In this document: one piece after another, positions 1-50,218 of the stretch | How positions within the stretch are numbered: the stretch's first letter is position 1 | Layout of the letters: the number at the start of each line of letters is the position of its first letter | Assembly: GCA_021155855.1 (NCBI GenBank) | Contig: JAJNAZ010000015.1 | Span: forward strand, 1-50,218 | Length of the DNA: 50,218 nucleotides | Source: Solirubrobacterales bacterium | GTDB taxonomy: Bacteria > Actinomycetota > Thermoleophilia > Solirubrobacterales > 70-9 | Direction: 5' to 3' | Notes under the pieces: generated by a model | Databases searched by the model: none | What the model was told of the DNA's origin: nothing | Seen by the model: the letters and a program-made list of their open reading frames with translations, nothing else | Made by a program: the position numbers and the translations under genes

Positions 1-90
1 GCCAAGCGTTCGAGCCGCGCTGGCGCACCACGCAAGGCCGCAGCTCGATCAACCGCCAAGCGCACCACGTCCCGGTCGCGCGCCAAGTAG
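1..90 (+). CDS. C-terminal end of a basic, low-complexity protein (partial)
   Basis: Frame 1 stays open from the window edge to a TAG at 88-90 and encodes 29 residues made almost only of Ala, Lys, Arg, Ser and Thr. Such tails occur on histone-like proteins and on the SRPBCC proteins near 27.7 kb and 48.6 kb of this window. The start and any folded domain lie outside the window, so no function can be given. That it is coding is inferred from composition and from the open frame at the edge. Confidence 0.45.
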   Translation, partial: AKRSSRAGAPRKAAARSTAKRTTSRSRAK

Positions 91-333
91 GCGCGAAGGG
101 GCCGCCCTCCTCCAAGCGGCAGCGAAGCTGGCGACGGTCGCTGCGGCGACCCCTGTCTCTCCTGTCGAGGTATCCCCCCTTCGCGTGATCCCGGCGCTGC
201 TCGCCGTTGCGCAGAGCAGAAGGCCGGCCAGACGCTGCAGCAACGTGCGCCCGCGCCACGAGTCCTCGTCGGCGACTCCCTTGCCTCGGGGAGCGGTGGT
301 CAACCCGAGCAGCGCCGTGAGCCATCGGCGCGC
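91..333. other. Intergenic spacer, no gene seen
   Basis: About 240 bases between the edge CDS and the end of the mgtE-like gene. No convincing coding frame, RNA gene or strong terminator was found. A weak GTCGC/GCGAC hairpin lies near 138-151. Confidence 0.4.
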
Positions 334-1323
334 TCAGGTCGCGATCGGCACCGCGATCGCGAAGTAGACGGCGATCGAGAGCAGGTCCTGGATCACCGTC
401 GCTAGCGGCCCGGAACCGAAGGCGGGGTCGATGCCGAGCCGCTGAAAGCTCCAGGGAAGGGCCATCGCGACAACGGTCGCGATCGAGCAGCTCGCCAGCA
501 GTGCCAGCGCCACCGCCACCGCGACACGGCCGTCGCCGAAGGCGAGCGCCGCGAACAGCAGGAAGGCGGCACCGAGGATCATCCCCATCGCCGCCCCCGT
601 CATTAGCTCCCGCCCGACCACGCCCCGCACCGTGACCCCCACCGAGAGGCCGCGGATCAGCAGCGTCTCGGTTTGGGTCCCGACCGCATCGGCCATGTAG
701 ACGACGCCCGGGATGAAGAAGGCGAGCAGCACCTTGCGATCGAGCTCCTCCTCGAAGGCGCCGACGATCGCCACCGACGCCATCGCTCCGGCGAGGCCGA
801 TGAGCAGCCAAGGCAGTCGGTGCCAGATACGTCGGCCGACCGGCTCTTCGGAGGCGCGGCGGGCGCGCTTGGTGCTCGCCAGGTAGCCGCCCAGCCGTGC
901 CAGGTCCTCATCGTGCTCGCTCAGCAGCACGTCGAGCATCCGCCGCGAGGGCACGATGCCGCGAAAGCCCCCCTCGTCGTCGACCACCGCCAGCGTCTCG
1001 CCGTGGCGGACCATCTTCCAGGCGACCACTTCCTGGTCCTCGCCGGGGCCGACGACGGGCGGGTCGGCATCCATCACATCGGCGATGCGTACGTCGGCCG
1101 GGGCCGCCAGCAGGCGTTCGATCGGGACGAGGCCGACCAACGCCGAGGCGGCGAGGACGGCGATGGCGTCGGCGCTCTCGAAGCTGCTGTCGGCGAGCCC
1201 GTCGCGGACCTCGCCCACGGCCTGCTCGGGACGTGCCAGCGGCACGCGCGTGGTCGCGTGCTCGACGGCGACGCCCAGCGGCTCTACCGGGGCGGTGGGG
1301 TCGGGTGTGGACTCGGACGGCAT
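334..1323 (-). CDS. mgtE: MgtE-type divalent cation (magnesium) transporter with CBS domains
   Basis: 329 aa. A CBS pair occupies about residues 20-150 and is followed by the MgtE membrane domain (about 170-329) with roughly five membrane segments. The family signature is visible as ADAVGTQTETLLIRG (211-225), and the last part carries the GIDPA-x3-SGP and D-x4-IAVYF pattern that lines the Mg2+ pore in MgtE. Canonical MgtE proteins are about 450 aa and start with an MgtE_N helical domain; that domain is absent, so this is the short CBS-MgtE form. Role: Mg2+ (or Co2+) uptake at the inner membrane, gated by the cytoplasmic CBS domains. It stands alone; its promoter region carries a perfect palindrome (listed separately). 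Confidence 0.9.
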   Translation of the reverse strand: MPSESTPDPTAPVEPLGVAVEHATTRVPLARPEQAVGEVRDGLADSSFESADAIAVLAASALVGLVPIERLLAAPADVRIADVMDADPPVVGPGEDQEVVAWKMVRHGETLAVVDDEGGFRGIVPSRRMLDVLLSEHDEDLARLGGYLASTKRARRASEEPVGRRIWHRLPWLLIGLAGAMASVAIVGAFEEELDRKVLLAFFIPGVVYMADAVGTQTETLLIRGLSVGVTVRGVVGRELMTGAAMGMILGAAFLLFAALAFGDGRVAVAVALALLASCSIATVVAMALPWSFQRLGIDPAFGSGPLATVIQDLLSIAVYFAIAVPIAT

Positions 1324-1334
1324 CTGGGCGGCGC

Positions 1335-1355
1335 GACCGCGCCGCGGTCATCCTA
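1335..1355 (-). promoter_or_regulatory. mgtE promoter with palindromic leader element
   Basis: On the minus strand a TAGGAT hexamer (1350-1355) could be the -10 box. Between it and the ATG at 1323 lies a perfect palindrome, GACCGCG-C-CGCGGTC, at 1335-1349. It could be an operator or a leader hairpin. No protein partner is known. Confidence 0.35.
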
Positions 1356-1666
1356 TGGGCGCGGCGATCGCTGTCTCAGCCGGCGACCTCAAGGAGGCGG
1401 AAGAGGTCTAGCTCCCGCTCGGCCTTCGCGGTTGCCCGCTCGCGCCCCGGGTCATTGCGATGGACGCAGCCGCCCTGGAATCGTTGTAGGGGTCCCTCTC
1501 GGCGAGAACCTTTGTGCAACAGCCTCCGCCCATGGGATCGCGCCTCACCGTTTCCATGGCCTCATCTTGGCGGCCGGCGCCTGCTCCCGCATCGGACGAC
1601 GAGCGGTAGTGACCTCCAGCCGCCTCGCTGATCGCGCGGAGCGTCGGCGAAGGCCCTGCTCGTCGA
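1356..1666. other. Non-coding stretch between mgtE and a pseudogene
   Basis: About 310 bases with no recognisable intact gene on either strand. It probably includes further decayed sequence from the neighbouring SRPBCC-like pseudogene, but I could not align it to anything. Confidence 0.35.
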
Positions 1667-2048
1667 TCCGCCGGTCGGAAGCTTCTGGAGCATGACCAAC
1701 GTCTGCTCATGGCGGATCTCGTCGACCCGGTAGAACTGCCCGGGGTCCGCCCCAGATAGACCTCGGGGGTGAGCCGAACGGGATCGACCGCCAGGTCCTG
1801 GAGCGAGGCGTCGATGTGGTCGAGGTTGTGGATCTTCGCGCCGAGCAGGTTTTCGATCCACTCGTACGTGTAGAAGCCCGCGCGTCCCTGGCCCATTTGG
1901 ACGAGCCAAGGCCACACTCTGCGACCGGTGCCGCAATGTCGATCGCCCGTGTCGTCTGGTGGGCAGCGTCTGGCACGAGATCGTCACCGGGAAGCGGTCT
2001 GCCGGCCTCCTTGCAGGTGGCGCCCCAGTGTCGGTGCCATGGACGCAT
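1667..2048 (-). pseudogene. SRPBCC-like protein, broken by at least two frameshifts
   Basis: Three minus-strand frames carry consecutive parts of one protein. The first (from the ATG at 2048) reads RPWHRHWGAT ... ATRAIDIAAPVAE; the second continues with VWPWLVQMGQGRAGFYTYEW ... LTPEVYLGRTPG; the third continues with QFYRVDEIRHEQTLVMLQKL. The WPWLVQMG-x2-RAGFY block is typical of a family of actinobacterial SRPBCC-fold proteins with the same N-terminal pattern. The first break is one missing base near 1917 and the second lies near 1745. Nothing recognisable continues past about 1667, so the 3' end is lost too. The function of the parent family is not known to me. Confidence 0.75.
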
Positions 2049-2162
2049 GGCAAGAGAGGTCAGGCCGTAGACAACGCTCCCCGCCTAGGCCCCTCTGAGC
2101 CACCGCTGCTCGGTCATTGCGTTGGGCTCGATGGAGGTTGCCCGCACCGGGCCACCGGGTCA

Positions 2163-2879
2163 CTACTGATCAGCCGGTGTCAGCTGCCGAACTCGGTCGC
2201 TGAAGGTCCGCCACCGCCGCTCGTTGTCATGAACGAGCGAAGCCGAATACACCGCCACGTCCGCCGCCCTGTCGAGCAGCTCCGAGGCCGAGTACAGGTA
2301 CGCTGCAGAACTCCGCTCGCCCGCGAGGTCCTGGCGCAGAGCTTCGGGCGAGAAGTCCACGCGGCCGATGATCTCGAGGGCGCGGTGGATCAAGCGTGCG
2401 ATCAGCGACTGGGCGTCCGCCGCCTGCCAGTCGTTGGCGATGATCCGGTGGCGCTCGCCGAGCAGATCGGCGAACTCGGGAAACGCGGCGAGCGAGCCCG
2501 CGATTGCCCATCCCTTCTCCATCGCGGCGCCTAGCCACTGCCCGCCCGCCTCCATGTCGCCGGCCAGCGTCTCGAGGTCCCGCCGTAGCTGCTTGATTTC
2601 GGTCGGCTCGCCCTCTCCCTCCATGAACAGGACGCCGGATTCGGCGGTGAGTCCCGGCGCGTTGAGATCGGGCGCGCCCGCGAACGGCGCTGTGACGGGC
2701 CGATCGACCGGTGATACCGAGCTCCAGCGATCGGCGAGGGCCTTCAGCACTCGAGATGCCGCTTCGACCTCGACCGCCTGGCGGAGCGGGGCCTGCGCAT
2801 AGAACTTCTCGTGCTCTCGGTGGAACTCCGAGAGGTTGCCGATCATCTCCAGCAGCTGTGGGGGCGGTCCGTCACTCAT
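2163..2879 (-). CDS. Hypothetical protein, helical, soluble
   Basis: 238 aa, family not recognised. Mostly helical by composition, with no signal peptide and no membrane segment. Charged stretches such as EGEGEPTEIKQLRRDLETLA (near 90-110) and LLDRAADVAVYSASLVHDNE suggest a helical bundle. The frame is intact and codon use is like the neighbours. It is divergent from the HicB-like gene at 2939, and the 59-base gap between them must hold both promoters. It lies inside a corridor of pseudogenes yet is itself undamaged, so it is probably still under selection. Confidence 0.6.
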   Translation of the reverse strand: MSDGPPPQLLEMIGNLSEFHREHEKFYAQAPLRQAVEVEAASRVLKALADRWSSVSPVDRPVTAPFAGAPDLNAPGLTAESGVLFMEGEGEPTEIKQLRRDLETLAGDMEAGGQWLGAAMEKGWAIAGSLAAFPEFADLLGERHRIIANDWQAADAQSLIARLIHRALEIIGRVDFSPEALRQDLAGERSSAAYLYSASELLDRAADVAVYSASLVHDNERRWRTFSDRVRQLTPADQ

Positions 2880-2938
2880 CGGTACTGATTCGTCCCGGTT
2901 GCGTTCCCCGCCGGCCAGCGTAACCTAGTCGGCGCGGG

Positions 2939-3148
2939 ATGGCAGAACCGAGCGAGATCGAGCTGGTATTCGCGCCCGAGGACGAGGGCGGCTACCACGT
3001 CTATGCCCCCGAGCTCCCGGGCCTTCACACCCATCACGACGGCCTCGACGACGCGATCACGACGGCGTTGATCGACGGGGTTCACCTACTCGACCCGCCG
3101 CAGGTGCGTCTCGATGGCCTCTTGACTGGACGCCTGCCTTTGATCTGA
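2939..3148 (+). CDS. HicB-like small protein (antitoxin-type fold), solitary
   Basis: 69 aa. The N-terminal 45 residues match the HicB/UPF0150 beta-alpha fold: a strand ending in EDEGGYHVYAPELPG, then a turn and the helix GLDDAITTALIDG. HicB antitoxins bind and neutralise HicA mRNA interferases, and many autoregulate through a C-terminal DNA-binding domain. Here there is no DNA-binding domain, and no HicA frame is visible on either side, so it is either an orphan or a remnant of a toxin-antitoxin pair. A TAACCT hexamer at 2921-2926 could be its -10 box. Family assignment is moderately sure; an antitoxin role is not shown. Confidence 0.6.
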   Translation: MAEPSEIELVFAPEDEGGYHVYAPELPGLHTHHDGLDDAITTALIDGVHLLDPPQVRLDGLLTGRLPLI

Positions 3149-3237
3149 TCACGTCCGCCAATTCGGAGACGCTCATCTGCCAGAGGTCGCCCGTCGTTGT
3201 GCGCATCCACCTTGGCCCCCCGAGTTCGCGACCGAGG

Positions 3238-4254
3238 TCAAGCTGGGCCTACCGGAGGGTCGGTCTGTACAACCGGCAGGGCCAGATCCGCCATGGCGGC
3301 GTTGAACTTGGCCGGCTCGTCAGCGAACGGTTCGTGACCCGACTGCTCGAACCACACGAGCTTCTTCGAGGGCGCGGTGAGCGCCTCGAAGTAGGCCACG
3401 CTCGCCTCCGGCGGGACCCAGTGATCCTTGCGGCCGAGGAAGAGGAATACGGGCATCTCCAGTGCCGGCGCGAGGTCAAGGAGGTTCAGCCGCGAGGTCT
3501 CCGCCCACATCGCGTCGAGTGAGAACCGGAAGCCGCGCATGATCCGGGGCAGGTCGAAGATCGACGACTCGCGCACGCCGAGCGCGATGCGGGCGAGGCT
3601 CGGCCACGCTCTCGGGCGCATGCTGCCCTCGAGACGCGCCACGCAGGTGCGCTCCGTGAACAGCTGCTCGGCGGTGTGGGGTGGCGGGCCGATCTCGCGG
3701 AGCTTCTTCAGCGCCTTGCGGTTGCCGCGACGCTGCGCCTCTGCAAGCGCGTACGCGTACGAAGCCGTCTCGCTGGCGGCGGCGTCGCCGTACTGCCCGC
3801 TGCCGAGGTAGGCCGCGACCTTCTGAGGGAAGCGCGCGGCGTAGAGCACCCCGAGAGCCGAGCCCCATGAGTGCCCGAAGATCACGACCTTCGCCTTGTT
3901 GAGCCGCTTGCACACCGAGTCGACCAGCTCGTCGAGATCCGAGATGAATTGCTTGACGGTCATCGACAAGCGAGGGATGTCCGAGTAGAAGGACTTGCCG
4001 GCGCCGCGCTGGTCCCAGTAGACGACCGTAAAGCTCTTCTCCAGCGGCGCGTTGAAGAGACGGAAGAAGCGCGTCTCGCTGAGCCCGGGTCCGCCGTGTA
4101 GAAGGATCAACGGCGGGTTGGCGATGCTTTCGCCTCGAATCATCACCCATTGATCGAGGCCCCCGAGCCCGCGATACGCGATCTCGGCAACACTGCCCGG
4201 CAGCACCTCACCGTGTGGCCCACCGAACGGCGGCGTCTTTCCCGGATTCCTCAC
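3238..4254 (-). CDS. Alpha/beta hydrolase, proline iminopeptidase-like
   Basis: 338 aa, GTG start with GGAGGAG just upstream. Oxyanion motif HGGPG at 53-57, WDQRGAGKS at 80-88, nucleophile motif GHSWGS at 127-132 (Ser129), acid in GRKDHW (Asp277) and catalytic His307 in SGHEPF. The HGGPG plus WDQRGAGKS pair is typical of the prolyl aminopeptidase / S33 group. Many such proteins act on small amides, esters or lactones rather than on peptides, so the substrate is open. It has no signal peptide and should be cytosolic. Its neighbour upstream of the start is the DUF4177 gene on the same strand, with a 36-base gap. Confidence 0.85.
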   Translation of the reverse strand: MRNPGKTPPFGGPHGEVLPGSVAEIAYRGLGGLDQWVMIRGESIANPPLILLHGGPGLSETRFFRLFNAPLEKSFTVVYWDQRGAGKSFYSDIPRLSMTVKQFISDLDELVDSVCKRLNKAKVVIFGHSWGSALGVLYAARFPQKVAAYLGSGQYGDAAASETASYAYALAEAQRRGNRKALKKLREIGPPPHTAEQLFTERTCVARLEGSMRPRAWPSLARIALGVRESSIFDLPRIMRGFRFSLDAMWAETSRLNLLDLAPALEMPVFLFLGRKDHWVPPEASVAYFEALTAPSKKLVWFEQSGHEPFADEPAKFNAAMADLALPVVQTDPPVGPA

Positions 4255-4290
4255 GCACTCCTCCGGTCCCGCTCCGACCGAGGCGAGCTC

Positions 4291-4497
4291 CTAGGCGGCG
4301 CTGTCGTTCGAGTCAACCGGACGCTTGAGCAGGACGACCGGCCAGGCGATGAGGTCTCCGCGCTTGAGTGAGACCCCGACGGCCTCCCAGCCCTCAGATC
4401 CGAGCTTGTTGAGGCGATCGGGCGCCAGGCCGTCCGAACCCTTCCTGAGCCCCGCGGCATCCTTCAACGGAACCACCAGGTACTCCCATCTCGTCAT
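4291..4497 (-). CDS. DUF4177-like small protein
   Basis: 68 aa. The fold signature is a first strand WEYLVVPL, then LNKLGSEGWEAVGV and a final strand with VVLLKRP. This is the DUF4177 pattern (WEY-x-VV ... LN-x-LG-x-EGWE-x-V ... LKR). The biochemical role of DUF4177 is unknown. The ATG overlaps the TGA of the preceding 2TM gene by four bases (ATGA), so the two are translationally coupled. Confidence 0.8.
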   Translation of the reverse strand: MTRWEYLVVPLKDAAGLRKGSDGLAPDRLNKLGSEGWEAVGVSLKRGDLIAWPVVLLKRPVDSNDSAA

Positions 4498-4808
4498 CGG
4501 TCTGCCTCCTTACGTGGTGACGTGCTCTCGCGCAGGCGCTGTTCCTCGCGCTCGATCTCGGCGTCGGTGATCGGCTTGCGAACAAACACGTCCCAGGCAT
4601 TTGCCGCAACGCCGATGCCCCAGCCGAGAATCGGAAAGATCGGCCAGAACAGAGCGTCAGGGGTCGCGATGGCCCAGATACCGATCAGGACAGCATTGAC
4701 CAGCAGGTAGATGAAGACGTGCGTCTTGAAATCCCGCTTCTTCTCCAAGCGCTCGCGCGCCTGCTCTCGAAGGCCGGTAGTGCGTTCGGTGGTATCGAGT
4801 TCCGGCAT
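4494..4808 (-). CDS. 2TM domain membrane protein
   Basis: 104 aa from the ATG at 4808, which has ATGAGGAG as ribosome binding site; an upstream ATG in the same frame at 4907 would run into the neighbouring SnoaL remnant and lacks such a site. Residues about 10-30 are a charged helix, followed by two membrane segments, FKTHVFIYLLVNAVLIGIWA and WPIFPILGWGIGVAANAW, and a charged tail. This is the layout of the 2TM domain family found beside histidine kinases or alone. Function unknown. Coupled to the DUF4177 gene by an ATGA overlap. Confidence 0.75.
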   Translation of the reverse strand: MPELDTTERTTGLREQARERLEKKRDFKTHVFIYLLVNAVLIGIWAIATPDALFWPIFPILGWGIGVAANAWDVFVRKPITDAEIEREEQRLRESTSPRKEADR

Positions 4809-4910
4809 TGGCTCCTCATCCTTCGCATCGGTTGACGGGCAAGCATCGCAGCCCGAAGAGCGAGGGCCATCAGTACCCACGTCGTGAGGAGCGCCCGTAG
4901 GCAGCACGGA

Positions 4911-5178
4911 CCTACGTGACCGATCAGCACGGCGCGATCACCAATGTCTCGGATTTCCGAGACATCGAGGTGAATCTCAGCGAATACCTCGTAGAAGTCC
5001 CGCATCATCTGGCGGAGGCCCTCGTGTCCGCGGTAAACGGTCGTTTCCCCGCCCAGGAATGCCTGCATCGCCGGATGCCACTCGACATCGGGATCGATCT
5101 CCTCCACGATTGCCGCGACATCGCTGCGGTGAGAGCCTCCGCCACTCGCCGCACGATCTCCACGTTCTCCTGCGACAT
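4911..5178 (-). pseudogene. SnoaL-like (NTF2-fold) protein, frameshifted and truncated
   Basis: The frame starting at the ATG at 5178 reads MSQENVEIVRRVAEALTAA, a classic start of actinobacterial SnoaL-like proteins. The sequence then shifts frame, and the homology continues as VAAIVEEIDPDVEWHPAMQA ... HEGLRQMMRDFYEVFAE ... DIGDRAVLIGHVG, ending near 4911. The second half of the NTF2 fold is missing. Intact relatives are about 130 aa. The remnant is therefore broken by one frameshift near 5110-5125 and by loss of the 3' end. A GATACT hexamer and a perfect 12-base palindrome (5191-5202) remain at its old promoter. Confidence 0.8.
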
Positions 5179-5190
5179 CGCCCAGGCAGT

Positions 5191-5202
5191 ATCTCGCGAG
5201 AT
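5191..5202. promoter_or_regulatory. Perfect 12-base palindrome at the old SnoaL promoter
   Basis: ATCTCGCGAGAT is self-complementary. It overlaps the probable -10 region (GATACT on the minus strand) of the SnoaL-like pseudogene, so it could be a leftover operator. Confidence 0.3.
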
Positions 5203-5257
5203 GGGACGGGGCACCCCTTCACGCCGTCGATCTTCAGAGACCTAGACCCTGAAGCCG

Positions 5258-5710
5258 GTGGCGAAGTTCGACAAACCGCGCACCGTGCTCCTGCTCGACG
5301 AGGCCGCCGAGGCGCTGCGCTCGATGCCACGCCGCACCGACGAGCACCTGCGCAGCTGTTCCGCAGTAAGCGCGGGCTACCCATCCGGAGCCGGTCGGCG
5401 CACTATTGGTCGTGGAACCCCGTCCGCGCGGCTTTCTGGGCGACCCTGCCCGAGCACCGCCGGCGAGCGATCGGCGACCTCGAGTGGCCCTCGCTGCGGC
5501 ACTTCTGCGGGTGGTACTTCTACGTCAACCTCGGGTTCACCGACGAGCTGACCCGCCTACCAGCTCGGGCACGCCGACGCGAAGCTGGTCCGCGACCTGT
5601 ACGGGCACGGCCGCGCCGACGCTCTCGAGCGGCTGAAGCGCGGCGTTCGGGTCGAGGTGCGGCCGATCCGTGCCGCATCGCTGCCACATGTGGCGGGGGA
5701 GTCCGCATGA
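5258..5710 (+). pseudogene. Tyrosine recombinase (integrase) remnant, several frameshifts
   Basis: Three forward frames carry successive pieces of the catalytic domain. The first is FDKPRTVLLLDEAAEALRSM; the second is LFRSKRGLPI, then HYWSWNPVRAAFWATLP and EWPSLRHFCGWYFYVNLGFT; the third is YQLGHADAKLVRDLYGHGRA, ending at the TGA at 5708-5710. LRHFC is the second Arg box, and LGH-x8-LYGH is the His and Tyr box of tyrosine recombinases. The usual first His of box II is Trp here. The N-terminal arm-binding domain and first Arg box are not visible. At least two frameshifts make it inactive. Nearby pseudogenes suggest an old integrated element; no att repeats were found by eye. Confidence 0.8.
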
Positions 5711-5763
5711 TCAGCGGCGTTCACCCCCTCTTGTACCGGGAGCCCCGATTCTCTCGACCGCCG

Positions 5764-6597
5764 TCAGTCGAGCAGCAGGCTGACGACGATCGCGATCGGC
5801 GTGCCGTAGAGCGAGAGGCGGGCGAAGAGGTCCGGGCCGACGCCCCGGTAGGACACGGTCTGAAACAGCGTCAGGCCGACGACGTGGGCCAGGTTGATGA
5901 GCGCCATCCCACCCGCGATCAAAATCTGCGCCGACTGCGAGGAGAGTCCGCCGTCGCCGCTGAGATCGTCGCTGCCGCTCGCGGCGATGATCACGAGCAC
6001 GATCGTGCCGACGATCGCGACGACGATGCCGATCAGGTCCCGCGGGCTGAACGGCGGCAGGTTGCGTGACTCCGGCTCGCGCTCGCCGGGGTCGGCGCGG
6101 TGCTGTCCGGGGCCGACGTGCTCGACCTCGGCGACGGTTGGCTCCCCGTCCTCGTGGCGCTCCACGAACAGCTCGGTGATCGGCGGCTCGAAGTCGCGCT
6201 CGGCCTCCGCGATCCCCTGGCGCTCGAGGTAGGGGCCGCCCTCGCGGTGCGCGACGATCAGGATCTCGTCGGCGTCGAAGGTCTGCAGCGCGTCCTGGAT
6301 CGCCAGCCGCAGGTCGGGGTCGCCGATGGTGGCCTCGGCCTCGATCCCGGCGCGCCCGAGCTCGGCCGCCGAGTGCTCGAGTCGCTCGCGGGCGGCGACC
6401 AGGGCGTCGTCGACGTCTCCCATCGTATGCTCGATCCGGGACTCGGTCAGCGCCGGGGCGATCAAGCGCACCTCGGCCTCGCGGCCCTCGACGTGCTCGC
6501 GGACCGCGTCCCGCAGCGCGCCGCCGCTGATCTCCTCCGCGGCGACTACGAGCAGTCGGAATGTGCCCGTCGGCTCGCTGACGTCGGCGGTGGCCAC
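5764..6597 (-). CDS. Universal-stress-like domain fused to a membrane domain
   Basis: 277 aa from the GTG at 6597, which follows GGGAGG; an ATG seven codons upstream is possible. The N-terminal half (about residues 10-140) looks like a Rossmann-type stress domain: LLVVAAEEISG, then ALQTFDADEILIVAHREGG, as in UspA-like proteins of actinobacteria. The C-terminal 110 residues hold about three membrane segments (IGIVVAIVGTIVLVIIA, ILIAGGMALINLAHVVGL, GTPIAIVVSLLL). Function unknown; sensing or membrane stress are guesses. It lies just downstream of the mog gene on the same strand with a 46-base gap and could share its transcript. Confidence 0.65.
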   Translation of the reverse strand: MATADVSEPTGTFRLLVVAAEEISGGALRDAVREHVEGREAEVRLIAPALTESRIEHTMGDVDDALVAARERLEHSAAELGRAGIEAEATIGDPDLRLAIQDALQTFDADEILIVAHREGGPYLERQGIAEAERDFEPPITELFVERHEDGEPTVAEVEHVGPGQHRADPGEREPESRNLPPFSPRDLIGIVVAIVGTIVLVIIAASGSDDLSGDGGLSSQSAQILIAGGMALINLAHVVGLTLFQTVSYRGVGPDLFARLSLYGTPIAIVVSLLLD

Positions 6598-6643
6598 CCT
6601 CCCAGGATGCCCGCGCAAAGAGGGTCCGAAACTCGATCGTTGC

Positions 6644-7153
6644 TCAGTGGTGCTTGCCGCGCCCGGCGAGCAGCCCGAGCACGTGCGGCAGCGCCTCTGC
6701 GATCGCGCTGCCGGCCTGCTCGATCGCCGGCGGGTTGCCCGGGAAGTTGACGATCAGCGTGCGACCCCGGGTGCCCGCGACCCCGCGCGAAGCCATCCAC
6801 ATCGGGGTGTGCTCGCGCGAGGCGGCGCGCATCGCCTCGCCGATGCCGGGCGCCTCGCGCTCGATCACAGCCCTGGTCGCCTCCGGGGTCACGTCGTCGG
6901 GCGCGAACCCGGTGCCGCCGGTGGTCAGCACCAGCTCGCAGCCGCCCTGATCGCACCACCAGCGCAGCCGCCCCTCGATCAGCGCCAGCTCGTCGGGGAT
7001 CACCTCGGTGCCGACCACGGTGACGCCGAGCCGCTCGGCGAACGCGGCCAGCGCCGGACCGCCGAGGTCCTCGCCGTCGCCGCGGGACCGCGAGGTCGAG
7101 ATCGTCAGCACCGCGGCGCCGATCTCGCCCCGCTCGCGTGCCCCGTGGCTCAC
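6644..7153 (-). CDS. mog: Molybdopterin adenylyltransferase (MogA/MoaB family)
   Basis: 169 aa from a GTG at 7153. That start overlaps the TGA of the moaDEC fusion by four bases (GTGA), which fixes it and couples the genes. Motifs: VLTISTSRSRGDGEDLGGPA at the start, TTGGTGFAPDDVTPEAT (the family's GGTG and D-x-T-x-E loop that binds molybdopterin) and NFPGNPPAIEQ near the end. MogA/MoaB adenylylates molybdopterin to MPT-AMP, the substrate for Mo insertion by MoeA. Cytosolic. The length is usual for the family. Confidence 0.92.
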   Translation of the reverse strand: MSHGARERGEIGAAVLTISTSRSRGDGEDLGGPALAAFAERLGVTVVGTEVIPDELALIEGRLRWWCDQGGCELVLTTGGTGFAPDDVTPEATRAVIEREAPGIGEAMRAASREHTPMWMASRGVAGTRGRTLIVNFPGNPPAIEQAGSAIAEALPHVLGLLAGRGKHH

Positions 7154-8361
7154 CGCTCGCGCCTCCACTCGCCGCTGCGCCCGCCGCTCTTGTGGACCAG
7201 CTCGAGCGCCTCGATCGCGACCCCGCGCTCCAGCCCCTTGACCATGTCGTAGACGGTCAGCGCCGCGACCGCGCACGCCGTCATCGCCTCCATCTCGACC
7301 CCGGTGCGTGCGGTGGTACCGGCCTGCGCCGAGATCGTCACCAGCCCGGCCCCCGCGTCGACGCTGCCGTCGACGTCGATGAAATCCAGCGCCAGCGGAT
7401 GGGCGAGCGGGATCAGCTCCCAGGTGCGCTTCGCCGCGCCGATCCCGGCCAGCCGCGCGGCGCCGAGCACGTCGCCCTTGGGAGCGTCGCCGGCGGCCAC
7501 CGCGGCGGCGGTCTCGGGCGACATCGCCAGGCGCGCCTCGGCGCGGGCCCGGCGGGCGGTCTCGGGCTTGTCGCCGACGTCGACCATGCGCGCGCTGCCG
7601 GCGTCGTCGAGGTGGGTGAGCCGGGTCGAGCGACCGGGCCGGGTGTCGGGCACGGGCTCGCCCGTCAGGGCGATGTCGGGGCGCGGGCCGGCGGGCGGCG
7701 CCGAGCCCTCGACCCAGCGCCTCGATTCACCGTCGTCTCCGCCCTCGACCTCCTGCTTCCAGATCGGCGTCTCGGCCTTGATCCGGTCGATCGCCTCGCG
7801 GGCGCCGGCGAAGGCCTCGTCCCGGTGGGCCGCGGAGACGGCGACGACGACGCTCGGCTCGCCCAGCGGCACCGACCCGGTGCGGTGCTCGGCGGCCGCG
7901 GCCTCGAGCCCATATCGGGCGACGCAGGCGGCCAGGATCCCCTCGATCCGCTCGGCCGCCATTTCGGCGTAGGCCTCGTACTCGAGCCGCGAGACCTCCC
8001 GCGTCGTGCCGCAGAAGACCACGGTGGCGCCGGCGGCCGGGCGCCCGACGGCGGCGGCGAGCGCTTCGACCGAGAGCGGCTCGGCGGTGACCCGGGCATG
8101 GACGCCCGTCGACGCGCCGCCACTCACCGGGGGGATCAGGGCCAGCTCGTCTCCGGCCGCGACCGGGGTGTCATCGTCGACGTACTCGCGGTTGAGCGCC
8201 GCTCGAACCGGCATCGCGGCGAGGATCTCGCCCAGCCCGGGCTCGCGCGCCGCCGCCGCCAGCGCGTCGGCGACGGTCGCGCCCGCGGGCAGCTCCAGCG
8301 CCATCCGCTCGCGCCCGGCGCGCTCCCGCAAGACCGCGAACAGCCGCAGCTCGACCTCCAT
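7150..8361 (-). CDS. MoaD-MoaE-MoaC fusion: molybdopterin synthase plus cyclic pyranopterin monophosphate synthase
   Basis: 403 aa in one intact frame. Residues 1-82 are MoaD (beta-grasp, ending PPVSGG with Gly81-Gly82). Residues about 87-215 are MoaE: FCGTTREVSRLEYEAY and IKAETPIWKQE with the active-site Lys (about 202). Residues about 240-403 are MoaC: KGDVLGAARLAGIGAAKRTW, IPLAHPL, GVEMEAMTACAVAAL and YDMVK (Asp372, Lys375). MoaC forms cPMP after MoaA; MoaD/MoaE convert cPMP to molybdopterin using a thiocarboxylate on the last Gly of MoaD. Here that Gly is internal and followed by Ala-Ser, so proteolytic processing after Gly82 is expected. MoaD-MoaE fusions such as mycobacterial MoaX are known and reported to be cleaved; adding MoaC is unusual. 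moeB is not in this window. Confidence 0.93.
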   Translation of the reverse strand: MEVELRLFAVLRERAGRERMALELPAGATVADALAAAAREPGLGEILAAMPVRAALNREYVDDDTPVAAGDELALIPPVSGGASTGVHARVTAEPLSVEALAAAVGRPAAGATVVFCGTTREVSRLEYEAYAEMAAERIEGILAACVARYGLEAAAAEHRTGSVPLGEPSVVVAVSAAHRDEAFAGAREAIDRIKAETPIWKQEVEGGDDGESRRWVEGSAPPAGPRPDIALTGEPVPDTRPGRSTRLTHLDDAGSARMVDVGDKPETARRARAEARLAMSPETAAAVAAGDAPKGDVLGAARLAGIGAAKRTWELIPLAHPLALDFIDVDGSVDAGAGLVTISAQAGTTARTGVEMEAMTACAVAALTVYDMVKGLERGVAIEALELVHKSGGRSGEWRRER

Positions 8362-8368
8362 CCCGGCA

Positions 8369-8374
8369 ATCGTA
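8369..8374 (-). promoter_or_regulatory. -10 hexamer of the moaDEC gene
   Basis: TACGAT on the minus strand ends seven bases before the ATG at 8361. With no ribosome binding site in those seven bases, a leaderless mRNA is likely. Confidence 0.45.
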
Positions 8375-8384
8375 GATCGCGCCG

Positions 8385-8438
8385 CGATCGAGACCCCGGC
8401 TCACCCCGAGATGCGGGGGTCACGTGCGGTCTCGATCG
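8385..8438. promoter_or_regulatory. Nested inverted repeat upstream of moaDEC
   Basis: Perfect 11-base arms, CGATCGAGACC (8385-8395) and GGTCTCGATCG (8428-8438), enclose an inner ACCCC/GGGGT pair (8403-8407, 8416-8420). It fills the gap between moeA and moaDEC and covers the -35 region of the proposed moaDEC promoter. No T-run follows, so an operator or RNA switch is as likely as a terminator. Confidence 0.45.
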
Positions 8439-8452
8439 GCGCCGCGGCGCAC

Positions 8453-9742
8453 TCAGTCGAGCAGCTCGATCTCCACCCGCTCGCCGGCGGCGACGGTCCC
8501 GGCGGCGGTCGGGATGATCGCCAGCGCGTCGGCGCCGAGCATCGAGGTGAGCACGTGCGAGCCCTGGTCCTTGGTCGGTCGCACATGCCAGCCGTCCTCG
8601 CGGAGCTCGAGCCGGCAGCGGAGAAGGTGCGCTCGGCCGGGCTGCTTCGGATAGTCCAGGTCGAGGAATGCCGTCGTTCGCGCGGGGTCATTTGCCGCAG
8701 CCCCGAGCATCGCCCTGATCGCGGGCCGGACGAAGAGCAGGAAGGTGACCATCGCCGAGACCGGGTTTCCCGGGAGCCCGAAGACCAGCGTTCGCCCGAC
8801 CTCCGTTCCGCCCGGACCCGGTCCGACCTCCGGCGTGCCCGGGCGGTCGGCGGAGGGCCGCGGCCACGGCACGGTTCCGAACCAGGTCGGCTTTCCGGGC
8901 CGCAGCGCCACGCCCCAGAACACCTCCTCGGCGCCGAGCGCCGCGAGGGTGGGGCGGACGTGGTCGTGTGGGCCGACCGAAACGCCACCGGAGATCACCG
9001 CTATATCGCCCGAGAGCGCCCGCGTCAAGGCCGCCTCGGTCGCCTCGCGATCATCGGGCACGATCGCGACCGATTCCAGCAGGGCGCCCGAGCGCTCTAT
9101 GAGCCCCGCGACCGAGTAGGCGTTGGAGTTGCGGATCGCCCCAGGGCGCAGCGGCTCGCCCGGCTCCTGGAGCTCGTCGCCGGTCGTCAGCACGCTGACC
9201 CGCGGCCGCCGCGCGCAGGCGACCTCGCCGCGGCCGACCGAGACCAGCACCCCCGCCTCAGCGGGACCGATCTCGGCGCCGGCGGCGAGCACCACCTCGC
9301 CCGGGGCGATGTCCTCGCCGGCGCGCCTGATGTCCCTGCCCGGCTCGACCTCGACACGGATCCCGACCTCCTCGCCACCGGCGTCGGTGTCCTCGACGCG
9401 GACCACGGCGTCGGCTCCCGCAGGGACCATGGCCCCGGTGGAGATCGCGATCGCCTCGCCCGCGCCCAGCTCGTGCCGGGCCGGGTGGCCGGCCCGCGAC
9501 TCGCCGACCACGGTCAGCCGCGCGGCCCGCTCGCCGTCGGCGCCGGCGGTGTCCGCGGCGCGGACTGCGTAGCCGTCCATCGCCGAGTTGTCGAAGCCCG
9601 GCACCGCGTCGGCGCTGGTCACCGGCTCGGCCAGCACCCGGCCCAGCGCCTCGCCGAGCGCCACCGGCTCGGGCGCCAGCGGGACGACGCGCTCGAGCGC
9701 CAGCCGCCGCGCCTCGTCGATCTCGGTCAGCTTCCCGGCCAC
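8453..9742 (-). CDS. moeA: Molybdopterin molybdenumtransferase MoeA
   Basis: 429 aa, GTG start. Motifs: FDNSAMDGYAV at 50-60, TTGDE at 186-190, SGGVSVGPHDHV from 251 (MPT-binding, MoeA domain 3) and GLPGNPVSAM from 322. MoeA hydrolyses MPT-AMP and inserts molybdate to give Mo-molybdopterin. A Pro/Gly-rich insert (about residues 291-316) sits just before the GLPGNP loop and is longer than in typical MoeA. It is on the same strand as moaDEC and mog, with a 91-base gap carrying an inverted repeat. A TAGGCT hexamer at 9749-9754 ends six bases before the start, suggesting a leaderless transcript. Confidence 0.95.
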   Translation of the reverse strand: MAGKLTEIDEARRLALERVVPLAPEPVALGEALGRVLAEPVTSADAVPGFDNSAMDGYAVRAADTAGADGERAARLTVVGESRAGHPARHELGAGEAIAISTGAMVPAGADAVVRVEDTDAGGEEVGIRVEVEPGRDIRRAGEDIAPGEVVLAAGAEIGPAEAGVLVSVGRGEVACARRPRVSVLTTGDELQEPGEPLRPGAIRNSNAYSVAGLIERSGALLESVAIVPDDREATEAALTRALSGDIAVISGGVSVGPHDHVRPTLAALGAEEVFWGVALRPGKPTWFGTVPWPRPSADRPGTPEVGPGPGGTEVGRTLVFGLPGNPVSAMVTFLLFVRPAIRAMLGAAANDPARTTAFLDLDYPKQPGRAHLLRCRLELREDGWHVRPTKDQGSHVLTSMLGADALAIIPTAAGTVAAGERVEIELLD

Positions 9743-9833
9743 CGCCCGAGCCTACCCAGGCCGGTGCGCGGTGGACTCGGCGGGATCACGGACCCTGGTG
9801 CGAGCCGGGTCATTCGATGGCACACTGGGACAC
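9743..9833. promoter_or_regulatory. Divergent promoter region moeA / mobA
   Basis: 91 bases between divergent starts. Minus strand: TAGGCT (9749-9754), six bases before the moeA GTG. Plus strand: CACACT (9821-9826), seven bases before the mobA GTG. Neither start has a Shine-Dalgarno-like sequence. Confidence 0.4.
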
Positions 9834-10457
9834 GTGAGGCGAGCTGTGATCGTCGGCGCGGTTCTCGCGGGCGGGCTCAGCCGCCGGATGGGTGAGCCCA
9901 AAGCCTCGGTCGAGCTCGCCGGGAGGCCGCTGGTCGCCCGCGTCGTCTCCACCGTCGGCTCCGCCGGGCTGAAACCGATCGTGGTCGCGAAGCCCGACTC
10001 GGCGCTGCCGCCGCTCGACTGCCGGGTGCTGAGCGAGCCGAGCGAGCCGCGCCACCCGCTCACCGGGCTGCTCGCCGCGCTCGGCGCGAGCGCCGGGCGC
10101 GGAGTGGTGGCGATCGCCTGTGACATGCCGCTGGTGCCGGCGAACTTCCTCCGCTGGCTGGCGCAGATCGAGGCGCCGGTGGCCGTCTGCGAGGTCGGAG
10201 GCCGGCTCGAGCCGTTGCTCGGGCGCTACTCGCAACGGGCGGCTCCGGTGCTCGCGGCCGCGCTGGCTGAGGGGGCGCCGATGCGGGAGGCGGTCGCGGC
10301 GCTCGACCCGCACGTGGTCGGCGAGGAGGAGATCGCCCGCTTCGGCGATCCGAAGCGAATCGTCTTCAACGTCAACTCGCCCGCGGACCTGCGGATCGCA
10401 GAGCGGCTGCTGGGGCGGACGGGACCGGCCCTCAAGGCGACGCCGGCTCGACGCTGA
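9834..10457 (+). CDS. mobA: Molybdenum cofactor guanylyltransferase
   Basis: 207 aa. The GTG at 9834 is chosen because the conserved N-terminal strand and loop, VLAGGLSRRMGEPK (10-23), must sit near the start. CDMPLVPANFL is the metal-binding Asp loop of MobA-like nucleotidyltransferases. FNVNSPADL near the end is also typical. MobA attaches GMP to Mo-molybdopterin, giving the guanine dinucleotide form used by the DMSO-reductase family. That fits the two such enzymes encoded next (10432 and 14046). It overlaps the end of the convergent formate-dehydrogenase-like gene by 26 bases. Confidence 0.92.
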   Translation: MRRAVIVGAVLAGGLSRRMGEPKASVELAGRPLVARVVSTVGSAGLKPIVVAKPDSALPPLDCRVLSEPSEPRHPLTGLLAALGASAGRGVVAIACDMPLVPANFLRWLAQIEAPVAVCEVGGRLEPLLGRYSQRAAPVLAAALAEGAPMREAVAALDPHVVGEEEIARFGDPKRIVFNVNSPADLRIAERLLGRTGPALKATPARR

Positions 10458-12663
10458 CGCGCGCGTTGTAGTCGGGGATGCCCGCCTCGGCCGACCGGCG
10501 GCGCTCCGAGATCAGCACGTTGCCCTCCGGCCAGTGCACCTGGACGTTGCCCGGCGCGATCGGCGATACCACCGCGGTGCCCCGCAGCTCGCCCTGCTCG
10601 GAACGAACCAGGACCGCCTCGCCGTCCGCGACCCCGATCCGCTCGGCGTCCGCGGCGCTGATCAGGACCGCCTCGCGAACGGCGCCGGTGAGCGAGTCGC
10701 GGCGCCCCTGGACCATCGAATTGAACTGCTTGCCGCGGCGAGTGGCCAGCGCGAGCAGGCCGTCGTCGGCCACGGGCTCGGGCACGGCCACCGCCGAGAA
10801 GCGGGCGCGTCCATCGGGGGTCGGGAACTCCCAGCCCGCGCAGAGGTGCGGGCCGCCGTACTGGAACGCGTCTCCGCGCTCGCGCAGCCTTTCGATCCCG
10901 CGGTAGAGCGGCACCACGCGGGCGATCTCCTCACGGATCGCGGCGGTGCCCTCGAAGCCGACCCGGTCCGCGATCTCCGGCCGAGCCCGGGCGGCAAGCT
11001 CGCAGAGCACCTCCCACTCGGGGCGAGCCTGCTCGACCCGCGGTCCCTCGACCTCGGGGCTGAAGATCACCCGCCGCTCGGTGGACGTCTCGGTGACCCC
11101 GCCGGGGATCTCGTAACGGGTGGTCGCCGGCAGCAGCAGCACCTCGTCGGCGGGCTCGACCAGCATCTGGCTCGAGGCGACGATATCCATGTGGACCCGG
11201 AGCGGAATCCGGGCGAGCGCCGCGCGCACCGCACCCGGGTCGGGCAGCACCTCGAGGAAGTTGCCACCGGCCGAGAACAGCAGGTCGAGCTCGCCGCGGC
11301 CGCCGGCGTCGAGCATCTCGGGCGCGGTGAGGCCGGGCGCGGTCGGGACCTCGAACCCCCAGTGCTCGGAGAAGGCCGCCGTGCTCGACTCGTCGACGGC
11401 GGGCCCGCCGGGAAGCGCGGTCGCATAGCAGCCCATCTCGGCCCCGCCCTGGACGCCCGAGTGGCCGCGGATCGGCATCAGGCCGCAGCCCTCGCGGCCG
11501 ATGAAGCCGCGCGCCAGCGCCAGGTTGACGATCGCCCGCACGTTGTCCTCCCCGCTTTCGTGCTGGGTAACGCCCATGCTCCAGACGAGCACCGCGCGCT
11601 CCGCCTCGGCGAGCAGCCGGGCGAAGGCCTCGATCTCCGCCCGCGAGGCCCCCGCGAGCCGCTCCAGCCGCTCCCACTCGACCGACCCCAGCTCAGCGGC
11701 GAGTGCCTCGAAGCCGGTCGTATGGCCGGCGACGAAGCGTTCGTCGACCCAGCCGCGCTCGATCATCGCCTTCATCGCCCCGCTGAGGAAGCCGACGTCG
11801 CCGCCGATGTTGAGGCTGAAGAAGCGGTCCGCGATCTTGGTCCCGAACAGGGCGCTCTCGAGGTTCGAGGGGACCCAGTAGCGCTCCATGCCAGGCTCCC
11901 GGTAGGGGTTGACGACAGCGACCCGGGTGCCCGCCTTCTTCGCGAGGTGCAGGTACTTGGTCGTCACCGGCTGGTTGTTGGCGACGTTGGAGCCGATGAA
12001 GACGATCAGGTCGGTGCCGATCCAGTCCGAGTACGAGCAGGTCGTCGCCGCCACCCCGAGCGCCTCCTTGAGTCCGAAGGTGCTCGGCGAGTGACAGACG
12101 CGAGCCGCGTTGTCGATCGAGTTCGTGCCCAGCGCCCGGACCGCCTTCTGGGCCGCGTAGTAGGTCTCGTTTGCCGTTCCGCGGCTGGTCAGATAGAAGC
12201 CCAGCCGCGCCGGCTCGGAGGCGCGGACGCGCCCGGCGACCGTCTTCATCGCCTGCTCCCAGGGAATCGGCGTGAAGCCGGGCTCGCCGCGGAGGCGCCG
12301 CATCGGGCAGGGCAGGCGGCCGAGCTCGCGCAGCTCGGCGCCCGACAGCGGGCCGAGCGCCGCGGCGTCGGCGAACCGTGCCGGGTCGGCCGCCGGCATC
12401 GTGTTGATCCGCAGCAGCCGCAGACGGATGTTGCAGAGGTGGACGCCGTCGATCGTCCAGTCGCGAAGGCCGCTGGTGCCGAGCGCGCAGCCGTCGCAGA
12501 CCCCCTCGCTGAGGATCCGCCAGGCATAGCCTGCGGCGTCGCGGTTCTCCCAGCCGGCGCGGAACACCTCGCCGTAGTTGTTCGGTCGCTGCTCGCCGAT
12601 CCCGAGCGGCTTGAAGCTCGCCCAGTTGGACGGGGTCGGGCGCCGCTTGGGCTTGCGCAGCAT
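10432..12663 (-). CDS. FdhF/YdeP-family molybdopterin oxidoreductase (formate dehydrogenase-like)
   Basis: 743 aa from the ATG at 12663. N-terminal Cys56, Cys59 and Cys77 lie in CDGCALGTSGLRDWTIDGVH and HLCNIRL, the hallmark of the YdeP/FdhF subgroup. RVCHSPSTFGLKEALG (188-203) holds the Cys190-His191 pair at the place of the Sec-His pair of formate dehydrogenase H, so this would be a cysteine-type enzyme. The C-terminal MGD-binding domain is present (MVQGRRDSLTG, VHWPEGNVLISE). Probable reaction: formate oxidation or a related two-electron reaction in the cytosol; the substrate is unproven for YdeP proteins. No NAD- or quinone-linked partner subunit is adjacent. fdhD follows nearby on the other strand. 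Confidence 0.88.
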   Translation of the reverse strand: MLRKPKRRPTPSNWASFKPLGIGEQRPNNYGEVFRAGWENRDAAGYAWRILSEGVCDGCALGTSGLRDWTIDGVHLCNIRLRLLRINTMPAADPARFADAAALGPLSGAELRELGRLPCPMRRLRGEPGFTPIPWEQAMKTVAGRVRASEPARLGFYLTSRGTANETYYAAQKAVRALGTNSIDNAARVCHSPSTFGLKEALGVAATTCSYSDWIGTDLIVFIGSNVANNQPVTTKYLHLAKKAGTRVAVVNPYREPGMERYWVPSNLESALFGTKIADRFFSLNIGGDVGFLSGAMKAMIERGWVDERFVAGHTTGFEALAAELGSVEWERLERLAGASRAEIEAFARLLAEAERAVLVWSMGVTQHESGEDNVRAIVNLALARGFIGREGCGLMPIRGHSGVQGGAEMGCYATALPGGPAVDESSTAAFSEHWGFEVPTAPGLTAPEMLDAGGRGELDLLFSAGGNFLEVLPDPGAVRAALARIPLRVHMDIVASSQMLVEPADEVLLLPATTRYEIPGGVTETSTERRVIFSPEVEGPRVEQARPEWEVLCELAARARPEIADRVGFEGTAAIREEIARVVPLYRGIERLRERGDAFQYGGPHLCAGWEFPTPDGRARFSAVAVPEPVADDGLLALATRRGKQFNSMVQGRRDSLTGAVREAVLISAADAERIGVADGEAVLVRSEQGELRGTAVVSPIAPGNVQVHWPEGNVLISERRRSAEAGIPDYNARVSVEPASP

Positions 12664-12668
12664 CGTCC

Positions 12669-13166
12669 TCAGCCGCCCTCGAGCTCTTCCGCGAGCAGGT
12701 CCATGAGCAGATTGTCGCCCCAATCGCCGCTGGCAGGATCGATCTGGTAGCGCCGCATCACCCCGACCGGCCGAAAGCCGACTCGCTCGTAGCTGCGGAT
12801 CGCGGTCGCGTTGGCGGCGGCGGGGTCGATCACGAGCCGGTGATGACCGCGGTCGTTGATCAGGTGGCGCGCGAGCACGGTGATCGCCTCTGCGCCGAGC
12901 CCGCGGCCGTGCAGGCGCGAGGTGAGGAAGAGATCGATGCCCGCGTGGCGGAAGTCGGGCTCGGTCTCCTCCTCGCACTGGATCAGCCCGGCGACCTCGC
13001 CGTCGACGACGATCGCGAAGCCCTCCTCGTCGTCGTCGAGCGGCCAGCGCTCGAACTCGCCCGGGCGCCACCAGCGCGCGACCGCGGGCTCGCGGTTGAT
13101 CAGATCGAGCCGCTCGAGGTCGCCGCGGGCGAGCGGGCGCAGCTGCAGGCGGTCGCCTTGGAGCAT
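12669..13166 (-). CDS. GNAT-family N-acetyltransferase
   Basis: 165 aa from the ATG at 13166. It opens with LQLRPLARGDLERL as in RimJ/AAC(6')-type acetyltransferases, then has the acetyl-CoA loop RLHGRGLGAEAITVLARHLI, with R-x-x-G-x-G/A seen as HGRGLG, followed by HRLVIDPAAANATAIRSYER and GFRPVGVMRRY. The end, GDWGDNLLMDLL, is like aminoglycoside 6'-acetyltransferases, but the substrate cannot be told. It ends five bases before the ATG of the formate-dehydrogenase-like gene, so the two are probably cotranscribed. A TACGAT hexamer (13173-13178) ends six bases before the start. Confidence 0.85.
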   Translation of the reverse strand: MLQGDRLQLRPLARGDLERLDLINREPAVARWWRPGEFERWPLDDDEEGFAIVVDGEVAGLIQCEEETEPDFRHAGIDLFLTSRLHGRGLGAEAITVLARHLINDRGHHRLVIDPAAANATAIRSYERVGFRPVGVMRRYQIDPASGDWGDNLLMDLLAEELEGG

Positions 13167-13172
13167 GGGCTG

Positions 13173-13209
13173 ATCGTAGGCAGCGGGCGGAGCCGGCGCC
13201 CGGCACACT
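13173..13209. promoter_or_regulatory. Divergent -10 boxes for the acetyltransferase and fdhD
   Basis: Minus strand TACGAT at 13173-13178, six bases before the ATG at 13166. Plus strand CACACT at 13204-13209, six bases before the fdhD ATG at 13216. Both spacings leave no room for a leader, and no ribosome binding site is present. Confidence 0.4.
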
Positions 13210-13215
13210 GCAGCC

Positions 13216-14007
13216 ATGGGCTCATCGGCTGCAGGCGGCGGAGCACCCGGCAACGGAGAGCCGGCCCGCATGCTGGCCCGGATCGAGCGCGACGGCTCGG
13301 TCGATCTGGTGGCGATCGAGGAACCGCTCGAGATCCGCGTCGACGGAGAGCCGATCGCGGTCACGATGCGCAGCCCCGGCCACGACGAGGAGCTGGCGCT
13401 CGGTTTCCTACACGGCGAGGGGCTGATCGACGGTCCCCGAACCGCGGCCCCGACCGCGGACCTGGCCGCGAACGTGATCGAGGTCGCCGGCCCGCTGGCG
13501 CGTCGCCCCGGCTCGCGGCGCTTTTACACGACCTCTTCCTGCGGCGTCTGCGGCAAGGGCGCGCTCGAGGAGGTGGCGGTGCACGCGCCCGAGCTTCCCG
13601 CCGGCCCCTCGATCGGGCGCGAGCTGATCGCCGATCTACCCGAGCGCCTCGCCCAGCCGGCGTTCGAGCGCTCGGGTGGCCTGCACGCGACCGGGCTGTT
13701 CACCCCCTCGGGCGAGCTCGTCTGCGTGCGCGAGGACGTCGGCCGCCACAACGCCATGGACAAGGTCGTCGGGCGCGCCCTGCTCGACGGCCTGGTCCCG
13801 CTCCACGGGATGGTCCTCTGCGTCAGCGGCCGGCTCGCCTTCGAGCTCGTCCAGAAGGCGGCCGTCGCCGGTTGTCCGATCCTGGTCGGGGTCGGGGCGC
13901 CGACCTCGCTCGCGGTCGAGCTCGCTCGCGACCGCGGCCTCACGCTGTGCGGGTTCGCCCGCGGGGGCGAGGTCAACGTCTATTCGGGGCGCGAGCGCGT
14001 CCGATAG
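13216..14007 (+). CDS. fdhD: Formate dehydrogenase sulfurtransferase FdhD
   Basis: 263 aa. The key motif TTSSCGVCGKGAL contains Cys109 and Cys112, the C-x-x-C pair that carries the persulfide from the cysteine desulfurase IscS to bis-MGD. Other family blocks: RSPGHDEELALGFLHGEGL (52-70), REDVGRHNAMDKVVG and VSGRLAFELVQKA. FdhD sulfurates the Mo centre of formate dehydrogenases, which supports the call for the nearby FdhF-like enzyme. It lies between the two MGD enzymes but on the opposite strand from both. Cytosolic, usual length. Confidence 0.95.
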   Translation: MGSSAAGGGAPGNGEPARMLARIERDGSVDLVAIEEPLEIRVDGEPIAVTMRSPGHDEELALGFLHGEGLIDGPRTAAPTADLAANVIEVAGPLARRPGSRRFYTTSSCGVCGKGALEEVAVHAPELPAGPSIGRELIADLPERLAQPAFERSGGLHATGLFTPSGELVCVREDVGRHNAMDKVVGRALLDGLVPLHGMVLCVSGRLAFELVQKAAVAGCPILVGVGAPTSLAVELARDRGLTLCGFARGGEVNVYSGRERVR

Positions 14008-14045
14008 CGAGACGCAGGCACCTCGCCGCGAGCGGGCGGGGCGGT

Positions 14046-16241
14046 TCAGCCGACCGCGGTCGCGCTCTGCTCCGCGCCGCTCTCGATAGCCGTGCGCACG
14101 GGCTCGAGCCGCACCGGGATCCCGTTCAGAAACGCCATCCCGGCGAGCCGCTCGAGGTCGTCGGGGTCGGAGGATGCGAGCAAATTGACGTTGGCGCCGC
14201 CGGCCTCGTTGGCGACCGTCCAGCCGCCGCTGCGGTGGCCCCATCCGTGGGGGACCGCGACCGTTCCCGGCTTGACCTCGTCGGTTAGCTTGGCATCGAT
14301 CTCGATCGAGCCGTACGCGGAGCTGATCCGGCAGCGCTTGCCGTCTCCGATCCCGTAGCGCTCGGCATCCTCGGGGTGCACGCGGGCGGCGTGGGTGCGC
14401 CCGCCGCGCATCAACAGCGGCGCGTTGTGCATCCACGAGTTGTGGGAGCGCAGCTCGCGCAGGCCGATCAGCCGCAGCGGCAGGTCCGGGTGGTGGCCGT
14501 TGCCGGCGGCGAGCCGCTCGGCCTCGGCGCGGATCTCGGGCGGGTCGAGGCGGACCCGCTTGTCGGGGTGGCGGATCTTTCGAGCCAGCACGCCGCCTTC
14601 GCGGTGCTCGGCGAGCACCAGCCCGTGCGGGTGGTCACGCAGCCGACGCGGGTTGAGTCCTCCACGACGGAGCCCGAACAAATCGCCCTTGGGCCCGAGC
14701 CGCAGCCCGAGCTCGACCAGGCGCCGGGGCGAGAGCCTGAGCCCGAGTCGGCCGAGCAGCCGCAGCGCGGCCACGCTCGACGGCACGACGCCAATCCGCT
14801 CGGCGATCTCCTCGATGATATCCCATTCCTGGCGCGCCTCGCCGCGGGGTTCGACCACCGCCTCGGTCATCTGGATGAACGGCGTCGTGAACAGGCCGAG
14901 GAACGGGAGGGGAAAGTCCTCGCGCTCGAGGAAGGTGGTCGCCGGGAGCACGAAGTCGGCGTGGCGCGCGGTGTCGGAGACGTAGAGGTCGATCGCCACG
15001 CAGAGGTCGAGCTCGGACATCGCCGCCTCGAGCTCGTCGCCGTTCGGGACCGATAGCAGCGGGTTGCCGGCGGAGACGAACAGCGCCCGGATCTGGCCCG
15101 GGCCCGGAGTGGTGATCTCCTTCGCGATCAGCGACGCCGGCAGCGCACCGATCACCTCAGGGAAGCCGCCGATGCGCGAGCGCCCGTTGCCGTAGCCGAC
15201 CCCGAGTCGCTCGAGCAGCTCCTCGAAGGGAAGCGGTGAGTCGCCGAATACCGCGCCGCCCTCGTGGTCGAGGTTGCCTGTGACCAGGTTGAGCGCGTCG
15301 AGCAGGAACGCGACCAGGGTCCCGTTGCGCCCCAGGCACGAGCCGGTGCGGCCGTAGACCGCCGCGCGCTCGGCGGCGGCGAGGTCGCGGGCCAGCTTCG
15401 CGACCTCGGCGGCGGGGACGCCGGTGCGCTGCGCGGTCGCCTCCGGCGTGTGCGGGCGGCAGAGGGCGCGCAGCGCCTCGACTCCGGCGGCCTGGCGCGC
15501 GAGCGCGGCGCGGTCCTCGAGCCGCTCGGCGAAGATCACCTGCAGCAGCGAGAGCAGCAGCCAGGCATCGCTGTCGGGGTCGACGGCGAGATGCTCGAAG
15601 GCCCGCGCGGTCTCCGATCGGCGGGGGTCGACGACGACCACTCGGCCGCCGCGCTCGGTGATCGCATCGAGCTGCTCCTTGACCCGGGGCGCGCTCATCA
15701 CGCTGCCGTGGGAGACGAGCGGATTGGCGCCGACCATGAGCAGGAAGTCGGTCCGGGCGAGGTCGGGGATCGGCAGCAGGTAGGCCGAGCCGTAGAGCAG
15801 GGCGCTGGCGGCGAAGCGGTTGGAGACGTCCTGGGAGCTGGCGGTGTACCAGTGCGGCGAGCCGACCCCGTCGAGGAATGCCTTCACCCACAGCGGATGG
15901 GAGTAGGAGAACGCCGAGGGGTTGCCCATGTACCAGCCGATCGCCTCGCCGCCGTGCCGGTCGCGAATCCGGCGCAGCCGGGCGCCGATCTCGTCCAGTG
16001 CCTCAGGCCAGGTGATCCGTTCGAAGGAGCCGTCGTCGCGCCGGCGCAGCGGGTGCAGGACGCGGTCGGGATCGTTCTGGACCTCGGCCATCGCGATCCC
16101 CTTCGGGCAGGCGAAGCCACGCGAGAGCGGGTGGTCGGCGTCGGGGCGCAGCTTCGTCACCCGGCCGTCCTCGACCGTCGCGACCAGGCCGCAGAGGGGC
16201 TCGCAGATCCGGCAGTAGGTGACCTTTTTCTCGGTTGCCAT
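14046..16241 (-). CDS. 4Fe-4S molybdopterin oxidoreductase (DMSO reductase superfamily)
   Basis: 731 aa. N-terminal 4Fe-4S motif C10-X2-C13-X3-C17-X27-C45. MGD domain blocks: WPEALDEIG, GANPLVSHGSVMSAPRVKEQ and HVDPRR-like VVVDPRRSETA; the C-terminal domain has SSAYGSIEIDAKLTDEVKPG and HGWGHRSGG. At the place where formate dehydrogenases and periplasmic nitrate reductases carry Cys or Sec, this protein reads YTASSQDVSNRF (132-143), so the Mo ligand is not Cys. The substrate is therefore unclear. There is no Tat signal and no partner subunit, so a cytosolic single-subunit enzyme is likely. It ends 38 bases from the end of convergent fdhD. A GTCTC-A-GAGAC palindrome lies upstream at 16270-16280. 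Confidence 0.85.
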   Translation of the reverse strand: MATEKKVTYCRICEPLCGLVATVEDGRVTKLRPDADHPLSRGFACPKGIAMAEVQNDPDRVLHPLRRRDDGSFERITWPEALDEIGARLRRIRDRHGGEAIGWYMGNPSAFSYSHPLWVKAFLDGVGSPHWYTASSQDVSNRFAASALLYGSAYLLPIPDLARTDFLLMVGANPLVSHGSVMSAPRVKEQLDAITERGGRVVVVDPRRSETARAFEHLAVDPDSDAWLLLSLLQVIFAERLEDRAALARQAAGVEALRALCRPHTPEATAQRTGVPAAEVAKLARDLAAAERAAVYGRTGSCLGRNGTLVAFLLDALNLVTGNLDHEGGAVFGDSPLPFEELLERLGVGYGNGRSRIGGFPEVIGALPASLIAKEITTPGPGQIRALFVSAGNPLLSVPNGDELEAAMSELDLCVAIDLYVSDTARHADFVLPATTFLEREDFPLPFLGLFTTPFIQMTEAVVEPRGEARQEWDIIEEIAERIGVVPSSVAALRLLGRLGLRLSPRRLVELGLRLGPKGDLFGLRRGGLNPRRLRDHPHGLVLAEHREGGVLARKIRHPDKRVRLDPPEIRAEAERLAAGNGHHPDLPLRLIGLRELRSHNSWMHNAPLLMRGGRTHAARVHPEDAERYGIGDGKRCRISSAYGSIEIDAKLTDEVKPGTVAVPHGWGHRSGGWTVANEAGGANVNLLASSDPDDLERLAGMAFLNGIPVRLEPVRTAIESGAEQSATAVG

Positions 16242-16269
16242 CGCGGCGGCGCGGACGCCGCGCGGGATT

Positions 16270-16280
16270 GTCTCAGAGAC
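16270..16280. promoter_or_regulatory. Short perfect palindrome upstream of the 4Fe-4S oxidoreductase
   Basis: GTCTC-A-GAGAC, 29 bases before the start at 16241. GGTCTC also occurs in the arms of the inverted repeat before moaDEC, but the match is too short to claim a shared regulator. Confidence 0.25.
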
Positions 16281-16378
16281 CTCGCGCCGCCGGCGCGCCT
16301 ACAGCTTGCCGCCGCTGACCTCGAGCACGGTCGCCGGGTAGAGTCCCGTCCGTGCCCGAGTCGTCGTCCGGAGGTCCG

Positions 16379-17614
16379 ATGTCCGCGGATCCGATCCCGC
16401 TCGAAGAGGTGCTGGTCACCGAGCGCGAGCAATGGGAGGACGGCCCTCCGCACGAGTTGTTCGCCCGCATGCGCGGGCAGTGCCCGGTGCATTGGACGCC
16501 GCGGATCACCGAGTACCCCGAGGAGGCCGGGTTCTGGTCGGTGACCACCGCCGACGACGTGCACGCGGTCAGCCACGACTGGCGGACCTACTCCTCCGAG
16601 CGCGGCGGGGTGACCGCGCTCACCAACGCGATCATGCCCCTGGAGTTGATCCGGGCGATGTTCATCGGCATGGACCCGCCCAAGCACGATCGGCTCAAAG
16701 CGCTGTTCCAGCGCGGGTTCACGCCGAAGCGGATCGCCGAGCACGAGGACGAGATCCGCGCGATCACCCGCCGCGTGCTCGATCGGCTCGAGGGCCGCGA
16801 GATCTGCGATCTGGTCACCGACGTGGCCCAACCGGTGGTCTCGCGCGTGATCGGGAGCTTCATGGGCATCCCGCCGTCCGACGACGAGATCTGGGCGCGG
16901 CTGATGAACACGACGCTGGGCGCCGGCGATCCCGACCTCAACCCGGAGGGCGTCGAGACGGTGATGAAGCGCGACGTGCCGGAGATCTTCGAGCGTTGCG
17001 GCCGGCTGATCGCCGAGCGCCGCGAGCGCCCCACCGACGACCTCACCAGCGTGTTGGTCCACGCCGAGATCGACGGCGAGCGCCTCGAGGAGCACGAGAT
17101 CGTGATGGGCTTCTTCTTGCTCGTCGCCGCCGGCAACGACAGCACCAAGGCCACCTACGCCAGCGGCATGCGGGCGCTGATCGAGCACCCCGACCAGCTG
17201 CGGCTGTTGGTCGACGACCCATCGCTGATCCCGAGCGCGGTCGAGGAGTCGCTGCGGATGTTCCCGGCCTTCGCCCACTTCCGGCGTACCGCCACGCGCG
17301 ACACCGAGCTCGGCGGGCAGACGATCCGCGAGGGCGAGAAGGTGGTGATGTGGTACGTGTCATCGAACCGCGACGAGTCGCGCTATGACGACCCGGACCG
17401 ATTCGACGTCACCCGCAACCCCGATCACCAAGCCTTCGGCGCCGGCGGCCGGCACTTTTGTCTCGGGACCGCGCTCGCGCGCCTCGAGCTGCGGATCCTG
17501 TTCGAGGAAACGCTGGCGCGGTTCCCGCTGATCGAGGCCGCCGGGCGGCCCGAGTACGCCGAGTCGCCGTTCATCAACCAGCTGAAGACGCTGCCCGTCC
17601 GCCTGCGGCCCTGA
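16379..17614 (+). CDS. Cytochrome P450
   Basis: 411 aa from the ATG at 16379, preceded by GGAGG; a GTG at 16352 with a TAGAGT hexamer seven bases upstream is an alternative leaderless start. Residue numbers below count from the GTG. I-helix AGNDST (260-265) provides the acid/alcohol pair, ExxR is E299-S-L-R302, and the heme-binding loop is FGAGGRHFCLG with Cys370. It is a soluble bacterial class I P450, needing a ferredoxin and reductase not encoded here. The loop and the IGMDPPKHDRLKALFQRGFT block resemble steroid- or terpenoid-oxidising CYP families of actinobacteria, but the substrate is unknown. It is not part of the molybdenum pathway. Confidence 0.93.
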   Translation: MSADPIPLEEVLVTEREQWEDGPPHELFARMRGQCPVHWTPRITEYPEEAGFWSVTTADDVHAVSHDWRTYSSERGGVTALTNAIMPLELIRAMFIGMDPPKHDRLKALFQRGFTPKRIAEHEDEIRAITRRVLDRLEGREICDLVTDVAQPVVSRVIGSFMGIPPSDDEIWARLMNTTLGAGDPDLNPEGVETVMKRDVPEIFERCGRLIAERRERPTDDLTSVLVHAEIDGERLEEHEIVMGFFLLVAAGNDSTKATYASGMRALIEHPDQLRLLVDDPSLIPSAVEESLRMFPAFAHFRRTATRDTELGGQTIREGEKVVMWYVSSNRDESRYDDPDRFDVTRNPDHQAFGAGGRHFCLGTALARLELRILFEETLARFPLIEAAGRPEYAESPFINQLKTLPVRLRP

Positions 17615-17623
17615 GCGCGCGGC

Positions 17624-17842
17624 CTATTCCGCGGCGCGCAGGTGCGTGCGCCAGTCCGGGTCGAGGCCGCTCAACGCGTCGAAGATGACGCCCTCGAGCT
17701 CGGCCTCGTCGAAGCTGTCGGAGTCGAAGGTGGCGCATTCGAGCTCGCCGTCGTAGCCGACCGCGATCTCGGTCACCCGGCCGGCCTCGATCGCCAGCTG
17801 CTCGCCCTTGGGGCCGATCGCCTCGAGCGTCAGCAGTCCCAT
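17624..17842 (-). CDS. Small hypothetical acidic protein
   Basis: 72 aa from the ATG at 17842. Acidic (many Asp/Glu), with strands around LLTLEAIGPKGEQLAIEAGR and EIAVGYDGELECATF. No family recognised, no membrane segment. A TAGGGT hexamer (17850-17855) ends seven bases before this ATG, which favours it over an in-frame GTG three codons upstream. Divergent from the DUF2277 gene. Confidence 0.6.
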   Translation of the reverse strand: MGLLTLEAIGPKGEQLAIEAGRVTEIAVGYDGELECATFDSDSFDEAELEGVIFDALSGLDPDWRTHLRAAE

Positions 17843-17880
17843 CGCGCCCACCCTACCTCGCCGATGGCTACGCTGGGGCC

Positions 17881-18153
17881 ATGTGTCGAAACATCCGCAC
17901 CCTTCACAACTTCGAGCCTCCCGCGACCGAGGAGGAGATCCACGACGCCGCGCTTCAGTACGTGCGCAAGATCAGCGGCTCGACGAACCCCTCGCGCGCC
18001 AACGCCGAGGCCTTCGATCGCGCCGTCGACGAGATCGCCGCCGCGACCACCAAGCTGCTCGGCTCGCTGGTCAGCTCGGCGCCGCCGAAGGACCGCGAGG
18101 TCGAGGCGGCAAAGCGGCGCGCCCGCGGCGCCCAGCGCTTCGCCGCCGCCTGA
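17881..18153 (+). CDS. DUF2277 family protein
   Basis: 90 aa. The start MCRNIRTLHNFEPPATEEEI and the continuation ALQYVRKISGSTNPSRANAE are the diagnostic DUF2277 sequence. Helical, cytosolic, function unknown. A TACGCT hexamer (17869-17874) ends six bases before the ATG and no ribosome binding site is present, suggesting a leaderless mRNA. The C-terminal third is rich in Lys/Arg/Ala and variable in the family. Confidence 0.85.
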   Translation: MCRNIRTLHNFEPPATEEEIHDAALQYVRKISGSTNPSRANAEAFDRAVDEIAAATTKLLGSLVSSAPPKDREVEAAKRRARGAQRFAAA

Positions 18154-18182
18154 ACCGGCGCGGCGTCCCGGCGCAGGGCGAG

Positions 18183-18818
18183 TCAGCCCGTGAACGTGAC
18201 CGGGTCGCCGACGGCGACGGCGCCGGGCTCGAGCACGCTGCAATAGACCCCCATCATCCCGCCGAGCTCGAGCCGGGCCCGGCGCAGGACCTCGGGGTCG
18301 ACCTCGGTCGTGTCCGGGTCGATGGTCGTGATCACGCAGCGCTCGCACGGCTCGGAGACGAACAGCAGCGCCTCACCGACCCGCAGGCGCCCGCGCACCC
18401 AGTCCCGCTCGGCCGCTCCGTCGACGCCGTCGATCACGATGTTGGGCCGAAAGCGCCGCCGGTCGTAGCCGAGCTGGGCGACGCCGCCGTCGGTGACGAG
18501 GAGGATCGGCGCCGCGTCGAACTCGTGTCCGCCCTCCGCCCGCATTAGGGAGGCGCCCGCGCCGGCGACCTCGCGGACTCGCGCCGCGGCGGCGTTCGAA
18601 TTCCAGGGCTCCCCGGCGACCAGCGGCCGCTCGTCGTCGCCGAGCGTCGCCGGGAGGCCGATCATGCGCTGCTTGCGACGGCCGGTCACCGTGCCGCGCT
18701 CGTCGGCGACCCGCAGGCCGCGGTCGCCGGGGATCCCGTCCTTCGCGATTCGCGCCCGCTCCAGCCGCTCGCCGCGCAGGCCCTTGACCGGGTAGCGCCA
18801 TAGCTCGGCCACCCTCAT
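18183..18818 (-). CDS. MOSC domain protein
   Basis: 211 aa. The N-terminal beta-barrel domain (MRVAELWRYPVKGLRGE, the YPVKG motif) is followed by the MOSC domain, with RFRPNIVIDG and the EPCERCVITTIDPDTTE block holding the conserved Cys. MOSC proteins (Moco sulfurase C-terminal, YcbX, mARC) bind Moco and include N-hydroxylated-compound reductases. The ATG overlaps the TGA of the DUF6457 gene (ATGA), so translation is coupled. Its place beside the molybdate uptake operon fits a Moco-dependent enzyme. The exact reaction is not determined; a YcbX/mARC-like reductase is the best guess. Confidence 0.85.
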   Translation of the reverse strand: MRVAELWRYPVKGLRGERLERARIAKDGIPGDRGLRVADERGTVTGRRKQRMIGLPATLGDDERPLVAGEPWNSNAAAARVREVAGAGASLMRAEGGHEFDAAPILLVTDGGVAQLGYDRRRFRPNIVIDGVDGAAERDWVRGRLRVGEALLFVSEPCERCVITTIDPDTTEVDPEVLRRARLELGGMMGVYCSVLEPGAVAVGDPVTFTG

Positions 18819-19048
18819 GTCGAGTCGTCGGCGTTCGAGTCGCCGCCGACGCGCTCGGCCGCCGCCCGAAGCTCGGCCAGGGAGGCCCCCGCCGTGCCCC
18901 CGATCCAGCACGCCACCGGCGCCGCGGTCCGCTCCGAGGCGTGCGCCGCCACCGCCGCCAGCTCGAGTATCGCGTCCACCTCGTCGTCGGGGGGCGCATC
19001 GGCGCCGATCTCGGCGGCGAAGCCGTCGATCCACTCGCGTGCGTTCAT
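18815..19048 (-). CDS. DUF6457 family small protein
   Basis: 77 aa. WIDGFAAEIGA, then ILELAAVAAHASERTAAPVA and CWIGGTAG match DUF6457, a short helical family that in actinobacteria is often found beside or fused to MobA and other Moco genes. Function unknown. It has a ribosome binding site (GAGAGAGGAAC) and shares a promoter region with the HTH-TOBE regulator. Coupled to the MOSC gene by ATGA. Confidence 0.75.
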   Translation of the reverse strand: MNAREWIDGFAAEIGADAPPDDEVDAILELAAVAAHASERTAAPVACWIGGTAGASLAELRAAAERVGGDSNADDST

Positions 19049-19072
19049 CGGACGTTCCTCTCTCTCGTTCTT

Positions 19073-19093
19073 TACCTATGCAATGCTTAGGTA
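19073..19093. promoter_or_regulatory. Operator candidate between the MOSC and mod operons
   Basis: A 21-base imperfect palindrome: left arm TACCTATGCA, centre A, right arm TGCTTAGGTA; nine of ten positions pair. It overlaps the proposed -10 (AATGCT, 19082-19087, seven bases before the ATG at 19095) of the HTH-TOBE gene and lies just upstream of the leader of the divergent DUF6457-MOSC operon (TAGGTA/CATAGG on the minus strand). The likely binder is the adjacent HTH-TOBE protein, which would make this a molybdate-responsive autoregulatory switch. The sequence differs from the enterobacterial ModE box. Confidence 0.55.
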
Positions 19094-19094
19094 G

Positions 19095-19484
19095 ATGTCG
19101 GACATCAGCCTTGGCGAAGCCGCCCGCGGATTGGGCGTCAGCGTCGATACCCTGCGCCGCTGGGATGCTGCCGGGAAGCTCCGCACCGTTCGCGACGAGC
19201 GTAACCGCCGGCGGGTTCCGGCGGAGGAGATCGAGCGCCTCTCAGGCCATATCGAACGCCACCGCACCGGCGACGCGCTCTCGGCGCGCAACCGTTTTCC
19301 GGGGGTGGTGCGCTCGGTCGAGGTCGACGGTGTGATGGCCTTGGTCGAGATCGAGGCAGGACCGCATCGGATCACCGCGGCGATCACCCGCGATGCGGTT
19401 GACGAGCTCGGGCTCGCCGAGGGCGTCGAGGCGACCGCCGCGGTTAAGGCCACGTCGGTGATGATCGAGCGCGGCGGCCGATGA
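19095..19484 (+). CDS. HTH-TOBE regulator or molbindin (molybdate-responsive)
   Basis: 129 aa. Residues about 4-55 are a MerR/excisionase-type winged helix (LGEAARGLGVSVDTLRRWDA, then RRVPAEEIERLSG). Residues about 66-126 are a single TOBE/Mop domain (ARNRFPGVVRSVEVDG and ITRDAVDELGLAEG) that binds molybdate or tungstate. ModE of enterobacteria joins a different HTH to two Mop domains; this one-Mop layout is common in actinobacteria. It starts two bases after the palindrome and overlaps modA by four bases (ATGA), so it heads the mod operon. Expected role: Mo-dependent control of modABC and perhaps of MOSC-DUF6457. Confidence 0.85.
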   Translation: MSDISLGEAARGLGVSVDTLRRWDAAGKLRTVRDERNRRRVPAEEIERLSGHIERHRTGDALSARNRFPGVVRSVEVDGVMALVEIEAGPHRITAAITRDAVDELGLAEGVEATAAVKATSVMIERGGR

Positions 19485-20245
19485 GTCGCGCCGCAGCGGC
19501 CTCGCTTTTGCTGCTCGTCGGCGCGGTCGGGTGCGGTGGTGGGTCCGACGCGGAGGCCGAGGGCGACGGCCGCGTGATCGTCTCGGCCGCATCCTCGCTC
19601 GAGCCCGCGTTCAGCACCTACGCCGAGGCGGTTGGAATCGACGCCAGGCAGTCGTTCGCCGGCTCCGATGACCTCGCGGCCCAGATCCGCCAGGGCGTGA
19701 AGCCGGACCTGTATGCGGCCGCGAACTCCAGCCTGCCCGCGGAGCTGCACGCCGACGGCTTGGTCACGAAGCCGGTCGTGTTCGCGTCCAACGAGCTCGT
19801 GCTCGCGGCGCCGGCGGGCTCGGCCTCGACCATCGGATCGCTCTCCGACCTCGCCCGCGATGGGATCACGATCGCGATCGGCGACGAGGGCGTGCCGGTC
19901 GGCGACTACGCGCGCGAGGTGCTCGCCGGTCTCGGCCGCCCCGAGAGCGAGGCGATCCTCGCCAACGTGCGCTCGCTCGAGCCCGACGTCGCCGGGATCG
20001 TCGGCAAGCTCAGCCAGGGCGCCGTCGACGCCGGCTTCGTCTACATCACCGACGTCGTCGCCGCGGACGGCGACCTCGAGGCGATCGAGCTGCCTGCGAG
20101 ACTCGAGCCCGAGGTCGCCTACGGGGCCGCGGTGGTCGAAGGCGCCGACAACCCCAAGGGCGCCAAGGAGTTCATCGCCGGGCTGCTCGACGGAGCGGGC
20201 GCCGATGCCCTGCGCGAGGCGGGCTTCGGCCCGCCGCCGGGCTGA
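19481..20245 (+). CDS. modA: Molybdate ABC transporter substrate-binding lipoprotein
   Basis: 254 aa. The signal peptide ends in a lipobox with Cys18 (LLVGAVGC), so it is anchored to the outer face of the membrane. ModA blocks: VIVSAASSLEPAFSTYAEA, FAGSDDLAAQIRQG (oxyanion ligands Ser), PDLYAAANSS, GDEGVPVGDYARE and DAGFVYITDV. It captures molybdate/tungstate for ModB-ModC. Start codon ATG overlaps the regulator stop (ATGA). The length is usual. Confidence 0.93.
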   Translation: MSRAAAASLLLLVGAVGCGGGSDAEAEGDGRVIVSAASSLEPAFSTYAEAVGIDARQSFAGSDDLAAQIRQGVKPDLYAAANSSLPAELHADGLVTKPVVFASNELVLAAPAGSASTIGSLSDLARDGITIAIGDEGVPVGDYAREVLAGLGRPESEAILANVRSLEPDVAGIVGKLSQGAVDAGFVYITDVVAADGDLEAIELPARLEPEVAYGAAVVEGADNPKGAKEFIAGLLDGAGADALREAGFGPPPG

Positions 20246-20254
20246 GGCGGCGGC

Positions 20255-21058
20255 ATGGGTCGCCGCGGGCCGTTCGTCGTCGCGCTCACCATCGCGCTCG
20301 CCGTCGTGCTCCTGTTCCTGATCCTGCCGGTGGTCGCGATCTTCGTCGACGCGGGCCCCGGCGAGTTGCTGCGGAGCCTGGGCTCGGAACAGGCGCGCGA
20401 GGCGCTCTGGCTCAGCCTGCGGACGACGCTCGCGGCGCTCGCGATCATCGTCCTCGTCGGCACCCCGGCCGCCTATCTGCTCGCGACCCGCGAGTTTCGC
20501 GGCAAGGCCGCCGTGACCACCGCGATCGAGCTGCCCCTGGTGCTGCCGCCGGCGGTCGCCGGGATCGGCCTGCTCGCCGCCTTCGGGCCCGAGGGGCTTT
20601 TCGGTGCCTGGCTCGACGACGCCGGGATCGAGCTCGTGCTGCAGACGACCGGGGTGATCGTCGCGCTCACCTTCGTCGCCGCGCCGTTTTACTTGCGCCA
20701 GGCGCAGGCCGCCTTCGCCGCCGTCGATCCGAATCTGCTCGACGCCGCGCGCACGCTCGGGGCGAGCGAGGCGCGCGCCTTCGCCCGCGTCGCGATCCCG
20801 TCCGCGGGAGCCGGGATCAGCGCCGGGATGGCGCTCGCCTGGGGGCGCGCGCTGGGTGAGTTCGGGGCCACGCTGATGTTCGCCGGGTCGTTCCCCGGGA
20901 TCACGCAGACGGCGCCGCTGGCGATCTTCGCAGAGTTCGCGACGGACTTCACCGCCGCGCTGGCGCTCTCCGCGGTGCTGGTGGCGGTCTCGGCGGCGCT
21001 GCTGCTGACCGTGAAGCTGATCGGCCGCACGCCGCTACTCGGCGGCGTGTCGGCGTAG
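20255..21058 (+). CDS. modB: Molybdate ABC transporter permease
   Basis: 267 aa. About five or six membrane segments, beginning FVVALTIALAVVLLFLILPV. The cytoplasmic coupling loop EAA motif is seen as DAARTLGASEARAFARVAIP followed by AGISAGMALAWGRALGEFGA, typical of ModB/CysT permeases. It forms the channel dimer that takes molybdate from ModA, powered by ModC. Nine bases after modA and four before modC, so clearly one operon. Confidence 0.93.
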   Translation: MGRRGPFVVALTIALAVVLLFLILPVVAIFVDAGPGELLRSLGSEQAREALWLSLRTTLAALAIIVLVGTPAAYLLATREFRGKAAVTTAIELPLVLPPAVAGIGLLAAFGPEGLFGAWLDDAGIELVLQTTGVIVALTFVAAPFYLRQAQAAFAAVDPNLLDAARTLGASEARAFARVAIPSAGAGISAGMALAWGRALGEFGATLMFAGSFPGITQTAPLAIFAEFATDFTAALALSAVLVAVSAALLLTVKLIGRTPLLGGVSA

Positions 21059-21062
21059 TCCG

Positions 21063-22145
21063 TTGACGGACGGGGCGCCCGTGCTCCGGTTGCAGCTCGC
21101 CACCGCGTTGCGCGAGTTCGAGCTCGAGCTCGAGCTCGAGGTGGAGCGCGGCAGCTGTCTGGCACTGGTCGGGCCCTCGGGCGCAGGCAAGAGCACGGTC
21201 CTGCGCGCGATCGCCGGCCTGCATCGCCCCGACCAAGGCCGCGTCGCGCTCGCCGGCGACGTCTGGCTCGAAACGGCCGCCGGCACCGACCTGCCGCCCG
21301 AGCGCCGTAGCTGCGGCTATCTGTTCCAGGACTACGCGTTGTTCCCGCAGATGACCGTGTGGCGCAACGTCGCCTTCGGGCTCGCGGGCGCCCCCCGCGC
21401 CCAGCGGCGCCGCCGCGCGGAGGCGGCGCTGGAGGCCTTCGGCGTAGCCGGGCTTGCCGACGCGACCCCGAGGGCGCTCTCGGGCGGCGAGCGCCAGCGC
21501 GTCGCGCTCGCCCGCGCCCTCGCGCGCGAGCCCGGGGCGCTGCTTCTCGACGAGCCGCTGGCCGCGCTCGATGCCCGCACCGGGGCCGCCGCGGCGCGCG
21601 AGCTTGCCGCGACCCTGAAGCGGACCGCGGCGCCGACCGTGCTCGTCACCCACGACTTCGCCGAGGCGGCGCTGCTCGCGGATCAGGTGGCGGTGATCGA
21701 TCGCGGGCGGATCGTGCAGCGGGGAGCCGCCGGCGAGCTCAGCGCCCGTCCCGCGTCCGCCTTCGTCGCCGACTTCGCCGGCGCCGCGGTCCTCTTCGGC
21801 GTCGCCAGCACCAGCTCCGGCGGCTCGACCGTGGTCGAGCTCGAGGGCGGCGGCCGCGTCGCCAGCAGCGATCGCGCGGCGGGCCCGGTCGGGGCGGCGG
21901 TCTATCCCTGGGAGATCACGCTCGAGCCGGCCGGCGCGGGTCCGCACGGCTCGGCGCTCAACCGGCTCGAGGCGAGGGTCACCTCGGTGACCGAGATCGG
22001 CAACCGGGCGCGGATCGGGCTGCTCGCCTCGCAGCCGTTCGCGGCCGAGGTGACGAGCGAATCGGTCACCCGCCTCGGGCTCTCCCCCGGCGCCCGCGTA
22101 ACCGCCACCTGGAAGGCGACCGCGACCCGTCTGGTCGAGCGCTGA
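21063..22145 (+). CDS. modC: Molybdate ABC transporter ATP-binding protein
   Basis: 360 aa, TTG start four bases after modB. Walker A GPSGAGKST (37-45), Q-loop in LFQDYALFPQMTVWRN, signature LSGGERQRVALARAL, Walker B LLLDEPLAALD, switch His in THDFAEA. A C-terminal TOBE domain (about 290-355) senses Mo and can inhibit transport. Odd feature: residues about 19-27 are an alternating Glu-Leu run written as repeated GAGCTC units (21119-21140), forming the first strands. Known role: energises molybdate uptake. Confidence 0.94.
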   Translation: MTDGAPVLRLQLATALREFELELELEVERGSCLALVGPSGAGKSTVLRAIAGLHRPDQGRVALAGDVWLETAAGTDLPPERRSCGYLFQDYALFPQMTVWRNVAFGLAGAPRAQRRRRAEAALEAFGVAGLADATPRALSGGERQRVALARALAREPGALLLDEPLAALDARTGAAAARELAATLKRTAAPTVLVTHDFAEAALLADQVAVIDRGRIVQRGAAGELSARPASAFVADFAGAAVLFGVASTSSGGSTVVELEGGGRVASSDRAAGPVGAAVYPWEITLEPAGAGPHGSALNRLEARVTSVTEIGNRARIGLLASQPFAAEVTSESVTRLGLSPGARVTATWKATATRLVER

Positions 22146-22182
22146 GCCCGGCTTGGCGCCGACGATCCGCAGCCTGCGATCT

Positions 22183-22197
22183 GGCCGTTTGGCGGCC
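22183..22197. terminator. Weak hairpin between modC and the convergent hydrolase
   Basis: GGCCG-TTTGG-CGGCC, a five-base stem in the 55-base gap between two convergent genes. There is no T-tract. It could serve both transcripts, but the stem is short. Confidence 0.3.
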
Positions 22198-22200
22198 CCG

Positions 22201-24666
22201 CTACGGCCCGGTGAACCCGCCGGCGAAGCAGGGACCGGCGCAGGTGTCGGTGATCAGGCTCTGTGGATCCGGGCGCAGGAAGTCGGAGACCATCTGCATC
22301 TCCGCCGGCGCCACCCGCGGATCGCCGTGCGGGTCCTCGCCGCTGCGGTTCGGGGTGTTGGTGAGCGGCGGCGGATCGGTTCCGATCACCTCGCCGGGGT
22401 CGGTCGGATCCGGGCGCGGCGGGCCGCTGTCCCAGTAGACGATCGCCGAGTCGGTGAACGGGTAGCTCTCGATCCTGGGAATGCCCCAGGCCACGTCGAC
22501 GCCGGGCCAGCGGCCTTCGTAGACGACCGGGTCGTGGATCGAGGCCCCGATCGTGCGCGCCTCGACGTCGGCCTGCCAGGTGGTCACCTGGTGATCGCCG
22601 AAGGCGGGGTTCAGCAGCACCTCGTGCGCCGGGGTGTTCGCGAGCGGGTTGTCGGTCATCCGATGCGCGTAACCGTTCGGGTCGCTGCGGTCCCAGAGCA
22701 TCTGGATCAACGAGAGCGCCAGCTGCTGGGTGGGCGGGTCCGGATAGGCGGGGTCGAGAATCGTCTGATAGAGATCGAAGTCGACCGAGCGGTTGAGCAG
22801 CACCGAGTAGTTCATCGCCGGAACCCCGAGGGAGGCCCTGGTCCAGTCGGGCGCGACGGCGGTCGCGGCGCCGCCGAGGATTCCGCCCTGGCTGTTGCCG
22901 TTGTAGTAGAGCCGCGAGGTGTCGATCAGCGGCGGGCTGGCGATGTCGGTGTCGTCGACGTGGAAGGCGTCGTCGCTAACGAAGCCGTCCTCATGGATCA
23001 TCAGCCGGCCCAAGAACAGCGTGTTGAGCAGGCCCTGCTGGACCCGATCGGTGAGCTCGGGGAAGTTCCCCAGCTGCGGCAGGATGTTGTTGGCGATGTT
23101 TGGGACGTCGCCGCTGGAGAACCCGATCGTCGTCGTCGCGCAGATGACGAAGTTGTGGGTCTGCCCGAGGATCTGCTGATCGCCGGAGGTCGCCTGCGAG
23201 GCCGAGCCCAGCAGCCCGTGCCCGTACACCTGCGGACGGGCCGGCTGCGCGCCGGCGGCGTGTGGGACTCCGCAGTTGAACTCGGCCGTGTAGGTGCCGT
23301 TGCGGCTCGGCAGGCCATCGGCGCCGAGCCCGAACCGGCCGCCCGGCTCGCAGTTGGGCACCAGATAGCACGGCACCTGGTAGGTGCCCTTGATCCGGCG
23401 CGCCAGCTCCGGGTCCTCGGCCTCGGTGAAGTTCTCGACCGACGTGACCTGGAACGATGGCGAGCTCCCCTGCACCTCGACGTCGGCGAGGTTGGTGTCG
23501 CCGAGCTGGGCAAAGGCGTCATCGCGGATGTGGAGCATCCGCGCGGCGATGTTCTCGTCGGTGGCGACGGTGAAGTCCCAGGCGAGGTAGAGGTCGCGGC
23601 GCTTGATCTTCTCCCTGCGAAGGTCCCGGAAGACCCGGTCGAAGCGCTTACGCTGGTCCTCGACCGCCTGCTCCTTCACCGGCAAGTCGTCGCGCAGGTA
23701 GCGGAAGCCCTCGGGCGGCTCGAGCTCGGTGCCGGCGGCGTCCTTGAGCCTGCGCATCCCGACCACGTAGCGGTGCCCGGCGGCCCAGTTCTTGGCCGGA
23801 TGGATCAGCAGCGCGGTGTCCTCCGGCGCCTCCGCGTTCGCGTCGATCTCGACCCAGATCGGCCAGCGCTCGCCGTCTTCGGTGTCGATCACGACCACCG
23901 GCGTCTTGCGCTCCTCGAAGCGTCCGAGCTGGCTGAGCGGTACCGGGTCGGTGGCGGCCAGCGCCTCCGGCGTGTCGAGCCCCGGTGTGCGGACGACGAT
24001 CGTCTGCCCCGGGCTGAAGCCGTCATTGAGGTTGTAGTCGCCGGCGGTGATCGGCTGGCCGCCGGAGTTCCGCGGCATCGCCGCGTCGTCGAAGGCGATC
24101 CGCTTGCCGGTCTCCGAGTCCTCGTCGTCGACGGTGTGGAAGTTGTCGGGGAACGGCAGCATGCAGAGCGAGTCGGCGGCCGTCGAGGTGTCGTCGACGG
24201 TGATGAAGTCGCATTCGCCCGCCCGGCTGAGGTCGATCGGCTTCGGCTTGCACTTCTTCGAGTTGCGCCGCAGGTCGAACTTGACCCGCTTCGCTCCCTT
24301 GCCGGTGATCCTGATCTGGCGCGGCTCGCAGCGCTTGAGCACCTCCCGGCTGGCCTTGTTCAGCTTCAGCTTCACGCTGCGCTTGCCAGGCCGCAGCACG
24401 GCCTTCTTGGTCAGGTTCTTGAACTTCTGCGTGTCGAAGGTCTTGGACCTCGCGCGCAGCTTCAGCTTCCGGTCCGGCTTCTCCCCCTTGACCTCGACCT
24501 TGATCGCCTTCTTGCGCTTGATCTGCTTCTGGCCCTTGTGCTTGGCCTTCAGCTGCGTCTTGGCCGCGGCGGGAGCCGGAGCGACGGCCGCGGAAACGGC
24601 GGTCAAAGTCGCCGCCAGCGCGAGCCCGAGCACCAACACCACCACCAGCCTCGCGATCACTGTCAA
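22201..24666 (-). CDS. Large secreted protein with alpha/beta-hydrolase-like core
   Basis: 821 aa, TTG start with GGAGG seven bases upstream. Residues 1-35 are a signal peptide (VVVLVLGLALAATLTAVSAA). Residues about 36-135 form a very basic Lys/Arg domain of beta-strand pattern, often seen in Solirubrobacterales surface proteins. The rest is a large domain; LYYNGNSQGGILGGAA includes a G-x-S-x-G-G nucleophile elbow with Ser592, and VYGHGLLGSASQ provides an oxyanion-type HG loop. Many Cys residues suggest disulfides, fitting export. It is probably an extracellular esterase or lipase-like enzyme; no closer family was recognised. Intact, single gene. Confidence 0.7.
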   Translation of the reverse strand: MTVIARLVVVLVLGLALAATLTAVSAAVAPAPAAAKTQLKAKHKGQKQIKRKKAIKVEVKGEKPDRKLKLRARSKTFDTQKFKNLTKKAVLRPGKRSVKLKLNKASREVLKRCEPRQIRITGKGAKRVKFDLRRNSKKCKPKPIDLSRAGECDFITVDDTSTAADSLCMLPFPDNFHTVDDEDSETGKRIAFDDAAMPRNSGGQPITAGDYNLNDGFSPGQTIVVRTPGLDTPEALAATDPVPLSQLGRFEERKTPVVVIDTEDGERWPIWVEIDANAEAPEDTALLIHPAKNWAAGHRYVVGMRRLKDAAGTELEPPEGFRYLRDDLPVKEQAVEDQRKRFDRVFRDLRREKIKRRDLYLAWDFTVATDENIAARMLHIRDDAFAQLGDTNLADVEVQGSSPSFQVTSVENFTEAEDPELARRIKGTYQVPCYLVPNCEPGGRFGLGADGLPSRNGTYTAEFNCGVPHAAGAQPARPQVYGHGLLGSASQATSGDQQILGQTHNFVICATTTIGFSSGDVPNIANNILPQLGNFPELTDRVQQGLLNTLFLGRLMIHEDGFVSDDAFHVDDTDIASPPLIDTSRLYYNGNSQGGILGGAATAVAPDWTRASLGVPAMNYSVLLNRSVDFDLYQTILDPAYPDPPTQQLALSLIQMLWDRSDPNGYAHRMTDNPLANTPAHEVLLNPAFGDHQVTTWQADVEARTIGASIHDPVVYEGRWPGVDVAWGIPRIESYPFTDSAIVYWDSGPPRPDPTDPGEVIGTDPPPLTNTPNRSGEDPHGDPRVAPAEMQMVSDFLRPDPQSLITDTCAGPCFAGGFTGP

Positions 24667-24768
24667 CTCACGCCTCCTGCGAACGTCTCGTCCGGGCTTG
24701 CCCCCGGCCTGCCGTAGGCGACGATATCAGTGCCGATCCCGCCGGGACCCCCGCCTGCGTGATCGGCG

Positions 24769-25758
24769 TCAGCCGCCGATCGCGCTCATCGTCCGCGGCG
24801 GAGCGACGAAGCCGGGCTCGTTGACCCGGTGCTTGAGCTCCTTGCGCCAGACGGCGTCGCGCAGGATGCGCTCGAGCTCGGCGTCGTCGGCGCCGGCGCG
24901 CAGCGGCGCGCGCAGATCGGTCTCGCGGATCGAGAACAGGCAGGTGCGAAGCTCGCCGTCGGCGGTCAGGCGAATCCGGTTGCAGTCGGCGCAGAACGGC
25001 TCCGAGACCGGGTTGATGAACCCGATCTCGCCACCGCCGTCGCGGAAGCGGTAGACGCGGGCGGTCGCGTGCGGCTCGCGCGGCAGCGCCTCGAGCGGGT
25101 GCCGGGCCTCGATCAGCGCCCGCACCTCGTCGCCGGTCAACACCTGGTCGGCCGTCCACGCCCGGTCGCCGTCGAGCGGCATGAACTCGATGAATCGCAC
25201 CTGGTAGTCGGTCGAGCGGGCGAGCTCGCAGAAGCGGAACACCTCGTCCTCGGTGAAGTCGCGCATCGCGACCGCGTTGACCTTGATCGGGCGCACCCGC
25301 TCGAAGGCGGCGATCGCCTCCAGCCCCCGCAGCACCTGCGGCAGCGCGTCGCGGCGGGTGACCTCGTGGAAGCGGTCGCGCGCGAGCGAGTCGATCGAGA
25401 CGTTGATCCTGTCGATCCCCGCCTCGACCAGCGCCCGCGCGTCGCGCTCCAGCAGGTAGCCGTTGGTGGTCACCGAGAGGTCGCGGATGCCTTCGATCGG
25501 CCGCAGCATCGAGACCAGCCGCGGGAACTCGCGCCGGGCGAGCGGTTCGCCGCCCGTCAGCCGGACGTCGGTGATCCCGAGCCGGGCCAGCAGCGCGACC
25601 AGCCGGGCGATCTCCTCGAAGCTGAGCAGGTCGGAGCGATCGAGCCACGGCATCCCCTCGGCCGGCATGCAGTAGCGACAGCGGAAGTTGCAGCGGTCGG
25701 TGACCGAGACCCGCAGGTCGGTGATCGGGCGTCCGTGGGCGTCGATCAGCGCTTCCAC
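24769..25758 (-). CDS. moaA: GTP 3',8-cyclase MoaA
   Basis: 329 aa from the GTG at 25758. Radical-SAM motif C23-X3-C27-X2-C30 in CNFRCRYC, LTGGEPLARREF, VTTNGYLLE and NVSIDSL. The C-terminal 4Fe-4S cluster that binds GTP is visible as CADCNRIRLTADGELRTC (about 256-274). The protein ends in Gly-Gly, which is needed for MoaA activity. With MoaC (in the moaDEC fusion at 7150) it makes cPMP from GTP. A longer upstream frame exists but carries no homology. A TATGCT hexamer (25767-25772) ends eight bases before the start. It is separated from the other moa genes by 16 kb. Confidence 0.95.
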   Translation of the reverse strand: MEALIDAHGRPITDLRVSVTDRCNFRCRYCMPAEGMPWLDRSDLLSFEEIARLVALLARLGITDVRLTGGEPLARREFPRLVSMLRPIEGIRDLSVTTNGYLLERDARALVEAGIDRINVSIDSLARDRFHEVTRRDALPQVLRGLEAIAAFERVRPIKVNAVAMRDFTEDEVFRFCELARSTDYQVRFIEFMPLDGDRAWTADQVLTGDEVRALIEARHPLEALPREPHATARVYRFRDGGGEIGFINPVSEPFCADCNRIRLTADGELRTCLFSIRETDLRAPLRAGADDAELERILRDAVWRKELKHRVNEPGFVAPPRTMSAIGG

Positions 25759-25890
25759 CGCCGCCGAGCATAGAGCCCGACGGTCGCCGGGCACTCGCTC
25801 GCCTTGCTCGAGCAGTTCGCCGCGCTGATGGAGGCCGGAGTCGAGGATGCGAAGATTCAGTACGAGCCCGACACGGATGAAGGAGGACCG
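25759..25890. promoter_or_regulatory. Divergent promoter region moaA / xdhC
   Basis: 132 bases between divergent starts. Minus strand TATGCT at 25767-25772 serves moaA. On the plus side a ribosome binding site, AGGAGGA, lies just before the ATG at 25891. No palindrome stands out. Confidence 0.35.
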
Positions 25891-26208
25891 ATGAGGGAAG
25901 TCACCGATGAGCTCGAGGCATGGACGGCGGCGGGCGAGCGGGTCGCGATCGCCACCGTGGTCCGCACCCGGCGCTCGGCGCCGCGACCACCGGGGGCGAA
26001 AATGGCGATCAATGAGCGCGGCGAGGTGGCAGGTGCGGTCTCCGGCGGCTGCGTCGAGGGCGCCGTGGCCGAGGCGGCGCTCGACCTGCTGCGCAGCGAT
26101 GGCCCCCCGCGGATGCTGAGCTTCGGGATCGCCGACTCCGAGGCCTGGGACGTCGGCCTGCCGTGCGGCGGCGAGATCGACGTCTTCGTCGAGGAATACA
26201 AGAGCTGA
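25891..26208 (+). CDS. XdhC/CoxI N-terminal domain protein (stand-alone)
   Basis: 105 aa from the ATG at 25891 with AGGAGGA before it. It contains the XdhC_CoxI domain only: ATVVRTRRSAPRPPGAKMAI, then GAVSGGCVEGAVAEAALDLL with the conserved Cys, and GLPCGGEIDVFVE with the second Cys. XdhC binds Moco, helps its sulfuration and hands it to enzymes of the xanthine dehydrogenase / CO dehydrogenase family. In most bacteria this domain is fused to a Rossmann domain; here that half is the next gene, so XdhC is split. Likely acts with the neighbouring mocA on CMP-type Moco. Confidence 0.88.
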   Translation: MREVTDELEAWTAAGERVAIATVVRTRRSAPRPPGAKMAINERGEVAGAVSGGCVEGAVAEAALDLLRSDGPPRMLSFGIADSEAWDVGLPCGGEIDVFVEEYKS

Positions 26209-26287
26209 TGCGCGGGGCCCACCGCGAACGGCAACAGGGTAGTTGCGCGCGTACATCGGGGCGTCGCGCGGAGCACGTGAGTTGTCT

Positions 26288-27061
26288 GTGAGCAGCCCGC
26301 AGGCCGAGCTCGCCCGGCTCGCGCGCGAGGGCGGGCGCGGCGCGCTCGCGACCGTGGTCGGCCCCGACGAGCACGAGCTGCTCGGGCGCAACCTGATCGT
26401 CCGCGAGGACGGCTCGAGCTCCGGCGAGCTCGGCGATCCGGCTCTCGAGGCCGCCGCGCGCGAGGCGGCGGCCGAGCTGCTGTGGGCGGAGCGCTCGGAG
26501 CTGCGCGAGCTGGCGGGCGCCGAGGTCTTCGTCGACGTGGTCGCGCCGTTGCCGCGACTGTTCATCCTCGGTGCGGTCGACTATGCGGCGGCGCTGTGCA
26601 AGCTCGCCCGTGCGACCGGCTGGCGCCCCTACGTCTGCGACCCGCGGGCCGCGTTCGCGACTCGGGAGCGTTTCCCCGAGGCGGAGGAGGTGGTCGCCGC
26701 CTGGCCGGACGAGGCGTTCGCGCGGCTCGGCATCGACCGCGCCACCTACATCGCCGTGCTCACCCACGACCCGAAGCTCGACGACGCCGCGCTGAGCGCC
26801 GCGCTGCGCTCGGACGCCGCCTACGTGGGCGCGATGGGCAGCCGCCGCGCGCAGGCGCGCCGCCGCGAGCGCCTGCTGGAGGCGGGGATGAGCGATGAGG
26901 AGCTCGACCGCCTGGCGGCGCCGATCGGCCTCGACCTCGGCGCCACCAGCCCCGAGGAGACGGCGCTCTCGATCCTCGCCGAGGTGGTCGCGGTCCGCAA
27001 CGGCCACGACGGCGGCCGGCTGGGAACGGCCGCCGGGCGGATCCACGAGGTAGGGGCTTGA
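26288..27061 (+). CDS. XdhC Rossmann-domain protein (second half of a split XdhC)
   Basis: 257 aa from the GTG at 26288; a TTG two codons upstream (26282) is possible. The first 90 residues are a degenerate XdhC_CoxI-like part (LATVVGPDEHELLGRN). The C-terminal XdhC_C Rossmann domain has LPRLFILGAVDYAAALCKLA, TYIAVLTHDPKLDDAAL, VGAMGSRRAQARRRERL and PIGLDLGATSPEETALSILA. The VLTHDPK and GLDLGA blocks are diagnostic. It probably works as a complex with the 105-aa protein encoded just upstream. Its TGA overlaps the TTG start of mocA (TTGA), so the two are coupled. Confidence 0.88.
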   Translation: MSSPQAELARLAREGGRGALATVVGPDEHELLGRNLIVREDGSSSGELGDPALEAAAREAAAELLWAERSELRELAGAEVFVDVVAPLPRLFILGAVDYAAALCKLARATGWRPYVCDPRAAFATRERFPEAEEVVAAWPDEAFARLGIDRATYIAVLTHDPKLDDAALSAALRSDAAYVGAMGSRRAQARRRERLLEAGMSDEELDRLAAPIGLDLGATSPEETALSILAEVVAVRNGHDGGRLGTAAGRIHEVGA

Positions 27062-27645
27062 TCGGCGGCCTCGTGCTCGCCGCCGGCGAGGGCCGTCGGT
27101 TCGGGGGCGCGAAGCTGGCCGCCGAGCTCGAGGGCGCCGCGCTGCTCGACCGCGCGGTCTCGGCGATGCTCGGGGTACCCGCGGTCGAGCGCGTCCTCGT
27201 GGTGCTCGGCGCCCACGCCGAGGAGGTCGCGGCGCGCGCCGACCTGGCGGCGGTCGAAACGCTGGTCTGCGAGTGCTGGCGCGACGGGATCTCGGCCTCG
27301 CTCGCCGCCGGCGTCGGCGAGCTCGCCGAGGCCGAGGCGATCGTGATCACGCTCGGCGACCAGCCGTTCGTCACGGCCCAGGTGATCGCCGCGATCGTCG
27401 ACCGGCTCGACGACCGCAGACCGGCGGCGCGGGCGACCTACGCCGGGCGGCCCGGCCACCCGGTGCTGATCAAGCGGGCGTTGTTCGCGCAGGTGCGCTC
27501 GCTGCGCGGCGACCAGGGCGCGCGCGACCTGCTCGCCGGCGCCGGCCTGCGCGAGATCGAGTGCGGCGGGGTGGGTCGCGACGACGACATCGATACCCCC
27601 GAGGACCTCGAGGCCGCCCGGCGACAGTTCGCGGTCATGGGCTGA
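27058..27645 (+). CDS. mocA: Molybdenum cofactor cytidylyltransferase-like protein
   Basis: 195 aa, TTG start overlapping the xdhC stop. GLVLAAGEGRRFGGAKL (4-20) is the nucleotide-binding loop, TLGDQPFVTAQVI holds the metal-binding Asp loop, and RPGHPVLIKRALF is the MocA/MobA-like substrate block. It transfers CMP to Mo-molybdopterin, giving the cofactor of the xanthine dehydrogenase/CO dehydrogenase family. A second copy lies at 39242. The pairing with XdhC is standard: MocA makes the cofactor and XdhC sulfurates and delivers it. Confidence 0.88.
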   Translation: MIGGLVLAAGEGRRFGGAKLAAELEGAALLDRAVSAMLGVPAVERVLVVLGAHAEEVAARADLAAVETLVCECWRDGISASLAAGVGELAEAEAIVITLGDQPFVTAQVIAAIVDRLDDRRPAARATYAGRPGHPVLIKRALFAQVRSLRGDQGARDLLAGAGLREIECGGVGRDDDIDTPEDLEAARRQFAVMG

Positions 27646-27700
27646 CCCGGCCGTTGCAGCCGTTCGAGCCCGAGGAGTTCGCCCGGCTGCATGACCGGCC

Positions 27701-27730
27701 GCTCCGGCCGGCCGCGTGACCGGCCGGAGC
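27701..27730. terminator. Bidirectional terminator hairpin
   Basis: GCTCCGGCCGG (27701-27711), loop of eight, CCGGCCGGAGC (27720-27730): a perfect 11-base-pair stem between the convergent mocA and SRPBCC genes. There is no T-run, as is common in high-GC actinobacteria. Confidence 0.6.
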
Positions 27731-27739
27731 CCGAGCGTG

Positions 27740-28663
27740 TCAGCCCTTCGAGCCCGACTTCGACTTCGCGCCGCGCTTCGGGTCGGCACCGTTGCGGCTG
27801 CGACTCGAGGCGCTCGCCGAGCGGGACTTGGCGCGCTTGACTTTCCCGTCCTCGATCGTCTTACGCGCGCCGTCCTTCTCCTCCTTGTCGAGCTCGACAT
27901 ATGCCTTGAAACGGTGCAGGTCGCCGCGCACGGCGCGCTTGACGAAGCGCATTCCGCGACTGGCCTTGTCGATCAGGTTCGCCGGCTGGACGTCCAGCGA
28001 AACGTCGATCCGGGTCAGGTTGTCCGAGAGCGCGTGGAAGGTAGCGACGCCGGTATGGGCGTAGCCGTCGGTGACGTTCCACTCGATCCGCTCCTCGGGG
28101 CGCTGTTCGACTATGTCGGCCTCGAATCGCTTGCTGATCCCCCACATCTTTGCCTGGAAGGAGACCGTGGTGTCGTCGACCTGCTCGGCGCTCTCGATCC
28201 GGTGCATGAACTCGGGCCAGTCCTCGAACTCGGTCCAGTGGTTGTAGGCCTTCTGCACCGGGACCGCGACGTCGACGGCCTGCTGGATCGGCATCCGCCG
28301 TCCGCTGCCGAAACCGGGCGCAGCCCGACCGCCGGCCTCGTCGGAGTCATCGCCGCCGCCGCCGCCGAGGATCCGCTTCAGGGGTCCGCCGCCGAGCAAC
28401 TCGCCCGGGGACGGCGCGACGTCCTTAGCGGTTTCCTTGAGCTGCGACTTCGCCTTGTCCTTGGCCTGCCCGGTCAATTCGTTCGCCTTCTCCGCCACTT
28501 TCGGACGAGCCGCCCGCGCGAGCTTCTCGGCCGCAAACGGAAGCGCCGCGAGCGCGGCGCCCGCGGCCGCGAGGCCGACGGGATTGCTGAGCGGACCGTC
28601 GCCCTTCGTCGCCCGCTTGGCCGCCTGCTTGACCGTGCCGGTCACCTTCTCGATCTCTGCCAT
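27740..28663 (-). CDS. SRPBCC-family protein, gas-vesicle-associated type
   Basis: 307 aa from the ATG at 28663 (a TTG three codons upstream is possible). Residues about 1-100 are a low-complexity Ala/Lys helix region with a hydrophobic stretch (NPVGLAAAGAALAALPFAAE). Residues about 115-255 are the SRPBCC/cyclase domain: AVDVAVPVQKAYNHWTEFED, WPEFMHRIESAEQ, HALSDNLTRIDVSL. The tail is Ser/Arg/Lys-rich. It is a paralogue of the protein at 48608. Domain order and the DG-x-x-x-x-I-x-DGKV ending resemble the SRPBCC protein of actinobacterial gas vesicle clusters, but no GvpA is visible here. Function unknown. Confidence 0.8.
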   Translation of the reverse strand: MAEIEKVTGTVKQAAKRATKGDGPLSNPVGLAAAGAALAALPFAAEKLARAARPKVAEKANELTGQAKDKAKSQLKETAKDVAPSPGELLGGGPLKRILGGGGGDDSDEAGGRAAPGFGSGRRMPIQQAVDVAVPVQKAYNHWTEFEDWPEFMHRIESAEQVDDTTVSFQAKMWGISKRFEADIVEQRPEERIEWNVTDGYAHTGVATFHALSDNLTRIDVSLDVQPANLIDKASRGMRFVKRAVRGDLHRFKAYVELDKEEKDGARKTIEDGKVKRAKSRSASASSRSRNGADPKRGAKSKSGSKG

Positions 28664-28797
28664 CTCACTCAACTCTCTCTTTCTCTCTCTTTTTATCTTT
28701 TGAAGTTCTCGATCGCGGATGCGGCGAGCTCACTCGTCGCTCGCGTCTTGTCTCAACAGCCTCTAGACGACGACGGTCGCCACGCCCTCGATGGCGC
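28664..28797. promoter_or_regulatory. Spacer with a purine-rich leader before the SRPBCC gene
   Basis: Read on the minus strand, the last 30 bases before the start are AAAAAGAGAGAGAAAG-like, AT-richer than the surroundings, and likely act as an extended ribosome binding region. Otherwise nothing seen. Confidence 0.35.
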
Positions 28798-29415
28798 TCA
28801 TTCCTTGCTCCCGTTGCCGATCGCATCGCTGGCCTTCTGCACCTGCGATGCGACCTGGCCGAGTCGCTGGCTGCGCTCAGCGACCTCGCCGGCGGCATGC
28901 CCGACGGCCTGAACCACCGCGGCGGGCTTCGGCAACGTGACGTCGGGCGCGCTCAACTTCGGGAGCTTCACGCTCGGCGCCTTCAGCTTCGGGGTCGGAA
29001 CCCGGCTGAGCATGCCGCGGCGTTTGTTGCGGGTCAGCGCCATGCCGCCTGCGAGTCCGACCAGTGCGGCGCCGCCGGCGAGCGCGGGACCCTTCGCCTT
29101 CCCGGCGATCGTGCCGACCGTCGACTTGCTCTGGTCCACTTGCTGTTTGCGGCCCGATTGCGGCGTCGACCGTTGGCTCTGCGTCGCCTTGCGCGACTGG
29201 GTCGCGCTCTTGCCGGCCTGATTGCTCTTGCGGGACTGGGCCTTGGCCGAGGACCGAGATGAGCCGCCGCTCTTGCTCCGCGTCGCAGTGCCCTTGCTCT
29301 GCGTCCGACTCGATGCATTCGTCGATCGGCCGTTTGAGCGCTGGTTGCTCGCGCCCTTTTTGTTGCGGCTCGATGCGCTCGAAGAACGCGAATTGCGGGC
29401 CTTGGTCTGGGCCAT
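28798..29415 (-). CDS. Low-complexity basic protein with a membrane-like segment
   Basis: 205 aa, excellent ribosome binding site (TAAGGAGG, eight bases before the ATG). Residues 1-100 are made mostly of Ser, Lys, Arg, Gln, Asn and Thr, disordered and strongly basic. Residues about 101-130 hold a Gly/Ala-rich hydrophobic segment (GPALAGGAALVGLAGGMAL). Then come Pro/Lys repeats of the type PKLKAPSVKLPKLSAPDVTL and a helical tail. No family recognised. The following SRPBCC gene on the same strand also has a hydrophobic Ala-rich segment, so the two may act together. Such proteins accompany gas vesicle clusters in some actinobacteria; that link is inference. Confidence 0.65.
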   Translation of the reverse strand: MAQTKARNSRSSSASSRNKKGASNQRSNGRSTNASSRTQSKGTATRSKSGGSSRSSAKAQSRKSNQAGKSATQSRKATQSQRSTPQSGRKQQVDQSKSTVGTIAGKAKGPALAGGAALVGLAGGMALTRNKRRGMLSRVPTPKLKAPSVKLPKLSAPDVTLPKPAAVVQAVGHAAGEVAERSQRLGQVASQVQKASDAIGNGSKE

Positions 29416-29751
29416 GGCGAGGCCTCCTTACCGGGTTTCGTTTCCTGTCCCCTCCAAGGGAACTTACCCGGCCTTCCCAGGATCAAGCGAAAGGAAGTTC
29501 CCAAACGCGCTGCACCTGCCCAAATCATCCGGTAGGCCGAGCAAACACCCGTCCGACTGATCCATGTGGCCGGTAGTCGATCGAAGGACTACGTCACCGC
29601 GCGACTGTCTGAGAGCCGAAGCCCTGGCTTCGGAATAGCGTTCGAGATCCCCGTCGAGCCCCGCGACTTCGGCCGGTCAGCCGCCGGATGGAGCGGTGCA
29701 CGGCGTCGCGCAGTGCCTTCTCGCGCGGATCGTTGAACATGTGGAAATTCG
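29416..29751. other. Long spacer with a possible stress promoter and a coding remnant
   Basis: 336 bases. At 29458-29465 and 29495-29502 lie the arms GGGAACTT and AAGTTCCC of a perfect inverted repeat, upstream of the low-complexity gene; a GGGTAA hexamer on the minus strand between them resembles a SigB/SigF-type -10. Between about 29560 and 29741 the minus strand carries coiled-coil-like peptide in two frames (EKALRDAVHRSIRRL, then AEVAGLDGDLERYSEARASA), perhaps a decayed gene. No intact gene. Confidence 0.35.
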
Positions 29752-30249
29752 TTAGGACTGAGTGTCGGTCGAGAACTCGATCTCGACCTCGTCCTTGACC
29801 TTGAGCGCGCCGAAGAGCGCCGAGTACGGCTTAATCCCCCAGTCGGACTGCTTGACCACCGCGGCGCCCGCGATCCCGCCGTCGGGGGCGAGGGTGAGCT
29901 CGAACTTCACCGAGTGGTTGCCACCGGCCATCTGCAGGTCGCCGGCGACGATCAGGCGCCCGTCGTCGGCCGCCTCGATCGCGGTCGAGCGGAACTCGAT
30001 CGCCTTCCTCATCAGCACCTCGTGCTCGATCGTTCGCTCGATATCCGCCCGGTCGTCGTCGCCCAGCGCCTGAACTCCGCCGGTGCCCTCCCGGACTCGG
30101 AGCGAGCCGGCGTCGGCGTCGAGCTCGAGGCGGAGCGGCTCCGAGTCCTCGCCGACTTCGAGCGTGGCCGACCAGGCCGTGACCTCGATCACGAGATCGT
30201 GCCCCACCTTCGCGGCGGCGCCCTGGCGCTCCGTCTTCACCCGAAGCAT
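29752..30249 (-). CDS. YceI-family protein
   Basis: 165 aa from the ATG at 30249. YceI-type lipocalin-like barrel: AAAKVGHDLVIEVTAWSATL, IEFRSTAIEAAD, GDLQMAGGNHSVKFELTL and QSDWGIKPYSALFGALKV. YceI proteins bind polyisoprenoid or amphiphilic ligands. Homology seems to extend about 12 residues upstream of this ATG (SGSHKFGPENA), but no ATG, GTG or TTG is in frame there; an ATT at 30285 would be the only candidate. So either a rare start is used or the N-terminus has been damaged. No signal peptide. Divergent from coxG. Confidence 0.8.
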   Translation of the reverse strand: MLRVKTERQGAAAKVGHDLVIEVTAWSATLEVGEDSEPLRLELDADAGSLRVREGTGGVQALGDDDRADIERTIEHEVLMRKAIEFRSTAIEAADDGRLIVAGDLQMAGGNHSVKFELTLAPDGGIAGAAVVKQSDWGIKPYSALFGALKVKDEVEIEFSTDTQS

Positions 30250-30316
30250 GGCGTTCTCGGGGCCGAACTTGTGGCTGCCTGATTGAATCGCGACGACACT
30301 ACCGGGAGGAGGCTGG

Positions 30317-30754
30317 ATGCAGTTCGACAATTCGTTCTCGGTCCCCAAGCCGATCGACGAGGTATGGGCGACGATGCTCGACCTCGAGCGGGTGATCCCC
30401 TGTGTGCCCGACGCCCGGGTGCTCGAGAAGACCGACGACAAGAGCGTCAAGGCCGAGATCAAGATCAGGCTCGGGTCGATGTCGATGGACTACTCGGGCC
30501 CGGCCGAGATCGTCGAACGCGACGACGACGCCCATCGGGCCGTGCTGAGCGCGAATGCCAGGGAGGCTCGCGGACAGGGAAACGCGCGCGCGAAGGTCGA
30601 GATCCGGCTGGCCGATGCCGGGGGCTCGACCGATGCGACGATTCGCTCGGACGTCACCGTCACGGGAAGGGCGGCGGCGATGGGCGAGGGCGTGATATCG
30701 GGGGTCACCGAGGGGATGATCAACGAGTTCGCGGAGAACCTCGGCAAGCTCTGA
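30317..30754 (+). CDS. coxG: CoxG-like SRPBCC protein
   Basis: 145 aa, ribosome binding site GGGAGGAGG. The full length is one SRPBCC domain: FDNSFSVPKPIDEVWATMLD, then ERVIPCVPDARV and GVISGVTEGMINEFAENL. The VIPC-x-PG/DA block is typical of CoxG, reported in Oligotropha to help anchor CO dehydrogenase to the membrane. It heads the CO dehydrogenase locus, followed after 54 bases by five membrane proteins. That context supports a role in enzyme recruitment or electron transfer to the respiratory chain. Cytosolic side. Confidence 0.85.
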   Translation: MQFDNSFSVPKPIDEVWATMLDLERVIPCVPDARVLEKTDDKSVKAEIKIRLGSMSMDYSGPAEIVERDDDAHRAVLSANAREARGQGNARAKVEIRLADAGGSTDATIRSDVTVTGRAAAMGEGVISGVTEGMINEFAENLGKL

Positions 30755-30776
30755 TCGACGCAGGGCCGAGCCGGGT

Positions 30777-30782
30777 GTAGGA
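30777..30782 (+). promoter_or_regulatory. -10-like hexamer before the membrane cassette
   Basis: TAGGAT, 26 bases before the ATG at 30809. That ATG has no clear ribosome binding site. It could allow transcription of the cassette and cox genes independent of coxG. Confidence 0.3.
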
Positions 30783-30808
30783 TCGCTGCGCGAACGGCTG
30801 CCTGTGAA

Positions 30809-31075
30809 ATGAACTTCCTGCTCGCTGCGGATACGACCTCCTGGTACATCGGGTTGGCGCTCGGACTCGTGGTCGTCGCCGTCGCCGCGGGCATCGTGAT
30901 CGCGATCCTCGTCCTCGCCGCGCGCATCGACAGCCAGGCGAAGACCGCGGTCGGCGCGGTCGAGACCTTGAGGGCGCAGACCGACGAGCTCGGCGGGATC
31001 GCCCGGGTCAACGACTCCGGCGTCCGCATCCTGCACTCGGCGCGGGCGCTGCGGAAGGCGGCGGTCGGCCGATGA
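30809..31075 (+). CDS. One-span membrane protein 1 of the cox cassette
   Basis: 88 aa. Nine polar residues, then WYIGLALGLVVVAVAAGIVI and further hydrophobic residues to about 37 (one membrane span), then a helical tail of 50 residues (ARIDSQAKTAVGAVETLRAQ). No family recognised. It resembles protein 2 around the span (SWYIGLALGLVV against LWYVALGLGLVV). Its TGA overlaps the next ATG (ATGA). Placed between coxG and coxM, it is likely to serve membrane docking or electron transfer, but no cofactor motif is present. Confidence 0.75.
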   Translation: MNFLLAADTTSWYIGLALGLVVVAVAAGIVIAILVLAARIDSQAKTAVGAVETLRAQTDELGGIARVNDSGVRILHSARALRKAAVGR

Positions 31076-31374
31076 GCGTCGTGGTCGCCCTCGCCGACTC
31101 GGAGCGGGACCTCTGGTATGTGGCGCTTGGTCTCGGGCTCGTCGTCGCGCTCGTCGTCGCCGGGATGCTGGTGCTGCTGATCCGCTACCTGCGCGAGATC
31201 GAGTCGAGCGTCGAGGGGCTGCTCGGGGGCGCCGGCAAGGTCGCCGCGAACACCGAGTACATCCCGCAGCTTGAGGCGACTACGCCGGTGCTCAACCAGA
31301 TCGCCGCCGAGGGAGCGGTCCAGGACGCGTACATGAACGCGCTCTCGGAGGGCTACGCGAAGGAATCGGAGTGA
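31072..31374 (+). CDS. One-span membrane protein 2 of the cox cassette
   Basis: 100 aa. Span in WYVALGLGLVVALVVAGMLV (15-34), then IRYLREIESSVEGLLGGAGK and a helical tail containing YIPQLEATTPVLNQIAAEG. Paralogue of protein 1 by the shared span motif, same orientation expected. No Cys, His pair or other metal or heme ligand. Coupled on both sides by four-base overlaps (ATGA and GTGA). Confidence 0.75.
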   Translation: MSVVVALADSERDLWYVALGLGLVVALVVAGMLVLLIRYLREIESSVEGLLGGAGKVAANTEYIPQLEATTPVLNQIAAEGAVQDAYMNALSEGYAKESE

Positions 31375-31649
31375 GCACGAACCTGCTCATCGTCGTCAGC
31401 CTCGGCGAGGCGCTGCTGGTGATCGTCGTCCTGGCGCTGGCGCTGGTCGACATCCGCCGCCGCCTGAACCGGATCGCGAGCGGGCTCGAGACGCTCGGCT
31501 CGGCGCTGAGCTCGGTCGAGTCCGAGCATCTGCGGCCGCTGCGCCCGGCGGTCGAGGACATCAACGACGCGTTTACCAGGATCATCGGCCTGATGCCGGG
31601 CGTCGCCGACAAGGCGGCGATCGTCGCCAGGCACGCGAGGGAACGATGA
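31371..31649 (+). CDS. One-span membrane protein 3 of the cox cassette
   Basis: 92 aa, GTG start overlapping the previous TGA. Span ALLVIVVLALALVDIRRRL near the N-terminus, then a long amphipathic helix region (LNRIASGLETLGSALSSVES, LRPLRPAVEDINDAFTRI). The post-span part resembles protein 5 (ELRRITNGLDVVIGAV). It is DUF948-like in shape but not in clear sequence. Function unknown. Confidence 0.75.
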   Translation: MSTNLLIVVSLGEALLVIVVLALALVDIRRRLNRIASGLETLGSALSSVESEHLRPLRPAVEDINDAFTRIIGLMPGVADKAAIVARHARER

Positions 31650-31903
31650 TCCTCGGCTTGATCGGCAGCATCGTCCTCCTGGTCGTCGTCGTCCCGGTCG
31701 TCGTCGTTCTGCTGCGCGGCGTCCTCGACGCCGCCCGCCGGGTCTCGGCGGCGGTCGAGGAGGTCGAGCGCGCGGCGAAGGCGGCCTCGGCGGACCTCGA
31801 CGCGGTCGAGCTGTTGGCGACGACCCAGACGCAGGTCAACCAGACGATCGGTGTGGTCGCGAACTACGGCGGATCGCTCGACGTCATCCTCGAGGACACC
31901 TGA
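31646..31903 (+). CDS. One-span membrane protein 4 of the cox cassette
   Basis: 85 aa, ATG overlapping the previous TGA (ATGA). Span IGSIVLLVVVVPVVVVLLRG (6-25), then a predicted coiled coil (RVSAAVEEVERAAKAASADL) and TQTQVNQTIGVVANYGGSLD. No known domain. The stop overlaps the next start by one base (TGATG). Confidence 0.75.
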   Translation: MILGLIGSIVLLVVVVPVVVVLLRGVLDAARRVSAAVEEVERAAKAASADLDAVELLATTQTQVNQTIGVVANYGGSLDVILEDT

Positions 31904-32634
31904 TGGACGCCGCCGCGCTGATCACGATCGTCGCCGTCGTACTGATCGTCCTCGCGCTGGTCGTCTACCTGGTCGCCGTGATCGGTGAGCTGCGGAGGAT
32001 CACGAACGGCCTCGACGTCGTCATCGGAGCGGTCGGCGAGATTCTCGCCAAGACCGAGCCGGTCGAAGGCGTCGTCAAGGCGATCAACGCCGACCTCTCG
32101 GCCGGCAGCGAGATGCTCGAGGGCCTGCTCGCGAAGAAGGCCGGGCCCGAGGACGGCCCGGGCCTGGTCGAGTCGCTGTTCCCGGGCGGCGGCGCGGCGC
32201 TGCTCCGGCGCCAGGGCCGCGAGGGTCCGGTCAAGAACATCGACGTCGTCTACACGCGCGGAGCCGTGCAGCTCGCGCGACTCGGCCGCGATAGCCCGCT
32301 CGGCACCGGCGGCGACCCGGGCGCCGCGCTCCGCGATCCGCTCTACTCGAGCGCCGCGGCGCGGTCGCTGTACTTCAACCCGGCCCGGCCGGCGATCGGC
32401 GCGCGGGAACGGCCGCGGTCGCCGGCGATCGGCAGCGGTGCCCCGACGGTCTACGGGGTCGGTGGTGACGAGGCTCGCCGCGATCCCGAGGTCAGCCGCG
32501 AGGGCGGCGACCGGGCCGATGCCTACGACCACCCGCCGGAGGAGGCGACGCCCGGGCCGGGTGCGAAGGACGAGCCCGACATGAAGGACATGGGCCTCGG
32601 CGCCCGGCCGAGCGACGAACGGTCGGCCGAGTAG
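31903..32634 (+). CDS. One-span membrane protein 5 of the cox cassette, with long soluble tail
   Basis: 243 aa. Span LITIVAVVLIVLALVVYLVA (6-25), helical region ELRRITNGLDVVIGAVGEIL and EGVVKAINADLSAGSEMLEG to about residue 80, then about 160 residues that are Gly/Pro/Arg/Asp-rich and probably disordered. The first 80 residues resemble protein 3. It is the largest and last of five coupled membrane genes, directly before coxM. The disordered tail could reach out to tether the CO dehydrogenase heterotrimer. Function is inferred from context only. Confidence 0.75.
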   Translation: MDAAALITIVAVVLIVLALVVYLVAVIGELRRITNGLDVVIGAVGEILAKTEPVEGVVKAINADLSAGSEMLEGLLAKKAGPEDGPGLVESLFPGGGAALLRRQGREGPVKNIDVVYTRGAVQLARLGRDSPLGTGGDPGAALRDPLYSSAAARSLYFNPARPAIGARERPRSPAIGSGAPTVYGVGGDEARRDPEVSREGGDRADAYDHPPEEATPGPGAKDEPDMKDMGLGARPSDERSAE

Positions 32635-32664
32635 GGTCCCAGGCAGGAGGAGGGAGCCTCGCAG

Positions 32665-33555
32665 ACACCGGCACCAATCGAATACGCGCGAGCGACCAGC
32701 GTCGAGAACGCGATCGCGCTCCTCGCCGAGCGGGGACCCGACGCCCGGGTGATCGCGGGCGGCCACAGCCTGCTGCCGATGATGAAGCTTCGGCTCGCCA
32801 ACCCCGAGCTCGTCGTCGACATCAACGACCTCGAGCACCTCGCCTACATCCGCGAGCAGGATTCCGAGATCCGGATCGGCGCCCTCACCCGCCACTACCA
32901 GCTGCTCGAGTCCGAGCCGCTCGCGCGCCACTTCCCGATCTTCGCCGACGCCGAGCGGGTGATCGCCGACCCGGTGGTCCGCAACCGGGGCACGATCGGC
33001 GGCTCGCTGGCCCAGGCCGATGCGGCGGAGGACCTCTCCGCGGTCTGCTCGGCGCTCAAGGCCTCGGTCGTGATCGCCGGCGGCGGCGGCGAGCGCGTCG
33101 TTTCGATGGAGGACTTCCACGTCGGCCCGTACACGACCGCGATCGACGATGCCGAGCTGCTGGTCGAGATCCGGATCCCGGTGCGCCCGGGCGCCGGCAG
33201 CGCCCACGCGAAGGTCGAGCGGCGGGCAGGCGACTGGGCGATCGTGGCGGTCGCCGGCGGGCTCTGGCTCGACGGCGAGACGATCGCCGACGCCGGGCTG
33301 GCGCTGAGCGCGGTCGGGTTGACCACCGTGCACGCGACCCGGGCCGAGGAGCTGCTGCGCGGCAAGAGGCCGTCGGAGGAGCTGTTCGCCGAGGCGGGGG
33401 CGATCGCCTCCGAGGACTGCTCACCGAGCCCCGACGGGCGCGGGCCGGTCGACTACAAGCGCCATCTCGCCGGCGAGCTCACCAAGCGTGCCCTGCGCCG
33501 GGCCGCCGAGCGCGCCCGCGCCGGCACGACCCCGGGAGGCCACACATGGAGGTGA
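32665..33555 (+). CDS. coxM: CO dehydrogenase medium (FAD) subunit
   Basis: About 296 aa if read from the first homologous residue. The FAD-binding loops are AGGHSLLPMMKLRL and VVRNRGTIGGSLAQADAAED, as in form I CoxM. A strong ribosome binding site, GGAGGAGGGAG (32646-32656), lies the right distance before 32665, but the codon there is ACA, and no ATG, GTG or TTG occurs in frame until the GTG at 32749, which would delete the first conserved block (PIEYARATSVENAIALLAER). So the true start is a non-standard codon or the annotated base is altered. CoxM passes electrons from CoxS to FAD and on to quinone. The end overlaps coxS by ten bases. Confidence 0.88.
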   Translation, partial: TPAPIEYARATSVENAIALLAERGPDARVIAGGHSLLPMMKLRLANPELVVDINDLEHLAYIREQDSEIRIGALTRHYQLLESEPLARHFPIFADAERVIADPVVRNRGTIGGSLAQADAAEDLSAVCSALKASVVIAGGGGERVVSMEDFHVGPYTTAIDDAELLVEIRIPVRPGAGSAHAKVERRAGDWAIVAVAGGLWLDGETIADAGLALSAVGLTTVHATRAEELLRGKRPSEELFAEAGAIASEDCSPSPDGRGPVDYKRHLAGELTKRALRRAAERARAGTTPGGHTWR

Positions 33556-34025
33556 CGATCAACATCAACGGCGAGCCGGTGACGCGCGAGATCGAGCCGG
33601 CGCTGCTGCTGGTCCACTTCATCCGCGACACGCCCGGGCTCACCGGGACCCACTGGGGCTGCGACACGTCGAACTGCGGCGCCTGTGTGGTGCAGATGGA
33701 CGGGCTGCCGGTGAAGTCGTGCACTGTGCTTGCGGCGATGGCCGAGGGCCACGAGATCCGCACGATCGAGGCGCTCTCGATCGACGGCGTCCTCGATCCG
33801 GTGCAGCAGGGATTCCACGAGGAGCACGGCCTCCAGTGCGGGTTCTGCACCCCGGGGATGATCATGACCGCGCGGGCGCTGCTCGACGCGAACCCCGACC
33901 CGACCGAGGACGAGATCCGGACGGCGATCTCGGGCGCGATCTGCCGCTGCACGGGTTACTCGAACATCGTCCGGGCAGTCCGCTGGGCGGCCGAGCACGA
34001 GGCCGCGCAACCGCGAAGGAGCTGA
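33546..34025 (+). CDS. coxS: CO dehydrogenase small (2x 2Fe-2S) subunit
   Basis: 159 aa. The N-terminal plant-type 2Fe-2S domain has Cys39, Cys44, Cys47 and Cys59 (GCDTSNCGACVV). The C-terminal helical domain has Cys98, Cys101, Cys133 and Cys135 (CGFCTPGMIM and AICRCTGYSNIV). This is the full eight-Cys set for two clusters that carry electrons from the Mo centre in CoxL to FAD in CoxM. Order M-S-L is that of form I CO dehydrogenases. The start overlaps the end of coxM, and coxL follows after one base. Confidence 0.95.
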   Translation: MEVTININGEPVTREIEPALLLVHFIRDTPGLTGTHWGCDTSNCGACVVQMDGLPVKSCTVLAAMAEGHEIRTIEALSIDGVLDPVQQGFHEEHGLQCGFCTPGMIMTARALLDANPDPTEDEIRTAISGAICRCTGYSNIVRAVRWAAEHEAAQPRRS

Positions 34026-34026
34026 C

Positions 34027-36402
<2,376 letters not shown>

Positions 36403-36442
36403 GCGCCGGCTGACCACGCGAGGCGCGGAGCGCGCCCGAGAG

Positions 36443-37777
36443 GTGACCGCGGCAGTCGACATTCGCGACCTGACGGAGCTCGCCGCCGCACTCGGCCGGC
36501 GACTGCGCGACGCGGGGTTGCCGGTCACGCATGAGCGCTCGGCGCGGTTCGCGCAGGCGACGGCGCTGGTCGCGCCGCGGACACGCACCGAGCTCTACTG
36601 GACGGCGCGGCCGGTCTTCGTCTCCTCCGAGGCGCAGCTGCCCACCTTCGATCGCGTGTTCGCGGCCGTGTTCGATCCACGCTTGGAGCCCGACGAGGAT
36701 CGCGGCGACCCCTACTCGCCTGCGCTCGACCCGCCGACGAGCGAGCGGCCGCCGAGCCGCGGGGCGCGGTCCGTCGATCGGGACGGCACCGACGCGGACG
36801 GGCGCGCGATGAGCCCGAGCGGCTCAGCACCCGGCGACGATTCCGCGCGCGAGATCGAGGTGCCGCTGGCGCTGGCCAGCGACGAGGAGCGCCTGGGGGA
36901 GAAACGCTTCGACGCGCTCGAGCCCGACGAGCTGGCGCAGCTTCGGCGGCTGATGGCACAACTGGAGCTGGCGACGCCCCGCCGCCGCATGCGCCGAGCG
37001 CGCCGGGCGCGAAACGGCGAACGCCTGGACCTGCGCCGGATCTTGCGCGCGAGCCTGCGGACCGGGGGCGAGCCGATCAAGCTCGTGCGCAAGTGCCGGC
37101 GCACCGGCCCGCGCCGCCTGGTGCTGCTCTGCGACATCTCCGGCTCGATGGAGCCGTACGCGCGCGCCTACCTGCAGCTGCTGGGCTCGGCGGTGGCGAG
37201 CGGCACGCCGGCGGAGGCGTTCGTCTTCGCCACCCGGCTGACCAGGCTCACGCGCGCGCTCGGCGGGCGCAACCCGGAGGCGGCGATCCAACGCGCCGCG
37301 GCGGCGGCACCCGACTGGTCGAGCGGCACCCGAATCGGCCAGGCGCTGAAGGCGTTCAACGATCGCTACGGGCGCCGGGGGATGGCCCGGGGGGCCGTGG
37401 TCGTGATCCTCTCCGACGGCTGGGAGCGCGCCGATCCGGCGCTCGTCGCGCGCGAGATGGAGCGGCTGGCCCGGCTCGCGCACCGGATCGTCTGGGTCAA
37501 CCCCCGCGCCGGCGCGCCGCGCTTCGAGCCTCGCGCCGGCGGCATGGCGGCGGCGCTGCCGCACTGCGACGCGCTGGTCAGCGGCCACAACCTGAACGCC
37601 ATGGACGCGCTGGCCGAGGCGATCGCCGCGACAGCGGTCGCGAGCCCCGAACCCACCCGGACGTCGACCCCCGGGGCGGCCGAGCCGTCCTGGGCGAGCG
37701 CCGATCCGACCGAGGCGCAGAGGCCGGTTCCGATGCCGAGCGGCTACGGGCCCAAGCGCGGCAGGACGACGCCGTGA
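36443..37777 (+). CDS. coxE: VWA-domain protein CoxE-like
   Basis: 444 aa from the GTG at 36443. Residues about 1-90 are a CoxE N-terminal part (RFAQATALVAPRTRTELYWT), then a polar linker. The VWA domain starts near 225 with LLCDISGSMEPYARAY, whose DISGS (231-235) is the metal-ion-dependent adhesion site; HNLNAMDALAEAI is near the end. CoxE with the MoxR ATPase CoxD is needed for maturation of the Mo-Cu centre in Oligotropha. Here coxD is on the opposite strand 0.5 kb away. Cytosolic. Confidence 0.9.
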   Translation: MTAAVDIRDLTELAAALGRRLRDAGLPVTHERSARFAQATALVAPRTRTELYWTARPVFVSSEAQLPTFDRVFAAVFDPRLEPDEDRGDPYSPALDPPTSERPPSRGARSVDRDGTDADGRAMSPSGSAPGDDSAREIEVPLALASDEERLGEKRFDALEPDELAQLRRLMAQLELATPRRRMRRARRARNGERLDLRRILRASLRTGGEPIKLVRKCRRTGPRRLVLLCDISGSMEPYARAYLQLLGSAVASGTPAEAFVFATRLTRLTRALGGRNPEAAIQRAAAAAPDWSSGTRIGQALKAFNDRYGRRGMARGAVVVILSDGWERADPALVAREMERLARLAHRIVWVNPRAGAPRFEPRAGGMAAALPHCDALVSGHNLNAMDALAEAIAATAVASPEPTRTSTPGAAEPSWASADPTEAQRPVPMPSGYGPKRGRTTP

Positions 37778-37795
37778 CTCGCCGCGCGAGCGATA

Positions 37796-38284
37796 GTGTC
37801 TTTCGACGTGGCTGACGGTCCGGTCTATCGAGCGGTGTTCCTGCGCATGCATCCGACCGGCAAGGCGGTGCTCAGCCTCAGCGAGGCGTCGCAGGGTCAG
37901 GAGGCGAGCCTGGCCGAGGCCGCCGCCGCCGAGCTCGGAATCCCGCCCGAGGACATCAAGGTCGTACACGAGGACACGGATCGGTTCGGGGAGGGCAACA
38001 GCTTCAACAGCTCGCCCAGCGACGCGGTCGCCGAGAATGTCGCGATCACCGCGCGGAAGCTGCGCGACAAGGCGCAGGTGATCGCGGCCTGGGTGCTGGA
38101 GGCGTCGCCGGACGCGCTGCGCTGGCAGAACGGGCACTGGTTCGCGGACTCCGGCGGTGAGGGCGTCAGCATCCAGGCGGTCGCCCTGCGGGCGTTTGCC
38201 GGCGACTCGCTTCCGGAGGGGGTCGAGGGCTCGCTCGACGCCCAGACCTCCTACCGGCTCGACGCTCCGCAGCCCGCGCGCTGA
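37796..38284 (+). CDS. Stand-alone CoxL-segment protein (mini-CoxL)
   Basis: 162 aa, GTG start. It aligns over nearly its full length with CoxL residues about 485-630: RMHPTGKAVLSLSEASQGQE against DDGRAVLSISAQTQGQA, ELGIPPEDIKVVHEDTDR against ELGISPDKIEVRHGDTDR, KLRDKAQVIAAWVLEASPDA and LPEGVEGSLD. The frame is intact. The cofactor contacts are lost: QGQ-x-HETT becomes QGQEASLA, and the FGLGTYGSRSTP loop becomes FGEGNSFNSSPS. So it cannot be an enzyme on its own. It could be a maturation decoy or chaperone, an evolved fragment with another job, or a remnant of a lost second large subunit. It sits between coxE and coxD. Confidence 0.8.
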   Translation: MSFDVADGPVYRAVFLRMHPTGKAVLSLSEASQGQEASLAEAAAAELGIPPEDIKVVHEDTDRFGEGNSFNSSPSDAVAENVAITARKLRDKAQVIAAWVLEASPDALRWQNGHWFADSGGEGVSIQAVALRAFAGDSLPEGVEGSLDAQTSYRLDAPQPAR

Positions 38285-38292
38285 ACGAGCGC

Positions 38293-38308
38293 CGCCCGCG
38301 GCCGGGCG
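38293..38308. terminator. Hairpin between mini-coxL and coxD
   Basis: CGCCCG-CGGC-CGGGCG, a six-base stem with four-base loop, followed by CATTTGG. It lies between convergent genes and may stop both transcripts. Confidence 0.4.
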
Positions 38309-38318
38309 CATTTGGTCG

Positions 38319-39245
38319 CTAGCTCGCGTCCTTCGCGCCGACGAGCCAGTCGAGGCCCTGCTCGGAGATCTGCTCCTGGTCCTCGCGGTACTTGAGCACC
38401 GAACCGAGCGTCCGCTCTGCCGCCTCGGGATCGAGGCGCTCGACCCCGAGCACCTCCAGCGCCGCCACCCAGTCGATCGTCTCCGCGATCCCGGGCGGTT
38501 TTTGGACATCGCTCTCGCGCAGCCGCCGCACGGCGGCCGCCGCGCCGGCCGCGAGCGCCAGGGCCGTCCCAGGGACGCGCCGGCGGACGATCTCGACCTC
38601 GCGCTCGGTGCTCGGGTAGTCGATCCAGTGGTAGAGGCAGCGGCGCTTGAGCGCGTCGTGGAGGTCGCGAGTCCGGTTCGAGGTCACGATCACCGCCGGG
38701 GGGCGGCTCGCGCGCACCGTCCCGATCTCGGGGATCGTCACGCTCGACTCGCCCAGGAGCTCGAACAGGAACGCCTCGAAGTCGTCATCGGCGCGATCGA
38801 GCTCGTCGATCAGCAGCACCGCCGGCAATGGTCCCGGATGCCGGAGCGCCCGCAGCAGCGGCCGGGGTATCAAAAACTCCTCGCCGAACAGCTCGGCCTC
38901 GCTGAACTCGGCCCCGGTCGCCTCCGCCGCTCGGATCCTCAGCAGCTGGCGGGGATAGTTCCACTCATAAAGGGCCTCCGCGGCGTCGATGCCCTCGTAG
39001 CACTGGAGCCGGATCAGCGTCGTCCCGAGTGCCTTGGCGAGCGCCTTGGCGGCCTCGGTCTTGCCGACGCCCGCCTCGCCCTCGAGCAGCAGTGGCTGCG
39101 GCAGCCGCAGCGAGAGGAAGATCGCGGTCGCGAGCCCAGGGTCGGCCAGGTAGTCGACGGCGTCGAGGTCGCGCTCGAGCGATTCGATGTCGGGCACGGC
39201 GGCGCTCAGCGCCGCCTCGGGGCCCGGATGCGCCGCGGGGCTCAC
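38319..39245 (-). CDS. coxD: MoxR-type AAA+ ATPase CoxD-like
   Basis: 308 aa. Walker A GEAGVGKT (56-63), Walker B VLLIDELDRAD (143-152), sensor 1 in VIVTSNRTRDL and a MoxR lid with HWIDYPSTEREVEI. CoxD is the AAA+ chaperone that partially unfolds CoxL so that sulfur and copper can be inserted, together with the VWA protein CoxE. Usual length. Its ATG overlaps the TGA of the mocA-like gene upstream by four bases (39242-39245), so the minus-strand genes form one operon: coxI, mocA, coxD. Confidence 0.93.
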   Translation of the reverse strand: MSPAAHPGPEAALSAAVPDIESLERDLDAVDYLADPGLATAIFLSLRLPQPLLLEGEAGVGKTEAAKALAKALGTTLIRLQCYEGIDAAEALYEWNYPRQLLRIRAAEATGAEFSEAELFGEEFLIPRPLLRALRHPGPLPAVLLIDELDRADDDFEAFLFELLGESSVTIPEIGTVRASRPPAVIVTSNRTRDLHDALKRRCLYHWIDYPSTEREVEIVRRRVPGTALALAAGAAAAVRRLRESDVQKPPGIAETIDWVAALEVLGVERLDPEAAERTLGSVLKYREDQEQISEQGLDWLVGAKDAS

Positions 39246-39853
39246 GACCCCGGGCCGGCGGCCGCGAGCAACGCCTCGTAGTCGGCGCGCGTATCGACGT
39301 CGCGAGGGATCGGCCCCGGAACGCGGACCTCGACCGTCTCGTCGCCGAGACGATCGATCAGCTTCCAGACCGCCTTGTCGCCACGAAGCGCGCCGAGCCC
39401 GCCGAACATCGCGCGGCCGAACGCGATCGGATGCCCGCGGCCGTCGTCGTAGCGGCAGACCGCGAGCTTCGTATCCTCGCCGCGACCGGCGACGAGCCTG
39501 CGTACCGCGTCGGAGGTGACGCCCGGCTGGTCGCCGAGCATCAGCACGATGACCCGTGCGCGCGCGTCCACGGTGCTCAGCCCGGCGGCGATCGACGAGG
39601 AGCAGCCGGTCTCGTAATCGCGGTTCACCACTACCTCGGCGCCAGACAGGTCGACCTCGCGCCGGACCTCCTCGGCGCTGCCGCCGAGCGCGACGATGAG
39701 CTGATCGAAGCCGCTCGCCCGCGCCGTATCGAGCACGTGGTCGAGTAGGGTCGCCGACCCCAGCCGCAGCAGCTGCTTTGGCTCGCCGAGCCTGCGCGAG
39801 CCCCCAGCCGCGAGCACGAATCCAGTGACGAACGGCTCAGCGGACGGTGGCAT
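39242..39853 (-). CDS. mocA: Molybdenum cofactor cytidylyltransferase-like protein, second copy
   Basis: 203 aa from the ATG at 39853. GFVLAAGGSRRLGEPKQLLR is the nucleotide-binding loop with the MocA-type Lys, VIVLMLGDQPGVTSDAVRR holds the metal loop, and CRYDDGRGHPIAFGRAMF the substrate block. It should attach CMP to Mo-MPT for CO dehydrogenase. It differs clearly from the copy at 27058. Overlaps coxD by four bases and the XdhC-YHS gene by seventeen. Confidence 0.9.
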   Translation of the reverse strand: MPPSAEPFVTGFVLAAGGSRRLGEPKQLLRLGSATLLDHVLDTARASGFDQLIVALGGSAEEVRREVDLSGAEVVVNRDYETGCSSSIAAGLSTVDARARVIVLMLGDQPGVTSDAVRRLVAGRGEDTKLAVCRYDDGRGHPIAFGRAMFGGLGALRGDKAVWKLIDRLGDETVEVRVPGPIPRDVDTRADYEALLAAAGPGS

Positions 39854-40814
39854 CGGAAGCGTGCTCGGCGGCGAACTTGTCGTGACAGCCTTCGCCGCAG
39901 AAGTAGTGGCGCTCACCGTCGAGGTCGAGCCGCAGGCTGGCGGGGCTGATCGCGACCTCCATGCCGCAGACCGGGTCGATCGCCACCGCGACCGTGGGAG
40001 CCGCCGGGGTCGGGTCCGGCCGGCCCTCGACGTCCGCAGCATCCTCCTCCGAGCCCGGCGCGGCGACCGGCGGGCCGCCGGCGACGGCTTCCCCGGTGCG
40101 GCGCAGGGCGACGATCTCGGCGAGGATCGCGAGCGCGATCTCCTCCGGCGTCTCGGCTCCAATGTCCAGGCCCGCCGGCGTGCGCAGGCGCCGGCGCAGC
40201 TTCGCGGGCAGATCCAGCGACTCCCTGACCGCATCCCCGCGAACCCTGCTGGCGACCAGACCGACGTACGGAACGGCGCGCTGCAGCGCGGCGGTGAGGA
40301 CGGGCTCCTCGTCGTGTCCGTGCGAGGCGACAACCACCGCTGCGTCGTCGGCGCTGGGGTCGCTGTCCTCCGCCGCGTTCAGCTCGACGACGAACCCGAG
40401 CCGGTCGCTCAGCTCCGCGAGCGCGAGCGCGATCGGGCTGCTGCCGACGACCCTGATCGTGGCCGCGGGCAGGTGAGGCTCGAGAAAGATCTCGAGCGCG
40501 CCTCCGCTCAGGCATGGGTTTCGCACCGTGACCGCCCCTTCGACCGTCGCCGGCGCCTCGAGGCCGTCGCCCGGCAGGATCCGAAGCAGGACCGGCTCGT
40601 CGGTCTCCAGCGCCCGCAGCGCGTGCAAGCGGACGGACGTCTCAGCGCAGGTGCCGCCTACGAATCCATCGATCGTGCCGTCGCGACGGACGATCGCCGT
40701 ATCGCCGGGCCGGACGCTGGTCGGGTTCTGGGCGCGGACGACCGTCGCCTGGACGAAGGGAGCGCGCTGCGCGGTCAGCTCCTCGACCTGCTGTGACAGC
40801 TCACCCCTGATCAA
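39837..40814 (-). CDS. XdhC/CoxI protein fused to a C-terminal YHS domain
   Basis: 325 aa, TTG start. XdhC_CoxI domain at 10-110: [26 protein letters not shown] (53-58) and NPCLSGG (99-105), both with the conserved Cys. Rossmann XdhC_C domain at 118-240: [18 protein letters not shown] and [20 protein letters not shown]. After a linker, a YHS domain at 278-320: DPVCGMEV (Cys283) and [11 protein letters not shown] (Cys306, Cys310). YHS domains bind metals, mainly copper in some ATPases. The fusion is suggestive because CO dehydrogenase needs both sulfur and copper in its active site. Equivalent to CoxF/CoxI. Start of a three-gene operon with mocA and coxD. Confidence 0.9.
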
Positions 40815-41009
40815 CGAGCCGTCCTCGATCGCGAGTCATGGCCAACAGTCTCCCGGGCGGAAGTCTACCGAGGCCCCTCGCACCCCCGAAACGACGCTTG
40901 CGATCAGGCCCCCGATCTCGTGGATGGGTGGCGCCCCCGCGGCCGACGGGGAGCAGGCGGGCGAGGCGCTCGGATAAGTTCTAGGCAGACCGATCCCGAG
41001 GAGGAACGA
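40815..41009. other. Divergent intergenic region coxI / sodA
   Basis: 195 bases. On the plus side, GGAGGAAC just before 41010 is the sodA ribosome binding site, and TTCTAGGC further up could hold its -10. No clear palindrome and no gene. Confidence 0.35.
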
Positions 41010-41615
41010 ATGGCTTACGAGGTCCCCGACCTTCCCTACGACTACGGCGCGCTCGAGCCCCACATCGACGAGGAGACGATGCGCATCCACCACGACAAGC
41101 ACCACCAGGCCTACGTCGACAAGGCCAACGCGGCGCTCGAGGGCACCGAGTGGGCCGACAAGGACGTCGACGAGGTGCTGAGAAACCTCGACTCGGTGCC
41201 GGCCGACAAGCAGACCCCGGTCCGCAACAACGCCGGCGGCCACTCCAACCACACGTTCTTCTGGCAGATCATGAGCCCCGACGGCGGCGGTGAGCCTTCC
41301 GGAGATCTGGCGAGCGCGATCGCGGAGAAGTTCGGCTCCTTCGACGCCTTCAAGGAGGAGCTCAAGAACGCCGGTATCGGCCAGTTCGGCTCCGGCTGGG
41401 CGTGGCTCGTCCACGACGGGTCCGGGCTCGCGGTCACCAGCACCGCGAACCAGGACTCGCCGGTCTCCGATGGCCAGACGCCACTGCTCGGCGTCGACGT
41501 CTGGGAGCACGCCTACTACCTCAAGTACCAGAACAAGCGCCCCGACTACCTGGACGCGTTCTGGAACGTGGTCAACTGGGACGAGGTCGCGCGGCGCTTC
41601 GACGGCACGAGCTGA
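41010..41615 (+). CDS. sodA: Superoxide dismutase, Mn/Fe family
   Basis: 201 aa from the ATG at 41010. Metal ligands His27 (MRIHHDKHH), His81 ([10 protein letters not shown]), Asp163 and His167 ([12 protein letters not shown]). Gly77 and the Gln in STANQDSP are the pattern of Mn-type enzymes, so Mn or cambialistic use is likely. No signal peptide, so cytosolic. It converts superoxide to H2O2 and O2. It is not obviously part of the cox operon but is next to it. A terminator follows. Confidence 0.95.
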
Positions 41616-41649
41616 GGACTCCGGGTCCCGGGTGGCGTTTGCGGAGTCC
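41616..41649 (+). terminator. sodA terminator hairpin
   Basis: GGACTCCG (41616-41623) and CGGAGTCC (41642-41649) form a perfect eight-base stem starting right after the sodA stop. It is followed by the T-rich GTGTTCTCT. Confidence 0.65.
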
Positions 41650-41675
41650 GTGTTCTCTGCATAGACTCGCCGCCC

Positions 41676-41839
41676 GGCGGCGTGTTTCAGAACCGGATGC
41701 TGGTCGAGGCACGGCGCGGCGACTCGGCGAGGCCGGCCTCGAGGTGCTGGTCCCCAGGCGACTGCCGCCCAATGACGTCGGGGTCTCCTACGGCCAGGCG
41801 GCCGTCGCCGCCGCGCGGGCCCGGGAGTGCCGGGCATGA
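41676..41839 (+). pseudogene. hypF: HypF C-terminal remnant, frameshifted
   Basis: The sequence reads GGVFQNRMLVE in one frame and then, after a one-base shift near 41710, TARRLGEAGLEVLVPRRLPP, NDVGVSYGQAAVAAARARE and the TGA at 41837-41839. This is the end of HypF, the carbamoyltransferase that makes the CN ligands of [NiFe]-hydrogenase (GGVFQN ... PPND-x-G-x-SYGQAA). Intact HypF is about 750 aa; only about 55 codons remain, and the homology begins abruptly just after the sodA terminator. So most of hypF has been deleted. The stop still overlaps the ATG of the nickel-transporter gene, as in an old hyp operon. Confidence 0.85.
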
Positions 41840-42600
41840 GTGGGTTCGAGCTCCTGTTCGAGCAGCTCGAGGGCCTCGACGCCTGGATCACCGGGCTGAT
41901 CGAGGGCGCGCCGCTGCTCGCCGCGCTCGGGCTCGCCTTCGTCCTCGGCCTCCGTCATGCCTCCGATCCCGACCACCTGGTCGCGGTCACCTCGCGGGTC
42001 GCGATCGAGGGCAGCGACTCGCGGGCGGCGGTCCGGCTGGGCGCCTTCTGGGGGTTGGGCCACGCGGCGACGCTGCTCGCGATCGGCCTGCCCCTGATCG
42101 GGCTCAAGTCGGAGCCGCCGGCGTGGCTGGAGAGCGGCGCCGAGAAGGCGGTCGGGCTGGTGATCGTGCTGCTCGCCGGCCGGGTGACCTGGAAGTGGCT
42201 GCGGGGCGACTACCGGGTCGGACGCCATGGACACGGCCCGGCCTCGGACGTCGATACCGGCGCCCGCCATCGTCACCTGCGCCGCGGTGAGCCGCCCGAC
42301 CACCGACATCGGCAGGTCCGGACACCTCGCCAGGCGTTCGGGATCGGCCTCCTGCACGGACTGGCAGGCACCGGCGCGGTGGTGGTGGTGGTGATCGCGG
42401 CGCTGCCGACGCAGCTCGAGGCGGCCGCCGCGCTGGCGGTCTTCGCTCCGATGTCGATCGTCTCGATGGCCGGGCTCACCGGCGCCTTCGCCTGGGTGTT
42501 GACCCGGCCGATCCTCGAGCCGGTCTACCGGACCGTGCTGATCCCGGCGCTCGGCCTGTTCGGGCTCATGCTCGGGCTCTGGTACGCCGGAATCGCGTAG
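41836..42600 (+). CDS. Nickel/cobalt transporter-like membrane protein
   Basis: 254 aa from the ATG at 41836, which overlaps the hypF-remnant stop (ATGA). Six or so membrane segments; the signature LRHASDPDHLVAV (about 38-50) is the RHA-x-D-x-DH metal motif of NicO/NiCoT-type transporters. A His-rich cytoplasmic loop follows about residue 130 (RHGHG, RHRH, DHRHRQ). Second conserved block: GIGLLHGLAGTGAVVVVV. Probable role: nickel uptake for [NiFe]-hydrogenase or urease, matching the hypF remnant next to it. Intact although the hydrogenase genes are not in the window. Confidence 0.85.
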   Translation: MSGFELLFEQLEGLDAWITGLIEGAPLLAALGLAFVLGLRHASDPDHLVAVTSRVAIEGSDSRAAVRLGAFWGLGHAATLLAIGLPLIGLKSEPPAWLESGAEKAVGLVIVLLAGRVTWKWLRGDYRVGRHGHGPASDVDTGARHRHLRRGEPPDHRHRQVRTPRQAFGIGLLHGLAGTGAVVVVVIAALPTQLEAAAALAVFAPMSIVSMAGLTGAFAWVLTRPILEPVYRTVLIPALGLFGLMLGLWYAGIA

Positions 42601-42608
42601 AGCGCCGG

Positions 42609-43028
42609 CTAGCCGGAATCGAGGTCGGTGCGCAACGGCGCGTAGGCCTCCGCGCGGCCGTAGAGCTTGTAGAGGCGCAGAGAGTCCGAGTAGCCGGTCG
42701 CGCAGACCTTCTCGAACATCGCGTAGGCGGCCTCGTCGGGGAGGTCGGAGACGGCCTCGGGATCGGTCTGCTCGGTGAGCTGGCCGCGGATATCGGCGAG
42801 CGTCGCGTAGCGCTGCTCCTCGGTTCCCCGGCGCCAGTCGCGACAGCTGGCGAGCTGGGCGGTCGAGCCGGTGCGCACCGGGCCGACGCCCTCGACCTCG
42901 GAGCCGGCCGCGGCCTCGCCGCCGTCGCCCTCGCCGCAGGCCGCGAGTCCGAGCGCGCCCGCGGCAAGCAGCCCCAGCGCCCGCCGAGCTGCCCGGCCCG
43001 TGCCGGCCGTACTACTCGCCGTAGCCAA
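42609..43028 (-). CDS. Small putative lipoprotein
   Basis: 139 aa from a TTG at 43028; the start is uncertain. The signal sequence ends ALGLLAAGALGLAACGEGDG, with a lipobox Cys, so it is probably anchored outside. The mature part has two further Cys (ASCRDWRRG and EKVCATGYSD), which may form a disulfide. No family recognised. It overlaps the 3' end of the beta-helix gene upstream by 17 bases, so both are likely cotranscribed. Confidence 0.6.
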   Translation of the reverse strand: MATASSTAGTGRAARRALGLLAAGALGLAACGEGDGGEAAAGSEVEGVGPVRTGSTAQLASCRDWRRGTEEQRYATLADIRGQLTEQTDPEAVSDLPDEAAYAMFEKVCATGYSDSLRLYKLYGRAEAYAPLRTDLDSG

Positions 43029-45063
43029 GCTCGACGAGGCGGTCGCGGACCGCCTCGGCCTCGGCCGACCGCTCCCAGCGCGCCGCGGCTCGCGTGGTGC
43101 GGCCCTGCTTGCGGGCGGCGGCGGCACTGCCGGGCTGGGCCGGCGGCCGCCACCAGTCGCAATCGAGCGGTCCGGTCTCCTCGTCGGGACCGTCGGAGCA
43201 GTCGACCAGATACGCGGTCTTCACCGCGTCGCCGGGGCCGACGCTCGTGGCACAGTCGGCGGGCAGCACGGCAGGAGGCTCGCCCGGGCCGCCGGGCCCC
43301 GTGACGCTGGCCTGGGTGCCGTCGGGGCCGATGTTGTCGAACCAGCAGTTGGCGGTGTTGGTGACGAACTCGTCCCACCAGAAGTCGGTGCCGTTGGGCA
43401 TCGGCCCGCTCGGTGACACCGAGTGCGGGGCGCCGAACTGGTCAAGCTTCTTTGGGAACTCGAAGCCCTCCGGCGCCTGGCCCATGTGGTTGTTGAAGAA
43501 CTGGTTGTTGCACGAGGTCGAGAGCAAGTTCTGAGTCGCGTTCGGACAGGAGATGCCGGGGGTGATCTCACCCTCGGCGCCGCCGCCGCTGACCAGCGTG
43601 TCGGGGACCGCGATCAGGAACGCGCCCATGCGCCAGTTGTCGAAGATCCAGTTGTCGTGAACGCGGGCGTCGTTCATGCCCGCGTACACGATCCCGGCCC
43701 CGATCGGCACCGAGACGAGGATGTCGATCGGCGCGTCCTCGCGGTAGAGGTCGAGGTTGTTGGAGTAGATCAGGTTGTTGTCGATCTGCGAGCCGTCGGC
43801 GGGGAACCCGGGGTGGCCACCAGCCGAGAGCGTGTCGCTGGAGATCCCGGCCGTGTTGCCGTAGACGTGGTTGTCGGTGATCCGGACCGCGTTGCCCATC
43901 GAGCCCGAGTAGCCGAGCGCGCTGCCCCGCATGTCGCACTTCTTGACCACCGTGTTGACCCGCGGCGCGTCCGGATAGAAGTCGGTCGCCTGCGCTCCGG
44001 TGTCCGGCGCGGCGCCCGGATAGAGCGCCGCGTCGCCGGCGCCGAAGGAGTCGCAGTTCTTGTACAGCCCGTGGTCGGAGGTGAAGCTGAGGTTGCCGTA
44101 GTCGGCGGCCCAGAACATCTTCGTGCGCTCGATCCGGTAGCCGTCGGTCTCCTCGATGTAGATCCCGTGCTCGATCGCCCCGCGGGTGGTCAGGTTGCGG
44201 ACGACGAAGCCGTCCGCCCGGTCGGCGCGGATGATCACGTCCTTGACCAGTTCGCCCGGTTTCGCCTCCGGGCTCTTCGACGAATAGCCCTTGGCGCCGT
44301 CGATGATCACGTCGGTCGGCCGGGCGCCCGAGCCCTCGATCTGCAGGTTGCAGCGCACGCACCGGCCCAGCTCCTGTGCCGGGATGCCGTGGCGGTTCTC
44401 CAACGGCGGCGAGGGCGGCTTGCCGACCACCTCGCGCCCCTGGACGTAGATCAGGTTCTGGTCGTTGGGGCAGGTGACCTGGTACTCGTAGCTCGGGGTG
44501 AGGTCGCCGCTGGCGTCCTCCTGCAGCAGCGAAGGATCGCAGCGGGGGTCGTTGAGCGGTTGCTGGCGCGACTTCGTCTCCGGGTAGCGGCCGGGCATGA
44601 TCACGACCCGGTCGTTATTGCCGGCGTCGAAGACCGCCTCCTGGATCGACGTGTACTCACACTGCTTGGCGAGCGCGCGGTTGATCCGCTTCAGGCGGTT
44701 GGCCTTCTTCTCGGTCAGCTTGTACTTCGACTGGCTCGGGCGGATGTAGAAGCCCTTCTTGGTCGCCCTGCGCAGCGAGTTCTTCAGCAGCTTCAGCGAG
44801 GCGGTGCCGTTCTTGCCCTCGCAGACCACCAGCACCTCGCCCGGGCCCGTGCCCTTGACCGCGGAGCCGAGTCCGCGCGTCTCGGGAACCTCGCCGCCGG
44901 CCGGCGGATTGACCGACGTGTCGGGCGCCGGGTCGGGCCAGTAGGAGGGGCGCTCGAGGTGGGCGAGCGCGAGCGAGGGCAGCGCCAGGGCTGCCGCCCC
45001 GGCGAGCGTCCCGAGCGTCCACCGCGCTGCCGTCGAACGCGTGTACCACCGACCCCTTGCCAT
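43012..45063 (-). CDS. Secreted right-handed parallel beta-helix protein
   Basis: 683 aa. Ribosome binding site GAGGAG. Signal peptide about 1-35 (WTLGTLAGAAALALPSLALA). Then a Lys/Arg-rich stretch (LKLLKNSLRRATKKGFYIRP). The long middle (about 150-560) shows repeated short beta-strand turns with Asn/Asp, as in pectate-lyase-type beta-helices: VVRNLTTRGAIEHGIYIEET, RITDNHVYGNTAGISSDTL, QIDNNLIYSNNLDLY and ARVHDNWIFDNWRMGAF. Many Cys. It could be a polysaccharide-active or adhesive surface protein; no catalytic residues can be assigned. Confidence 0.75.
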   Translation of the reverse strand: MARGRWYTRSTAARWTLGTLAGAAALALPSLALAHLERPSYWPDPAPDTSVNPPAGGEVPETRGLGSAVKGTGPGEVLVVCEGKNGTASLKLLKNSLRRATKKGFYIRPSQSKYKLTEKKANRLKRINRALAKQCEYTSIQEAVFDAGNNDRVVIMPGRYPETKSRQQPLNDPRCDPSLLQEDASGDLTPSYEYQVTCPNDQNLIYVQGREVVGKPPSPPLENRHGIPAQELGRCVRCNLQIEGSGARPTDVIIDGAKGYSSKSPEAKPGELVKDVIIRADRADGFVVRNLTTRGAIEHGIYIEETDGYRIERTKMFWAADYGNLSFTSDHGLYKNCDSFGAGDAALYPGAAPDTGAQATDFYPDAPRVNTVVKKCDMRGSALGYSGSMGNAVRITDNHVYGNTAGISSDTLSAGGHPGFPADGSQIDNNLIYSNNLDLYREDAPIDILVSVPIGAGIVYAGMNDARVHDNWIFDNWRMGAFLIAVPDTLVSGGGAEGEITPGISCPNATQNLLSTSCNNQFFNNHMGQAPEGFEFPKKLDQFGAPHSVSPSGPMPNGTDFWWDEFVTNTANCWFDNIGPDGTQASVTGPGGPGEPPAVLPADCATSVGPGDAVKTAYLVDCSDGPDEETGPLDCDWWRPPAQPGSAAAARKQGRTTRAAARWERSAEAEAVRDRLVELGYGE

Positions 45064-45247
45064 CGATCAGCTCTCCTCTTTTCGTCTCGGCCGTCCCGGC
45101 CTACTCCGAGCCCGCGGGAATCTACCATCCGGGCGTCCGCGCCGATGCGCTGGGTGCGCTTAATCCGCTCCCGCCCTGAACACCCGTGCGGGCGTCGCGC
45201 ACACAGACCGCCGATAGGATGCCTTGACCGGGAGAGAGGAGAGAGAG
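45064..45247. promoter_or_regulatory. Divergent promoter region beta-helix / SCP2 genes
   Basis: 184 bases. On the plus strand, TAGGAT at 45216-45221 could be the -10 of the SCP2-like gene, followed by the purine-rich leader GGGAGAGAGGAGAGAGAG directly before the GTG at 45248. Confidence 0.4.
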
Positions 45248-45664
45248 GTGGCTTACTTCAAGGACGCGGAGGACGTCTACGGCACGATCGGCAAGCTGTT
45301 CTTCGACCTCGCGTCCGACGAGGAGCTGGCGCCGAAGTTCCGTAAGGCGAACACGATCGTTCGCTACGAGTACTCCGACCCCGACTCGACGATCACCGTG
45401 CGGCTGCAGGAGGGCCGGCCCGGCGACGTCGACTTCGGCGAGTCGGAGATGGAGCCGGAGGTGACGATGGCGATGGAGGCCGATACCGCGCACCGCTTCT
45501 GGCTCGGCGAGGTGAACGTCACCGTCGCCCTCGCCCGCGGCCAGATCAAGGCGAAGGGGCCGGTGGCGAAGATTCTCAGGCTCGTCCCGCTGACGAAGCC
45601 GATCTACCCTCGCTACAAGGCCCAGCTCGAAGCCCAGGGCCGCACCGACCTGGTGAATGCCTGA
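45248..45664 (+). CDS. SCP2-like sterol/lipid-binding domain protein
   Basis: 138 aa from a GTG at 45248 with a GAGAGAGG ribosome binding site. The complete protein is an SCP2-type fold: TIGKLFFDLASDEELAPKFR, ITVRLQEGRPGDVDFG, EVTMAMEADTAHRFWLGEVN and VALARGQIKAKGPVAKILRL. The MEADTAH-x-F-x-G and GQIKAKG-P blocks are typical of this family. SCP2 domains bind lipids, sterols or acyl chains. The downstream gene follows 27 bases later and may be cotranscribed. Confidence 0.8.
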   Translation: MAYFKDAEDVYGTIGKLFFDLASDEELAPKFRKANTIVRYEYSDPDSTITVRLQEGRPGDVDFGESEMEPEVTMAMEADTAHRFWLGEVNVTVALARGQIKAKGPVAKILRLVPLTKPIYPRYKAQLEAQGRTDLVNA

Positions 45665-45691
45665 TTTCTCCACTGAGCCGCGGAGGACGCG

Positions 45692-46360
45692 ATGAAAGCG
45701 GACGAGTGGGCGCAGATCGTCCGCGGGCTCGCCGAGAAGCGGGGAGTTGTGTACGAGCCGGTCGGCGGGCTGAACCCGAAGGGCGGGCCGGCGGCGCTTT
45801 GTCCCGGAGGGACCAACCGGATCACGGGACAGCTCAGCGATGAGTTCTGGGGCGCCTCCTGCGACGCCGACGAGCGTGAGCACGGCGGGCTGTTCTCGAA
45901 GACCGTGCTCCCCGGGGCGGTGCTCGCCAAGGCGCACATGCCGGACCTGGCCGAGGTGGTGCCGATGTTCAACGTCGAGTCGGTCGAGATCGAGGAGCGG
46001 GTCGAGCAGGCGGTCTCGCGGCGCAAGGTCGAGTTCGAGTCGATCGAGTTCAACCGGCGCTTCCTCGCCACGGTCCCCTCCGACCACGACCCGGTCGCGC
46101 TGCGGGAGCTGTTCAGCCCCGGGTTCCTCGATTGGGCCGCCGGGATCCGCAACGAGGTCGACTTCGGGATCACCGACCGCCAGCTGTACTTCATGTGGCG
46201 CCTCGACCAGCGCGCCGCCGACGAGTACGAGGCCGCGCTCGACCACGCCGGGCAGCTGTTCGTCCGGCTGCGCGCCGAGATGGAGGAGCACGGCATCCAC
46301 ACCTACGCGGCCGGGCCCTGGCATGCCGGGCTGGAACCCTTCCCGGTCGAGAGCGTGTAA
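45692..46360 (+). CDS. Hypothetical protein, DUF3137-like C-terminal half
   Basis: 222 aa. The C-terminal half, FNRRFLATVPSDHDPVALRE, LFSPGFLDWAAGIR and FGITDRQLYFMWRLDQ, resembles the DUF3137 pattern (FN-x-x-F-x-V ... A-x-x-LL-x-P). The N-terminal half is Gly-rich and not recognised. No membrane span is visible, unlike most DUF3137 proteins, which have two. Function unknown. Follows the SCP2-like gene closely. Confidence 0.6.
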   Translation: MKADEWAQIVRGLAEKRGVVYEPVGGLNPKGGPAALCPGGTNRITGQLSDEFWGASCDADEREHGGLFSKTVLPGAVLAKAHMPDLAEVVPMFNVESVEIEERVEQAVSRRKVEFESIEFNRRFLATVPSDHDPVALRELFSPGFLDWAAGIRNEVDFGITDRQLYFMWRLDQRAADEYEAALDHAGQLFVRLRAEMEEHGIHTYAAGPWHAGLEPFPVESV

Positions 46361-46390
46361 CGACCTCGGCGCTCGACGGACCCACCCGCC

Positions 46391-47008
46391 ATGCGGCGGT
46401 TGCTCGCATGGGAAGGCACCGACGAGTGGCGAGCCGAGCTCGCTGAGGTCGAGCTAGGGTCCGACGGGGTTCGGGCGAGGGGTGTCCAGCTCGGCGTCGA
46501 TCCGCAGCCGTACCGGCTCGACTACCGACTCGACGCCCTCGATGGCTTCCGCACCCGGCGGCTGAAGGTGGAAGTTGTCGAGGAAGGCATCGAGCGCTCA
46601 CTCGTCCTTGAGCGCGGCCCGAAGGGCTGGTCCTGGCGGCGAACAGAGAACGGCCGGGCCGAGGCGCGACCACCGGCCGGGGTGCGCGACTCACTGAACG
46701 AGGCCGAGGATTGCGATCTGGCGCTCTCGCCGCTGACCAACCTGATGCCGATTCGCCGCGGCGGGCTTGCCTCGGGGTCGGCCGCGCTCGATCTGGTCTG
46801 CGCCTGGGTCTCGGTCCCCGAGCTCACAGTGCGTCCCTATCCGCAGCGCTACGAGCACGTTCGCCGCGACTGCGAGGGCGGCTCTGTCGTCCGCTTCCTC
46901 GATCGGGGGCCCGGCGAAGGGTTCGTCGCCGACCTCACCCTCGACGAGGACGGCCTTGTGGTCGACTACCCGGGCCTCGCGCGCCGCCGTCGTCGCGCGA
47001 TGCGATAG
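46391..47008 (+). CDS. Putative glycolipid-binding domain protein
   Basis: 205 aa. LLAWEGTDEWRAELAEVEL at the start, then YRLDYRLDALDGFRTRRLKV, NEAEDCDLALSPLTNLMPIR and FLDRGPGEGFVADLTLDEDG follow the putative glycolipid-binding family pattern (beta-sheet domain with conserved DxxL-x-xSPLTN-x-xPIR). Biochemistry of the family is largely unknown. The 3' end overlaps the end of the convergent PNPOx-like gene by 43 bases. Confidence 0.85.
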   Translation: MRRLLAWEGTDEWRAELAEVELGSDGVRARGVQLGVDPQPYRLDYRLDALDGFRTRRLKVEVVEEGIERSLVLERGPKGWSWRRTENGRAEARPPAGVRDSLNEAEDCDLALSPLTNLMPIRRGGLASGSAALDLVCAWVSVPELTVRPYPQRYEHVRRDCEGGSVVRFLDRGPGEGFVADLTLDEDGLVVDYPGLARRRRRAMR

Positions 47009-47931
47009 AAACGCACCACCTTTGAGATGTTGCGCCGGTAGCGCGCCAGCTCGCTCTCGTCGGGTAGCTCGAAGCCGCCGACGAGCCTCCGGGGCACCAA
47101 CGTCCAGCCGCCCTCGGCGCCGACGAGGTCGCCGCGGACCTGGAAGTTCTCCTGCCAGCTGAAGCTCTTGTCGTGGGCGTGCGCGGTCAGGCAGGCGCGT
47201 CCCTCGGCCAGCGGCAGGCCGGCCGGCTCGGCCCCGATCCGGATCCGGCGAGCATCGCGGTGAAGCTCGACCGGCACCCGAACGGCGAGCGGAAAGCCAT
47301 CGGGGCCGACCCAGGAGAGCACGGCGGTCGGGTGTCGGGCGCCGAGCTCATCGATGCGCTCGTCCCAGGCGACCGGCCCTCCGGCCTTTGGCTCGTGGGC
47401 CTCGGGCGGCTCCTCGCTGTGACCGGAGCGGACCTCCTCGAGATGTGAATCGTGGACTTCGGGCGGGGCCGAGACGTCCCCGTCTCCCCAGACGAAGATT
47501 CGCTCCGGACGGACCCTGACGTAGATCCTCGTGTAGTACCAACCGAACAGCCCGCGCAGAAGCTTCGGCGGGTGCGCGTCGCGAGTGCCGGGCAGCTTCT
47601 CCCACGACTCGCGCCAGTAGCGCTCCTTGTTGGCGTTGAGGTCGCGGTCGTCGACCTCGGCGGTCCCCTGGACCAGCACCTGGATATCGCCCTCGATCGC
47701 GGCCCCGGTCGGATCCGAGAACAGCAGCGCGACGTGGGGGTTGCGGCGCGCATCGTCGGCCTTCTTGGGATACCCGAGGCCGGTGGTGACGTCGATCGAG
47801 GGGCCCCCCGGCCGGTAGTACGGGGTCACCGGCCAGGTGATCGGCTGCTGGCGCGCATCGATCGTCGTGAATTCCGTCGTTACGAAGCGCTCAAAGCACC
47901 GCCGTACGTCCTGGGGCAGGCTGCTGGTCAC
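46966..47931 (-). CDS. Pyridoxamine 5'-phosphate oxidase-like flavoprotein, two barrels
   Basis: 321 aa. The first split-barrel domain is at about 10-150 (ITWPVTPYYRPGGPSIDVTT, ARRNPHVALLFSDPTGAAIE and QVLVQGTAEVDD), the second at about 195-310 (PTAVLSWVGPDGFPLAVRVP). The family binds FMN or F420; many actinobacterial members are F420-dependent or heme-related. Substrate unknown. Its ATG overlaps the TGA of the NUDIX gene upstream by four bases (47928-47931), so the pair is coupled. Confidence 0.85.
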   Translation of the reverse strand: MTSSLPQDVRRCFERFVTTEFTTIDARQQPITWPVTPYYRPGGPSIDVTTGLGYPKKADDARRNPHVALLFSDPTGAAIEGDIQVLVQGTAEVDDRDLNANKERYWRESWEKLPGTRDAHPPKLLRGLFGWYYTRIYVRVRPERIFVWGDGDVSAPPEVHDSHLEEVRSGHSEEPPEAHEPKAGGPVAWDERIDELGARHPTAVLSWVGPDGFPLAVRVPVELHRDARRIRIGAEPAGLPLAEGRACLTAHAHDKSFSWQENFQVRGDLVGAEGGWTLVPRRLVGGFELPDESELARYRRNISKVVRFYRIARRRRRARPG

Positions 47932-48548
47932 GAGGGCAGATTATCGGTGTCCGGAGCCGCCTCCTCGTAGCCGTCGTCGCCCGGCAGGAGCACGCGATGG
48001 TCCCCGCGGGTGCCGGCCACGCGGGGCAGGATCGGCTCGACCACGCGGTACCGGGCAGCCTCGATCACCTCCGCGGCGGTGGCGAAGGGAAGCAGCGTCT
48101 CCAGCGTCCTGATCGTCGGGAAGACCAGCTCGAGCTCGCCGGCGCGATGGCGCTCGAGCGCGCGGCGGGGGCTGAGCCAGCCGGCGTCGTCGACTTCGCG
48201 CCGATCGGGCCGAGGCGGGGAGTGCGCGGGTGCCAGCCCGACGAAGAAGTAGGTGTCGAAGCGCACCGGCACCACCTCGGGGGTGATCCACCGCGTCCAG
48301 GCGTGCAGCTCGGCATCGTCGCCGAGCCCGATCCCTGTCTCCTCCTCGAGCTCGCGCGCGGCGCACTGCTCAGGCTCTTCGCCCGGCTCGACCACCCCGC
48401 CGGGAAATACCCAGACGCCGGGCATGAACGACTGCGTCTCGGCCCGCCTCACCATCAGCAGCTCGAGCTCGCGGTCGGTGTGCTTGCCGCCGCGCCGCAG
48501 GAGCAGGGTAGTCGCCGCCAGACGCGGCGTCACCGGTGTTTCGGCCAT
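47928..48548 (-). CDS. NUDIX hydrolase
   Basis: 206 aa. The NUDIX box is present: GGVVEPGEEP, then AARELEEETGI (G-x5-E-x7-REUXEE-x-U). After it, TRWITPEVVPVRFDTYFFVG and the LSPRRALERHRAGELELVFP block resemble the NUDT7/NUDT19-like CoA or acyl-CoA diphosphatase subgroup, though this is not certain. Cytosolic Mg2+-dependent pyrophosphohydrolase. Coupled to the PNPOx-like gene downstream. Confidence 0.88.
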   Translation of the reverse strand: MAETPVTPRLAATTLLLRRGGKHTDRELELLMVRRAETQSFMPGVWVFPGGVVEPGEEPEQCAARELEEETGIGLGDDAELHAWTRWITPEVVPVRFDTYFFVGLAPAHSPPRPDRREVDDAGWLSPRRALERHRAGELELVFPTIRTLETLLPFATAAEVIEAARYRVVEPILPRVAGTRGDHRVLLPGDDGYEEAAPDTDNLPS

Positions 48549-48607
48549 CGTCGAGACGATAGCCCTCCGCGCCGGTGACGAGCCGGAAACTCGTCAGGGA
48601 TTAGGGC

Positions 48608-49255
48608 TTAGGAGCCGGCTTTGGCCTTCGAGCCGCTCCGGGCCCGCGAGCCGTTGCGGCTCGGCCGGCGCGAGGAGGCGCGCGATCGGGAGCTCGATCC
48701 CGAGCCGCGCGCCTTCTTGACCTTGCCCTCCTCGATCATGCCGCGCCAGCCATCCTTCTCGTCGTGGTCGAGCTCGACGTAGGCCTTGAACCGGTGCAAG
48801 TCGCCGCGGACCGCGCGCTTGACAAACCGCATCCCCCGGCTCGCCTTGTCGATCAGATTCGACGGCTGGATGTCGAGCGTCACGTCGACCCGCGTCAAAT
48901 TCTTTGAGAGCGGGTGGAAGGTGACCAGGCCGGTGTGGGCGTAGCCCTCGGTGACGTTCCACTCGATGCGCTCGTCGGGACGCTGCTCGAATATGTCGGC
49001 CTCGAATCGCTTGCTGATGCCCCAGATCTTGGCTTGAAAGGAGACGGTCGCGTCGTCGACCTGCTCGGCGTTCTCGATCCGGTGCATGAACTCCGGCCAG
49101 TCCTCGAAGCGGGTCCAATGGTTGTAGACGACCGACACCGGAACCGCGACGTCGATCGCCTGCTGGACGGGCATCCGGCGTCCGCTGCCGTGGCCGGGCG
49201 CGGCGCGACCCTTTGAGTCGTCGCCCCCTTTATCGCCACCGCCGTCGCCGGACAT
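48608..49255 (-). CDS. SRPBCC-family protein, gas-vesicle-associated type, second copy
   Basis: 215 aa. After a Gly/Asp-rich start, the SRPBCC domain (about 25-165) is nearly identical in layout to that of the protein at 27740: GSGRRMPVQQAIDVAVPVSV, WPEFMHRIENAEQVDDATVS and LIDKASRGMRFVKRAVRGDL. The ending DEKDGWRGMIEEGKVKK matches the W-RG-x-I-x-DG-x-V end of the SRPBCC protein encoded in actinobacterial gas vesicle clusters. The tail is Ser/Arg-rich and basic. It lacks the N-terminal hydrophobic region of its paralogue; that part may be supplied by the neighbouring 62-aa protein. Confidence 0.82.
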   Translation of the reverse strand: MSGDGGGDKGGDDSKGRAAPGHGSGRRMPVQQAIDVAVPVSVVYNHWTRFEDWPEFMHRIENAEQVDDATVSFQAKIWGISKRFEADIFEQRPDERIEWNVTEGYAHTGLVTFHPLSKNLTRVDVTLDIQPSNLIDKASRGMRFVKRAVRGDLHRFKAYVELDHDEKDGWRGMIEEGKVKKARGSGSSSRSRASSRRPSRNGSRARSGSKAKAGS

Positions 49256-49260
49256 TCGCT

Positions 49261-49449
49261 TCAGTCGCTTTCTCCACCGTCGCTGTCGTCCTTGCCGCCG
49301 CCACGCAAGAGGCGGAAGACGACCACTCCGGTCACGGCGCCCGCGACGGTCGCGCCTGCCGCTGCGCCCATCGGTCCGGGGCGCTCGCCGCGCAGGCGCT
49401 GGGCAATCGGGCGGACGAGCGAATCGCGGGCCCTGTCCTTGACGCTCAC
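49261..49449 (-). CDS. Small one-span membrane protein
   Basis: 62 aa. Basic N-terminal helix (VKDRARDSLVRPIAQRLRGE), one Gly/Ala-rich span (MGAAAGATVAGAVTGVVVF) and an acidic tail. No family recognised. It is coupled upstream (ATGA with the 97-aa gene) and lies five bases before the SRPBCC gene, so the four minus-strand genes at this end form one operon. Confidence 0.65.
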   Translation of the reverse strand: MSVKDRARDSLVRPIAQRLRGERPGPMGAAAGATVAGAVTGVVVFRLLRGGGKDDSDGGESD

Positions 49450-49739
49450 TTTCGCTCTTCTTCCTCGGCCATCGCCTCGGCGACCTCGGGCGCTACGTCC
49501 ACGCGGACCGCGGCTCCGGCGTCCCAGCGCACCTTCACGTCGCGGTAGGTGACACCGGGCTCGACCTCCTCAGGCAGGTTCTCGCGCTCCGTATGAGAGC
49601 CCGAGCGTTCCTCGTCGGAACCGGGAAAGCGCACCTCCGTCTCCGGGACGCTTTCGAACCGGAGCTTCTTCGCCTTCACCGTCGCGCCGGCTTCGATCTC
49701 CGCCGGCGGCGCATCGTCCTTGCGCTGCCCCCCGCTCAC
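49446..49739 (-). CDS. Hypothetical acidic protein
   Basis: 97 aa, GTG start overlapping the stop of the gene upstream (GTGA). Polar and acidic, with strands VKAKKLRFESVPETEVRFPG and YRDVKVRWDAGAAVRVDVAP. No membrane span. No family recognised. Coupled downstream to the 62-aa membrane protein. Confidence 0.6.
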   Translation of the reverse strand: MSGGQRKDDAPPAEIEAGATVKAKKLRFESVPETEVRFPGSDEERSGSHTERENLPEEVEPGVTYRDVKVRWDAGAAVRVDVAPEVAEAMAEEEERK

Positions 49740-50218
49740 GAACGCTGCGCCTTCTGCACGTCTCGCAGGGTCACGCGGCCGTCGGCTCCGGTGCCCTCGA
49801 TCTGCTCGACGTCCAGTCCAGAGTCGGCGGCCTCGCGCAGTGCTGCCGCCGTCGCGTTCTGCTTGTCGACTCGCTTCTCGCGACGGCGCTCACCCATCTC
49901 CGCCACCTTCCGGGTCGCGGCGAGGCTGAGGTCCTTGGCCTCATCCGAGGCGACGCCGCCGAGCTGCTTGGCGGCGGCCTTGACCGCCTCCTTGGCCAGC
50001 TGGGGCGCGCTGATCCCGGGGAGCCCGCCTCCGTCGCTCGCGCCGTTGCCGCCCGAGCCGCCCTGACCGTCGCCACCGCCGACCACCCCTCCGGCCGCGT
50101 CACCGACACCCTCGCTGACGCCGCCGACCGCCTCGCCGGCGCCCTGGCCGACCTGGCCAACGCCCTCGCCGATGCCGCCGACCGCCTCGCCGGCGCCCTG
50201 GCCGACCTGGCCAACGCC
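49736..50218 (-). CDS. Repeat protein with E3-binding-like C-terminal motif (N-terminus beyond the window)
   Basis: At least 160 codons in frame; the start lies past the window edge. The part nearest the edge has an 18-residue tandem repeat (GVGQVGQGAGEAVGG-I/V-x-E), one full unit plus most of another visible. A Gly/Asp-rich linker follows, then a helix (AKEAVKAAAKQLGGVASDEA). The C-terminal 40 residues, AAALREAADSGLDVEQIEGT then GADGRVTLRDVQKAQ, look like the peripheral-subunit (E3)-binding motif of 2-oxoacid dehydrogenases (L-A-x-x-x-G-x-D-x-x-x-x-x-GTG-x-x-GR-x-x-x-x-DV). That motif is a protein-docking module. Function unknown; context suggests gas-vesicle-associated proteins, as inference. 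Confidence 0.65.
   Translation of the reverse strand, partial: GVGQVGQGAGEAVGGIGEGVGQVGQGAGEAVGGVSEGVGDAAGGVVGGGDGQGGSGGNGASDGGGLPGISAPQLAKEAVKAAAKQLGGVASDEAKDLSLAATRKVAEMGERRREKRVDKQNATAAALREAADSGLDVEQIEGTGADGRVTLRDVQKAQRS
50086..50218 (-). repeat. 54-base in-frame tandem repeat
   Basis: The unit of 54 bases encodes GVGQVGQGAGEAVGG plus three residues. Units at about 50165-50218 and 50111-50164 are nearly identical, and a more diverged part follows. The array continues past the window edge, so its full copy number is unknown. Confidence 0.75.

Follow-up and report, generated by a model that had tools for sequence, protein, structure and literature searches.

Five short genes, each encoding a protein with a single membrane span, lie inside a carbon monoxide dehydrogenase (CODH) operon of a Solirubrobacterales bacterium, and this arrangement raises the question of what such proteins do and whether they serve CODH alone. 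The window analyzed here is a stretch of 50,218 nucleotides (contig JAJNAZ010000015.1). The initial annotation had described five overlapping one-span genes between coxG and coxM, and this description was borne out: the block (30809-32634) comprises five intact plus-strand ORFs between coxG and coxM of a form I coxMSL cluster, the junctions overlap by 4, 4, 4, and 1 bases in order, and the homologues carry one span as well. We refer to the five proteins as M1 to M5; the genes of the block and its surroundings are as follows.

30317..30754, plus strand: coxG (SRPBCC; PF06240), adjoins the block
30809..31075, plus strand: M1, 88 aa, single-span, group A (M1/M2/M4)
31072..31374, plus strand: M2, 100 aa, single-span, group A
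31371..31649, plus strand: M3, 92 aa, single-span, group B (M3/M5), GTG start
31646..31903, plus strand: M4, 85 aa, single-span, group A; relatives often start M[TI]LWWIG[ND]
31903..32634, plus strand: M5, 243 aa, single-span, group B
32659..33555, plus strand: coxM (FAD subunit); TCG at 32659-32661 stands where relatives have their start codon
33546..34025, plus strand: coxS (2Fe-2S subunit)
34027..36402, plus strand: coxL, form I CODH large subunit (AYRCSFR)
36359..37777, plus strand: coxE-like VWA protein, start uncertain
38319..39245, minus strand: MoxR/CoxD-type AAA+ ATPase

The M1 to M5 ORFs show a strong coding signal in codon-position G+C bias, and the block lies far beyond chance: dozens of genomes have these genes, arranged in a small number of fixed orders. 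The associated enzyme belongs to form I: the CoxL of the window scores 1229 bits against TIGR02416 (cut-off, 991), its active-site loop (AYRCSFR) agrees with the AYxCSFR criterion, and its best match among solved structures is 8uem. None of the five M proteins matched a Pfam or NCBIfam family above the curated cut-off. CoxB, CoxC, CoxH, and CoxK of Oligotropha are membrane proteins of a cox operon, and they are not the M1 to M5 proteins. The MHYT domain, which we take to be the CoxC/CoxH domain, was not found in the window's genome, in line with the proposed absence of CoxC and CoxH.

Two features of the flanking genes deserve mention in their own right. Relatives of coxM begin with TTG, GTG, or ATG followed by CAG/CAA-ACN-CCN-GC; at this position, in frame just past the M5 stop, the window has TCG, and the first standard start codon of its coxM is the GTG at 32749. 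The TCG could be a base error or a mutation, or it could serve as an unusual start. In addition, a short ORF located 3' of coxE (37796-38284) resembles only a Moco-binding domain of CoxL (PF20256), and this small ORF is found again in many other cox clusters of Thermoleophilia, L013, L015, L054, L059, and L060 among them.

The five genes had been suspected to stem from repeated duplication, given a resemblance between proteins 1 and 2 and a post-span helix common to proteins 3 and 5. Both resemblances hold. M1 and M2 are paralogous (tblastn, ~5e-8), and profile-profile comparison with the span removed matched the common helix of M3 and M5 at 1e-10. The same comparison grouped M4, whose kinship had been missed, with the first pair (M1-M2, 1e-6; M2-M4, 1e-7; M1-M4, 4e-5). 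Judged by these profiles, M1 to M5 are paralogues in two groups, {1,2,4} and {3,5}, which supports repeated duplication, and a further match between M1 and M3 (3e-5, span removed) hints that all five may be related.

With the survey in depth covering Actinomycetota, we examined where the block occurs. Of 61 related genomes, 7 contained M5, whereas all 36 other members of the window's own family lacked it, and an M2 profile matched in 30 of the 299 genomes sampled from the class. A contig scan with M5 alone gave no match, and a mixed M4 alignment did yield matches. A weak M5 match at L022 was rejected: the protein there is longer and multi-span, and its similarity is due to chance. The block surroundings were annotated with profiles built from these loci, and "beside" denotes a distance within 8 kb. 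Among the 36 blocks of the class sample, 17 lie beside form I cox and 15 beside [NiFe]-hydrogenase subunit genes, the latter having no cox in the stretch read. Collectively, 32 of the 36 blocks are beside one enzyme or the other. The remaining four are near neither, although the contigs of L019 and L053 carry a hydrogenase gene ~15 kb and ~40 kb away, respectively; L017 and L077 are alone. The association holds throughout Actinomycetota, as the phylum sample gave a similar picture (31 of 35 blocks), the exceptions being L155, L161, L162, and L169; the last is a short contig in which coxG adjoins the block, and L161 and L162 hold blocks standing alone. By eye, L112 and L155 show blocks away from both enzymes and near apparent genes for the RuBisCO large subunit and CbbX.

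At the genome level, co-occurrence of the block with the two enzyme classes yielded a Fisher p of 9e-22 (class sample, hand-counted table), and the block is strongly linked to trace-gas oxidases taken as a group. On the hydrogenase side, the block is found somewhere in all 15 class-sample genomes whose large subunit is at least ~52% identical to that of L021, and related hydrogenases at ~40% identity are present in several genomes without it. On the CODH side, 34 form I CoxL genes of the class sample score above the TIGR02416 cut-off, and by hand count 12 of them have an M2 match nearby on their contig and 22 do not; the block is therefore not required for CO oxidation as such, and the expectation that it always accompanies form I coxMSL does not hold. 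The window's genome has no hydrogenase of the block-linked kind at E 1e-60. Separately, we observed form I cox within ~15 kb of a ~40%-identity hydrogenase on single contigs (G060:C10, G037:C91, G253:C33, and G208:C147), the first three of which contain the block too.

These counts bear directly on the reading first proposed, in which the block is an undescribed accessory module specific to CODH. The 17 class blocks beside form I cox, together with the window's own, agree with an accessory role there. The 15 beside [NiFe]-hydrogenase genes contradict specificity, and on the hydrogenase side five comparable proteins (HylTM1-5) have been published, which leaves the proposal about half right. The initial annotation itself had held that a block with no particular tie to CO oxidation would count against it; an exclusive tie is lost through the blocks beside hydrogenases, and we consider a CODH-specific module very improbable.

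Gene order (ARRANGEMENTS) distinguishes several versions of the block. The order M1-M2-M3-M4-M5, placed before coxM or near hhySL-moxR-coxE, is that of Thermoleophilia. The arrangement coxM-S-L-(xdhC)-coxG-M4-M5-M1-M2-M3 occurs in Pseudonocardia parietis, Kineosporia, Frankia, a Streptosporangiaceae MAG, and Acidimicrobiaceae/Nitriliruptoraceae MAGs, and in these other Actinomycetota, coxG directly precedes M4. In family f23 (L163-L167), the order is hhyS-M1-M2-M3-M4-M3'-hhyL, with five genes between the small- and large-subunit genes. The remaining orders (M1-M4-M2-M3, M1-M2-M3, or fewer) are found mostly beside hhySL and are commonly divergent from it (L069-L076 and L150-L160).

Some blocks have further neighbors. 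Beside them are two to three longer one-span proteins with repetitive polar, GSATSINSSA-like tails and weak similarity to the M families, as follows.

Longer one-span proteins: L014 6056-8402, L016 11483-13748, L018, L021 12223-14600, L056, L102, L151, L154

A second hydrogenase large subunit that ends right after its C-terminal motif was seen at L066 (1873-3564), L079 (5258-6946), and L078 (10428-12116). L078 has an intact motif (DPCMTCATH); altered forms are present in L066 (DLCMYCAAQ) and L079 (NPSMSCATH). A reading of its TGA as selenocysteine was rejected, as this is an ordinary stop right after the motif.

MoxR and CoxE homologues are found near many blocks of both enzyme types, with coxE homologues adjoining many, but not all, of the hydrogenase-linked ones. 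The block might thus be a maturation platform that anchors the MoxR-CoxE AAA+/VWA pair while it matures CODH or hydrogenase, with no part in electron transfer. The two sets of genes nevertheless occur apart. L069, L071, L072, and L163-L167 combine the block with hydrogenase genes and show no MoxR/CoxE in the stretch read, whereas the block-less form I cox loci L080-L082 retain MoxR/CoxE. Because each occurs without the other, a maturation role is weakened, and we regard it as unlikely.

The history of the block was approached with quick trees carrying SH-aLRT support only. In the CoxL tree, which took in ten block-less form I CoxL proteins (L080-L086, L088, and the second coxL of L095 and of L105) and used L087, which is not form I, as the outgroup, block-bearing enzymes fall in two separate clades, and a single clade was rejected (AU p = 1.3e-4). 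Since L080-L088 were chosen for the absence of an adjoining block, their number is not a rate estimate. Given that block-bearing CoxL proteins do not form one clade, the module has undergone more than one gain, loss, or transfer among CODH lineages. On a concatenated M1-M4 tree, few changes of the cox label are needed and the AU test did not reject a single cox-linked clade (p = 0.56), so that two separate cox-linked clades of the block proteins were not upheld.

Across 60-96 homologues per family, nearly every M protein has one span near its N terminus. The 15 residues before the span contain a mean of 0.0-0.3 K/R and those after it 1.8-2.5; by the positive-inside rule, this charge pattern predicts an N-out/C-in topology with cytosolic tails, and the predicted tail side is the side where CODH works. 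The post-span helical moment exceeds that of composition shuffles (mean z, 1.4-2.2), with 63-92% of proteins over z = 1; amphipathicity is thus moderate, and 8-37% of tails are not over this value. AlphaFold2 models of M2 and M5, which are single chains from shallow alignments and carry no information on complexes, show helices 3-61 and 65-99 in M2 (mean pLDDT, 87) and one helix, 3-92, in M5 (pLDDT, 88-98 up to residue 80). Beyond this helix, M5 has a tail modeled at low confidence and conserved in Thermoleophilia cox-type blocks, to which a C-terminal M2 motif, VQDxYMNAL, is also common. No PDB match to M2 was found, whether by fold (Foldseek with the M2 model) or by sequence (M2 profile against all PDB chains).

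It had been suggested that the proteins dock CODH to the membrane or hand electrons to quinone. If the latter, they would be electron-carrying membrane subunits, with haem or FeS, that reduce quinone directly, and their position in operons of quinone-reducing enzymes is what one would expect of such subunits. Cysteine is scarce in them, however (mean, 0.06-0.34 per protein in the same homologues), and no invariant Cys or His was found in the M-family alignments, which makes cofactor binding unlikely and electron carriers extremely improbable. Docking stays the best guess. Predicted membrane-anchored helices without cofactors fit docking and quinone access and fit electron carriage poorly. Long helices lacking cofactor ligands, single spans, and the longer repetitive-tailed relatives adjoining some blocks would also suit a pure tether or clustering scaffold that concentrates oxidases at the membrane and handles no quinone. 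Five distinct, individually conserved paralogues would seem to exceed a simple tether's needs, and we judge this rather unlikely.

Known systems offer several points of comparison. For group 1l [NiFe]-hydrogenases, PMC9561532, citing Ortiz et al. 2021, summarizes HylTM1-5 as five short predicted transmembrane proteins whose genes lie between the small- and large-subunit genes. The window's block likewise encodes five short one-span proteins together in an oxidase gene cluster, and the L163-L167 genes sit in the HylTM position and match the window's family profiles; the identification as HylTM rests on architecture and on homology to the L163-L167 genes. The window differs in its partner, form I CODH, in the location of the block between coxG and coxM rather than between hydrogenase subunit genes, and in the long extra tail of M5. 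Group 1m clusters have been described with two small one-span proteins (PMC9561532). L071 shares the described DUF1059, TPR, CooC-like P-loop ATPase, and HybD-type protease genes, but has four such one-span proteins (M1-M4-M2-M3) instead of two. Architecture alone was the basis for these group names (1l for L163-L167 and 1m for L071). Among solved structures, the L021 hydrogenase large subunit is closest to 5aa5, which has been used as the best model for group 1m (PMC9561532).

Two systems illustrate how soluble oxidases reach the membrane. HucM assembles into a helical tube that has been proposed to supply quinone to Huc, a soluble hydrogenase (group 2a, M. smegmatis; PMC10017518), and the M block would similarly be a helical stalk between the membrane and a soluble oxidase. 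HucM, in contrast, is a single protein with a stalk only peripherally associated with the membrane (PMC10017518), and no Huc entry was matched by the M2 profile among all PDB chains, a comparison made for M2 alone that gave no sign of a sequence relation. For CODH, contact with the membrane is a requirement, and its recruitment there has been attributed to CoxG (PMC4240915); CoxG has also been reported to bind menaquinone. The coxG gene adjoins the block here and in many other block-bearing cox loci. Its product, reported to bring CODH to the membrane, has an SRPBCC fold unrelated to M1 to M5 and is encoded by a separate gene beside the block.

The module is common to form I CODH and [NiFe]-hydrogenases, and we infer that its role is docking. 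We put at roughly 0.6 the probability of the following reading as a whole. The window genes would be the CODH version of a module serving two unrelated enzyme classes, form I Mo-Cu CODH and [NiFe]-hydrogenases of the 1h/1l/1m neighborhood. M1 to M5 would form a cofactor-free, membrane-anchored helical scaffold that docks the soluble trace-gas oxidase and gives it access to quinone, beside CoxG. The cytosolic helices, often amphipathic, would bundle into a hetero-oligomeric stalk or collar on the membrane, with the spans fixing the complex to the respiratory membrane. The soluble oxidase would dock on this structure, where quinone could reach the FAD or FeS exit site of the enzyme, in the CODH case together with CoxG. 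Tails that differ between enzyme types would give partner specificity. CODH and hydrogenase would thereby share a task, that of soluble enzymes needing a lipid-soluble quinone, rather than a fold or a metal. Tentatively, the five proteins could even constitute one interchangeable adaptor, a hetero-oligomeric quinone-delivery stalk repeatedly exchanged or recruited in Actinomycetota for two structurally unrelated oxidases (Mo-Cu CODH and several [NiFe]-hydrogenase groups). The hydrogenase version has already been reported by name; no report linking such proteins to CO dehydrogenase was found in the open-access literature searched, and within that literature both the CODH version and the origin that the two versions share appear to be new.

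How soluble CO and H2 oxidases pass electrons to membrane quinone is a current question, for which CoxG and HucM are worked examples. A module that lacks cofactors and follows both enzyme classes suggests that the two have solved this problem in the same physical way, an idea that can be tested in culturable strains, for example Pseudonocardia parietis DSM 45256. It also offers a clue to what the HylTM proteins of group 1l, as yet unexplained, may do. Bacteria living on trace CO or H2 in air may thus plug either enzyme into the respiratory chain via one interchangeable membrane fitting.
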